40,514 nucleotides of DNA from an uncultured Coriobacteriaceae bacterium (GTDB lineage Bacteria; Actinomycetota; Coriobacteriia; Coriobacteriales; Coriobacteriaceae): contig CASFXG010000011.1 of NCBI GenBank assembly GCA_949298635.1, forward strand, positions 1 through 40,514. Direction: 5' to 3'. Position 1 is the stretch's first letter. The number at the start of each line of letters is the position of its first letter. This document shows, piece by piece, positions 1-40,514 of this stretch. The position numbers were made by a program, and so were the translations under genes. The notes below the pieces were generated by a model. That model ran no database searches, was not told the DNA's origin, and saw nothing but the letters and a program-made list of their open reading frames with translations.

Positions 1-510
1 CTCGGCCTTGCGGTCGATGGCAGCTGGAGCGTGGCGGCGAACGCGCTCTCCTATGGGTACCTGTGGAACGAGATCCGCGTGAAGGGCGGCGCGTACGGCT
101 GCGGTTTCCAGAGCGTCCCCGGCAGGCGCGTGGCGTTCTACACCTACCGCGACCCTGCGATCGACCCCTCGCTCACGCGTATCGCACAGGCCGGCGAATG
201 GCTGGAAGAGCTCGATGCCGATCGCGACACGTTCGAAGGGTTTATCGTAAGCACAGTTTCCGGACTCGATGCCCCGGCGAAGCCCTACGGGCTCGCGAAG
301 CGCCAAGACGGCGCGTTCCTCTCCGGCCGTCCGGCAGATTTCCGCGCTGTGACGCGCGCCCAGATGCTCGCCGCCACACCCGAGCGCCTGCGCAAGCTGG
401 GCGATGCCGTGAGCCGCGTGGCAGCGGAGGCGCCTGTCTGCGTCTTCGGCGGACGCGACATCATCGAGGCGAGCGACGCCGGCTGGACCGTCATCGACCT
501 GCTAGGCTAA
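1..510 (+). CDS. M16 family zinc metallopeptidase, C-terminal fragment
   Basis: This is the last 169 residues of a gene that enters from the left edge; the frame is open from base 1, so the start lies outside the window. The motif YLWNEIRVKGGAYGCGF (about residues 20-36) is typical of the C-terminal, non-catalytic half of M16C insulinase/presequence-protease-like peptidases. In that family this lobe helps close the chamber around short peptides. The zinc motif HxxEH would be in the missing N-terminal part. The gene ends just before a long palindromic repeat and converges on metA. Family assignment is firm; the substrate is unknown. Confidence 0.85.
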   Translation, partial: LGLAVDGSWSVAANALSYGYLWNEIRVKGGAYGCGFQSVPGRRVAFYTYRDPAIDPSLTRIAQAGEWLEELDADRDTFEGFIVSTVSGLDAPAKPYGLAKRQDGAFLSGRPADFRAVTRAQMLAATPERLRKLGDAVSRVAAEAPVCVFGGRDIIEASDAGWTVIDLLG

Positions 511-512
511 AC

Positions 513-680
513 CATGTCTCAAAAAGGGACAGGAGCATTTTGGGACATTCAGCTTGCACCGCGCTCACTGGGTCGACGCTTCTCGACAGAATTGCCCTCG
601 ATGGGCTCGATTCTGTCGAAAAACGTCGACCCAGTGGGCGTATGTTGTCCCAAAATGCACCTGTCCCTTTTTGGGACATC
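513..680. repeat. Nested palindromic intergenic element
   Basis: Two inverted repeats are nested here. The outer arms (about 514-547 and 646-679) carry GGGACAGG(A/T)GCATTTTGGGACA and its complement with few mismatches. The inner arms (565-593 and 609-637) carry CACTGGGTCGAC and TCGACAGAAT with their complements. The element fills the gap between two converging genes, so it could end transcription from both sides, although there is no long T-tract. A 23-bp piece of the right arm (646-668) recurs exactly, in reverse complement, at 5028-5050. It looks like a REP-type mobile palindrome. Confidence 0.8.
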
Positions 681-691
681 GTGCCTCTACG

Positions 692-1639
692 CTACACGAG
701 GCCGGCGCGACGGCGCGCTAAGCGGCCGGCTAGGCGAATGTCGTACGGCGTGGTCTGGTAGACGTAATAGTTCAGCCAATTCGTATACAAAAGCTGCGCT
801 TGGCTGCACCACACGTTCAACGGCTCGCGCGAAGGGTCGTCATCCGGGAAGTAGTGCGCGGGAACGTCGGGGTTGATCCCGCGCCCCAGATCGCGCTCAT
901 ATTCAAGTCGCAGCGTATCGGCATCGTACTCGGGGTGCCCGAACACGAAGAACTGGCGGCTGTCCGTGCTTTTCACGATGTACAGCCCGGCCTCGTCAGA
1001 CTCGGCAACGACCTCAAGGTCGGAGCAAGCCTCGATCACTTCACGGCAGGACTCGGTGTACCGCGAGTGCACGGCATAGAATCGGTCGTCGAATCCGCGC
1101 ACGAGCGGCGAAGAGCGCTTCACCAACCTGTGCTCGTAAACACCGGAGAGCTTTGCGGGGAGCTCCCGCTTGCCAATGCCGTAATGGTGGTAGAGCCCTG
1201 CCTGTGCGCCCCAGCAAATGTGCAGCGTGGAGTGCACGTTCTCGAGCGACCAATCCATAATGCGCTGAAGCTCCGGCCAATAGTCGACCTCTTCGAAATC
1301 CAGCTGCTCGACCGGCGCTCCCGTAATGATCAAACCGTCGAAATGCTCGTGCTCAACCTCTTCGAACGTGCGATAGAACGTCTCGAGATGGTCTTCTGAA
1401 ACATTTTTCGCGTCGTGCGTACGCGTGCGCAGCAGCTCGACCTCGATCTGAAGCGGCGTATTCGAGAGCTTGCGCATGATCTGCGTCTCGGTGGCGATCT
1501 TCGTGGGCATGAGGTTCAAGATGAGCACGCGCAGCGGACGAATGTCCTGGTGAAGGGCGCGGTACTCGGTCATAACGAAGATGTTCTCGCGCTCGAGCGC
1601 AGTCGTTGCGGGCAACGCGTCGGGAATACGAATGGGCAT
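692..1639 (-). CDS. metA: Homoserine O-acyltransferase MetA, probably acetyl-CoA type
   Basis: MetA activates homoserine by O-acylation, the first committed step of methionine synthesis, in the cytoplasm. The protein has 315 residues, the usual length. Visible catalytic residues are Cys142 in HICWGAQAG, and His235 and Glu237 in FGHPEYD. Residue 111, in [14 protein letters not shown], is Glu. In characterised MetA proteins Glu111 goes with acetyl-CoA use and Gly111 with succinyl-CoA, so the product is more likely O-acetylhomoserine. The ATG follows an AAAGGAGGA ribosome-binding site. The gene stands alone, 139 bp downstream of recQ, and I recognised no SAM riboswitch in that gap. Family certain; acyl donor inferred. 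Confidence 0.93.
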
Positions 1640-1778
1640 GCGGTCTCCTCCTTTAGCGCGCCGGCTCCTGCAAACAAGCCGCAGAATGACCGGCGAGTTA
1701 CCATCTTTTCACGCGACGCCCAGAGCGTCAAGGCGGCGGTAGGCTCGTTTTGGTGTCAAGCTACCATGTCCCAGCACA

Positions 1779-3842
1779 TCATTCACCCGTCTCGGCCGCA
1801 GCCTCGGCTTCAAACGCCGCGACCGCACCCAGCAGCGCCTCGCCGTATTCCTGCAGCTTCGCCTCGCCGATGCCGGGGACATCAAGTAGCTCCTCCCGCG
1901 ACGATGGACGCAGGCGGCATATACCGCGCAGCGTCTTATCGCTGCAAACGATATACGGCGGCACCCCACGCTCCAGCGCAAGGTCGCGACGAAGCACGCG
2001 TAGGCGCTCGAAGAGCTCGGCGTCGTCGCCGAGGCGCGGCCGTTCAGGCACCGTCTCGCTCGCCGCTGCAGCAACGCCGAGAGCACCGTTCGCACGCCCG
2101 GCGGCCTGCATCGGCTCCTCGTCACGCAGCAGATCGGCAGCCTTCCGCGAGCGCTCCTTCACGCGCTTCGACGCCGGCCGCTTTATGGTAAAGGTGAAGC
2201 CTGGAAGCGGCACATCTTCCACACCGTACGCGGCTCCTTCGCCAAGTACCTCGCACGACCGCTCACCCAGACCGATCACCGGATACTGTCCCTGCGATAC
2301 CTCGAGATAGCCCCTGCCGGCAAGCTGGTCGATCACATCCTTTATCCGCCCGAGCCTCATGTCTGCAAGCGACCCATATCCAGGCGCTTCCACCAAGCGG
2401 AACTTCCGCAGCTTCTCGTTGTTCGCCCCGTGGAGCGCCTCGGCGATGACGGTCTTGCCGAAACGGCGCGAGCGCGGAGCGACGAACCGCACGATAGCGA
2501 TTGCGGCCTCCGTCACATCCTCCGTCTCGAACTCGGTACGGCAGTTCGAGCAATTCCCGCAGCCGTTCTCGCGCAGCTCGCTCGCCGCGCCCAGTGCGCC
2601 CCTGTCTCCGAAATACCGCAGGATGTACTCTCGCAGGCACCCGGTGGTTTGACAGTAACCTTCCATCTGCCCCAAAAGCCGATAGCGGTTCTGCCGCGCG
2701 CGCTCGCGCTGCTCCAAGCTCAGCGATTCCTCGGAGACATCGCCCTGGTCGATGAGAAAGCGTCGCAGGCGAAAGTCGTTGCCGTTCCACAAGAGAATGC
2801 AGCTCGCCGGATCCCCGTCGCGCCCGGCTCGCCCGGCCTCTTGGTAATACGCCTCGATGCTCTCCGGCACGTTCATATGAATCACGTAGCGCACGTTTGG
2901 CTTGTCGATACCCATGCCGAAGGCGTTTGTCGCCACCATGACGGGAATCGAGTCTTGGATGAAGCCCTCTTGGTTCTCGCGCCGCTCCGATGCGGAATGG
3001 CTGCCGTGGTAGCGGCCAACGCGCACGCCCTCGGGCATGAGCTGGAGCTGCAAGTCGCACGCCAGCTCATCCACACCGCGGCGCGTCGCACAGTAGATGA
3101 TGCCGCTTTCGTGCGCGTGCTCCCGAACATAGGATGCGATCCACGCGCGCTTGGCCTTCTCTCCCAGCTCGCGCACATCGTAGTAGAGATTCGGCCGGTC
3201 GAACCCCGTCACCTGCAGCTCGGGCGCGCGCAGGCCGAGCATCCCGACGATATCGGCGCGCACGCGCTCGGTCGCCGTCGCGGTATAGGCCGCAAGCACC
3301 GGTCGATTCGGCAGCGAGTCCACGAAACGCGCGATTTCGAGATACGAGGGGCGGAAATCCTGCCCCCACTGCGAGATGCAGTGCGCCTCGTCGACCGCCA
3401 CGAGCGGGATGCCGATTCCTCCCGGCGCGGCAGCTGCCTGCGCAAACGCCAGGAACTGCGGGTTACTCAGCCGTTCGGGAGCCACGTACATAATCTGGTA
3501 CCAGCCCTCGCTCGCCCGCTTCAGCACCGTATTCTGCTGCCCCTGCGTGAGCGTGGAGTTGAGATACGCCGGGCGCGCGCCCGCCGCCTTGAGTGCGAAC
3601 ACCTGGTCTGCCATGAGCGAGACGAGCGGGCTCACCACAAGCGTGATGCCCGGCAGCATGAGGGCGGGCACTTGGTAGCAGATGGATTTGCCCGCACCCG
3701 TAGGCATCACGCCGAACGCATCGCGCCCGTCGAGCACCGCCCCGATGAGCTCCTCCTGTCCCGCGCGGAACGAGTCGTAGCCGAAATAGCGCTTGAGCGT
3801 CTCGAATGCCTGGGGATATCTCTGCAGAAGATCTGCCACCAT
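1779..3842 (-). CDS. recQ: ATP-dependent DNA helicase RecQ
   Basis: RecQ is a 3'-5' DNA helicase acting in recombination and fork repair. The 687-residue protein shows the Walker A motif PTGAGKS (about 47-53), the DEAH box VDEAHCISQWGQDFRPSY, the helicase C motif EAGRAGRDG, a zinc-binding domain with CGNCSNC, a winged helix, and a C-terminal HRDC domain of about 85 residues containing DVPGIGEAKLQEYGEALL. The ATG at 3842 is chosen because GGAAGG precedes it and the protein then begins where RecQ homology begins; an in-frame extension upstream to 3944 is low-complexity and unlikely to be translated. It diverges from yitT. Confidence 0.95.
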   Translation of the reverse strand: MVADLLQRYPQAFETLKRYFGYDSFRAGQEELIGAVLDGRDAFGVMPTGAGKSICYQVPALMLPGITLVVSPLVSLMADQVFALKAAGARPAYLNSTLTQGQQNTVLKRASEGWYQIMYVAPERLSNPQFLAFAQAAAAPGGIGIPLVAVDEAHCISQWGQDFRPSYLEIARFVDSLPNRPVLAAYTATATERVRADIVGMLGLRAPELQVTGFDRPNLYYDVRELGEKAKRAWIASYVREHAHESGIIYCATRRGVDELACDLQLQLMPEGVRVGRYHGSHSASERRENQEGFIQDSIPVMVATNAFGMGIDKPNVRYVIHMNVPESIEAYYQEAGRAGRDGDPASCILLWNGNDFRLRRFLIDQGDVSEESLSLEQRERARQNRYRLLGQMEGYCQTTGCLREYILRYFGDRGALGAASELRENGCGNCSNCRTEFETEDVTEAAIAIVRFVAPRSRRFGKTVIAEALHGANNEKLRKFRLVEAPGYGSLADMRLGRIKDVIDQLAGRGYLEVSQGQYPVIGLGERSCEVLGEGAAYGVEDVPLPGFTFTIKRPASKRVKERSRKAADLLRDEEPMQAAGRANGALGVAAAASETVPERPRLGDDAELFERLRVLRRDLALERGVPPYIVCSDKTLRGICRLRPSSREELLDVPGIGEAKLQEYGEALLGAVAAFEAEAAAETGE

Positions 3843-3959
3843 CGTCCTTCCGTGAAGCCCGGCTCCAGTGCCCTTCGCCTGCTGGGCCCGGCGCCCGCCG
3901 TCCGCCTGACACCGTTTGCCCGCCAATGCCTTCGAGCATAGCACGCGGCGCTACACGCG

Positions 3960-3968
3960 TGATAGAAT
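3960..3968 (+). promoter_or_regulatory. Possible extended -10 promoter of yitT
   Basis: TGATAGAAT fits an extended -10 (TGnTAnnAT) and lies 37 bp before the GTG start of the YitT gene. No good -35 is visible at 17 bp. A near-identical TGCTAGAAT precedes nth at 24596, which supports it slightly. Confidence 0.3.
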
Positions 3969-4005
3969 CAGCGCACGAACGCAGAGCACGCACAGAGGAG
4001 GACCT

Positions 4006-5004
4006 GTGGCAAGCGCAGCCGATACCATCACCGAACGCGCGCTCGAACTCGCGCGCCTCGCCGTCATACGCCGTATCATCACAGCCGCCGCCGTCATCGT
4101 CTCCGCACTTGTGCAGGCATTCCTCATCCAAGCCTTCGTGAATCCCGCGAACCTGCTGCCCAGCGGCTTCACCGGCGTCGCCGTGCTCATCGACCGCATA
4201 ACCTCGCTTTGGGGCGTGCGCATCTCCACGGACCTCGGCATGCTCGCGCTGAATATCCCGCTCGCGCTCATCTGCTGGAGCCGCATTTCAAAGCGCTTCG
4301 TGATCTTCTCGATGCTGCAGGTCGCGCTCTCGGCCGCCTTCCTGCGCTTCTGCGACTTCCAACCGCTGCTCGACGACCAGATCATACTCGTGGTGTTCGG
4401 CGGGTTCATCTCCGGCATCTCCATCGCCATCGCGCTCAAGGCGGGCGCGTCCACGGGCGGCACGGACTTCATCTCGCTGCTGGTTGCGAACAGCACCGGT
4501 AAAACCATCTGGGGCTTCATCTTCGCCGGCAACTGCGCGCTCATCCTCGTGTTCGGCGCCATCTTCGGCTGGGAGAGCGCCGCGTACTCCATCGTGTTCC
4601 AGTTCATTTCGACGAAGACCATCGACAGCTTCTACCATCGCTACGACCGCGTAACGCTGCAGATCACCACGAAGCTCGCCGACGAAGTCATGGATGCCTA
4701 CATCGCAAGCTTCCAGCACGGCATCAGCTGCGCTGAGGTGATCGGTGGATATAGCCGCGAGCGCATGTACCTGCTTCACACCGTGGTCTCGACCTACGAG
4801 AGCGAGGACATCGTGCGCCTGGTGCGCGAGGTCGACCCCGGCGCAGTGATCAACGTGTTCCGCACCGACAATTTCATCGGTGGCTGGTGGCACGGCCATG
4901 TCGACGAGCCGGTGCCCACTGCCGTTCCAGATCCTTCAAAGCGCCCCGCGCGCGAGGCCGCCAAGCGTCGCCGTAGCACCCTCATGCAAGACGACGGCCG
5001 CTAG
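4006..5004 (+). CDS. YitT family integral membrane protein
   Basis: A 332-residue member of the YitT family (YitT membrane domain followed by a DUF2179 domain). About five hydrophobic segments fill residues 15-215, beginning IITAAAVIVSALVQAFLIQA. They include the family's glycine-rich stretch KAGASTGGTDFISLL. A soluble C-terminal domain of about 85 residues follows, containing VSTYESEDIVRLVREVDP and ending the family region at FIGGWWHG. The role of the family is not settled; transport has been proposed. The start is the GTG at 4006 because AGAGGAGG lies 4-10 bp before it; the upstream in-frame ATG at 3916 has no ribosome-binding site. Transcribed alone, away from recQ. Confidence 0.85.
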   Translation: MASAADTITERALELARLAVIRRIITAAAVIVSALVQAFLIQAFVNPANLLPSGFTGVAVLIDRITSLWGVRISTDLGMLALNIPLALICWSRISKRFVIFSMLQVALSAAFLRFCDFQPLLDDQIILVVFGGFISGISIAIALKAGASTGGTDFISLLVANSTGKTIWGFIFAGNCALILVFGAIFGWESAAYSIVFQFISTKTIDSFYHRYDRVTLQITTKLADEVMDAYIASFQHGISCAEVIGGYSRERMYLLHTVVSTYESEDIVRLVREVDPGAVINVFRTDNFIGGWWHGHVDEPVPTAVPDPSKRPAREAAKRRRSTLMQDDGR

Positions 5005-5019
5005 CCGTCCGGCCTTGTG

Positions 5020-5052
5020 ACCCAATTAGGGACAGGTGCATTTTGGGACATC
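5020..5052. repeat. Single arm of the 513-680 palindrome family
   Basis: Bases 5028-5050 are identical to the reverse complement of 646-668 (AGGGACAGGTGC followed by ATTTTGGGACA). Only one arm is present, so this is a decayed or half copy. It begins 16 bp after the yitT stop codon. Confidence 0.7.
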
Positions 5053-5094
5053 CGGCGCAGACGTGAAACGACCCCAGGATGTTTCGACAAATCC

Positions 5095-5159
5095 GGCCTT
5101 CATGATGCAGATTTATCCGTTACGGCACGGCTAACGGATAAATCTGCATCATGAAGGCC
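5095..5159. repeat. Perfect 28-bp inverted repeat
   Basis: Arms 5095-5122 and 5132-5159 are perfect complements around a 9-nt loop; the core reads CATGATGCAGATTTATCCG. It sits between the converging yitT and mfd genes. Perfect arms imply a recent element or selection for the hairpin. There is no T-tract, so it is not a classical intrinsic terminator. Confidence 0.85.
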
Positions 5160-5164
5160 AGGAA

Positions 5165-5301
5165 GCGCCAGCCAAAGGGGACGGGGGATATTGGCTGGGA
5201 TGAGTCGACGAGACGCATCTGCCGGCGAATCTGTTCCCGCCGGCAGGTCGCCGATCGCCGTAACTCCCCAGCCAATATCCCCCGTCCCCTTTGGCTGGCG
5301 C
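5165..5301. repeat. Perfect 35-bp inverted repeat with inner hairpin
   Basis: Arms 5165-5199 and 5267-5301 are perfect complements over 35 bp and include CCAAAGGGGACGGGGGATA. An inner 7-bp hairpin, GCCGGCG/CGCCGGC (5221-5227 and 5238-5244), lies between them. The right arm ends 20 bp past the mfd stop codon. The GGGGAC core is shared with elements at 7616-7642 and 24485-24546. A folded transcript from either strand would be very stable. Confidence 0.85.
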
Positions 5302-5321
5302 CCGGTGTCTCCGCATCGTGC

Positions 5322-8300
5322 TTAGTCTTCGTCTCCGCTCTCGCCGAGCTGCTCGAGCACGCGAAGCGCCGCAGCCACCACGCCGGAGTTGTTCTCGCCC
5401 GCGTCGAGCCCGCGACCCACACCGCTTCCCGCACCGGCGCCCGGCCGACACGGCACAGAGAGCTTGCGACTCTTGGGGAAATTCGTCGCACCCAAGCTGG
5501 TGCGCAACTCAAACGCGGCCGTCTTGGGCACGTCGACCCCTTGGAACACCAGGCGGCCGCCCGTGAGCGAGATGCTCTCGAGCCCCAGGCGGTCTGCGCG
5601 GATGCGCAGGCGCGCGCGGTCGAACAGGTTCAACGCGGCAAGCGGCGCCTCGCCGAAGCGCTCCTCGCATTCATGCTGGATCTCATCGACCGCGGCGAGC
5701 TCGTCCGCAGCCGCCAGCTTTCGGTACACGAGCACACGCCGGTCAACCTCCGGGATATATTCCTCGTCCAGGTAAAAGTCTGCAGGCAGGTTGATCGCCA
5801 CACCCGCTGCCTCGACATCCCCCGCCACCTCGCCGCGTGCCTCGGCCACCGCCTGCCCGAGCATCTGGGTGAAGAGGTCGAAGCCCACGCTCGAGAGGTT
5901 ACCGTGCTGCTCTGCGCCCACAAGTGACCCGGCACCGCGAATCTCCAGGTCGCGCATGGCAATGCGCATGCCGCTTCCAAGCTCCTGGAATTCCGAAAGC
6001 GCAGTCAGGCGCTCCGTCGCCTCCTCGGTAAGCGGCAGCTCGCCGGGGAACATGAAGTACGCGTACGCCTGCGTGGCAGAACGGCCAACGCGCCCCTTGA
6101 GCTGGTAGAGCTGCGCCAAGCCCAGCCGTTGCGAGTCCTCGATGATGAGCGTGTTCGTATGCGGGTTGTCGATGCCACTCTCGATAATCGTCGTCGCCAC
6201 GAGCACGTCGATGCGCCCCATGGCGAAGTCGATCATGACATCCTCGACCTCGCGCGGGCTCATCTTGCCGTGCGCCACGCCCACGCGCGCCTCAGGCACC
6301 GCCTCGTGTACGCGGTCGACGGCATCGTCGATAGTCTTCACGCGGTTGCTCACGTAATACACCTGGCCGCCGCGGCCGAGCTCCAGGCGGATCGCCGCGC
6401 TCACCACGTCCGGGTCGTACTCGCCCACATGCACGATGACCGGACGGCGCCCCGTGGGCGGCGTGGTGATGAGGCTCATGTCGCGTACGCCGGAAATCGC
6501 CATTTGCATGGTGCGCGGGATGGGCGTCGCCGAAAGTGTGAGCACGTCGATCTGCTCGCGCAGGTTTTTCAGCTGCTCCTTGTGCTGTACGCCGAAGCGC
6601 TGCTCCTCGTCGATAATCACGAGCCCCAGGTTCGCCGGGTTCACGTCGCTCGAAAGCAGGCGATGCGTGCCCACGAGCACGTCGATCTTTCCCTCCGCGA
6701 ATGCAGCAAGCGCGCGCTTTTGCTGCGCCGGCGTACGAAAGCGAGAAAGCACCTCGACCTCGATGCCGAAGGGCGCGAAGCGCTCGAAGAACGTCTGGTA
6801 GTGTTGCTGTGCAAGGATCGTCGTGGGACAGAGCACCATGACCTGTCGGCCGCTATCCACGCATTTGAACGCCGCGCGTAGCGCCACTTCGGTCTTGCCG
6901 AAGCCCACGTCGCCGCAGAGCAGGCGGTCCATGGGTTTCGGCGCCTCCATATCCGCCTTGATGTCCGCGATGGCGTCGAGCTGGTCGCGCGTGGGCTCGT
7001 AGGGGAAGCTCTCCTCCATCTCGATCTGCTCAGGCGTGTCGGGCGGACAGGCGATACCCGTGATGGACGAGCGACGCGTGTAGAGATCGACAAGGTCGAA
7101 CGCGAGCTTCTTGGCGCTCTTCCGCGCGCGCGTGGTGGCGCGGCTCCAGTCTGCGGTATTGAGGCGCGTGAGACGCGGATTCTGGCCGTCCGGGCCCACG
7201 TAACGCGTGATGCGATCCACTTGCTCGAGCGGCACGTACAGCTTGTCGCCATCAGCATATTCCAGCAGGAAGTAGTCGCGCTCGCGGCCAGCGACCTCCT
7301 GGCGCACGATGGCCGTGAAGTGCGCGATGCCGTGCGTGGCATGCACCACGTAGTCACCGGGCTTGAAGGGAAACGTGACCTCGGTCACGTCCACGCGACG
7401 GCGCGTCTTGCGCCCGCGCCGCGCGTCCATGCGGGCATTCAGATCCGCGATGGAAAGCACCGCAAGCTGCGCCTCCGGCACCACAACGCCCGCCGGAAGC
7501 GGCAGGTCGATGAACGTCACGCGTCCCCGCGTAATCGTCGGAACGGTGTGTGCGTGTCCCTCGTCCCCACCAAAAGGAACAATCCCGTTTGGCTGAACGC
7601 CTGTCCCTTTTGTCATGACATTGGGGACTGTCCCCAATGTCAGGGGGCGGGCATTGAGGGGGTCGGCGTCGCGTTTGAGCAGCGTTACGTGCACCTGCTC
7701 GCCCAGAGCGCCCGTATTCTCGGGTGCCGTTTGCAGCGATTCTTCGAACGCAATCCCCTCGTCGCCCAAGGAGAGCTCGAGCGACTCGCGCGCACCGCGG
7801 TCGGGCGCGGCGAATACGCAAGCAAAACGGTTCGACGTAAGCTCACGCACGCGTGAGATGAAGCGCGTATCGGAGCCCGCAATCGCAGGCTGCTCGATCT
7901 TGAGCTCGGATGTCACCGCACCGCCGGCGCGGATGATCGAGACGAAGTTCAGCCGCTGCTGACCGCCGAAATCGAGCTCCTGCGGGCGCAGGTACAGCCC
8001 GTCGAGATGCGCAACCCCCGCCTCACCGGCGCGGCGCTCGATATCCTCGTACGCACGCGCGCAATCATCGAACAGCGACCGCGGCTCGGAAAGCACCACG
8101 AGCGCGCCCGCGCTCACATGCGCAAGCGGGCTCTCGGTGCGCTCGTACATGAACGGCAGGTAGCGATCGAGCTCCGGCGTCACCACGCGTGCGTCGGCAA
8201 GCTCAAGCTGCGCCGCTAGCTCCGGGTCGCTCTGCGCGGGCTGGTAGAGCGCCACATGCAGGCGATGCACCGCATCGTCGGTCAAGGCGAGCTCGCGGCA

Positions 8301-8975
8301 CGGGTAAATCCGAACGCTCTCGTCGTCGCCGATCGTCTGCCCGGTCGAAGTCACCATGCGCCGGATGCGGTCGATCTCGTCGCCGAAGAACTCGAGGCGC
8401 ACGGGCGCCGAGCCCTGCGCGGGGAACACGTCGACCGCATCGCCGTGTACGCGGAAGAGCCCCGGTGCCGCGGCTTCCTCCGCACGCGTGTAGCCCATGC
8501 CCACCAAACGCTGTGGCACGTCTTCGAACGGATGCTCCTCCCCCACGGAGAACGTCACGCTCTCCCAATAGCGGCTCTCCGTCGGCGGCACGCACCGCAG
8601 AAGCGACCGCGCCGAGGCGACGACGATGCACGCCTCGCCCCGCGCCAAGCGCTCGAGCGCCGCGCAGCGCATGGCCACCACGGCATCGTCCGGCTGCTTA
8701 TCCACCCACGGGTAATCCTCGCGCTCGGGAAAGCGCGCGACATGTTCGATGCCCACATATGCGGCGAGCCCGCGCGCGGCACGCTCGGCTGCGTCCTCGC
8801 CGGAGACGATATACACCACGGGACGCGGGCACCGCGCGAACTGCGCCGCAAGCATAAGCACACGGCCGGACTGCGACACCGCGAGCGTGGCGTCCTTGCC
8901 GGCGTCGAGCGCCTCTTCGATGACGCGCGGCCCCTCGGCGGTATACAGTTGTGCAGCAATGCGATGAATGAGCAT
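5322..8975 (-). CDS. mfd: Transcription-repair coupling factor Mfd
   Basis: Mfd removes RNA polymerase stalled at lesions and recruits UvrA. The 1217-residue protein has the UvrB-like N-terminal module (with VARFPEREDYPWVDKQPDD near residue 80), an RNA-polymerase-interacting domain beginning KPGDYVVHATHGIAHF (about 535), the translocase motor with Walker A CGDVGFGKTEVA (about 690) and the box DEEQRFGVQHKEQL, and a C-terminal regulatory domain. The start at 8975 is chosen over an in-frame extension to 9170 because AGGAA precedes it and homology begins there. It lies 8 nt after the GT2 stop codon, so the genes are probably co-transcribed. Odd: residues about 443-472 are encoded by a palindromic repeat (see 7558-7647). 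Confidence 0.95.
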   Translation of the reverse strand: MLIHRIAAQLYTAEGPRVIEEALDAGKDATLAVSQSGRVLMLAAQFARCPRPVVYIVSGEDAAERAARGLAAYVGIEHVARFPEREDYPWVDKQPDDAVVAMRCAALERLARGEACIVVASARSLLRCVPPTESRYWESVTFSVGEEHPFEDVPQRLVGMGYTRAEEAAAPGLFRVHGDAVDVFPAQGSAPVRLEFFGDEIDRIRRMVTSTGQTIGDDESVRIYPCRELALTDDAVHRLHVALYQPAQSDPELAAQLELADARVVTPELDRYLPFMYERTESPLAHVSAGALVVLSEPRSLFDDCARAYEDIERRAGEAGVAHLDGLYLRPQELDFGGQQRLNFVSIIRAGGAVTSELKIEQPAIAGSDTRFISRVRELTSNRFACVFAAPDRGARESLELSLGDEGIAFEESLQTAPENTGALGEQVHVTLLKRDADPLNARPLTLGTVPNVMTKGTGVQPNGIVPFGGDEGHAHTVPTITRGRVTFIDLPLPAGVVVPEAQLAVLSIADLNARMDARRGRKTRRRVDVTEVTFPFKPGDYVVHATHGIAHFTAIVRQEVAGRERDYFLLEYADGDKLYVPLEQVDRITRYVGPDGQNPRLTRLNTADWSRATTRARKSAKKLAFDLVDLYTRRSSITGIACPPDTPEQIEMEESFPYEPTRDQLDAIADIKADMEAPKPMDRLLCGDVGFGKTEVALRAAFKCVDSGRQVMVLCPTTILAQQHYQTFFERFAPFGIEVEVLSRFRTPAQQKRALAAFAEGKIDVLVGTHRLLSSDVNPANLGLVIIDEEQRFGVQHKEQLKNLREQIDVLTLSATPIPRTMQMAISGVRDMSLITTPPTGRRPVIVHVGEYDPDVVSAAIRLELGRGGQVYYVSNRVKTIDDAVDRVHEAVPEARVGVAHGKMSPREVEDVMIDFAMGRIDVLVATTIIESGIDNPHTNTLIIEDSQRLGLAQLYQLKGRVGRSATQAYAYFMFPGELPLTEEATERLTALSEFQELGSGMRIAMRDLEIRGAGSLVGAEQHGNLSSVGFDLFTQMLGQAVAEARGEVAGDVEAAGVAINLPADFYLDEEYIPEVDRRVLVYRKLAAADELAAVDEIQHECEERFGEAPLAALNLFDRARLRIRADRLGLESISLTGGRLVFQGVDVPKTAAFELRTSLGATNFPKSRKLSVPCRPGAGAGSGVGRGLDAGENNSGVVAAALRVLEQLGESGDED
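7558..7647. repeat. GGGAC palindromic repeat inside mfd
   Basis: Within the mfd coding frame lie a perfect 13-bp palindrome, 7616-7628 and 7630-7642 (arm TGACATTGGGGAC), and an imperfect inverted pair around 7567-7582 and 7597-7613 built on CAAAAGGGACAGG. This is the same class of repeat as those between genes at 513, 5020 and 5165. It keeps the reading frame and adds about 30 residues, including LTLGTVPNV and GVQPNGIVPFGG, between the UvrB-like module and the polymerase-interacting domain. Confidence 0.75.
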
Positions 8976-8983
8976 ACGGGTTC

Positions 8984-9997
8984 CTAGTCGGTTGCTTCGA
9001 ATGCAGCGGGAGCCGTATCTCCAGGGCCGCCCGCCCCGAGCGGGCAGCCGCCTTCCTCCCGCACGATATACACCGGACGGCGCTTCGTCTCGAGATACGT
9101 CTTTGCCAGATACTGCCCGATGACTCCCAGGCACAGCAGCTGAAGCCCGCCGATGAACGTGATAATGCACGCGAGCGACGGCCAGCCGGCAACCGGGTCG
9201 CCGAAGAGCGCCGCGCGCACGACGATCACCGCGACCGCCATGAACGCCACCGCGCAGAGCGCGATGCCCGCATACGAAGCGATCGCGAGAGGCACCGTCG
9301 ACACAGCGATAATGCCCTCGAACGCATAGCGCGCGAGCCCCCAGAAGCTCCAGCTCGTCGTCCCGGCGGCGCGCTCGGTGTTCTCATAGTCGATCCAACG
9401 CGTGTTGAAGCCGACCCATCCGAAGATACCCTTCGAAAACCGGCAGGTCTCACCCAGCGAGAGCACCGAGTCAACCACTGGCCGGCGCATCATGCGGAAA
9501 TCGCGCGCGCCGTCGGGTACGGGCGTGGGCGAGATGGCGTTCACCAGGCGGTAGAATATCCGGGCGCCGAGCGACCGCAGCCACGGCTCGCCCGTGCGCG
9601 TGATGCGCCGTGTGGCCACGCAGTCGATATCGGGGTCGTCGTGCAGGATGCGAAGCATCTCCGTGAGCAGCGCCGGCGGGTCTTGCAGGTCGCAGTCCAT
9701 CACGGCGACGAGCTCTCCTTCTGCAGCGCGAAGCCCGGCAAGGAGCCCCGCCTCTTTGCCGAAGTTCCGCGAGAACGAGAGGTACCGGATGCAGAACGGC
9801 CGCCGACGCCGATCGCGCGTCACGGAGCGCATGATGCCGAGTGTCCCGTCGCTCGACCCGTCATCCACCAAGATGACCTCCACCTCGCGGCACAGGTGCT
9901 GGAACTCCTCACCGGCAACGACGTCCTCGAGCGCCTCCAGCGCAAGTGGCAGGCACGCCTCCTCGTTATGGCAGGGTATGACGATGGAAAGCCTCAT
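8984..9997 (-). CDS. GT2 polyprenyl-phosphate glycosyltransferase (GtrB/DPM1-like)
   Basis: The 337-residue protein begins MRLSIVIPCHNEE, followed by DDGSSDGT and the metal-binding DCDLQDPP, all typical of GT2 enzymes that load a sugar onto polyprenyl phosphate at the cytoplasmic face. Two strongly hydrophobic segments near residues 235-260 and 270-295 match the GtrB/ArnC/dolichyl-phosphate-mannose synthase layout. The start is the ATG at 9997, which overlaps the stop of the upstream membrane glycosyltransferase (ATGA). A GTG at 10045 would add an arginine-rich tail and is less likely. The pair suggests a lipid-linked sugar donor made by this enzyme and used by its neighbour. The sugar is unknown. 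Confidence 0.9.
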   Translation of the reverse strand: MRLSIVIPCHNEEACLPLALEALEDVVAGEEFQHLCREVEVILVDDGSSDGTLGIMRSVTRDRRRRPFCIRYLSFSRNFGKEAGLLAGLRAAEGELVAVMDCDLQDPPALLTEMLRILHDDPDIDCVATRRITRTGEPWLRSLGARIFYRLVNAISPTPVPDGARDFRMMRRPVVDSVLSLGETCRFSKGIFGWVGFNTRWIDYENTERAAGTTSWSFWGLARYAFEGIIAVSTVPLAIASYAGIALCAVAFMAVAVIVVRAALFGDPVAGWPSLACIITFIGGLQLLCLGVIGQYLAKTYLETKRRPVYIVREEGGCPLGAGGPGDTAPAAFEATD

Positions 9998-11664
9998 AGA
10001 TCTTCTCCTGCAGAGTCTGCGCCGCCTTCGTCGTGGTATTCGCACACCATGATCGCCCAGTCGACGCGGTCATACGCACGTGAAACGGTTTCTTCAGACG
10101 CCACCTCGAGCCCCGCGGCAGCAAGCTCGGCGCGATCGCGCGCGAGGAGCTCCTCGGTGGGATTCTCGCGGACGAACACCACGGTATCTCCCGCCTCCAC
10201 GCCATCGAGCGCCTCTTCCCACGAGTCTGTGGGGTCTATGCCCGTGCCGTACGCACGCCACACGTTTTCCGTCCACCATGAATCCCGGAGGAAGTCGAGG
10301 TACACGAACGTCTCTTCCGGATACTGCCCGCAGAGGACACTCTCCACGCGGGGACTCGGCGAGACCACGACGCCCTGCAAGCCCGACGCCTCCGCCTGTG
10401 CCACCGGCTCCATGACTGCATCGACACTCTGCGTGTTCGTGGCATCGTAGAGCCTGAGCATCACGCCCGCCCAAAGCCCGGCAAACAGCACAGCGACAAG
10501 CGCGATGCCGACCGTGAGCGCGCGTATTCCACGGACGGAGCGAGCGCGGTGAAGGCGCTCCCATGCCCGCGCGAGCGCGATCGCCATCGCAAGCGCCACA
10601 GGTCCAAGCACCACGACGAGGTATCGGTAGAAGAGGATCATCCTGCCCATGCCGAGCGAGGCGAGCACCATGATGATGACGAGCCCCGCATAGACCGCAC
10701 CCGCGAAGCAGAGAGCGCGCCACTCGGCAGGCGCAAACCAGGAAGGCGCATCTCCTTGGTCCGCGCGACGCGCGTCGGCGTCATCCGAGGCACCCTGCGC
10801 CGCCACACGCCGGCGGTAGCGCAGCACGCCCAGCAGGGCTCCGAGGCATACGAGCACGAGCGCCGCCGACTGGACGGTAAGGTCGCAACTTAGCATGTCT
10901 GTGGTGAACGGGAACATGAGCACCGAAACGATCGTGTACGGAAACTCGAACGTAATCCAAAACGAGCTCGCGACCTCGCCCATCTGAGCCGTGAGCATGC
11001 GCACCCACGGGAGGTAGAGCACGAGCTGCGCCACGGCGAGTACCGCCCACGCGCGAAGCTTGCGCCGGTCGCACCGCCAGAAGCAGAGCATGAGCCCCGC
11101 GTTGATGAGAAACGCCGCAACCGCAGCGTAGTAGTGCAGATACGCCGAGGCGATGCCCGAGGCCCCCAGCGCCGCCCACGCGATAAACGGCGCGCGCTCG
11201 TTTGCATGCGCAGCGGACATCAGGCGCAGCGCAGCGAGAAAGCACACCGAGACCGTGAACATCGACCAGGAGTACATGCGAATCTGCCAAACCATATGCT
11301 GGGAAAATGGCAGAAAGAGCACGAGCGCGGAAAACGCGAGCCCCGCGCGCTCCCCGAACATGCGGCGCACCACGACAGGCCCCAAAAGCGCCGTCGCCAC
11401 CATGCCCGCAACGGAAAGCAGCCGGTACGCAAGGATGCTCTCGCCCGCCGCCAGATATACCGCGTGCGCCATCCAATAATAGAGCGGCGGATGCACGTCG
11501 ATAGCGGTAAGCTGCCAGATCTGGGCGAAATCCTGGCGCACGAGTGCGACAGAATAGCCCTCGTCGTACCAGATGTTGCCGTTGAGCGCGCCGGCGATGA
11601 GCATGCCGAGCCCCAGGAGAAACACCCCTGCCCACGCCCAGTGCATGCGTTTACTACTTGCCAT
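9994..11664 (-). CDS. Multi-pass membrane glycosyltransferase (GT39/ArnT-like, GT-C fold)
   Basis: The protein has 556 residues and many membrane segments. The first extracytoplasmic loop carries NIWYDEGYS and, about 20 residues on, DVHPPLYY. These acidic and HPPLYY signatures are hallmarks of the mannosyltransferase/ArnT-like GT-C superfamily, which moves a sugar from a polyprenyl-phosphate donor to a glycan, lipid or protein outside the membrane. A soluble tail of about 130 residues follows the last segment. Of two nearby ATGs (11673 and 11664), the second is spaced 9 nt from AAGGA and is preferred. The gene overlaps the GT2 donor synthase by 4 nt. The acceptor is unknown; a surface glycan is likely. 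Confidence 0.85.
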   Translation of the reverse strand: MASSKRMHWAWAGVFLLGLGMLIAGALNGNIWYDEGYSVALVRQDFAQIWQLTAIDVHPPLYYWMAHAVYLAAGESILAYRLLSVAGMVATALLGPVVVRRMFGERAGLAFSALVLFLPFSQHMVWQIRMYSWSMFTVSVCFLAALRLMSAAHANERAPFIAWAALGASGIASAYLHYYAAVAAFLINAGLMLCFWRCDRRKLRAWAVLAVAQLVLYLPWVRMLTAQMGEVASSFWITFEFPYTIVSVLMFPFTTDMLSCDLTVQSAALVLVCLGALLGVLRYRRRVAAQGASDDADARRADQGDAPSWFAPAEWRALCFAGAVYAGLVIIMVLASLGMGRMILFYRYLVVVLGPVALAMAIALARAWERLHRARSVRGIRALTVGIALVAVLFAGLWAGVMLRLYDATNTQSVDAVMEPVAQAEASGLQGVVVSPSPRVESVLCGQYPEETFVYLDFLRDSWWTENVWRAYGTGIDPTDSWEEALDGVEAGDTVVFVRENPTEELLARDRAELAAAGLEVASEETVSRAYDRVDWAIMVCEYHDEGGADSAGEDL

Positions 11665-11730
11665 GAGCTGCATTCCTTACGTTTCGCGCATCGCGCGCCC
11701 GCATCCCGTGCGACTGCAATTGCTCGCAGC

Positions 11731-11736
11731 ATTGTA
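11731..11736 (-). promoter_or_regulatory. Possible -10 box of the glycosyltransferase-mfd operon
   Basis: On the minus strand the sequence reads TACAAT, 67 bp before the ATG at 11664. No convincing -35 is visible. It would be the promoter for both glycosyltransferase genes and possibly mfd. Confidence 0.35.
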
Positions 11737-11766
11737 CCGCGAGCCGCCACACGCTCATGAAAACCT

Positions 11767-11842
11767 GACGTGCGGACAATAATCCCGCACGAACCTCCTC
11801 AACTCAAACTTCATCGCGCGCTGCAAAAGTTGTCCGCACGTC
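11767..11842. promoter_or_regulatory. Long-spaced 13-bp dyad in a divergent promoter region
   Basis: GACGTGCGGACAA at 11767-11779 recurs as its exact complement at 11830-11842. The copies are 63 bp centre to centre, close to six helical turns. The right copy ends 4 bp before a TATACT box of the plus-strand gene; the left copy lies upstream of the minus-strand TACAAT box. A third CCGCACG is at 11785-11791. Paired operators for a regulator shared by the two divergent genes is one reading; a palindromic repeat is another. Confidence 0.45.
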
Positions 11843-11846
11843 GTTC

Positions 11847-11852
11847 TATACT
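11847..11852 (+). promoter_or_regulatory. Possible -10 box of the 560-residue gene
   Basis: TATACT lies 73 bp before the ATG at 11925. The leader between them contains a GGATCA/TGATCC stem (11871-11876 with 11895-11900). No clear -35 is visible, since the dyad occupies that place. Confidence 0.35.
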
Positions 11853-11924
11853 TCAAACGTAACGAGATGTGGATCAAAGCCGCCAAGAGAGGCCTGATCC
11901 CAGCGCATTTGATAAGGAGCGTGT

Positions 11925-13607
11925 ATGAGTACCGAACCGAACACCACCGGCCGCCTTTCATTCCCCGAGTACGACGAAGAGGGTCTGTATCCTAGCCAGC
12001 AAGTCAACCGCCTGCGCAAAGAGGGCAAACTTGATCTGGCTTATCGCTACGCCCAGCAAGAGCTCGACGACAACCCCGAAGACAAGTACCTCGCAAGCGC
12101 CCTTGGGTGGGTGTATTACAACTACCTCAAGCAGCAACACGACAAGATCAACGCCGACCACGGTGTCGAGCGCTATGTCCACGTCCTCGAAACGATTGAC
12201 CAGTTTGAAACAACGTACTCCATTCCCTTAGATGACCTGCTGGCAGACTCAGTCTGTAAGAATTTCACCTCCTCGGCATGGGAGCTCCAGAAGGCTGGAA
12301 ATCTCGACGGTTTGCGTGCGCTTATCGACGCGCCGCGCCCGTTCTACTACGAAGCATCAGAACTCGCGCGCCCATTCCTCATCGCATTCAAGGATTCCCC
12401 TGAAGACCTTGTTCATGTTGTCGACAGCATGCCCCTTTGGTCGCTCCTCGAAGGTCGAGGCTTTGCCAAAAAGAGCTATGAGGGCAAGCAGATAAAGGGC
12501 GATGGCGAGCGCCTTGCCGACGATTACCTCAAGGCGCTTCTGGAGCTAAGCGAGACGCGCTCCCTCACGCCGCTTCCCGAAAAAACCGAGCGCACCATCA
12601 ACAGCATCGCATCGACGCTCAAAGGCGCGCATGAAAAGCCCGCATTAGAAAGTTCCAAGCATATTGCCCAATGGGAATGGACGCCTTACTACCTTGGCCG
12701 CGTGTTGACCAAAGCGGGGCGCTATGAGGAAGCGCGCGAATTCCTCGCCCCCATCGCGGTGGCAAAGCCAAAGGAAGAGTACCTGCAGAATGCATTCAAG
12801 CGCGCCTGTGCCGACAACCCCGCACTTGGCGAGGCTGGACCGAGCGCCTACCTTGTTTCGAAGACTCCCGTCACACCGATTTACGTCGAATGGATCAATC
12901 GAGAAAAGGGGCTCATCGGCATCGCGGTTCGCCGCATCGAGACAAAACAATCCTATGTGTACGGTGAAAAGCCCTCCACCAGCACCTACATCGATCGGTT
13001 CAAGATCAAGGATCGCCAGCGCGCCCAGACGCTCATGGAGGGCTATACGTACGACGCACAGCTCCTTCCCGAGCATGCCGGTTTTGCCGCAGACCCCGTT
13101 CCCTGCACGGACAGCGAGTTCGAGAAGGTGTTCGTGAAGCAGTTCTCCGGGCGCTTTGAACAGGTTAAGGCGTTCGGCTTTGTACACCCGTCCCACATTT
13201 TCACCTCAGGATACTATGTCTCGCCGAAGCTCCTCGAGCAGCACCCCATTGAGAACCTCTCCATGGTAACGGGGCGCGCCGTAGCCGTATTTAAGCGTAA
13301 GAGCAAAGACACAGACGCAGGAACCTGGCGCTTTGAAGTGCAATCTTTCGACACCATCGAAGCGCCCGATCCCGCCGATATCGAGCGTACGTTCAAAGGC
13401 GAGTACCGCGCCATGAGGCGAGGGGACGGGGGATTTGTTGAAGACTGCTTCATCCCCGCAAAGATTTGTCAGGACAACAATGCGAGTGCCGCGCTCCGCG
13501 ACGGCCTCATGGTAGAGGTGCGCGCACGTCTCAGCTGGAACAAGAAGCATGTGAGCTGGGGCTGGACGGCTGTCGACGTACGTCCTGTCGAAGACCCCGA
13601 AGCATAG
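11925..13607 (+). CDS. Uncharacterised protein with TPR-like helices and possible OB-fold C-terminus
   Basis: I do not recognise this 560-residue protein. The start has a strong AAGGAG site 6 bp upstream. The N-terminus has TPR-like helices (LDLAYRYAQQELDDNPEDK, about 35-53), and a second such stretch is near 245-295 (LTKAGRYEEAREFLAPI). Residues about 315-390 and 425-560 are rich in beta strands, with EWINREKGLIGIAVRRI and WNKKHVSWGWTAVDV; these could be OB- or cold-shock-like nucleic-acid-binding folds. There is no signal peptide or membrane segment, so it is probably cytoplasmic. It stands alone on the plus strand between two minus-strand operons, and by eye its GC content is lower than its neighbours', which would suit acquired DNA. 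A stress or nucleic-acid-related role is only a guess. Confidence 0.75.
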   Translation: MSTEPNTTGRLSFPEYDEEGLYPSQQVNRLRKEGKLDLAYRYAQQELDDNPEDKYLASALGWVYYNYLKQQHDKINADHGVERYVHVLETIDQFETTYSIPLDDLLADSVCKNFTSSAWELQKAGNLDGLRALIDAPRPFYYEASELARPFLIAFKDSPEDLVHVVDSMPLWSLLEGRGFAKKSYEGKQIKGDGERLADDYLKALLELSETRSLTPLPEKTERTINSIASTLKGAHEKPALESSKHIAQWEWTPYYLGRVLTKAGRYEEAREFLAPIAVAKPKEEYLQNAFKRACADNPALGEAGPSAYLVSKTPVTPIYVEWINREKGLIGIAVRRIETKQSYVYGEKPSTSTYIDRFKIKDRQRAQTLMEGYTYDAQLLPEHAGFAADPVPCTDSEFEKVFVKQFSGRFEQVKAFGFVHPSHIFTSGYYVSPKLLEQHPIENLSMVTGRAVAVFKRKSKDTDAGTWRFEVQSFDTIEAPDPADIERTFKGEYRAMRRGDGGFVEDCFIPAKICQDNNASAALRDGLMVEVRARLSWNKKHVSWGWTAVDVRPVEDPEA

Positions 13608-13683
13608 CTGCCAACCTTGGGCATGGCCTTTCGCAGGGCAATGACGACCCGCGACGACGCTTACGTCCAGAGGGGCGTGCACC

Positions 13684-13773
13684 ATGCAACGCGAGTCCGA
13701 CGACGTCAAGCATGAACGCGCCATGGGGTCGCGCCGTCCGCCTGTCTGCCTCTGGGCAATGTTCAACCTATAG
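13684..13773 (+). CDS. Possible 29-residue small protein
   Basis: An ATG at 13684 follows AGAGGGG at a workable distance and opens 29 codons, beginning MQRESDDVKHERAMG and ending WAMFNL, with its stop next to the terminator hairpin. It lies 76 bp after the 560-residue gene in the same direction. It has no recognisable domain and could be chance. The rest of the 13608-13774 gap shows nothing further. Confidence 0.2.
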   Translation: MQRESDDVKHERAMGSRRPPVCLWAMFNL

Positions 13774-13808
13774 TAAAAGCCGGCGACACCCACACGGGTA
13801 TCGCCGGC
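13771..13808 (-). terminator. Intrinsic terminator of the alpha-glucoside operon
   Basis: Stem 13779-13791 pairs with 13796-13808 (12 of 13 pairs, core GCCGGCGA) around the loop ACAC. Read on the minus strand it is followed by TTTTAC. It lies 62 bp past the stop of the transport ATPase gene, the last gene of the operon. Confidence 0.75.
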
Positions 13809-13869
13809 ATGCTCTACACGTCATTCAGACTGCCCGTACGGCGCGCCACCGCACGGTGCGCACTCGCAG

Positions 13870-14979
13870 CTACTTGGCCGCACCGTGGCAGATGGCCTTC
13901 TCGGTCTCCTTATCGAAGACGTGCACATGGTCGAGCTCGGGCGCGATGCGCACCGTGTCGCCCGCATGGATATCAAGGCGCGAGGAGATGCGCGCGATGT
14001 GCCGGCGCTCGCCCACGGTGAAGTACACGTACACCTCGCTGCCCATAAGTTCGGAGAGATCGACTCGTGCCTCGATGACGGCGCTCGGGGCGGCGTCGAG
14101 GTACTCCTGCTCCTCGTGGAAGTCCTCCGGGCGGATACCCACGACGACATCCTTGCCCACGTAGTCCGCGAGCTCGGGGTTCGGCAGGGGGATCCTGCCC
14201 ATCGCGCCCACGACCTCGAAGCCGTCGCCCGCGCGTTCCACCACGGCATCCATGAAGTTCATCTGCGGCGAGCCGATGAACCCGGCGACGAAGATGTTGT
14301 CCGGACGGTCGAAGAGGTTCTGCGGCGTGTCGACCTGGAAGATCTCGCCGTCGCGCATGACGACGATGCGGTCGCCCATGGTCATGGCCTCGGTCTGGTC
14401 GTGCGTCACGTAGACGAACGTGGTCTCGAGGCGGCGGTGCAGGGCAGAGATCTGGGCACGCATCTCCGTGCGCAGCTTCGCGTCGAGGTTCGAGAGCGGC
14501 TCGTCGAGCAAGAACACCGCTGGGTCGCGTACCATGGCGCGGCCGAGCGCCACACGCTGGCGCTGGCCGCCGGAAAGCTCCTTGGGCTTGCGGTCGAGGA
14601 ACTTCGTGAGCTCCAGGATCTTCGCCGCCTCCTCAACCTTGCGCCGGATCTCGTCCTTGGGGGTGCGACGCAGCTCGAGCGCGTAGGCCATGTTGCGATA
14701 CACCGTCATGTGCGGATACAGCGCGTAGTTCTGGAACACCATGGCGATGTCGCGATCCTTGGGCTGCACGTCGTTCACGCGCTTGTCGCCAATGTACAGG
14801 TCACCCGACGAGATGTCCTCCAAGCCGGCGATCATGCGCAGCGTCGTGGATTTACCGCAGCCCGAAGGCCCCACGAGCACGATGAATTCCTTGTCCTTAA
14901 TCTCGAGGTTCAGATCCGGTACGACCGTGACCTTGTTGTCGTAGGTTTTCGTGACGTGCTTGAATGTGATGCCTGCCAT
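13870..14979 (-). CDS. Sugar ABC transporter ATP-binding protein (MsmK/UgpC/MalK type)
   Basis: The 369-residue protein is the nucleotide-binding subunit that powers carbohydrate import. It shows Walker [10 protein letters not shown] (37-45), Q-loop [13 protein letters not shown], signature [14 protein letters not shown], Walker [17 protein letters not shown] and the H-loop [13 protein letters not shown]. About 130 further residues form the C-terminal MalK/TOBE regulatory domain, with VVGIRPEDF. It is the last gene of the locus, 3 nt after the mutase-GH13 fusion. A transport ATPase inside the operon fits a dedicated importer, but MsmK-type ATPases often serve several importers, so it may be shared. 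Confidence 0.92.
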
Positions 14980-14982
14980 CTT

Positions 14983-17394
14983 CTATTCCTTCCTCTCGTC
15001 TTCGCAGATGAGCACGAACGCCTCGAAGGGGCGCAGCTCGCCATCTCCGCGGTTGCCATAGTTCGCAAGGACCGTGCGCGCGCCCGTCCAATCCTCGGGC
15101 AGATCGAACGCCACGGCCTCGCCGCCGAAGTTGCACGCGATGAGCGCGCGCGTGCCGCCGAGCAACCGCTCGTAGGCGTACACATGCTCATCCGTCGCCG
15201 CGAGCAGGCGGTAGCGGCCGTACACGAGTACCTCATGCGCGCGGCGTACCGCAATGAGCCGACGGTAGTAGTGGAAGACCGAGTCCGCGTCGGCCAGCGC
15301 CTCCTCGACGTTGATCTTGTCGTAGTTGGGGTTGAGCGCGTGCCAGGGCGTACCCTCGGTGAAGCCGCCGTTCGCCTCCGCGCTCCACGGCATGGGCGTG
15401 CGCGCGTGCTCGCGGCTGCGGTAATTGATGATCTCCATCATCTCGTCCGGCTCCACGAGCCCGGCTTCCGTGAGCTCTGCGAAGGCGTTCCGCGTATGGA
15501 CGTCGTCGATCTCGTCGATGCTCGTAAACACGCAGTTCGTCATCGCGATCTCGTCGCCCTGGAAGATATAGGGCGTGCCCTGCATGAGATACAGACAGGT
15601 CGCGAGCATCTTGGCCGAAAGCTTGCGCCGCGCATCCGTCGAGGTGTCGCCGAAGCGCGAAACTACGCGCGGCTGGTCGTGGTTGCCCCAGAAGAGCGCA
15701 TTCCATGCGCGTCCCTCGAGCGTCTCCTGCCAGCGGGTCATGACGCGCTTGATATCCGCCACCGACCAATCCCAATCGCGCGTCCACTTGCGCGACTCGC
15801 CGCCATCCACATCCATGAGCTCGAACTGGAACGCCATGTCGAGCTCCTCGCGGTCGAACCCGGCATACAGGCACGCGAGCTCGGGCGTCACCGCCGCGTT
15901 CTCGCCCACCGTCATGTCGTCATAGTGCGCAAGCACCCGTTCGTGCATCTCGTGCAGGTACTCATGGACGCGCGGGCCGTTCGCGCACTGCGGCTCGTAA
16001 TCGCCCCACAGGCCGTCCGCACGCACAGGGCCGTCTTCGAAGCCCGCCTTGGAAATGAGGCTGATGACGTCCATACGGAACCCGTCGATGCCCTTCTTGA
16101 ACCAGAAGTCCATCATGTCAAAGACCTCGTCGCGCACGCGCGGGTTCTCCCAGTTGAGGTCCGGCTGCTCGGGCGTGAAGAGATGCAGGTAGTACTGGCC
16201 GCTTGCCTCGTCGAACGTCCAGGCGGAACCACCGAAGCAGCTGCCCCAGTTGTTGGGTGCGCCGCCGTCCGGCGCCGGATCACGCCAAATGTAAAAGTCG
16301 CGGAACTCGCCGGCGGGGTTCTGTTTGCCCGCGATGAACCAGGGATGCTGGTCGGAGGTGTGGTTCACCACGAGGTCCATGACAAGGCGCATCCCGCGCG
16401 CATGGAGCGCGGCGAGCAGCTCGTCGAAATCGTCCATCGTGCCGAAGGTATCGAGAATGGAGCGGTAATCGGAGATGTCGTAGCCGTTGTCCACGCCCGG
16501 GGAGCGGTAGATGGGGTTGAGCCATACCACATCGACGCCGAGCGCGGAAAGGTAATCGAGTTTGGCGATGATGCCGCGCAGGTCACCGATGCCGTCCCCG
16601 TTCGCGTCGTAGAAGCTCCGGGGATAGATCTGGTAGACGACCGCTTCCTTCCACCACGTGCGCCCGCCGGGTATCTCCGCTTCCGGGGCCGCCGGGCTGC
16701 CCGGCCGCTCCAGAAGCGACGCCAGCTCGGAGACGTCCTCCACGCGCGCATCTGGCGCGCAGTGAAGCGGCCAGGCACCGCGCCCCACGCCCACGCAGGC
16801 CATGCCGCCCGCGCGCGCCGCTTCGAGACCGGCCACAGCATCCTCGACCACCAGGCACTCCCCCGGCTCGAGCCCGAGCGCGTCAGCTGCTCGCAGGAAC
16901 ACCTCGGGGTCGGGCTTGGAGCGCTCAATCTGGGAGCCGTCGATCACAGAGTCGAAGAGGTCGGTCGCCTGCAGCCGCTCCAGGATATAGGGCGCGTTCT
17001 TGCTCGACGAGCCCACGGCGAGCTTGAAGCCCGCCTCCCGCAGGCCGCGAAGCATCGCGCGGGCCGCCGGATCCATGTCCTCGGGCGTCATCTGCGCCAA
17101 GAGCGCACGATAGCGCTCGTTCTTCTCGGTCGCGAGGCGCTCCTTCTCGGCATCGCTGTAGCTATGCGGGCTGCCCTCGAGGATGATTTCCAGGCTCTCC
17201 ATGCGGCTCACGCCGCGCAGACGGTCGTTGATTGTCCAGTCGAAGGGTGCCTCCACCTCGCGGGCGCAGTCGAGCCACGCCTCGTAGTGGAAGCGATCCG
17301 TGAAGCAGAGCACGCCATCGAGGTCGAAGATGATACCCCGAGGCGCGAGTCGGCGGGCGAGCCGCTGGGACAGCCCGGATGCCACGCTCGTCAT
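14983..17394 (-). CDS. Fused beta-phosphoglucomutase and GH13 alpha-glucosidase
   Basis: An 803-residue fusion. Residues 1 to about 225 are a HAD-family beta-phosphoglucomutase: Asp24 and Asp26 in IIFDLDGVL, LRGVSRMESLEIIL, GSSSKNAPYI and VVEDAVAGLEAARAGG. After a short linker, about 245-803 form a GH13 enzyme beginning WWKEAVVYQIYPRSFYD. Its triad is Asp442 (DGFRMDVISL), Glu498 (TVGENAAVT) and Asp573 (FWGNHDQPR). Val after the nucleophile Asp points to alpha-1,6 (isomaltase-type) rather than maltase specificity. The mutase half converts beta-glucose 1-phosphate, the product of inverting GH65 phosphorylases, to glucose 6-phosphate. The start overlaps the GH65 stop by 4 nt. These enzymes are usually separate proteins, and I see no stop or frameshift between the halves. 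Confidence 0.93.
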   Translation of the reverse strand: MTSVASGLSQRLARRLAPRGIIFDLDGVLCFTDRFHYEAWLDCAREVEAPFDWTINDRLRGVSRMESLEIILEGSPHSYSDAEKERLATEKNERYRALLAQMTPEDMDPAARAMLRGLREAGFKLAVGSSSKNAPYILERLQATDLFDSVIDGSQIERSKPDPEVFLRAADALGLEPGECLVVEDAVAGLEAARAGGMACVGVGRGAWPLHCAPDARVEDVSELASLLERPGSPAAPEAEIPGGRTWWKEAVVYQIYPRSFYDANGDGIGDLRGIIAKLDYLSALGVDVVWLNPIYRSPGVDNGYDISDYRSILDTFGTMDDFDELLAALHARGMRLVMDLVVNHTSDQHPWFIAGKQNPAGEFRDFYIWRDPAPDGGAPNNWGSCFGGSAWTFDEASGQYYLHLFTPEQPDLNWENPRVRDEVFDMMDFWFKKGIDGFRMDVISLISKAGFEDGPVRADGLWGDYEPQCANGPRVHEYLHEMHERVLAHYDDMTVGENAAVTPELACLYAGFDREELDMAFQFELMDVDGGESRKWTRDWDWSVADIKRVMTRWQETLEGRAWNALFWGNHDQPRVVSRFGDTSTDARRKLSAKMLATCLYLMQGTPYIFQGDEIAMTNCVFTSIDEIDDVHTRNAFAELTEAGLVEPDEMMEIINYRSREHARTPMPWSAEANGGFTEGTPWHALNPNYDKINVEEALADADSVFHYYRRLIAVRRAHEVLVYGRYRLLAATDEHVYAYERLLGGTRALIACNFGGEAVAFDLPEDWTGARTVLANYGNRGDGELRPFEAFVLICEDERKE

Positions 17395-19742
17395 GCCGCA
17401 TCACCTGCCCCGCACACGCACCGAGCCTGGGGCTCCTCGTGCGACACGCTAAACGCGCGCCCGTCGATGGTGAAGGAGACCGGGGCGCCGGAAAGATGCT
17501 CGACGGTCATCGCATTGGGCTCGACCGTCACGCGCAGGCGGCTCCCCTGCCAGCTCATCTCGAACGCGAGGCGCTTCCACGTGCCCGGCAGGTGATTCGC
17601 GAACGAGAGCTCGTCGTGCTCCCACATGAGGCCGGCGAAGCCGCACGCGGCGCACTGCCAGACGTTGCCCATCGAGGCGCTGTGGATGCCCTCGTCCGAA
17701 GACGTGGGGTTATCGCCGAAGTCCACGCGCACCGCATGGCGGTACATGTCGAGCGCCATGTCTTCAAGCCCAAACCATGCAGCAAGGATTCCATGCTGAC
17801 CGTGGCTCAGCGAGGAGTCGTGCAGGCAACGGCCTTCGTAGAACACGAAGTTGCGCTTGGCGACCTCGGGCTCGAACAGATCGGGCATCACGCGCAGGAG
17901 CATGACGAGGTCCGCCTGCTTCGACACCATGACCTTATTGGCCTCTTCCCAGCCATAGTCCTCGAAGATCGAAGAGACGCCCGCTTCGCTGCGGTACTTC
18001 GAAAGATCGACCTCGGCAAGGTCGAGGTACTGGTCGTTCTGCGGAACGAGCCCGTCTTCGCGCGGCCCGGGCAGGTACATCCCGCCCGCCCGCTCGCGGA
18101 ACTTCGCGGCGAGCTCATGCAGGTTGTAGCGACGCGAAAGCTGCTCGCAGGCGTCCGGCCAGCGCTTAGGCATGGCGTCGATGATATCGGCCGCATGTGT
18201 GAGGGTAAACGCCGCGAGGTAGTTCGTGAAGGCGTTGTTGTCGATGTGCTCCTTGTACTCATCCGGCCCGATGACGTTCGTGATCTCGTAGCGACGGGCT
18301 TCGGGCTTCCACTCCACGCGGCTCGCCCAGAAGCGCGCGCACTCCACCATAAGCTCGCAGCCGTAGCGATCCATGAACTCCTCGTCGCCCGTCACCGCAT
18401 GGTAGAGGTATACGCCCCACGCGATATCTGCCGTGATGTGGTGTTCGAGCACGCCGGTCAAGATCGGGATGCTCTCGCCTGTCACGATGTCCGCCGCACC
18501 GAAGAGCGGCGTCGTCTCGCCATCGTCCAGCCAGGCGCTCTCCCACGGGAACATCGCGCCCTCGTAGCCGTTCTCCTGCGCCTTGGCATAGGCACCAGGC
18601 AGCGAGAGGTAGCGGTACACGAGCAGCGCCCGCGCCGCCGCCGGATCCGTGAGCGCGTAGTAGGGCAGCAGGAAGATCTCGGTATCCCAGAACGAATGAC
18701 CCTTGTAGCCCTCGCCCGTCATACCCTTGGCGCCGATTCCCGCGCGCGGTTCGCCGCGGTCGATCATGATGTTCAGGTGATAGAGCGCAAAGCGCATCCC
18801 CAGCTGGTCAAAGGGGTCGTCGCTTTCAATCTCCACATCGGCATGCGCCCAATAGCGCTCCCAAGCGGCGCGCGAGGCCTCGAAGAGTCCTTCGTAGCCC
18901 ATGGAGGAGACGCTTGTGATGCAGGCGTCGCCCACCTGGAGCACGCGGGCGCTGTCCTTGATGCCGCCCAAGCGCTCGGCACTCGCGAAGGCGCGGTCGC
19001 GACCCGTGTGGTAGCACGAGATCTTATCCATGCTGAGCGGGACGCCCGGCTCGAGGTCGAAGGTATAGCGCATCACGAAGCGCCGGCGCTGCATGACGGG
19101 GAGCGCCCGCGCGGGGTCGGCCGAGAAGCTGTGCTCGCAGTGGATCGCGATGGGGACGCGCGACTCGCTCGTACGCGTCGCCATGCGCAGGATCCGCCCG
19201 TCGATGAGGCGCTTCTCGCCATCGTGGAGGTGCTGGGAGCCGCTGTTCGTCATGCGCGCGTCGATGCCGCTCTCCACCATAAGGCGCACCGGTCCGCTCA
19301 GCGCCTCGATCTCGAGCGTCGCGGCCACGACGTGCTTCTGCGCGAGCGAAACCATGCGGCGCGAGCGGATGCGCACGGCATCGCCAGCGGGGCTCGTCCA
19401 CACGCAGCTCCGCTCGACCTCGCCCGTGCGGATATCGAAGCGCGAGAGGTAGTCGCGGTATGTGCCGCGGTCGAGCGAGAAGCACTCGCCATTCACGGTA
19501 AGGTCGACCGCCGTCACGTCGGGCAGGTTCGGCAGCTCCGTCACCTCGTCGGGTAGCGCCTTGTTGAAGGTGAGCGTCACGAACGTGCCGCGCGTCTGCC
19601 CCACGTAGCGCTCGTCCTCCGCGCAGCGCACGTTGATGTAGCCGTTTCCCTGTGCGTAGATCGACTCTGTCTTCGCCGTGTGGGCGGGGTCGAACGCCCG
19701 GCGCTCGACCGTCCACCCGGGAAGCCAAGTTCGCTCTTTCAT
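17391..19742 (-). CDS. GH65 alpha-glucoside phosphorylase (maltose/kojibiose/nigerose type)
   Basis: The 783-residue protein spans the full GH65 layout: N-terminal beta-sandwich, (alpha/alpha)6 barrel and small C-terminal sheet. The catalytic acid is Glu495 in IGPDEYKEHIDNN; KGHSFWDTEIFLLPYY and the phosphate-site stretch SLSHGQHGILAAWFG are conserved. Such enzymes split an alpha-linked disaccharide with phosphate into beta-glucose 1-phosphate and a sugar. The substrate (maltose, kojibiose, nigerose or other) cannot be fixed from motifs alone; GPDEY instead of GPNEY is against a classical maltose phosphorylase. The ATG at 19742 follows AAAGGAG by 8 nt. The stop overlaps the mutase-GH13 start, matching their metabolic link. 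Confidence 0.92.
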   Translation of the reverse strand: MKERTWLPGWTVERRAFDPAHTAKTESIYAQGNGYINVRCAEDERYVGQTRGTFVTLTFNKALPDEVTELPNLPDVTAVDLTVNGECFSLDRGTYRDYLSRFDIRTGEVERSCVWTSPAGDAVRIRSRRMVSLAQKHVVAATLEIEALSGPVRLMVESGIDARMTNSGSQHLHDGEKRLIDGRILRMATRTSESRVPIAIHCEHSFSADPARALPVMQRRRFVMRYTFDLEPGVPLSMDKISCYHTGRDRAFASAERLGGIKDSARVLQVGDACITSVSSMGYEGLFEASRAAWERYWAHADVEIESDDPFDQLGMRFALYHLNIMIDRGEPRAGIGAKGMTGEGYKGHSFWDTEIFLLPYYALTDPAAARALLVYRYLSLPGAYAKAQENGYEGAMFPWESAWLDDGETTPLFGAADIVTGESIPILTGVLEHHITADIAWGVYLYHAVTGDEEFMDRYGCELMVECARFWASRVEWKPEARRYEITNVIGPDEYKEHIDNNAFTNYLAAFTLTHAADIIDAMPKRWPDACEQLSRRYNLHELAAKFRERAGGMYLPGPREDGLVPQNDQYLDLAEVDLSKYRSEAGVSSIFEDYGWEEANKVMVSKQADLVMLLRVMPDLFEPEVAKRNFVFYEGRCLHDSSLSHGQHGILAAWFGLEDMALDMYRHAVRVDFGDNPTSSDEGIHSASMGNVWQCAACGFAGLMWEHDELSFANHLPGTWKRLAFEMSWQGSRLRVTVEPNAMTVEHLSGAPVSFTIDGRAFSVSHEEPQARCVCGAGDAA

Positions 19743-19806
19743 ATGTGCTGCTCCTTTCCTAGGGGCGCATGCCCCCGGTCGGGGCGTATCGTGCAAACTC
19801 CAATAC

Positions 19807-19830
19807 CGGCTCCCACCGGTGCGGGAGCCG
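19807..19830. other. Hairpin between permease and GH65 genes
   Basis: CGGCTCCC (19807-19814) pairs with GGGAGCCG (19823-19830) around an 8-nt loop. There is no T-tract. It may stabilise the upstream transcript or mark a processing point, separating transporter from enzyme expression. Confidence 0.5.
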
Positions 19831-19850
19831 ATCAAAACAAACGTTGGCGC

Positions 19851-20714
19851 CTATCCCTTGACGCCGGTTGCGGCGACACTCGCCTGCACCTTCTCCTGCG
19901 CGAGCGCGTAGAGGATGATGCCCGGCAGAATCACGATGGCAAGCGCCGCGAAGAGCTGGGTGTAGTTGTAGCTGAACTCGCTCGTGAAGAACGCGAGCGC
20001 GATGGGCAGGGTGCGGTTCACGTCCGAGACGGTGAGCAGGCTCGCGAAGTAGTACTCGTTCCAGTTGCCCAGGAACATGAGAATGCCCGCCGTGGTGAGC
20101 GCGCTTTTCGCGAGCGGCATGTTGATCGTCCAGAACGTGCGGAAGAATCCCGCGCCGTCGATGCGCGCCGCCTCGTCGAGGCTCTTGGGGATCGACATGA
20201 AGCCGGAGCGCAGAATGAAGATCGACATGGCCATGCCCGTCGAGATGTACACGAGCGTGACGCCCCAGATGTTGTCGTAAAGCCCGAGGTTCATGATGAG
20301 GCTGAAGATGGGCTGCGTCTTGCTATGTGCCGGCACGAGCAACGTGATGGTGAAGAGCACGAAGATGAGGTTCCGCCCCGGGAACTTGAACTTCGCAAGC
20401 ACGTAGGCGCCCATGGCATAGAAGAGCAGAGAGGCTGCCGTGGAGACGCCCGCGGCGATGAGAGAGTTCAGGAAGTACCGCGGGAAGTTGTATTTCTGGA
20501 AGAGCTCCACGAACACCTCGAACGATACGTGCGTGGGCAGCGCGAGCGGCGAGGTGAGGATCTCGCCGTTCGTCTTGAACGCCGACATGATGACCCACAG
20601 GATCGGGAACGCCGAGATGACGATCACGAACACGATGATGAAGTACATGAAGATGCGCGTGAGCAAGCGTTTCACGTTGAACGATGCGCCGTTGGCCTTC
20701 GTAATGGTATCCAT
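19851..20714 (-). CDS. Carbohydrate ABC transporter permease (MalG-like)
   Basis: The 287-residue inner-membrane permease has six hydrophobic segments, the first being MYFIIVFVIVISAFPILWVI. Its EAA loop EAARIDGAGFFRTFWTI, which contacts the ATPase, has the family form. It would pair with the MalF-like protein just upstream; its start lies 10 nt after that gene's stop. The ATG at 20714 is preferred over one at 20732 because GAGGTGAG lies just before it. The substrate is inferred from the adjacent phosphorylase and glucosidase to be an alpha-glucoside. Confidence 0.92.
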   Translation of the reverse strand: MDTITKANGASFNVKRLLTRIFMYFIIVFVIVISAFPILWVIMSAFKTNGEILTSPLALPTHVSFEVFVELFQKYNFPRYFLNSLIAAGVSTAASLLFYAMGAYVLAKFKFPGRNLIFVLFTITLLVPAHSKTQPIFSLIMNLGLYDNIWGVTLVYISTGMAMSIFILRSGFMSIPKSLDEAARIDGAGFFRTFWTINMPLAKSALTTAGILMFLGNWNEYYFASLLTVSDVNRTLPIALAFFTSEFSYNYTQLFAALAIVILPGIILYALAQEKVQASVAATGVKG

Positions 20715-20724
20715 ATGACTCACC

Positions 20725-21639
20725 TCACACATCCGACTCGTCCATGCGGAACGCCTTGTTGATGAGGAAGAGCACCACGAGGCCGATGACGAACATCACA
20801 ACACCGATGGCGTTCGCGTATCCGTAGCGGTAGTCCATGATGCCGTTCACGAGCATGATTGAGAGGCTCATGGTGTCGTTGCCCGGGCCTCCCGCCGTGG
20901 TAAGGGCGATCTGCTCGTACATGGCGATGCGCGCCGTGACGGACACGATGACGCTCGTGCCGATGGAATTGCGGCAAAGCGGAAGCTGGATGTCTTTGAT
21001 GAGGCGCCAGCCGCTCGCGCCGTCGATACGCGCGGCCTCTAAAAGCTCACCCGAGACGTTCATGAGGTCGCCGAGGACGACGAGCGTCACGATGACGGCA
21101 TAGAACATCCACGTGAGCGCAACGGCCCAAAACGCCCAGGGAGAGGAGTAGAACCACTGGACCGTGAAATCGGGGATGATGAAGCGGATAACGGTGTTGA
21201 GCACGCCGAAGTCGTTATTGAAGAAGAAGCGGTAGATCATGGCCCATGCCGCGGCCGAGATGACGTTGGGAATCATGAACACGGCACGCGCGAGCTTCCA
21301 GCCGTGGGGTTTCTGGAAGAGCACGAGCGCCACGACTACACCGAAGCCCACGTGCACGAAGGTCGCGAGCAAACTCCAGTACAGAAGGTTCTGGAGCGCG
21401 AGCATGAACGAGCGGCTGTTCACCAGGTTCACGTAGTTCGTGAGGCCGTTGAAGACCGGATCTGTAAAACCGTCCCACTTGGTGAACGACGTGAGGAACA
21501 CCTGGACGATAGGTGCCGCGTAGAACATCACGAAGACGATGAGCGTAGGCAAGAGGAACAGGTAGATCCACTTGTAGTTCGAGCGTTCGAGCGACGATGC
21601 GGCACGGCTGCCGCGCAGCGATGCAAGCTTTTCTTTCAT
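20725..21639 (-). CDS. Carbohydrate ABC transporter permease (MalF-like)
   Basis: The 304-residue permease has about six membrane segments (IYLFLLPTLIVFVMFYAAPI first) and the EAA loop EAARIDGASGWRLIKDI near residue 205. TTAGGPGNDTMSLSIMLVN is also typical of this subfamily. It forms the channel with the MalG-like protein encoded next. The ATG is preceded by AAAGGGG. A strong hairpin separates it from the binding-protein gene, a common way to keep permease levels below those of the binding protein. Confidence 0.92.
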   Translation of the reverse strand: MKEKLASLRGSRAASSLERSNYKWIYLFLLPTLIVFVMFYAAPIVQVFLTSFTKWDGFTDPVFNGLTNYVNLVNSRSFMLALQNLLYWSLLATFVHVGFGVVVALVLFQKPHGWKLARAVFMIPNVISAAAWAMIYRFFFNNDFGVLNTVIRFIIPDFTVQWFYSSPWAFWAVALTWMFYAVIVTLVVLGDLMNVSGELLEAARIDGASGWRLIKDIQLPLCRNSIGTSVIVSVTARIAMYEQIALTTAGGPGNDTMSLSIMLVNGIMDYRYGYANAIGVVMFVIGLVVLFLINKAFRMDESDV

Positions 21640-21675
21640 GGGTTCACCCCTTTCCGATGCACCTCCTCGGTACCC

Positions 21676-21713
21676 GCGCGCGGCGCGACGACGAAAGCCG
21701 CCGCGCCGCGCGC
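21676..21713. other. GC-rich hairpin after the binding-protein gene
   Basis: GCGCGCGGCGCG (21676-21687) pairs perfectly with 21702-21713 around a 14-nt loop, 37 bp past the stop of the binding-protein gene. There is no T-tract. A hairpin here would protect the upstream message from 3' decay or partly stop transcription, favouring binding protein over permeases. Confidence 0.6.
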
Positions 21714-21749
21714 TGTGAGGAAGGAAGACGCGTTATATCGGCAGCGTCG

Positions 21750-23096
21750 CTACTCGAGCGAAGCCTCCGCGGCGGCATCGGTGAGCACCTGCGCGAACTG
21801 CTCGGGCGTGTAGGTGCCGTTAGCAAGCTGCGGCAGCTCACGGCCGAAGTCGCTGTTAGCCACGGACGCCGGGATCATGTCGAGGATGCACGGCACGAAG
21901 ACGGTGTCGGCGGTGGTATCAGCCGAAAGGTCACCGAGCGTCTGAACCTTCGCCTGCTCCTCGAGGAAGCCGTCCGAGTAGGTGATCAAGGGCGCGGAGC
22001 CGCCCTCGGCGAGCAGGTAGGCTTCGATCTCCTCGGGCGAATTGATGAATGCGAGGAACGCCTTGGCGAGCTCGATCTCCTCCTCGGAGGCAGAGGCGGA
22101 GACCCACCATTCGCCGAGGCTGGCGGTATTGGCGATGCCCATGTCACCAGGCCACAGAGCCGCATGCACGTCGGCGCCGTCGAAGCCGTTGGACCAGTTC
22201 TCGGCGTTGGCCTCGTCCAGGCTCGAGGACATCCACGGACCGTTGGAGATGATGGCGGCCTGGTTGCTCAGGAACGCGTTCTCGGCGTCCGCGTAGGCGG
22301 CACCGATCGAGTTCGGCGCGGCGTTGTTCTGGAGCAGCGTCTGAAGCTGGCCCACGGCGGCGATGAACTCGGGCGTGTTGAAGTCGACGATCTGCTCCTG
22401 GACACCGGACGCGACCCAGTCGCCGCCGCCCTGCGCAGCGATGAGCGCCGTGAGGAACAGCGCGCAGACCCAGCCGTTCTCGGCCGTGGAGAAGGCGATC
22501 TTCTGATCACCGATCAGGCTCAGGAACTCGTCCATAGAGATCTGAGAGAGGTCCTCGGTGGGATCCCAGAGCTGCGTGTTCCAGTAGAAACCGGTGGGGC
22601 GCACCGTGGCGAGCGGCATGCTGTAGATGGCGCCGTCTTCCGTAGTGCAGTACTCGACGCCCTCGGGGATGAGGATATCCTTGATGTCCGGGTTCTCGTC
22701 GAGCCAGCCGGAGATGTCGTAGGCCAAGCCCTCAGGGAATGCGATGTCCTTCTGCCAGTCGATGTCGCCACCCTGGACGAGGACAGGGAGCTGGTTCTGC
22801 TGAGCGAGCTGCTTCAGGCGGTCGTTGAAGCCGTCCTGCGGCACCGACTCGAGCGTGATGTGGTACTGGCCTTCATACTTCTCGTTGAAGCGCTCGACCT
22901 GAGGCTCGAAGAAGACGGCACCGACGTTCTCGCCCGTCTTGTACGAGGGGATGGTGACTTCGACCACGCCGGCGGCCGCAGAGCCGCTACCACCAGAGGC
23001 GTTGCCACCGCCGCCGCAGCCGGCGAGCCCTGCCGTGATCGCTGCACCGGCACCGACCATCGACGCACCTACGAAGGTCCTTCTCGAAACGTTCAT
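21750..23096 (-). CDS. Sugar-binding lipoprotein of the alpha-glucoside transporter
   Basis: The 448-residue extracellular solute-binding protein belongs to the MalE-like cluster. The N-terminus MNVSRRTFVGASMVGAG carries a twin-arginine motif, and LAGC (Cys27) is a lipobox, so it is probably exported folded and anchored to the membrane. A glycine/serine linker follows. The substrate-binding domain includes GAVFFEPQVERFNEKY and NSPEEIEAYLLAEGG. It is the first structural gene after the LacI gene and has its own operators upstream. The ligand is inferred to be an alpha-glucoside. Confidence 0.92.
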   Translation of the reverse strand: MNVSRRTFVGASMVGAGAAITAGLAGCGGGGNASGGSGSAAAGVVEVTIPSYKTGENVGAVFFEPQVERFNEKYEGQYHITLESVPQDGFNDRLKQLAQQNQLPVLVQGGDIDWQKDIAFPEGLAYDISGWLDENPDIKDILIPEGVEYCTTEDGAIYSMPLATVRPTGFYWNTQLWDPTEDLSQISMDEFLSLIGDQKIAFSTAENGWVCALFLTALIAAQGGGDWVASGVQEQIVDFNTPEFIAAVGQLQTLLQNNAAPNSIGAAYADAENAFLSNQAAIISNGPWMSSSLDEANAENWSNGFDGADVHAALWPGDMGIANTASLGEWWVSASASEEEIELAKAFLAFINSPEEIEAYLLAEGGSAPLITYSDGFLEEQAKVQTLGDLSADTTADTVFVPCILDMIPASVANSDFGRELPQLANGTYTPEQFAQVLTDAAAEASLE

Positions 23097-23115
23097 GACA
23101 ACTCCTTCCTGTTAC

Positions 23116-23155
23116 CGAAAACGTTTTTGTCTCTTTTCGTACGAAAACGTTTTCG
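23116..23155 (-). promoter_or_regulatory. Two LacI-family operators before the binding-protein gene
   Basis: The perfect palindrome CGAAAACGTTTTCG lies at 23142-23155 and a close variant, CGAAAACGTTTTTG, at 23116-23129, centres 26 bp apart. Both fall between the repressor gene and the ATG at 23096. A weak promoter (TGTTCA, 17 bp, TACGAA on the minus strand) would have the perfect copy in its spacer, so repressor binding would block polymerase. Confidence 0.85.
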
Positions 23156-23170
23156 ATTTGAACACTGCGA

Positions 23171-23189
23171 CGCAGGGAGGCTCCCTGCG
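23171..23189. other. Short hairpin between lacI-type gene and operators
   Basis: CGCAGGGAG (23171-23179) pairs with CTCCCTGCG (23181-23189), 7 bp past the repressor stop codon. The centre is a single base, so the innermost pairs must open. With no T-tract it is a weak terminator at best. Confidence 0.4.
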
Positions 23190-23195
23190 GAATCG

Positions 23196-24218
23196 CTAAA
23201 GTAACTTGCGCACGCTCCCTCGCTCGATGAGGGTGTGCGAGAGGGTGACCGTTTGAGGATCCTTGTCGCCAGCGAGCATGTCGCAGAGCAAGCGGACGGC
23301 CTCGTACCCTTTATCGCGGACATTCTGATTGACGGTCGTGAGCGGCGGCGAGGTGAACTTCGTAAGCTCGATGCCGTCGTAACCCACAACGGAGAAATCT
23401 TCGGGAACGCGGTAGCCCATGCGCGTGATCGTACGGAGCGCACCAATTGCGATGAGGTCGCTCATGCACAAGAACGCTGTCACGTCCTCAGAGCCATGCT
23501 CCGCCAGGAAGTGTTCGACCTTCGCTGCAGCGTCGTCGTGCGTGAAGTCGGTGTAGATGTTCAAAGCGGGGTCGAGCTCGATACCGTTTGCCTGGTAGGC
23601 ATCTTTAATGCCGGCGAGGCGCTCTATGCTCACCAGCGCGTCGGCACTGCCGTGCACCACAGCGATCCTGCGGTGTCCGCGGTCGATGAGATACTGCGCC
23701 GCCTCCGCCTCCGCGCGGCGGTCGTCGAGCAGCACACAGCCCGTGTGCTCGCCCTCCAAGGGAATGTCCACCGTCACGACGGGGCGCTCGCTTTGCGAGA
23801 GCGTCGTGCAGTACGGATCGGTCGTCTTGAGACCGAAGAGCACCGCGCCCGCCACGCCGCACTCGTAGCACAGCTGGTCGTAGCTCTTCTGCTCTTGGAT
23901 TTCGGAATTGATGAGATGAAGCGATATGTTCACGCCATGATCGAGGGCGGCCTTAAACGACCCGCGCAAAAGCATGATATCGAAGTCGTTGAAGACCTCT
24001 TCGCTCAAAAAGCCCGAGATGAAGATGCCGATGTTGCGCACGCGCTTCGAGGAGAGCGACTGCGCCGTTTGGTTGGGGGCATAGCCGAGCTCGTCGGCGA
24101 CCTGCTTGATGCGCTCGCGCGTCGCGTCGCTCACATCGGGGTAGCCGTTGAGCGCACGCGAGACGGTTCCGATCGCAACACCGGAAGCGGCGGCAACGTC
24201 ACGAATCGTCACGGGCAT
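23196..24218 (-). CDS. LacI family transcriptional repressor of the alpha-glucoside locus
   Basis: The 340-residue protein begins MPVTIRDVAAASGVAIGTVS, a LacI helix-turn-helix, followed by the hinge region NQTAQSLSSKRVRNIGIF and a periplasmic-binding-like ligand domain. The ATG at 24218 is preferred because AAAGGGGG lies 8 bp upstream; a GTG at 24227 overlaps that site. Identical palindromes before this gene and before the next one indicate that it represses itself and the transporter operon. The inducer is probably the imported alpha-glucoside or a derivative of it. Confidence 0.92.
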   Translation of the reverse strand: MPVTIRDVAAASGVAIGTVSRALNGYPDVSDATRERIKQVADELGYAPNQTAQSLSSKRVRNIGIFISGFLSEEVFNDFDIMLLRGSFKAALDHGVNISLHLINSEIQEQKSYDQLCYECGVAGAVLFGLKTTDPYCTTLSQSERPVVTVDIPLEGEHTGCVLLDDRRAEAEAAQYLIDRGHRRIAVVHGSADALVSIERLAGIKDAYQANGIELDPALNIYTDFTHDDAAAKVEHFLAEHGSEDVTAFLCMSDLIAIGALRTITRMGYRVPEDFSVVGYDGIELTKFTSPPLTTVNQNVRDKGYEAVRLLCDMLAGDKDPQTVTLSHTLIERGSVRKLL

Positions 24219-24328
24219 GGACGGCACCCCCTTTCAGGGTCGCGCGGTACGGGCGCGCGGGTCTTCCAGTTCGCAGACGCCGACGGATACGATGTCGGCC
24301 TATAGCGGAGCGCTGCTGATGCGAACCA

Positions 24329-24353
24329 TGAAAACGTTCCGAAAACGTTTTCG
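24329..24353 (-). promoter_or_regulatory. LacI-type operator pair before the repressor gene
   Basis: CGAAAACGTTTTCG at 24340-24353 is identical to the operator at 23142-23155; a degenerate copy, TGAAAACGTTCCGA (24329-24342), overlaps it, centres 11 bp apart (one helical turn). An AT-rich promoter-like stretch lies upstream at 24354-24390. The remaining leader, 24219-24328, shows no other structure. Confidence 0.8.
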
Positions 24354-24484
24354 ATTACATTCTTATTACATACTGGCCGAAAAACCTACAAGCGAGCGCC
24401 CAGCGGTAGGCATCAAACGGCGAACGGCACCCATCCGCCAGTCACATCGCCAAATGGGTTGGTTGGAGGTTGCTGATGGGCTGG

Positions 24485-24546
24485 TCGGGGACGTGTTCCT
24501 CTCAACCCATACTGGGTTGCTTGGGGACGGGCTCCTCTCGACCCAT
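24485..24546. repeat. Two-copy imperfect direct repeat with GGGGAC core
   Basis: Copies 24485-24510 and 24521-24546 match at 22 of 26 positions (consensus TYGGGGACG, then CCTCTC, then ACCCAT) with a 36-bp period. The spacer begins ACTGGGTT, which can pair with AACCCAT of the first copy. It lies between the divergent lacI-type gene and nth. It shares the GGGGAC core with the palindromes near 5165 and 7616. Confidence 0.6.
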
Positions 24547-24575
24547 GCAGACACGCCTCCGCCCATTCCGCCGCT

Positions 24576-24604
24576 CGTCCACTGCTGCTAGAATTTCTGC
24601 GAGC
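24576..24604 (+). promoter_or_regulatory. Probable nth promoter
   Basis: An extended -10, TGCTAGAAT (24596-24604), has a weak -35 TTCCGC at 24576-24581 with a 17-bp spacer. It lies 22 bp before the nth ATG, so the leader is very short. Confidence 0.45.
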
Positions 24605-24626
24605 ACCAGCTACGGAAAGGCACGCC

Positions 24627-25289
24627 ATGCCACGTGAGACCAATGCCGCAAAACGGGAGCGCGCCATCGAGGTGTGCCGTCGCCTCAACGAGCGCTACGG
24701 ACCGGTCGAGTGCTTCCTCGACCACAAGAATCCGTTCCGCCTCGTCATCTCCGTGCTGCTCTCTGCACAGACGACAGACGCCCAGGTGAACAAGGTCACC
24801 CCCGAGCTCTTCCGGCGCTGGTCCACGCCCGAGGCCATGGCGAGCGCCACGCCCGCCGAGGTCGCTGAGGTCATCAAGTCGCTCGGGTTCTACAAGATGA
24901 AGGCCAAACACGCCGTCGAATGCGCGCAGATGATCGTCGCCGACTACGGCGGCGAGGTGCCTGCGAGCATGGATGAGCTCGTGAAGCTCCCCGGCGTCGG
25001 CCGCAAGACCGCGAACATCGTGCTCAATGTGGGCTTCGGCATCGTGGAAGGCATCGCCGTCGACACGCATGTGAACCGCATCGCGCATCGGCTCATGCTC
25101 TCACCCAAAACACACGCGAAAGAGCCGCTCAAAACCGAGCAAGACCTGTTGAAGATCCTGCCGCGCGAGTACTGGAACGACGTGAACCACCAGTGGATCA
25201 TGCTCGGCCGCGAGATCTGCGACGCGCGCAAGCCGCTCTGTGGCGAATGCCCGCTTGCCGACATCTGCCCCAGTGCGAAGCTGAGCTAG
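24627..25289 (+). CDS. nth: Endonuclease III
   Basis: Nth is a base-excision glycosylase and AP lyase that removes oxidised pyrimidines. The 220-residue length is normal. The helix-hairpin-helix LPGVGRKTA holds catalytic Lys127, and the catalytic Asp146 is in AVDTHVNRI. The [4Fe-4S] cysteines are C198, C205, C208 and C214, with the standard 6-2-5 spacing. The ATG follows GGAAAGG. It is transcribed alone on the plus strand and converges on the HicB-like gene; the 78-bp gap between them holds no obvious terminator. Confidence 0.96.
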   Translation: MPRETNAAKRERAIEVCRRLNERYGPVECFLDHKNPFRLVISVLLSAQTTDAQVNKVTPELFRRWSTPEAMASATPAEVAEVIKSLGFYKMKAKHAVECAQMIVADYGGEVPASMDELVKLPGVGRKTANIVLNVGFGIVEGIAVDTHVNRIAHRLMLSPKTHAKEPLKTEQDLLKILPREYWNDVNHQWIMLGREICDARKPLCGECPLADICPSAKLS

Positions 25290-25367
25290 CCCCACCCTAA
25301 TCCGAGCGATGTCTACGGCGACACGACGCCTTTGCCGCAAAAGGGTTCTCCGCGCGCGATCTCTCTG

Positions 25368-25826
25368 CTATGCGTTGGTTTTCTTACGCGGACGACCCGC
25401 TCGTGCAGCGGACGCCTTCCGGCGCGCAATGCTCTCCACGGTAACGTATGTCCTTCGTCCCCGGCGATACCCGTCGAGCAGACCTGCATCGAGTAGATGC
25501 GTGACGCGCCCCGCGCTTATGCCGAGGCGTCGCGACGCTTCGGCCGCAGATACGACCTCGCCCTCGACAAGATAGCTCTCATCGGTCTCGAAATGTACGA
25601 TGAGCGAGACCTCGGGAAGCTCAACTTCTCGAAAGGTCGGCGATGGAACGGAACGCCCATCGCGAAGAAGCGCCGCGACATATGTCCTCATCGCATCGGC
25701 AATTTCAAACGCCGCCTGTTCGCACGTATCCCCATAGCTCAAGCACCCAGGGAGGTCAGGCACGATGACGTCATATCCTCCCTCTTCGTCCGGCGTCATC
25801 ACCGCCTGAAAAACATATCCGCGCAT
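25368..25826 (-). CDS. HicB-like protein with C-terminal helix-turn-helix (orphan antitoxin?)
   Basis: The 152-residue protein has a HicB-type N-terminal half: YVFQAVMTPDEEGGYDVIVP, then DLPGCLSYGDTCEQA and a helix AFEIADAMRTYVAALL. The C-terminal half, EVVSAAEASRRLGISAGRV to about residue 135, looks like an excisionase/MerR-type DNA-binding domain, followed by a basic tail. HicB normally neutralises the HicA RNA-cleaving toxin and represses the pair. No HicA-sized ORF is within 78 bp downstream or 85 bp upstream, so this is an orphan or has another role, such as a regulator. Confidence is good for the fold, low for the function. Confidence 0.8.
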   Translation of the reverse strand: MRGYVFQAVMTPDEEGGYDVIVPDLPGCLSYGDTCEQAAFEIADAMRTYVAALLRDGRSVPSPTFREVELPEVSLIVHFETDESYLVEGEVVSAAEASRRLGISAGRVTHLLDAGLLDGYRRGRRTYVTVESIARRKASAARAGRPRKKTNA

Positions 25827-25911
25827 CGCTACTCCCCACTCCCCTCACGTCGGCGAGGCAGCCATCCTGCCGCCCTTGCTGCACGCACGCCGAACGCCCA
25901 AACTGCTAATC

Positions 25912-26475
25912 CTATCCGATCTGCATGAAGAACGACACGCATCGAAAGGCCATATTGGAAAGGAGCTCGACCACCTCCTCCGGCGTCGCCCCGTTAATGA
26001 TGCAGGTGAACACATATGACCCAACGAACACCGCGACCAGGAGCAACGGGATTCCAAAAAGCAGGCCTATCGCGCGCACCACGGCAAATAGCTTTCGTCT
26101 TCGCGCGCGACGCTTATCGTAGGCAAGCTCATCGCGATACGCCTCCTGCGCGACGGAATAGGACTCCGCCTTGGCGCGCACGTCCTTCTCGCGTCGCCGC
26201 CTTATCCCGAAACGTCGAGTCTTCGCCGGTAACTCGTCGCACGACCAGCGCTCCCTCGATCGTTCCTGCACCCGCTCGTCAGGCGTGCTGTGGCCGGCTT
26301 CAGACGCACGACATCCCACTTCAGCCACACCGTACACCTCGGGCACCTCATCGGCCTGCGTTCGCCGCGCGCCGCCCTCCCCCTGCCGCAAGGAGGCCAT
26401 CCACGTCTCCTGCAAGCGTCGCTCACGTTCCAGGCGCTCGGCAGCCCGCTCCGGCGTCTCGATGAACAGATCCAT
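25912..26475 (-). CDS. Hypothetical single-pass membrane protein
   Basis: I do not recognise this 187-residue protein. The start at 26475 is chosen because GGAGGTG lies 5-6 bp before it; in-frame starts further up have no such site. Residues about 1-125 are charged and probably cytoplasmic, with a coiled-coil-prone beginning (ERAAERLERERRLQETW) and an arginine/lysine-rich stretch (YDKRRARRRKLFAVVRAIG) before one or two hydrophobic segments. The C-terminus is short. The many basic residues before the membrane favour a cytoplasmic N-terminus. It has no known domain and is 85 bp from the HicB-like gene in the same direction. Confidence 0.6.
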   Translation of the reverse strand: MDLFIETPERAAERLERERRLQETWMASLRQGEGGARRTQADEVPEVYGVAEVGCRASEAGHSTPDERVQERSRERWSCDELPAKTRRFGIRRRREKDVRAKAESYSVAQEAYRDELAYDKRRARRRKLFAVVRAIGLLFGIPLLLVAVFVGSYVFTCIINGATPEEVVELLSNMAFRCVSFFMQIG

Positions 26476-26622
26476 GCCGCACCTCCAAGTTCCACGCATT
26501 GAAGAGAATTCCAGTGTGGCACCAGGCACGCCGCGAGCCAATTTTCTGCAAGGTTTTTTCGAGTAAGGGCTATGGCCTTAATGCTGGAGCCGGTAAACGG
26601 TAGTTTTCGCCATATTCAGATG

Positions 26623-26653
26623 AAAAAAAAACCGGGCCTCAAACGAGACCCGG
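26623..26653 (-). terminator. Intrinsic terminator of the rubrerythrin gene
   Basis: On the minus strand the stem CCGGGTCTC/GAGGCCCGG (nine pairs, one G-U; 26645-26653 with 26632-26640) has the loop GTTT and is followed by nine T residues (26623-26631). It lies 46 bp past the rubrerythrin stop codon. This is the clearest terminator in the window. The remaining bases, 26476-26622, show nothing else. Confidence 0.92.
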
Positions 26654-26699
26654 CTCAACATCGCGCTTCGTCCATCCCTTAGGGACGACACGTTATCGC

Positions 26700-27239
26700 T
26701 TAGTAGTTGACGACATGCTCCTCAAAGTAGCTCTGCGGATGGTTGCAGACGGGGCAAAGCTCCGGCGCGGTGGGACCGACGTGCAGGTGGCCGCAGTTGC
26801 CGCACTTCCATACCTTCACGCCCTCGCGGGTAAAGACCTCGCCCTTCTCGACGCGCTCGGCGAGCTTGAGATAGCGCTCCTCATGAGCCTTCTCCACAGC
26901 GCCCACGCCGCGGAACTTGGCGGCGATCTCCTTGAAGCCCTCCTCCTCGGCGGTCTTCGCGAACTCGTCGTACATGGTCGTCCACTCGTAGTTCTCGCCC
27001 GCGGCAGCGTCCTTCAAGTTGGCCAGGGTGTCGGGCACCGCGCCGTCATGCAGATACTTGAACCAGAGCTTGGCATGCTCAGACTCGTTGAGCGCGGTCT
27101 CCATGAAGATGTTAGAAATCTGAACGTAACCGTCCTTCTTGGCCTTCGACGCGTAGTAACGATACTTGGTGTGCGCCTGCGACTCGCCGGCAAACGCGGT
27201 CTCAAGGTTCTTCTTAGTCTGGGAATTCTCGAAATCCAT
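26700..27239 (-). CDS. rbr: Rubrerythrin
   Basis: Rubrerythrin reduces hydrogen peroxide in anaerobes, in the cytoplasm. The 179-residue protein has the N-terminal four-helix di-iron domain, with [31 protein letters not shown] and [14 protein letters not shown] supplying Glu and His ligands. The C-terminal rubredoxin-like site has CGNCGHLH and CPVCNHP. The ATG at 27239 follows AAAGGGA; an earlier in-frame start would add 11 residues without homology. It has its own promoter with a TATAAT box, a leader hairpin, an AT-rich dyad upstream and a strong terminator, so it is probably monocistronic and stress-regulated. Confidence 0.95.
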
Positions 27240-27279
27240 GGTCGCATCCCTTTCTCTTTGTGCGAACGACACGGGTTAT

Positions 27280-27298
27280 CTGGTGCCTTCGGCACCAG
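27280..27298 (-). other. Leader hairpin of the rubrerythrin mRNA
   Basis: CTGGTGCC (27280-27287) pairs with GGCACCAG (27291-27298) around a 3-nt loop. It lies just after the presumed start of transcription and about 40 nt before the ATG. A hairpin at the 5' end could protect the message. Confidence 0.5.
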
Positions 27299-27305
27299 TG
27301 CTTTG

Positions 27306-27311
27306 ATTATA
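27306..27311 (-). promoter_or_regulatory. -10 box of the rubrerythrin promoter
   Basis: On the minus strand the sequence is a perfect TATAAT, 66 bp before the ATG. The -35 region, GGTTAC at a 16-bp spacing, is poor, which suits a promoter needing an activator at the upstream dyad. Confidence 0.65.
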
Positions 27312-27336
27312 CCCAGAGCGCGAGAGTGTAACCACC

Positions 27337-27361
27337 CTTATTAGGAATAATTTCTAATAAG
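27337..27361. promoter_or_regulatory. 25-bp AT-rich dyad upstream of rubrerythrin (Fur/PerR-like?)
   Basis: CTTATTAGGAA and TTTCTAATAAG form a dyad centred on 27349 with one mismatch. Its size and AT-rich halves resemble Fur/PerR boxes (7-1-7 type), though it does not match either consensus. It is centred 38 bp upstream of the TATAAT box, near -48, an activator-like position, in the gap after the MutY-like gene. Confidence 0.55.
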
Positions 27362-27445
27362 AGATAATCGCTAGGCGCCCTACGCGCTGGAGCCCGCCCG
27401 CATCAAATTCCGCACGTCGGTCTGTTCGCGGCACCAAGCGCACCA

Positions 27446-28486
27446 TCAGGCGATCGCCCAGCGATCCTCGTCACAAGCACCATCGTCCGCATGGCAGCTG
27501 CGAGCGCAAAACCCTTCACGCTCAAGATCGCACAAGATGCTGGCGACAAGCGCCTCGTCGACCGCAGGTCTTCCCGCTGCGCGCTCAACGGTGTTGAGCG
27601 CCATATGCACCGCGGCGGTGCCCATATCGGCTTCACCCGCCGCCTTCGCATCGAGCAGGATGCGCACCACCTCAGCGCGCTTCTGCCTCCGCGAGCCCTC
27701 GAAACGCGACTGGCGCGCATACGTTGCAGAGCGGCGCGAAGGGTTCGGCACCTCTTTCTTCAAGCGCGCACCATAATCCAACAGAGCGTAATACCACGCG
27801 CGCGGGGTATCCTCGGCGTCGAGCGGCGTCGCATATCCCTCCACGCCCGCCCCGTCATCTCCACCCGCCGCGCGCGCAGCCGGACACGCGGCGCGCACGA
27901 GCGGCATGAGCTCCCGGTCTGGGACGCTGGGGACATCGGGGAAGAAATGGTGTAGGAAGACCGTCCGCACGTTGGTCTCGAGATACACGCCGGGCAGATC
28001 AAAGGCGAACGAACGGATGCCCTGCGCCGTGGCGGGACCGATGCCGGGCAGGGCCTCGAGCGCACGCGCCTCCCGCGGAAACGCCCCGCCGTGCTGTTCG
28101 ACGATCTCACGCGCAGCGCGCTGCAACGCCAACGCACGCCGGTTGTATCCCATGCCCTGCCAGGCCGCGAGCACATCCGCCGTCGGCGCTTCGGCCAGAA
28201 CCTCGATGTTCGGAAACCGCTCGAGCCACGCCGGCATACGTGTCTCGACGCGCGCTACCTGCGTCTGCTGGAGCATGACCTCAGAAAGCCACACGATATA
28301 CGGGTCGCGCGTGCGCCGCCATGGCAGGTCGCGGTACAGGCGCGCGCCCTCGGCACGCACCAGCTCCCGAAAGCCGTCCATGCCAGCGGGCACGGACGCA
28401 CATGCCCGTGCATTCGCCTGCGATTCCCCAGATGCCTCGTCTGCGCGCTTGCCAGCGTCGCCCGACTTGCCGAACGTACTCGTCAC
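27446..28486 (-). CDS. MutY-like HhH-GPD glycosylase lacking the Fe-S cluster
   Basis: The 346-residue protein has the MutY fold. WLSEVMLQQTQVARVETR contains the catalytic Glu69 (the Glu37 equivalent in E. coli), and the helix-hairpin-helix is ALPGIGPATAQGI. Where MutY has its second catalytic residue, Asp, in DGNV, this protein has ETNVRTVFLHHFF, so Asp is replaced by Glu170. The four cysteines of the [4Fe-4S] cluster that follow in MutY are absent; YGARLKKEVPNPSRR stands there instead. The last 30 residues hold four cysteines with other spacing. The start is a GTG overlapping the regulator's stop by 4 nt (GTGA). A mismatch or oxidised-base glycosylase is likely; A/G specificity is not assured. 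Confidence 0.85.
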   Translation of the reverse strand: MTSTFGKSGDAGKRADEASGESQANARACASVPAGMDGFRELVRAEGARLYRDLPWRRTRDPYIVWLSEVMLQQTQVARVETRMPAWLERFPNIEVLAEAPTADVLAAWQGMGYNRRALALQRAAREIVEQHGGAFPREARALEALPGIGPATAQGIRSFAFDLPGVYLETNVRTVFLHHFFPDVPSVPDRELMPLVRAACPAARAAGGDDGAGVEGYATPLDAEDTPRAWYYALLDYGARLKKEVPNPSRRSATYARQSRFEGSRRQKRAEVVRILLDAKAAGEADMGTAAVHMALNTVERAAGRPAVDEALVASILCDLEREGFCARSCHADDGACDEDRWAIA

Positions 28487-28974
28487 GCCTGTTCCACGTT
28501 CTTAAGCGCGGCGCAACGTGCATACTCAGCGAACGCGTCGCGATCTGCGAACTTCGCGTCGACCGCGGGAAATCTGCGCCCTTCCACCACATCTGCCAAG
28601 GTAACAGAGCTCAGATAATCGTTCAGGAGCGCCTCGACCCCCATCCAAAGCGGATGGAAGCAGCAGGTTTCCATACGTGGGCAATCGCTGCCAGCAGCGG
28701 TGCATTCGTTGATGACGAACGGCCCCTGCACGGCTCGAACGATATCGTAGATGGTCAGCTCTTCGGGGTCGGCCTTGAGGCGCATACCGCCGCGCACGCC
28801 ACGCAGGCTCTCGATAATGCCCGCCTGAACAAGTCCGTGCTGAATGGATCTGGCAAACGAATACGGCACGTCGACCTGCTCAGCCGCAACGCGAACCGAC
28901 AGCAATTCGTCACCGCTCTCCACGAGCATCGAGAGGATACGCAGGGCATAATCGGTCTTTCTTGAAATGTCCAT
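28483..28974 (-). CDS. Rrf2 family Fe-S-sensing regulator (IscR-like)
   Basis: The 163-residue protein begins MDISRKTDYALRILSMLVES with the winged helix of Rrf2 regulators. Cys91, Cys98, Cys104 and His107 (NECTAAGSDCPRMETCCFHP) match almost exactly the ligand positions of E. coli IscR (92, 98, 104, 107), so it probably binds an iron-sulfur cluster and senses iron, oxygen or NO. There is an extra Cys105. The ATG follows GAGGTG. It overlaps the MutY-like gene, so the two are translated together, and rubrerythrin lies next along the strand. No isc or suf genes are in view, so its targets are unknown. Confidence 0.88.
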   Translation of the reverse strand: MDISRKTDYALRILSMLVESGDELLSVRVAAEQVDVPYSFARSIQHGLVQAGIIESLRGVRGGMRLKADPEELTIYDIVRAVQGPFVINECTAAGSDCPRMETCCFHPLWMGVEALLNDYLSSVTLADVVEGRRFPAVDAKFADRDAFAEYARCAALKNVEQA

Positions 28975-29125
28975 GGCTTCACCTCTATCGTCTCGGGCTT
29001 TGGTGGACAGCCTATCTATACATCACGGCAAACCGGTTGTGCCTATAAAAGCATCTCGAGAATCGTATCCTAGTCTACCCAGAAACTCTGGCAACGGCAC
29101 CATATTGACGCCTTAGCGACGAACG

Positions 29126-29156
29126 CGACACTTTTGAACCCGTTCCCAAAGTGTCG
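29126..29156. repeat. Small GTCG palindrome
   Basis: CGACACTTT (29126-29134) pairs with AAAGTGTCG (29148-29156) around a 13-nt loop. It lies in the 235-bp gap between the Rrf2 gene and tRNA-Asp and resembles the GTCGAC-type elements near 33739, 35816 and 37205. The rest of the gap shows only a weak TATAGA promoter-like box about 50 bp before the Rrf2 gene. Confidence 0.5.
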
Positions 29157-29171
29157 ACAAAGTGCTGCTTA

Positions 29172-29198
29172 AGCAAAAGCCCCGCTCGTGGCGGGGCT
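29172..29198 (-). terminator. Terminator after tRNA-Asp
   Basis: AGCCCCGC (29178-29185) pairs with GCGGGGCT (29191-29198) around TCGTG. On the minus strand it is followed by TTTGCTT, a modest T-tract, and lies 11 bp past the tRNA 3' end. Confidence 0.75.
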
Positions 29199-29209
29199 CT
29201 TACAAGCAA

Positions 29210-29287
<78 letters not shown>

Positions 29288-29410
29288 TCAGCAAATGCTG
29301 CGGTAGCAAGTGTACCAAGAGCCTGCACCGCGCGCAAGAGAAATTTTGCAGATATGTGCAAATCGAGCATCGCGCAGAAGCACCCCGGGCATTTTCGACA
29401 GAACATGCCG

Positions 29411-30118
29411 CTAGAGGCGGCCGAGCTCCTTCATCTTGATCTCGTAGGCGCGTGCGATGATCTCGCAGCACCCCTCGACACCGAAGAGCGCGCGGTTGAG
29501 CGTGATGTCCTTGTCTAGGCGCAGCTTCGTCTTGCCGGCGGAGTAGCGCTTGTAGAACAGCTCGCGGTTGCGCTGCATATGCTTGATGCGCTTGAGCGCT
29601 TTGCGCTCGGAAAGCCCCCGGCGCTTCATGACGATCTCCACGCGCTCCTCGAGCGGCGCGGTGATATACACGCTGATGAGGTTCGGGTTGTCGCGCAGGA
29701 TGTAGTCGGAAAGTCGCCCGATGATGATGCACGACTCGCTCGACCCCACGTCGAGGATCACCTGGCGCAGATTCTCGAAGAGCTTGTCCGCCATAGTGCG
29801 CGCGTCGAAGCGATCCGGCAGGAACGCCATCATCTCGGCGGCGACGGCCTCATCGTAGGGCGCAACCTTCTCCACCACGGTATCGGCGCGCTTTGCGGCG
29901 CGAATGAGCAGCTCGTTGTCATAGAGCGGAATCCCCAGGCGCTCCTGCAGCGCGATACCGATCTCGTGCGCGTCTGTGCCGTACTGGCGCGCGATCGAGA
30001 TCACCACTGGGGCGTCGGGATCGGTGTCCTCGGTCGGGGCTCCCAGAGCATCGTTGGCATACATGTCGCGAGCCATGAGCTGCGAGACGTCGGCCTTCTC
30101 TTTATCCTTCTTAGGCAT
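29411..30118 (-). CDS. Cytidylate kinase-like family protein
   Basis: The 235-residue protein matches the cytidylate-kinase-like family: VVISIARQYGTDAHEIGIAL near residue 40, then LGIPLYDNELL and IIIGRLSDYIL, ending with a basic helical region (KRRGLSERKALKRIKHMQR). Most members are uncharacterised, and the P-loop is degenerate compared with true CMP kinases, so nucleotide kinase activity is uncertain. The ATG at 30118 follows AGGGGAG; an earlier start at 30136 overlaps that site. It follows the amino-acid transporter genes by 64 bp in the same direction and may be the operon's last protein gene before tRNA-Asp. Confidence 0.8.
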   Translation of the reverse strand: MPKKDKEKADVSQLMARDMYANDALGAPTEDTDPDAPVVISIARQYGTDAHEIGIALQERLGIPLYDNELLIRAAKRADTVVEKVAPYDEAVAAEMMAFLPDRFDARTMADKLFENLRQVILDVGSSESCIIIGRLSDYILRDNPNLISVYITAPLEERVEIVMKRRGLSERKALKRIKHMQRNRELFYKRYSAGKTKLRLDKDITLNRALFGVEGCCEIIARAYEIKMKELGRL

Positions 30119-30182
30119 GAGCTGCACTCCCCTCACCCGTGCGACCTGCGCGCCGGGGTTCCCAACAAGCGACCGGTCAGCC

Positions 30183-30830
30183 TTACGCTGCCACCCTGCG
30201 GCGCTGGTACGCGCGCACGATGAGCGAGATGCCGAAATTCAACACGAAGTATAGCAAGAACACGAGACCGTACATGAGCAGCTTCGCACTCAGGTTGGGA
30301 ATCTGCGCCATGACAACGCGCGCGTTGAACATGAGCTCCATGACGCTGATGCTTGCGAGGTACGACGAGTCCTTGATCACCGTGGTGCACTGGCTGAAGA
30401 GCGCCGGGATGATCGTCTTGAACGTCTGCGGCAAGATGATGAGGCGCATGGTGCTGAAGAAGCCGAAACCCTGGCTCTGTGCTGCCTCGAACTGGCTCTT
30501 AGGAATCGAGTTGAAGCCGCCGCGCACGATCTCGGCCATGACAGCCGAGGTGAACACCGTGAACGCCACCACCGAGACGACGAAGTTCGACGCGCGCATG
30601 GTGAAGTAGATGAAGAGGATCCACAGGAGGTTCGGCGTGCAACGGAAGAGCTCAATGTAGGCCGTCACGAGCCAGCGGAGCGGGCTCAACTTGCCGCGGC
30701 AGTACTGTTTGATCATGGCGAGGATCGTGCCGAAGATCACCGAGAAGATGATTGCCAGCACCGAGATGCGAATGGTGAGCCAAAACCCGCTCAGGATGAA
30801 CCCCAGGTTCGTAGCGTTGAAAGCATCCAT
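30183..30830 (-). CDS. Polar amino-acid ABC transporter permease (second subunit)
   Basis: The 215-residue permease of the His/Glu/Gln/Arg family has ISVLAIIFSVIFGTILAMI as an early membrane segment and the EAA-like loop FEAAQSQGFGFFSTMRLIIL that contacts the ATPase. YIELFRCTPNLLWILFIYF is typical of the family. Its start lies 4 nt after the stop of the first permease, so the two are co-translated as a heterodimer. Arg or Glu/Gln transport fits the family; the exact substrate cannot be set. Confidence 0.92.
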   Translation of the reverse strand: MDAFNATNLGFILSGFWLTIRISVLAIIFSVIFGTILAMIKQYCRGKLSPLRWLVTAYIELFRCTPNLLWILFIYFTMRASNFVVSVVAFTVFTSAVMAEIVRGGFNSIPKSQFEAAQSQGFGFFSTMRLIILPQTFKTIIPALFSQCTTVIKDSSYLASISVMELMFNARVVMAQIPNLSAKLLMYGLVFLLYFVLNFGISLIVRAYQRRRVAA

Positions 30831-30834
30831 GGTC

Positions 30835-31590
30835 TTACGCCTCCCTCATGGTCTCGACGCCTTTAAGGGCAGCAAGGTCGAGCTTCTTCGCCTTAGGCAT
30901 GCGCTTCGAGCGCTTCTCCAGATACTGCACGAGCAACGCGAGCGGGAAGCAGATCACGAAGTACATGACACAGGCGACGATGTATCCCTGCAAGTAGCCG
31001 TAGGTGCCCACGAAGCTGTTCGAGCGGTACATGATGTCGCCGCCGGCGACGAGCGCGAGCACGGAGCTGTTCTTCACCAGATTGAGCGCCTGGTTGCAGA
31101 GCGGGGGCAGGATGACCTTGAACGTCTGCGGCAAGATCACGTACCGATATGCCTGAACCGTGGTGAAGCCCTGGCTCTTCGCCGCCTCCATCTGGCCGCG
31201 CGGAACGCTCTCGATACCCGTGCGGATAACCTCGGAGACGTACGCCGCATGGTACAGCCCCACGCCCACGAAGCCGAGCACCACGGGCGGGATGGGAACC
31301 GGTGTGGGTGCACCCAGGACGCGCTGCAGCAACTGCGGACCCATGAGGTACATGAAGACGACCTGCACCGGCAGCGGCGTGTTCTGGTAGAACTCGACGT
31401 ACACGCGGCTTATGGCGCGCAGCACCCGCGAGCGGGTGGTGGAGAAGATGCCGAGCACCGTGCCGAGCACGAGCGCGAGCACAAGACCGTACACGACTAC
31501 CTGCAGCGTGACGAAGAAGCCGTCCCAAAACGCATCTAATGAACCAAGGGTTATCTCCCAGCGCCGAGGATCGAGGATGCTTTCCAGCAT
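30835..31590 (-). CDS. Polar amino-acid ABC transporter permease (first subunit)
   Basis: The 251-residue permease starts MLESILDPRRWEITLGSL, with segments such as VVYGLVLALVLGTVLGIF and the EAA-like loop MEAAKSQGFTTVQAYRYVIL. YVEFYQNTPLPVQVVFMYL is a family signature. The ATG at 31590 follows AAGGAG; the upstream in-frame start at 31611 would overlap that site. A long hairpin (31621-31678) separates it from the binding-protein gene. Confidence 0.92.
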   Translation of the reverse strand: MLESILDPRRWEITLGSLDAFWDGFFVTLQVVVYGLVLALVLGTVLGIFSTTRSRVLRAISRVYVEFYQNTPLPVQVVFMYLMGPQLLQRVLGAPTPVPIPPVVLGFVGVGLYHAAYVSEVIRTGIESVPRGQMEAAKSQGFTTVQAYRYVILPQTFKVILPPLCNQALNLVKNSSVLALVAGGDIMYRSNSFVGTYGYLQGYIVACVMYFVICFPLALLVQYLEKRSKRMPKAKKLDLAALKGVETMREA

Positions 31591-31620
31591 GGCGCTCCTT
31601 TCAACTACCACAACCCATCG

Positions 31621-31678
31621 CCCGGCAGAAAATGATAATTTCAGTACCAGGTACTGAAATTATCATTTTGCGGCCGGG
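31621..31678. repeat. Perfect 19-bp hairpin between binding protein and permease genes
   Basis: AAAATGATAATTTCAGTAC (31629-31647) pairs perfectly with 31651-31669 around CAG, and an outer CCCGGC/GCCGGG pair (31621-31626 and 31673-31678) encloses it. The AT-rich inner stem in GC-rich DNA is striking. It lies 31 bp before the permease ATG and about 65 bp past the binding-protein stop. It would act on message stability or expression ratio; a mobile palindrome is also possible. Confidence 0.75.
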
Positions 31679-31742
31679 CGGAGAAAGTGCCGCAGGCGCC
31701 CCATCCTACCTGGACGCCTGCGACCTTACAGCAACGGAAACG

Positions 31743-32600
31743 TTACGCACTCGCGCCGAGCCACAGCTCAATCTCTTCGTCCATCCAACCGTTCTCGAGC
31801 AGCTCCTTCACCGTGTCGTCCACGACGGGTGAAAGGTCGCTGCCCTTCTCGGTGGCCACGCCGTACTCCTGCGTACCGAATTCGATCTCGGGCTGGAGCA
31901 GCTCGACGGAGTCCTCCATGTAGGTGTTGAGCGTCGAGCGATCCATGGCGAACGCCTGCACCATGCCGGCGTCGAGCGCGTCCTTGATCTCCGGATAGGA
32001 CGCGTACTCCTGGAAGGTGGGCGCGCAGCTGAAGCCTTCGTCCTGGATCATCTGCTCAACGAGCTGCTGCGTGGTGGAACCGGTGGAAACGCCGATGACC
32101 TGGCCATCGAGATCCTCCATGCTCGTCCAGCCGTTGGCCTTCTTGACCATGATGCCCACGGAGTCCGTGCGGTACGGCGTGGAGAAATCCCAGTCCTCCT
32201 CGCGCTCAGGCGTGATGGTGTAGGTCGCAGCCACGATGTCGAGCGCGCCGGAGTCGATGAGCGTGCCGCGCGTGCTCGGCGTGACCGTCGTGAAGTCGCA
32301 GAGCCCCTGCTCCTTGGCCTCCTCGTATGTGGTGCCAAGCACCGCCGCCGCGATCTGGTAGCAAAGATCAATCTCGAGGCCCTCATACTCCTGCGTGGCG
32401 GTGTCCATGTAGCCGTAGCCTAGGACGTCGGCCTTCACGCCGCAGTTGAGCACACCGCGGTCCTTGATGGTCTGGAGCTTGGAGGCCGCTTCGCCCGAGC
32501 CCGATCCGTCCGAGCCGCCGCTGCAGCCCACGAGGCCGAGGCCGAGCACGGCCGCGGAAGCACCGGAAACCTTGATGAAGTTACGACGAGTGATGGACAT
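31743..32600 (-). CDS. Amino-acid-binding lipoprotein (GlnH/type 3 family)
   Basis: The 285-residue solute-binding protein begins MSITRRNFIKVSGASAAV with a twin-arginine motif and has a lipobox LVGC (Cys26). The mature part shows family features: LNCGVKADVLGYGY, then GLEIDLCYQIAAAVLG and ATYTITPEREEDWDFSTPY. It delivers a polar amino acid, probably Glu, Gln or Asp, to the permeases encoded just after it. The ATG at 32600 follows AAAGGGG and gives a proper signal peptide. It comes after the ATPase gene with a 123-bp gap that may hold a promoter. Confidence 0.92.
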   Translation of the reverse strand: MSITRRNFIKVSGASAAVLGLGLVGCSGGSDGSGSGEAASKLQTIKDRGVLNCGVKADVLGYGYMDTATQEYEGLEIDLCYQIAAAVLGTTYEEAKEQGLCDFTTVTPSTRGTLIDSGALDIVAATYTITPEREEDWDFSTPYRTDSVGIMVKKANGWTSMEDLDGQVIGVSTGSTTQQLVEQMIQDEGFSCAPTFQEYASYPEIKDALDAGMVQAFAMDRSTLNTYMEDSVELLQPEIEFGTQEYGVATEKGSDLSPVVDDTVKELLENGWMDEEIELWLGASA

Positions 32601-32723
32601 GATAGTTACCCCTTTCGAATCTTGGGTGCCGCGAGGCATGGGACGGAGCCTTCAGGACTATCATCACCGGCCGCGCGCTTGGCGTAACCCTCGCGCGAAC
32701 CGGACGATTGTTCCCTTTGCGCG

Positions 32724-33455
32724 CTAGTGCAGAATCTTGTTGAGGAAGTCCTTGCAGCGCGGGTTCTGCGGGTTGGTGAAGAAGTGCTCGGGCGTGCCCT
32801 CTTCGAGGATCTGGCCGTCGTCCATGAAGATCACGCGGTCGGCCACCTGCTTGGCGAAGTTCATCTCGTGCGTCACGCAGATCATGGTGATGTTCTCGTG
32901 CGCGAGCTCGATCATGACGTCGAGCACTTCCTGGATCATCTCGGGGTCGAGCGCCGAGGTGGGCTCGTCGAAGAGGATGATTGGCTGCTTGGTGCACATC
33001 GCGCGCGCGATGGCCACGCGCTGCTGCTGGCCGCCGGAGAGGTTCTGCGGGTACTCGCCCGCCTTCTGCTCCAGGCCGACGCGCTTGAGTGCGGCCATGG
33101 CGGCGGCGTTTGCCTCCTCCTTGCTCTTCTTCTGCAGCTTGATGGGGGCGAGCGTGAGGTTGCCGAGCACCGTCATGTTCGGATACAGGTTGAACTGCTG
33201 GAACACCATGGAGCTGTACTTGCGCGCCATCTCGAGGTGGTTCTTCTTCGTGACGAGCTGCCCATCGATGATCACCTCACCGGTGGTGGGCTCCTCGAGC
33301 CAGTCGACGCAGCGGATGAGCGTGGATTTGCCCGAACCAGATGGTCCGATGATCACGAGCTTCTCGCCGGCCTTGACGGTGAGGTTGATGTCCTTCAGTA
33401 CGTGCAGGTCGCCGAAGTACTTGTTCAGATTGCGGATCTCGATCATATCTGCCAT
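32724..33455 (-). CDS. Polar amino-acid ABC transporter ATP-binding protein (GlnQ-like)
   Basis: The 243-residue ATPase powers the importer. It has Walker [10 protein letters not shown] (37-45), Q-loop [13 protein letters not shown], signature [15 protein letters not shown], Walker [16 protein letters not shown] and the H-loop [14 protein letters not shown]. The length and sequence are of the GlnQ/HisP group. The ATG at 33455 follows GGAGGG; the longer frame upstream to 33578 is unlikely to be translated. It is the first gene of the transporter operon. Confidence 0.94.
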
Positions 33456-33738
33456 GGGCGAAATCCCTCCTTCGTATGCGTATCCAGAGCGCGCGGGCGC
33501 TCGAGCGTGCGATGCGATTGTGTGCGCACTATTGTACGAATCCCGAATGCACGGTAGGCGCTCATTCGCTTCCTGCAATACACGCGAAACCGAGTGCTAA
33601 CAAACCGTACATCTGCGAACAGTTCGAAGCAGTATACCCAAAACTGCTCTATTTAGCCATTTTCATGCAATGAGCGCAGCTCGCCTGCCATGGAGCAGCC
33701 TCGCGGCTCCGCGGCCGCGCGCATGGATCGCTCCCGCT

Positions 33739-33809
33739 CGCGACGTCGACCTTTTCCGCCACTTTTTCCCTGTTCGCTACGGAAAACGGCGTAAAACGTC
33801 GACGTCGCG
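33739..33809. repeat. GTCGAC palindromic element, copy A
   Basis: CGCGACGTCGAC (33739-33750) and GTCGACGTCGCG close a 71-bp imperfect palindrome with TTTTCCGCC and GGAAAACGGCG arms. It starts 52 bp past the yqeY stop codon. Copies B (35816) and C (37205) share its form and position. The remaining gap, 33456-33738 upstream of the amino-acid transporter, contains a possible promoter for glnQ but no other gene. Confidence 0.75.
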
Positions 33810-33860
33810 GAAGCGCTATCGGCTGGAGTTGCGGCGTGTGCGGCGAGGCCGGCGCGAACC

Positions 33861-34196
33861 CTACGCCAGGCGGCTGCCGACTTCCTTCGCGGCGGCTGCC
33901 TTGTCGAAGTTCCCGCCCGTGGCCTTGTTGAGGGCACCCATAACCCTGCCCATGTCCTTGCGGGTGGTGGCGCCGACCTCGGCGATGGTCTGCTCGATAA
34001 GCGCCACAAGCGCCTCGCCGGAAAGCTGCGCCGGCAGCAGGCTTTCCAGGATCTCGACCTGCTCGGCGAGCGTGTCGGTGCGCTCCTGGTTGTTTCCCGC
34101 CTTACGCGACATCTCGAGCGTCTCGTTCGTCTGCTTGATGAGGCGCTTGATCATGCTGTTCACGTCTTCCTCGGTGGCGTCGCGGCGCTCGTTCAC
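33861..34196 (-). CDS. yqeY: YqeY/GatB-like protein, C-terminal part of a split gene
   Basis: The 111-residue frame starts with a GTG and matches the YqeY family from about its residue 40 to the end: MIKRLIKQTNETLEMSRK, then EQVEILESLLPAQLSGEAL and IAEVGATTRKDMGRVMGAL. YqeY resembles the tail of GatB, and its role is unclear. The missing N-terminal 32 residues are in another frame just upstream, overlapping by 4 nt (GTGA). The family's N-terminal helix and this part are normally one chain, and 9-10 residues between them appear lost, so this is a frameshifted gene, a sequencing error, or a functional split. Confidence 0.8.
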   Translation of the reverse strand: MNERRDATEEDVNSMIKRLIKQTNETLEMSRKAGNNQERTDTLAEQVEILESLLPAQLSGEALVALIEQTIAEVGATTRKDMGRVMGALNKATGGNFDKAAAAKEVGSRLA

Positions 34197-34291
34197 CTCG
34201 ACGCCATCACCTGGCGAATGATGGAAAGGCGCACCTTGTCCTTCGCCTTCATGGCGGCGACCATCTGGTTGTGCAGCTCTTCGTTCGTCAT
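34193..34291 (-). CDS. yqeY: YqeY N-terminal ORF (32 residues)
   Basis: An ATG at 34291 with an excellent GGAGAGGGG site opens a 32-codon frame beginning MTNEELHNQMVAAMKAKDK, which is the typical start of YqeY, and reads RLSIIRQVMASR before TGA. The TGA overlaps the GTG of the 111-residue frame. Ribosomes reaching the stop could restart on the GTG. Together the two frames give most of one YqeY. Confidence 0.7.
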   Translation of the reverse strand: MTNEELHNQMVAAMKAKDKVRLSIIRQVMASR

Positions 34292-34313
34292 CGGTACTCC
34301 CCTCTCCTTATAG

Positions 34314-34386
34314 GTGAGACTCTCAGACCTGGTGCCTGAGTCCCACTCTGGGTGCGCGTGAGACGTTCAGACCCAGTGCTCATGTC
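34314..34386. repeat. Two-copy imperfect direct repeat upstream of yqeY
   Basis: GTGAGAC, then TCAGACC, then GTGC occurs at 34314-34342 and again at 34358-34386 (about 21 of 29 positions alike, period 44 bp). CTGGGT/ACCCAG near 34349 and 34371 can pair across the spacer. It fills the gap between prsA and yqeY and echoes the arrangement at 24485-24546. Confidence 0.5.
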
Positions 34387-34398
34387 TTATCACGTTGG

Positions 34399-35685
34399 CT
34401 ATTCGGTCGCGGCCTCGCCTTCGTCGCCCTCGCTATCGCCAGCCTCATCGCTCGCGGCGGTAGCGCTCACGTTATACGGCACGTCTGCGGGCATCTCGTT
34501 GATCTGGATATCCGCCTCGGCACGCAGGTTCTCGAGCCACTCCTGATACGCCGCATCCTGGTTCGTGCTGCTGATGTTCTCGGCAAAGATCTCGCGCAGG
34601 TTCTCGGGAATCTGATCGACCGAGGTCACCGAACCGTCCACATAGAAGTGGCCAGTGCACTTGATGATGTGGTAGCCGTAATCGCTTTCGACAACACCAC
34701 TCACCTGATCCGTATCGAGGGCGGAAAGCGCCTGCTGGTAGGGGTCGACGAAGGTCGTGAGCTTGTCCCAGCCCACATCGCCGCCGTCTGCTGCCGAGGA
34801 ATCCTCGGAATACTCCTTCGCGGCGTCCTCGAACGTGATCTCGCCGGCGTTGATCTTATCAAGAATCTCCTGCGCTTTCGCCTTGGCCTCCTCGCGCGTC
34901 GCATCATCGGCGTCCTCTGCGACCTTGATGAGAATGTGCGACGAGCGGCGCGCGTCGTTGTACGTGCTCAGATTCTCGTTTGCATACGCGATGATCTCGT
35001 CGTCCGTGGGCTCCTCCACCGGGGCGACCTCGTCGCGGAACTTCTCGGATTCGAGGTTCTGGCGAATGGTCTCTTTGTAGCTCGCCTCGGTATAGCCGAT
35101 CTGCTCGAGCAGCGCCACGAACTCGTCCTCCGAGCTGTAGCTCGCAACGGCCTCCTGCCAGGCTTCTTCGACCTCTTCGTCGCTCACCTGGATGTTCGTG
35201 TCGCGCTCTGCCTGGCTCACGAGGACGTCGTCGATATAGCTGTCGATGATGTTCTGGCGGTAGCTCTCCGGCGTCATGCCGGCAGACTCAAGATACGCCG
35301 CCCAGCTCTCGTCGTCCGTATAGCCATAGGACTCACGCGTGCTCATAATCTGCTCGGTGATCGTGTCCTCGGTGATCTTCGTACCGTTGACCGTCGCCGC
35401 GACGCCGCCCGTGAGATGGTAGCCCCCGTTGGAGGACACCTGGTTCAAAAAGCCCGAGCACGCCACGCTCGTCACCGAGAGCACCATCGCGAGCACGCCG
35501 ATCGCCACGAGCACGTACTTCACGCCCTTGCCGATCTGCTGCTTGTTCTCGCGCTTGAAGTCCGCTTTCGTCTTGGGCGCACCCTGCTGTGTGCTGCGAA
35601 CGCGCGCCGACGCCGCACCGTGTGCGTTGCGGGCGGCTCCACGCGAACCCCTCTGCGAGCGATTTCCTGCTTTATTCGATGCCAT
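34399..35685 (-). CDS. Membrane-anchored PrsA-like peptidyl-prolyl isomerase
   Basis: The 428-residue protein has a basic, Gly/Ser-rich cytoplasmic head of about 55 residues, then one hydrophobic segment (VKYVLVAIGVLAMVLSVTSV, 55-74) followed by Cys76, an imperfect lipobox. The large extracytoplasmic part has SurA/PrsA N-terminal helices, then a parvulin isomerase domain: RRSSHILIKV, AKEYSEDSSAADGGDVGW and ESDYGYHIIKC. It ends in an acidic tail. It helps fold exported proteins outside the membrane. The ATG at 35685 follows GAAAGG by 8 nt. It is a single gene in its own gap, between the AbiEi-like gene and yqeY. Confidence 0.92.
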   Translation of the reverse strand: MASNKAGNRSQRGSRGAARNAHGAASARVRSTQQGAPKTKADFKRENKQQIGKGVKYVLVAIGVLAMVLSVTSVACSGFLNQVSSNGGYHLTGGVAATVNGTKITEDTITEQIMSTRESYGYTDDESWAAYLESAGMTPESYRQNIIDSYIDDVLVSQAERDTNIQVSDEEVEEAWQEAVASYSSEDEFVALLEQIGYTEASYKETIRQNLESEKFRDEVAPVEEPTDDEIIAYANENLSTYNDARRSSHILIKVAEDADDATREEAKAKAQEILDKINAGEITFEDAAKEYSEDSSAADGGDVGWDKLTTFVDPYQQALSALDTDQVSGVVESDYGYHIIKCTGHFYVDGSVTSVDQIPENLREIFAENISSTNQDAAYQEWLENLRAEADIQINEMPADVPYNVSATAASDEAGDSEGDEGEAATE

Positions 35686-35815
35686 ATACGTGCCTTTCAA
35701 CCGATCTGCATCGTTCTCTGTCCGGGCATATGATACTACGAGGCCGGTCGTTCCACCGAGCGCCGCCCGCTACCCGGCTTTTTCGTCCGGCTTCTCTCCA
35801 CAGCTCACTCTCGCA

Positions 35816-35880
35816 GCGTCGACATTTTCCGCCATTTTTTCGCGTTCAGAGCCGAAAAAGGGCGTAAACTGCCGACGCCG
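35816..35880. repeat. GTCGAC palindromic element, copy B
   Basis: A 65-bp imperfect palindrome closed by GCGTCGACATTTTCCGCC on the left and GGGCGTAAACTGCCGACGCC on the right. It begins 43 bp past the stop of the AbiEi-like gene. The left arm is near-identical to copy C; the right arm has drifted. Confidence 0.75.
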
Positions 35881-35922
35881 TGGACAGAGGAAAGCGTTCA
35901 AAGAACAACGACGGGCGGAGGC

Positions 35923-36915
35923 TCATGACTGGTTCCGCGGAACGCCGTAGGCGTTGAGCAAGCGGACGAATCCAGCTCGATCATTCAACATGCGAGGAGT
36001 GAACCGGAGTACGGGCGTCCCGTGCAGCGTCAGCCGCGATTCACGCAGACGCTCGTCCCGCGCGACCTCGGAAACTGACTTTCCATCCCGCATCTCCTCG
36101 CTCGAGAACTTCTCACCGCCGTCGAATTCGCCGAACACCATCGATCCATCCGAAAGGTGCCAGACGAAATCCACATAGTAATCCTCGTCATCGAGCGCGT
36201 TATAGATTGGAACTTGAAGCTCGGGCTCCTGAAACCCCTCCTCGATCATGATTCCGCGTGCGATTGACTCGCCCCCGTTCTCGCTCGCACCGTTCGCATG
36301 CAGGATCGCGCGCTGCGTAACAGCAACGCCGCGCGCATGCGCCCCCACCCGCTCAAGCTCACGCAGCGCTCGTTCCCTATCCGTACTTGAAAACCGCAGC
36401 AACGAATCCATGATGGCCAGCGCCTTCGGAAAGGGCAGCGTGCGGGCGCAGGCGACCGCAGTCGCGAGCTCGTCTGTCGCTTGAGCCTCCTGCACTCGGA
36501 CGATTCGTGCTTGGTACGGAGGAGGCCGATGGGGCTGCACGATAAAACGGTCGTATTCTGCTCGACGCTTGCTTCCCATAACGTGAACGACAAGCTTGTC
36601 TTGAGGCCGAATATCGGAATAAGAGACATAGAGCCCATGCAGAATTGCCGCGGATAGACCGCAGAACACCCACTCGGGATGCTTGAGCGCAAGCGTCCTA
36701 ATGAGTTGAAACACGCTTGCCCGCGGCGAAAGATCGTCGAGATGGCTGATTCGCACGTACACGGATGGTGCGAGTCTCTCGGCATCCGACTGGCCTGCAT
36801 CTCGCCGTCGAAGCAGCGCCTTTCTTTGGGTGTCTGAACGCACGAGTAGGCATCGCCCCTCATGCTCTGCCTTTTCGAACAGGGCAACGAGGTCATCCGT
36901 CATTCGCTGCGTCAT
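35923..36915 (-). CDS. AbiEi-like antitoxin domain fused to a DUF559/Vsr-like nuclease fold
   Basis: The 330-residue protein looks like the AbiEi-type proteins common in Actinomycetota. Its middle part, VFCGLSAAILHGLYV (83-97), is typical of them. The C-terminal part (205-320) resembles DUF559/Vsr-type PD-(D/E)xK folds, with Glu216 (GGESIARG), Asp249 (YYVDFVW) and Glu263 (FGEFDGGEKF). In such families this half may bind or cut DNA. There is no AbiEii-type toxin gene beside it, so the antitoxin label may not describe its function. The ATG follows GGGGAGGG. By eye its GC content is lower than its neighbours', and a palindrome follows its stop. The 285-bp region 36916-37200 upstream shows no gene. 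Confidence 0.7.
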   Translation of the reverse strand: MTQRMTDDLVALFEKAEHEGRCLLVRSDTQRKALLRRRDAGQSDAERLAPSVYVRISHLDDLSPRASVFQLIRTLALKHPEWVFCGLSAAILHGLYVSYSDIRPQDKLVVHVMGSKRRAEYDRFIVQPHRPPPYQARIVRVQEAQATDELATAVACARTLPFPKALAIMDSLLRFSSTDRERALRELERVGAHARGVAVTQRAILHANGASENGGESIARGIMIEEGFQEPELQVPIYNALDDEDYYVDFVWHLSDGSMVFGEFDGGEKFSSEEMRDGKSVSEVARDERLRESRLTLHGTPVLRFTPRMLNDRAGFVRLLNAYGVPRNQS

Positions 36916-37204
36916 CGGCCCTCCCCCATGTCAAATCCAACATGAGGCAAGCCTAACGCGGCAATCTGGCAGAAACCTTGCACGTCTCTAGCACAGACCT
37001 TGCCATAATCTCGGCTGTAGCCGGCATTTTGAAACAAAGTCGGGTACCGAGCTCGCCAGCATGTGCGAAACAAGCGACCAGTCATGGCCCAGCTACATAA
37101 ACATGGCAGAAGAATCTGGCAAACGGTGGCTCGACAGGGGCGAACGGTCTTGCCCGGTCTCATCCCTCCCTGGTTTCCACCAGCTCCATCCTCTTATACT
37201 TCCA

Positions 37205-37273
37205 GCGACGTCGACATTTTCCGCCACTTTTCGAGCTTTAATGCGAAAAAGCGGCGGAAAATGTCGACGTCGC
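37205..37273. repeat. GTCGAC palindromic element, copy C
   Basis: Arms 37205-37227 and 37251-37273 pair at 22 of 23 positions (GCGACGTCGACATTTTCCGC and complement), with an inner CTTTTCG/CGAAAAAG stem. It begins 94 bp past the purN stop codon on the operon's 3' side. It is the best-preserved copy. Confidence 0.82.
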
Positions 37274-37367
37274 GGAGAGGGAGGATGCGGGAACGGCGAC
37301 TCGAGCAGAGGCGGCAGCTCGGTCGAGAGCAACCTCCCAAGCAGAAGAGTCTCTCGGCCGGGAACGG

Positions 37368-38318
37368 CTACGCGGGAAGGATGCGCACGGTGCGGTCGGG
37401 TGTCACGCTCACGCGGCCTTCGGCGAGCAGCTGGATGACGTGCGGGTAGAGGCGATGCTCGACCTCGTGGATGGCGGCTTCGAGCTCCTCGACCGTCCAG
37501 CCCTCCTCGACGCGCACCGGCTCCTGGGCGATGATCGGTCCCTGGTCGTACACGGCGTTGGCGAAATGCACGGTCACGCCCGTCACCTTCACGCCGCGGC
37601 CGTACGCGTCCTGGATGCCGTGCGCTCCTTGGAAGCTCGGCAGCAGCGCGGGATGGATGTTCACGACGCGATCTGGCCAAAGCGCGAGCAGGGGCTCGTG
37701 CACCTTGCGCATGTAGCCCGCCATAACGATATACTCCGCGCCCGCGCGCTTGAGCTCGGTAGCGATGACCTCGTCCGCATCCCATGGATCGGCGTATATC
37801 TCCTTGGAGAGCGCGAGCGTGGGGATTCCCGCCGCAGCGGCGCGCTTGAGCCCCGCAGCGCTCGGCCTGCTCGACACGACGAGCACGATTTCCGCATCGA
37901 GCTCGCCCGTCTTGATTGCATCGATAAGCGCTTGAAGATTGGTGCCGGAGCCCGAGATAAGCACGCCGATCTTCAGCGGGTCGGTCTCACCTGCCTCGCG
38001 GGCAGCGGCTCGCAGGGTCTGGATCTCGTTATTGCCGATGGCGTGCGGCTGCTCTTCGACCGGCTCCATGGAGTCGAAGGTATCCCTGAGAGCGCGCGCC
38101 AACTCACTGTCCACGTCGCTCGAGAAGAAAAAGTCGCTCGGCAGCGCTTCGGGCGGCAGCCCGGCCTCTTCGGCAGCTTTACGCAGGTCGCTGGCGACGT
38201 GGCCGGCATCGCCCGCAGGGCAGGCGGGGCTGCACGCGGCAGCGTCCACAGCGTCTCCCGCCGCTTCGTCATGTAAAAAAACCCCTGGGGTTATTTTACG
38301 TTCGTTACTGCTGCTCAT
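37368..38318 (-). CDS. purN: Phosphoribosylglycinamide formyltransferase with N-terminal extension
   Basis: PurN formylates GAR in purine synthesis. The catalytic domain (about 116-316) begins KIGVLISGSGTNLQALIDAI and contains the Asn-His-Asp set in VVNIHPALLPSFQGAHG and YDQGPIIAQ. About 115 extra residues precede it, acidic and of unknown role. The open frame starts with an ATG at 38318, overlapping purM by 14 nt, with AAGGTGG upstream. A terminator-like hairpin with seven Ts lies 7-15 codons into that frame, so the true start may be further down, for example at Met83 (MEPVEEQPH). purM lies upstream, so they form a purine operon. Confidence 0.88.
   Translation of the reverse strand: MSSSNERKITPGVFLHDEAAGDAVDAAACSPACPAGDAGHVASDLRKAAEEAGLPPEALPSDFFFSSDVDSELARALRDTFDSMEPVEEQPHAIGNNEIQTLRAAAREAGETDPLKIGVLISGSGTNLQALIDAIKTGELDAEIVLVVSSRPSAAGLKRAAAAGIPTLALSKEIYADPWDADEVIATELKRAGAEYIVMAGYMRKVHEPLLALWPDRVVNIHPALLPSFQGAHGIQDAYGRGVKVTGVTVHFANAVYDQGPIIAQEPVRVEEGWTVEELEAAIHEVEHRLYPHVIQLLAEGRVSVTPDRTVRILPA
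38275..38297 (-). terminator. Terminator-like hairpin at the start of purN
   Basis: On the minus strand AAAATAACCCC meets AGGGG and is followed by TTTTTTT. The stem AACCC/GGGTT with the loop CAG can extend with A-U pairs. It lies just past the purM stop and inside the first 15 codons of the long purN frame. It could separate purM from purN or act as an attenuator. Confidence 0.5.
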
Positions 38319-39432
38319 CGGAATACACCACCTTGCCGGAACCAGGAACGCACGTGCCCACGCGGAACGGCTGCTCGCCGAGGGCGACGAGCGCTTCCGT
38401 CACGGCAGCCTCATCCTCCGCGGCGCAGATGATGCACAGCCCCACGCCCATGTTGAAGGTCTTGCACGCCTCGTTTGCGGTGAGGCCTGCCTCCTGTGCG
38501 ATGTAGGTGATGACCGACGGCACGTCCCAGCCCATGGAATAGCCCGCCGGGGTGACGCTGCGATCGACCACGGCGTCGACGTCCGCCGCGAGTGCACGGT
38601 TGAGGTTCTCGGTGATGCCGCCGCCCGTGATGTGGGCGAGCGCGTGCACGCGCGAACCCGCCTCCCCGCGCAGCAGCTCGAGCACGGGCTTCACATAAAT
38701 GCGCGTGGGCGCGAGCAGGGCGTCGGCGAGGGTGGCACCGCCGAGCGCCTCGAGCGGCTGCTCGAGCTCCGCCTTCTTCGCAGCTGCTTCGGGCGTGCCC
38801 GGCACGATGCCATCGACGCCGATGACCTTGCGCACGAGCGAATAGCCGTTGGAATGCACGCCGGTCGAGGGCAAGCCGAGAATCACGTCGCCAGGGCGCA
38901 CGTTCGCGGGGTCGAGCATCTTCGGGCGATCGACCACGCCCACGGCGAAGCCTGCGAGGTCGTAGTCGTCCGGGCGCATGACGCCGGGGTGTTCGGCCAT
39001 CTCGCCGCCCACGAGCGCGCAGCCCGCGAGCTTGCAGCCGTCGGCAACGCCTTTCACGACCTTCGCCATGTGTTCGGCCTCGATATGTCCGATGGCGATG
39101 TAGTCGAGGAAGAAGAGCGGCTCCGCGCCGCTCGCAAGGATGTCGTTCACGCACATGGCAACGAGGTCTTGACCCACCGTCTCGTGGCGGTCGAGCACCT
39201 GGGCGAGCACGAGCTTCGTGCCCACACCGTCCGTGCCGGAGATGAGAATGGGGTCTTCCATCTCTTTGAGCGCGGCAGCGGAGAACAGGCCGCCAAACCC
39301 ACCAATACCACCGATGACCTCGGGACGAGACGTCTCGGCGACCATCTGCTTGATGGCGTCGACGGCACGCCCTCCCTCGGCGGTGTCGACGCCGGCGTCT
39401 TCATAGGTGATATGCTCGCGGGTCTCGCTCAT
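38305..39432 (-). CDS. purM: Phosphoribosylformylglycinamidine cyclo-ligase
   Basis: PurM closes the imidazole ring (FGAM to AIR) in purine synthesis. The 375-residue protein has ITYEDAGVDTAEGGRAVDAI, DPILISGTDGVGTKLVLAQ, FFLDYIAIGHIEAEHM, VGGEMAEHPGVM and ALAHITGGGITENL, all typical AIR synthase sites. The ATG follows GGAAAGG. It overlaps the purN start by 14 nt, so the two are probably co-translated unless the intervening hairpin ends some transcripts. Confidence 0.96.
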   Translation of the reverse strand: MSETREHITYEDAGVDTAEGGRAVDAIKQMVAETSRPEVIGGIGGFGGLFSAAALKEMEDPILISGTDGVGTKLVLAQVLDRHETVGQDLVAMCVNDILASGAEPLFFLDYIAIGHIEAEHMAKVVKGVADGCKLAGCALVGGEMAEHPGVMRPDDYDLAGFAVGVVDRPKMLDPANVRPGDVILGLPSTGVHSNGYSLVRKVIGVDGIVPGTPEAAAKKAELEQPLEALGGATLADALLAPTRIYVKPVLELLRGEAGSRVHALAHITGGGITENLNRALAADVDAVVDRSVTPAGYSMGWDVPSVITYIAQEAGLTANEACKTFNMGVGLCIICAAEDEAAVTEALVALGEQPFRVGTCVPGSGKVVYSDEQQ

Positions 39433-39544
39433 GCGCGTGTCCTTTCCAAGAGAATGACCGTGCTGTCATCATAGCAGGCCGGCCGCGCTCCCGGAGCCGC
39501 GCGCGCAAGCTATTCCGCCGCCGTCAAAAATGATAAACACCAGT

Positions 39545-39631
39545 CCGGCCGGGTCGTATCATCGGCTGGGCCGTGTCGCCGGCAGGAGCGTACCATCCGC
39601 TGGGATCGCATCGCCGGCCGGGCTATATCAC
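39545..39631. repeat. Five imperfect tandem copies of a 16-18-bp unit
   Basis: Units at 39545, 39563, 39579, 39597 and 39614 follow the pattern CGGCYGGG, about four variable bases, then YATCA or a close variant. The last unit runs into the sortase stop codon. CRISPR-like spacers are absent, since copies abut. The rest of the purM-sortase gap, 39433-39544, shows nothing else besides an A-rich TGATAA stretch near 39526. Confidence 0.6.
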
Positions 39632-40514
39632 TGCGCGGCGGAAATCTCCTCGACGACGGTGCAGATCATGACGGCGCGGTGGTCTGCGGGGGCAAGGCCA
39701 CTGCAGGTGACGAGCGCGAGCACGCGGTCGGTCGAAGCGAGGCGCCCGTCGACATCACTCGCCTGCGCCTTGGCATACGTCCGCAGGTCCTCGAGATACG
39801 CCACGAGCGCGTCGTGATCGCCGAACGTCTCCTGTCGTGCCTCGACATACGTCTCGGGGACGCGCGAGGTGAAGAGCGGGGATAGCTTGTAGGTGGTCTC
39901 GGGCGTGAGATAGTACACCGTGGTCATCTCGTCGAATTTCGCCTGATCGAGCGTGTTCTCGATGGGATCGAACATCGAGCCGTCGCTCATATGGTGACCG
40001 TAGACCGTCGTCTGCTGCCCCACCATGCCAGGCGCCTGCTGGTCGCAGTCGAGCATGATGCTTCCACTCTCGTTCCAGGTGCCGTCGGGCAGCGCGCGCA
40101 GGTACTGCTCGTTCGTATCGCCCTGCACCACGGGGAAGCTGATGTCCGTGTTCGGCACGTAGATCCAGGCAACGATGTCCTCGCTCTCCTCGGCGAGCGC
40201 CGCCCAGTCCACAACCGGCACGCCGTCGCCCGTGGAATCCTCGAGCGACACGTACTGCGAGAGCTCGTCGTAGGCGACGTGCGCCTTGTGGTAGCCGATC
40301 TGTGCTGAGATGAAGATCCATGCCGCCGCGAGCAGCAAGATGGCTCCGACCCCGATGAGCACCTTCGAGACAATGTCGCGGCCGCTCCGGCGCGATTGGG
40401 ACGCACGACGCTGGTCGCGCTTGGGAGCATTCGAGCGACTGCGCTGGCCGCCACGGGCGTAGCGGGGGTTTGTGGGGTATGCCGAAGAGACGCCGGCAGC
40501 GCGCGGGGACCCGG
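39628..40514 (-). CDS. Class B sortase, N-terminus cut by the window edge
   Basis: Sortase B joins LPXTG-like proteins to the cell wall or builds pili. The frame stays open to the right edge, so the start lies beyond it; a GTG at 40362 would remove the basic head. The visible part has a head rich in Arg/Ser, one membrane anchor (VLIGVGAILLLAAAWIFISA), then a catalytic domain with His in TVYGHHMSDG, Cys in ALVTCSG and Arg in DHRAVMICTVV. DISFPVVQGDTNEQYL and KLSPLF are typical of class B. No sortase substrates are in view, so its targets are unknown. Confidence 0.9.
   Translation of the reverse strand, partial: GSPRAAGVSSAYPTNPRYARGGQRSRSNAPKRDQRRASQSRRSGRDIVSKVLIGVGAILLLAAAWIFISAQIGYHKAHVAYDELSQYVSLEDSTGDGVPVVDWAALAEESEDIVAWIYVPNTDISFPVVQGDTNEQYLRALPDGTWNESGSIMLDCDQQAPGMVGQQTTVYGHHMSDGSMFDPIENTLDQAKFDEMTTVYYLTPETTYKLSPLFTSRVPETYVEARQETFGDHDALVAYLEDLRTYAKAQASDVDGRLASTDRVLALVTCSGLAPADHRAVMICTVVEEISAAQ

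What the first reader, a model, noticed from the sequence alone, without database searches (positions are those of the whole stretch)
11925..13607. Unrecognised 560-residue gene between operons
TPR-like helices at the N-terminus and beta-rich, possibly OB-like regions at the C-terminus, a strong ribosome site, lower GC by eye, and a lone plus-strand position. It could be an acquired stress or defence gene whose partners lie elsewhere. Among single genes here it is the best candidate for new biology.
Basis: inference. Interest (0 to 1): 0.55.

Follow-up and report, generated by a model that had tools for sequence, protein, structure and literature searches.

The report
Orphan TOTE-type TPR–OB gene
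A lone, probably acquired bacterial gene turns out to encode the nucleic-acid-binding half of a predicted anti-phage defence pair, found without its helicase partner and placed behind what looks like a DNA-damage-inducible promoter.

Summary
The ORF is real (11925-13607, +, 560 aa, good ribosome site; GC 56.9%, lowest of 26 window genes measured). It is not a housekeeping gene. It is a divergent TPR–S1/CSD protein of the TOTE conflict systems (Pfam PF22707, 4e-20, two copies; PADLOC PDC-M16B, 1e-32). Its model shows TPR-like helices and three OB folds. In 5 other genomes of its order, relatives sit directly behind a NERD-helicase (PDC-M16A type). The window gene has no such partner beside it, nor in its 86%-complete assembly. 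It keeps only 38 of 141 positions of DUF7017, which 6 of 6 helicase-paired relatives have and 0 of 5 short relatives show.

New here: 72 nt before the ATG lies TTGTCCGCA-N8-TATACT, the layout of the mycobacterial RecA-independent (PafBC) DNA-damage promoter, tTGTCRgtg-N8-TannnT. In 20 genomes of the order the motif gives 18 hits against 1 reversed control. Genes behind it include class II ribonucleotide reductase, exonuclease VII, a HIRAN protein and a JetD-like protein. All 7 genomes checked hold exactly two WYL-domain genes, in tandem, PafBC-style.

Best reading: an orphaned TOTE-type nucleic-acid-binding protein kept as a stand-alone, DNA-damage-induced factor. Family solid; regulation good but computational; action inferred.

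The parts
11925..13607 (+). gene for a 560-aa TPR + triple-OB protein of the TOTE / PDC-M16B kind
11830..11852 (+). TTGTCCGCACGTCGTTCTATACT, RecA-NDp (PafBC)-like promoter motif, 72 nt before the ATG
   Evidence: consensus passage in PMC5656591
11767..11779 (+). upstream arm of a perfect 13-bp inverted repeat (other arm 11830-11842): a minus-strand TTGTCCGCAC facing the neighbouring gene, without a good -10
11914..11919 (+). ribosome-binding site AAGGAG, 5-nt spacer
11991..12863 (+). TPR-like helical hairpins, residues 23-313
   Evidence: model; fold matches; Pfam TPR hits below cut-off
12675..12788 (+). remnant of DUF7017 (profile positions 1-38 of 141), residues 251-288
   Evidence: 23.6 bits, cut-off 27.5; gap in alignment A2
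12870..13112 (+). OB fold 1, residues 316-396; no Pfam match in this protein, but the aligned segment of four relatives matches DUF7016
13134..13361 (+). OB fold 2 (S1/CSD-like, KAFGFV RNP1-like motif), residues 404-479
   Evidence: superposes on the Rho RNA-binding domain, Z 7.8-8.4
13386..13586 (+). OB fold 3 (S1CSD-TOTE-2), residues 488-554

Best explanation
The gene encodes an orphan TOTE-type accessory protein: a TPR scaffold carrying three OB folds that should bind single-stranded nucleic acid. In paired systems this protein is encoded directly behind a nuclease-helicase effector. Here the effector and most of DUF7017, probably the helicase-docking part, are missing. The gene is expressed from a PafBC-type promoter, so the likely order of events is: DNA damage or phage-made breaks, activation of the PafBC-like WYL pair, synthesis of the protein, OB folds coating exposed ssDNA or RNA, TPR surface recruiting a host repair or degradation enzyme. 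Shown by computation: domains, family, orphan state in the assembly, promoter motif, tandem WYL regulator genes. Inferred: nucleic-acid binding, damage induction, the role of DUF7017, and the recruited partner.
For: Family: PF22707, 4e-20, two stretches; PDC-M16B, 1e-32; PF22707 in 12 of 12 members of alignment A2. Fold: mean pLDDT 80.6, helices then three beta barrels; OB2 on the Rho RNA-binding domain, Z 7.8-8.4, rmsd 2.3-2.7 over 66-69 residues; OB1 folded alone, pLDDT 89.1, among PriB, S17, telomere-end-binding, SSB and RPA OB folds, Z 6.2-7.4, tied. Pairing in kin: 5 of 5 long relatives of the order directly follow a NERD-helicase. Orphan state: no helicase match in G000, none of 9 partner queries matches the window. 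DUF7017: 6 of 6 helicase-paired, 0 of 5 short relatives, remnant here. Promoter: layout TTGTC....-N8-TAnnnT; 18 hits against 1 reversed control in 20 genomes; free positions conserved outside the own genome (C10 in 13 of 14, G11 in 11 of 14, T18 in 8 of 14). Genes behind it: nrdJ, xseA, HIRAN, JetD-like, DUF2130. Regulator: exactly two WYL genes, in tandem, in 7 of 7 genomes; in G000 the second has WYL, WCX and HTH_PafC matches.
Against: The motif differs from the mycobacterial consensus after TTGTC (CGCA, not RGTG). Near relatives in other genera the motif matrix, trained on the window's own family, found nothing above 13.6 against 30.1 for the window site (10 loci), and a looser pattern found nothing in 18 upstream stretches. 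The single-arm chance test in the window is not impressive by itself: 2 matches (both exact) against 1.6 expected at up to 2 mismatches. No close orthologue exists for testing selection or promoter conservation, and the window protein sits on a long branch (1.27), which also fits decay. HTH_PafC (18.4 bits, cut-off 32) and WCX (23.1, cut-off 23.9) are below Pfam cut-offs; the first WYL protein shows only WYL. TBP-TOTE by itself was not sought in G000. The third OB fold has DGGFV where relatives have GFGF-like letters. The terms nrd, xse and HIRAN do not occur in the main texts of two PafBC papers.
Confidence: 0.5

Rival explanations
1. A decaying leftover of an acquired PDC-M16/TOTE defence pair: the helicase was lost and the remaining protein no longer does anything.
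For: Orphan state, most of DUF7017 missing, long branch, absent from the other 4 genomes of the genus.
Against: 560 codons open with a good ribosome site and a damage-type promoter motif. In Olsenella-type genomes two orphan copies (G101, G117) persist intact, NG86 dN/dS 0.42 between them and 0.30-0.54 over the 10 pairs of the short group.
Confidence: 0.2
2. A working anti-phage gene that acts with a helicase-nuclease encoded in trans, in the unassembled part of the genome, or with a non-homologous host helicase.
For: Assembly only 86.3% complete. The family is listed as candidate defence (PDC-M16), and plasmid-borne pairs exist in E. coli and Sulfurospirillum. One relative neighbours a different SF1 helicase (L034).
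Against: No NERD-helicase in the assembly. In 6 of 6 helicase-paired relatives the helicase is the directly preceding gene, not in trans. The presumed docking region is missing.
Confidence: 0.2
3. An ordinary RNA-binding stress protein (cold-shock or Rho-like) that resembles this family only by sharing OB folds; the TOTE label is incidental.
For: OB2 resembles the Rho RNA-binding domain, and Rho_RNA_bind is matched by 5 of 12 members of A2.
Against: The similarity includes the TPR part (PDC-M16B best stretch, residues 23-284; alignments). The gene is rare and patchy, unlike a housekeeping gene.
Confidence: 0.07

Closest known systems
TOTE conflict systems (TPR, OB, TBP, Effector; Aravind, Iyer et al. 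2022 as cited in PMC12458937, passages seen)
   Same: TPR part plus S1/CSD OB domains; Pfam S1CSD-TOTE-2 twice
   Different: no effector or TBP gene beside it, no NERD-helicase in the assembly, own promoter
PDC-M16 (PADLOC candidate defence pair, PDC-M16A helicase + PDC-M16B)
   Same: PDC-M16B match, 1e-32, best stretch residues 23-284
   Different: PDC-M16A not found; DUF7017 cut to 38 of 141 positions
TALON (YprA-type system with NERD nuclease, TPR-CSD and TBP; PMC12458937, passages seen)
   Same: also uses a TPR-cold-shock fusion
   Different: no such genes were seen around this one; YprA was not searched for
PafBC / RecA-NDp DNA-damage regulon of mycobacteria (PMC5656591, PMC6789036, passages seen)
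   Same: TTGTC core, 8-nt gap, TAnnnT -10, tandem WYL regulators, DNA-repair genes among the targets
   Different: CGCA in place of RGTG after TTGTC; found here in Coriobacteriales-type genomes; not tested by experiment

Membership tests
TOTE TPR-OB component | S1CSD-TOTE OB domain above Pfam cut-off | tested here: met
   PF22707, 72 bits against 27, two stretches; both copies over the cut-off
TOTE TPR-OB component | TPR-like N-terminal region | tested here: met
   Pfam TPR hits, below cut-off; consensus TPR superhelices rank first by Foldseek, 2.2e-4; helical hairpins in the model
TOTE system | effector (helicase/nuclease) in the same operon | tested here: not met
   neighbours on the opposite strand and unrelated; tblastn of NERD-helicase, PDC-M16A and SF1-helicase queries finds nothing in the window
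TOTE system | TBP-TOTE domain encoded | not tested
   seen in the helicases of relatives: L011 twice, L038 and L039 over the cut-off, L036 and L037 under it; not sought alone in the own genome
PDC-M16 pair | PDC-M16B protein | tested here: met
   1e-32
PDC-M16 pair | PDC-M16A helicase present | tested here: not met
   NERD-helicase form absent from the 86%-complete assembly and from the window; the other PDC-M16A form (L011) was sought only in the window and held stretches
PDC-M16 / TOTE | anti-phage activity | not testable with these tools
   -
PafBC (RecA-NDp) promoter | tTGTCRgtg-N8-TannnT | tested here: inconclusive
   TTGTC, 8-nt gap and TATACT met; RGTG not met (CGCA), in a variant shared by related genomes
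PafBC (RecA-NDp) promoter | PafB-PafC tandem WYL regulators in the genome | tested here: met
   two tandem WYL genes in G000 and in 7 of 7 genomes; HTH_PafC and WCX below cut-off, so PafBC identity is likely, not proven
PafBC (RecA-NDp) promoter | RecA-independent induction by DNA damage | not testable with these tools
   -

The most novel reading that the evidence does not exclude
The TPR–triple-OB component of TOTE/PDC-M16 defence pairs has repeatedly been freed from its helicase and kept as a stand-alone protein. In this lineage it was captured by a PafBC-type DNA-damage regulon, making a damage-induced, RPA-like ssDNA/RNA-binding scaffold and linking a phage-conflict module to the non-SOS damage response.
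Probability: 0.4. Interest if true: 0.65.

Novelty: new variant of a known kind. Interest (0 to 1): 0.5.

Why it matters
I found no described activity for the TPR–OB half of TOTE-like systems in the papers searched. An orphan copy with its own damage-type promoter separates it from the helicase, so its binding and its effect on phage or DNA damage can be tested alone. The promoter also points to a PafBC-type, LexA-independent damage regulon in Coriobacteriia, on which the library gave no paper holding both terms, and gives a motif for finding further damage or defence genes in these genomes.

Tried and rejected
NCBIfam gave no family. PHROGs gave one weak hit, 0.0043, to a family of unknown function. 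Plasmids and phages gave no match to the window protein; IMG/VR scans with A1 and A2 gave none; a first scan of genome contigs gave none, the second, with an alignment, 4 loci. phmmer against PDB sequences found nothing at E <= 1, and the profile search of A2 gave 8 rows, repeat proteins for the most part, best 6.2e-6 to a designed PPR protein. A profile comparison of A2 with L011 is not independent because L011 is in A2; with A1 it supports only the last OB fold. Foldseek's whole-model matches are mostly generic TPR repeats, and Z values near 8 or lower can mean only a common arrangement (notes); the top row for OB1 is a DUF2500 protein, Z 7.4. A sigma-70-type scan found no promoter in 11500-14000, which fits an activator-dependent promoter but proves nothing. 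The synteny test was uninformative: the nearest ABC-ATPase loci in related genomes lie in other contexts. The idea that the inverted repeat is a transposon end was dropped, since single copies of one arm stand in front of other genes. The motif matrix was trained on sites chosen by the pattern, so its scores are not independent evidence. The pattern was partly derived from the window's own site; the independent part is the 14 hits outside G000, and the inverted-repeat arm itself, at one mismatch, gave 11 hits in G000 against 4 for its reversed control. NG86 dN/dS is crude at this GC and YN00 failed; notebook entry 6 gives the range too narrowly, the table says 0.30-0.54. The window gene itself could not be put in a dN/dS test. 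My gene caller is crude and misread strands in several GC-rich stretches, so gene tables from it were used only where a family search, tblastn or backs them, or marked 'by eye'.

Full report
WHAT IS THERE. The ORF 11925-13607 (+) is intact, 560 aa, with AAGGAG 5 nt before the ATG. Its GC (56.9%) is the lowest of the 26 window genes measured, and its GC3 (0.69) is low: 22 of the 26 have 0.78-0.93. It stands between two minus-strand genes, with 278 bp free in front (11647-11924) and 262 bp behind (13608-13869), in a contig that is exactly the window (G000:C11; assembly 1.93 Mb, 83 contigs, 86.3% complete).

FAMILY. Pfam gives S1CSD-TOTE-2 (PF22707, 4e-20, two stretches) and, below its cut-off, the first 38 of 141 positions of DUF7017. 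The two OB copies lie at about 405-462 and 488-551 and both exceed the cut-off in the genome search, which found no other copy in G000. PADLOC gives PDC-M16B (1e-32). NCBIfam has nothing. TOTE stands for TPR, OB, TBP, Effector; I read this in passages of PMC12458937, which cites Aravind, Iyer et al. 2022; I have not seen the cited paper. No paper in the library holds 'TOTE conflict system' or 'PDC-M16'.

STRUCTURE. The model (12 sequences, mean pLDDT 80.6, pTM 0.64) shows TPR-like helices 23-313 and three beta barrels, 316-396, 404-479 and 488-554. Barrel 2 superposes on the RNA-binding domain of Rho (Z 7.8-8.4, rmsd 2.3-2.7 over 66-69 residues) and carries KAFGFV, close to the cold-shock RNP1 motif KGFGFI (motif recalled). 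Barrel 1, folded alone (pLDDT 89.1), is OB-like: the 50 rows, Z 6.2-7.4 and tied, include PriB, ribosomal S17, telomere-end-binding, SSB and RPA domains, with a DUF2500 protein on top. In four relatives the aligned segment matches DUF7016. A shared fold shows no function.

RELATIVES. By sequence 3 of 118 relatives and 3 of 396 phylum genomes match, own genome included; by profile 11 of 396 class genomes, own included. None of the other 4 genomes of the genus has it. The ten others fall into two kinds. Five long ones (L035-L039, called at 610-760 aa; the start in L038 is uncertain) each directly follow a 959-972-aa protein with a NERD domain above cut-off in 5 of 5; UvrD_C_2 is matched in 4 of 5 (above cut-off in 2); TBP-TOTE is above cut-off in L038 and L039, below it in L036 and L037, and not listed for L035. 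The L035 protein is PDC-M16A. That helicase is found in 5 of 5 of these genomes and in 0 of 6 of G000, G101, G117, G608, G695 and G735. A sixth paired case, outside the class, is L011: a helicase with two TBP-TOTE domains followed by a TPR–DUF7017–S1CSD protein. Among plasmids, tblastn with the L035 protein finds 66 records, 22-24% identical in the 10 rows shown; the two I opened, from E. coli and Sulfurospirillum, have the same order, 'AAA family ATPase' then the matching gene ('tetratricopeptide repeat protein' and 'hypothetical protein'), overlapping by 4 nt.

ORPHANS. In the short group the gene lies near one and the same HAD hydrolase gene in 5 of 5 held loci (the other four 86-94% identical to G101's), but its company differs: 256-aa gene, ClpP, TraD-like ATPase and SF1 helicase in G735; a 293-aa-type gene, ClpP and TraD-like ATPase in G608; the 293-aa gene only in G695; none of these in the 19-kb stretches of G101 and G117 (tblastn, E <= 1e-3). 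NG86 dN/dS is below 1 in 10 of 10 pairs (0.30-0.54; 0.42 for the two orphans). So neighbours come and go while the TPR–OB gene stays intact. The tree puts the window protein beside this group (88/91, not starred) on a long branch, with the helicase-paired G719 next. DUF7017 is matched in 6 of 6 helicase-paired relatives, over at least 138 of its 141 positions, in 0 of 5 short ones, and in the window protein over 38 positions. I infer that DUF7017 docks the helicase.

PROMOTER. The upstream gap holds a perfect 13-bp inverted repeat (11767-11779, 11830-11842). Its downstream arm begins TTGTCCGCA-N8-TATACT, which ends 72 nt before the ATG. The mycobacterial LexA/RecA-independent damage promoter is tTGTCRgtg-8 nt-TannnT (passage of PMC5656591); PMC6789036 names the PafBC motif RecA-NDp (passages). 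The pattern TTGTCCGCA-N9-A-N2-CT gives 4 hits in G000 (0 control) and 18 hits in 10 of 20 genomes against 1 for the reversed pattern; base composition predicts about 3.6. Outside G000 the positions that the pattern left free are conserved: C10 in 13 of 14, G11 in 11 of 14, T18 in 8 of 14. Of those 14 hits, 9 lie 27-56 nt before an ORF of at least 60 aa with a purine-rich site; for the other five (L080, L083, L085, L087, L088) the listing shows no such ORF within 100 nt (which lists the three longest ORFs per hit). The 9 are nrdJ (L081, L086), xseA (L082, L089), HIRAN (L092), JetD-like (L090), DUF2130 (L091) and two small proteins (L084, L093) without a family. In G000 the motif stands before nrdJ (L074), a HIRAN gene (L072) and the window gene; the fourth hit (L075) lacks C10 and looks like chance. 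All 7 genomes tested hold exactly two WYL genes, about 1 kb apart; in G000 the second has WYL, a WCX match just under its cut-off and a weak HTH_PafC match. No paper in the library holds both PafBC and Coriobacteri*. The motif was not found near relatives in other genera, whose consensus may differ.

HOW IT PROBABLY WORKS. Damage (or phage-made breaks) activates the WYL pair, the gene is transcribed, and the protein binds exposed single-stranded nucleic acid through its OB folds and offers its TPR surface to a host enzyme. The domains, orphan state in the assembly and promoter motif are computed; binding, induction and partner are inference.

VERDICT. Not housekeeping and not wholly unknown: an orphan variant of the TOTE/PDC-M16B protein with a damage-type promoter.

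Noticed in passing
L034:6675-13333 (G735); L033:6549-10749 (G608): Olsenella-type gene cluster: 256/293-aa unknown protein, ClpP-like protease, TraD/VirD4-like ATPase, TPR–OB protein and (G735 only) an 862-aa SF1 helicase resembling MkoA/MkoC; possibly an undescribed TOTE-like defence system.
   Followed up: partly
L074, L081, L086 (nrdJ); L082, L089 (xseA); L072, L092 (HIRAN); L090 (JetD-like); L091 (DUF2130): A RecA-NDp/PafBC-like motif TTGTCCGCACG-N7-TAnnCT in front of DNA-repair-type genes in genomes of the window's family: a possible LexA-independent damage regulon.
   Followed up: partly
L009:10506-11708; L032:17188-18387; L090:1555-2775: JetD-like genes; the one in G016 (L090) has the damage-type motif 31 nt before its start. 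Whether JetABC genes accompany them was not searched.
   Followed up: no
window 8984-11646: A GT2 glycosyltransferase and a PMT-like protein (weak Pfam hit) next to the finding; the PMT-like protein matches 6 of 25 genomes, own included, but 0 of the other 4 of the genus, so 8984-13607 may be a variable stretch between mfd and the ABC-ATPase gene.
   Followed up: partly
window 14983-17394 (-): 803-aa ORF fusing a HAD-type hydrolase (residues 19-203) to a GH13 alpha-amylase-type domain (255-726).
   Followed up: partly
L039:8790-18467 (G651): The helicase + TPR–OB pair sits beside genes that look like phage tail genes by eye, so it may be prophage-borne there.
   Followed up: no
L010, 300 nt upstream of 9998 (-); L032 upstream of 8499: Short repeated elements (GCCGCCCTTGTCC, TTCTAGGAA-like) in the spacer in front of short-form genes, seen by eye.
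   Followed up: no
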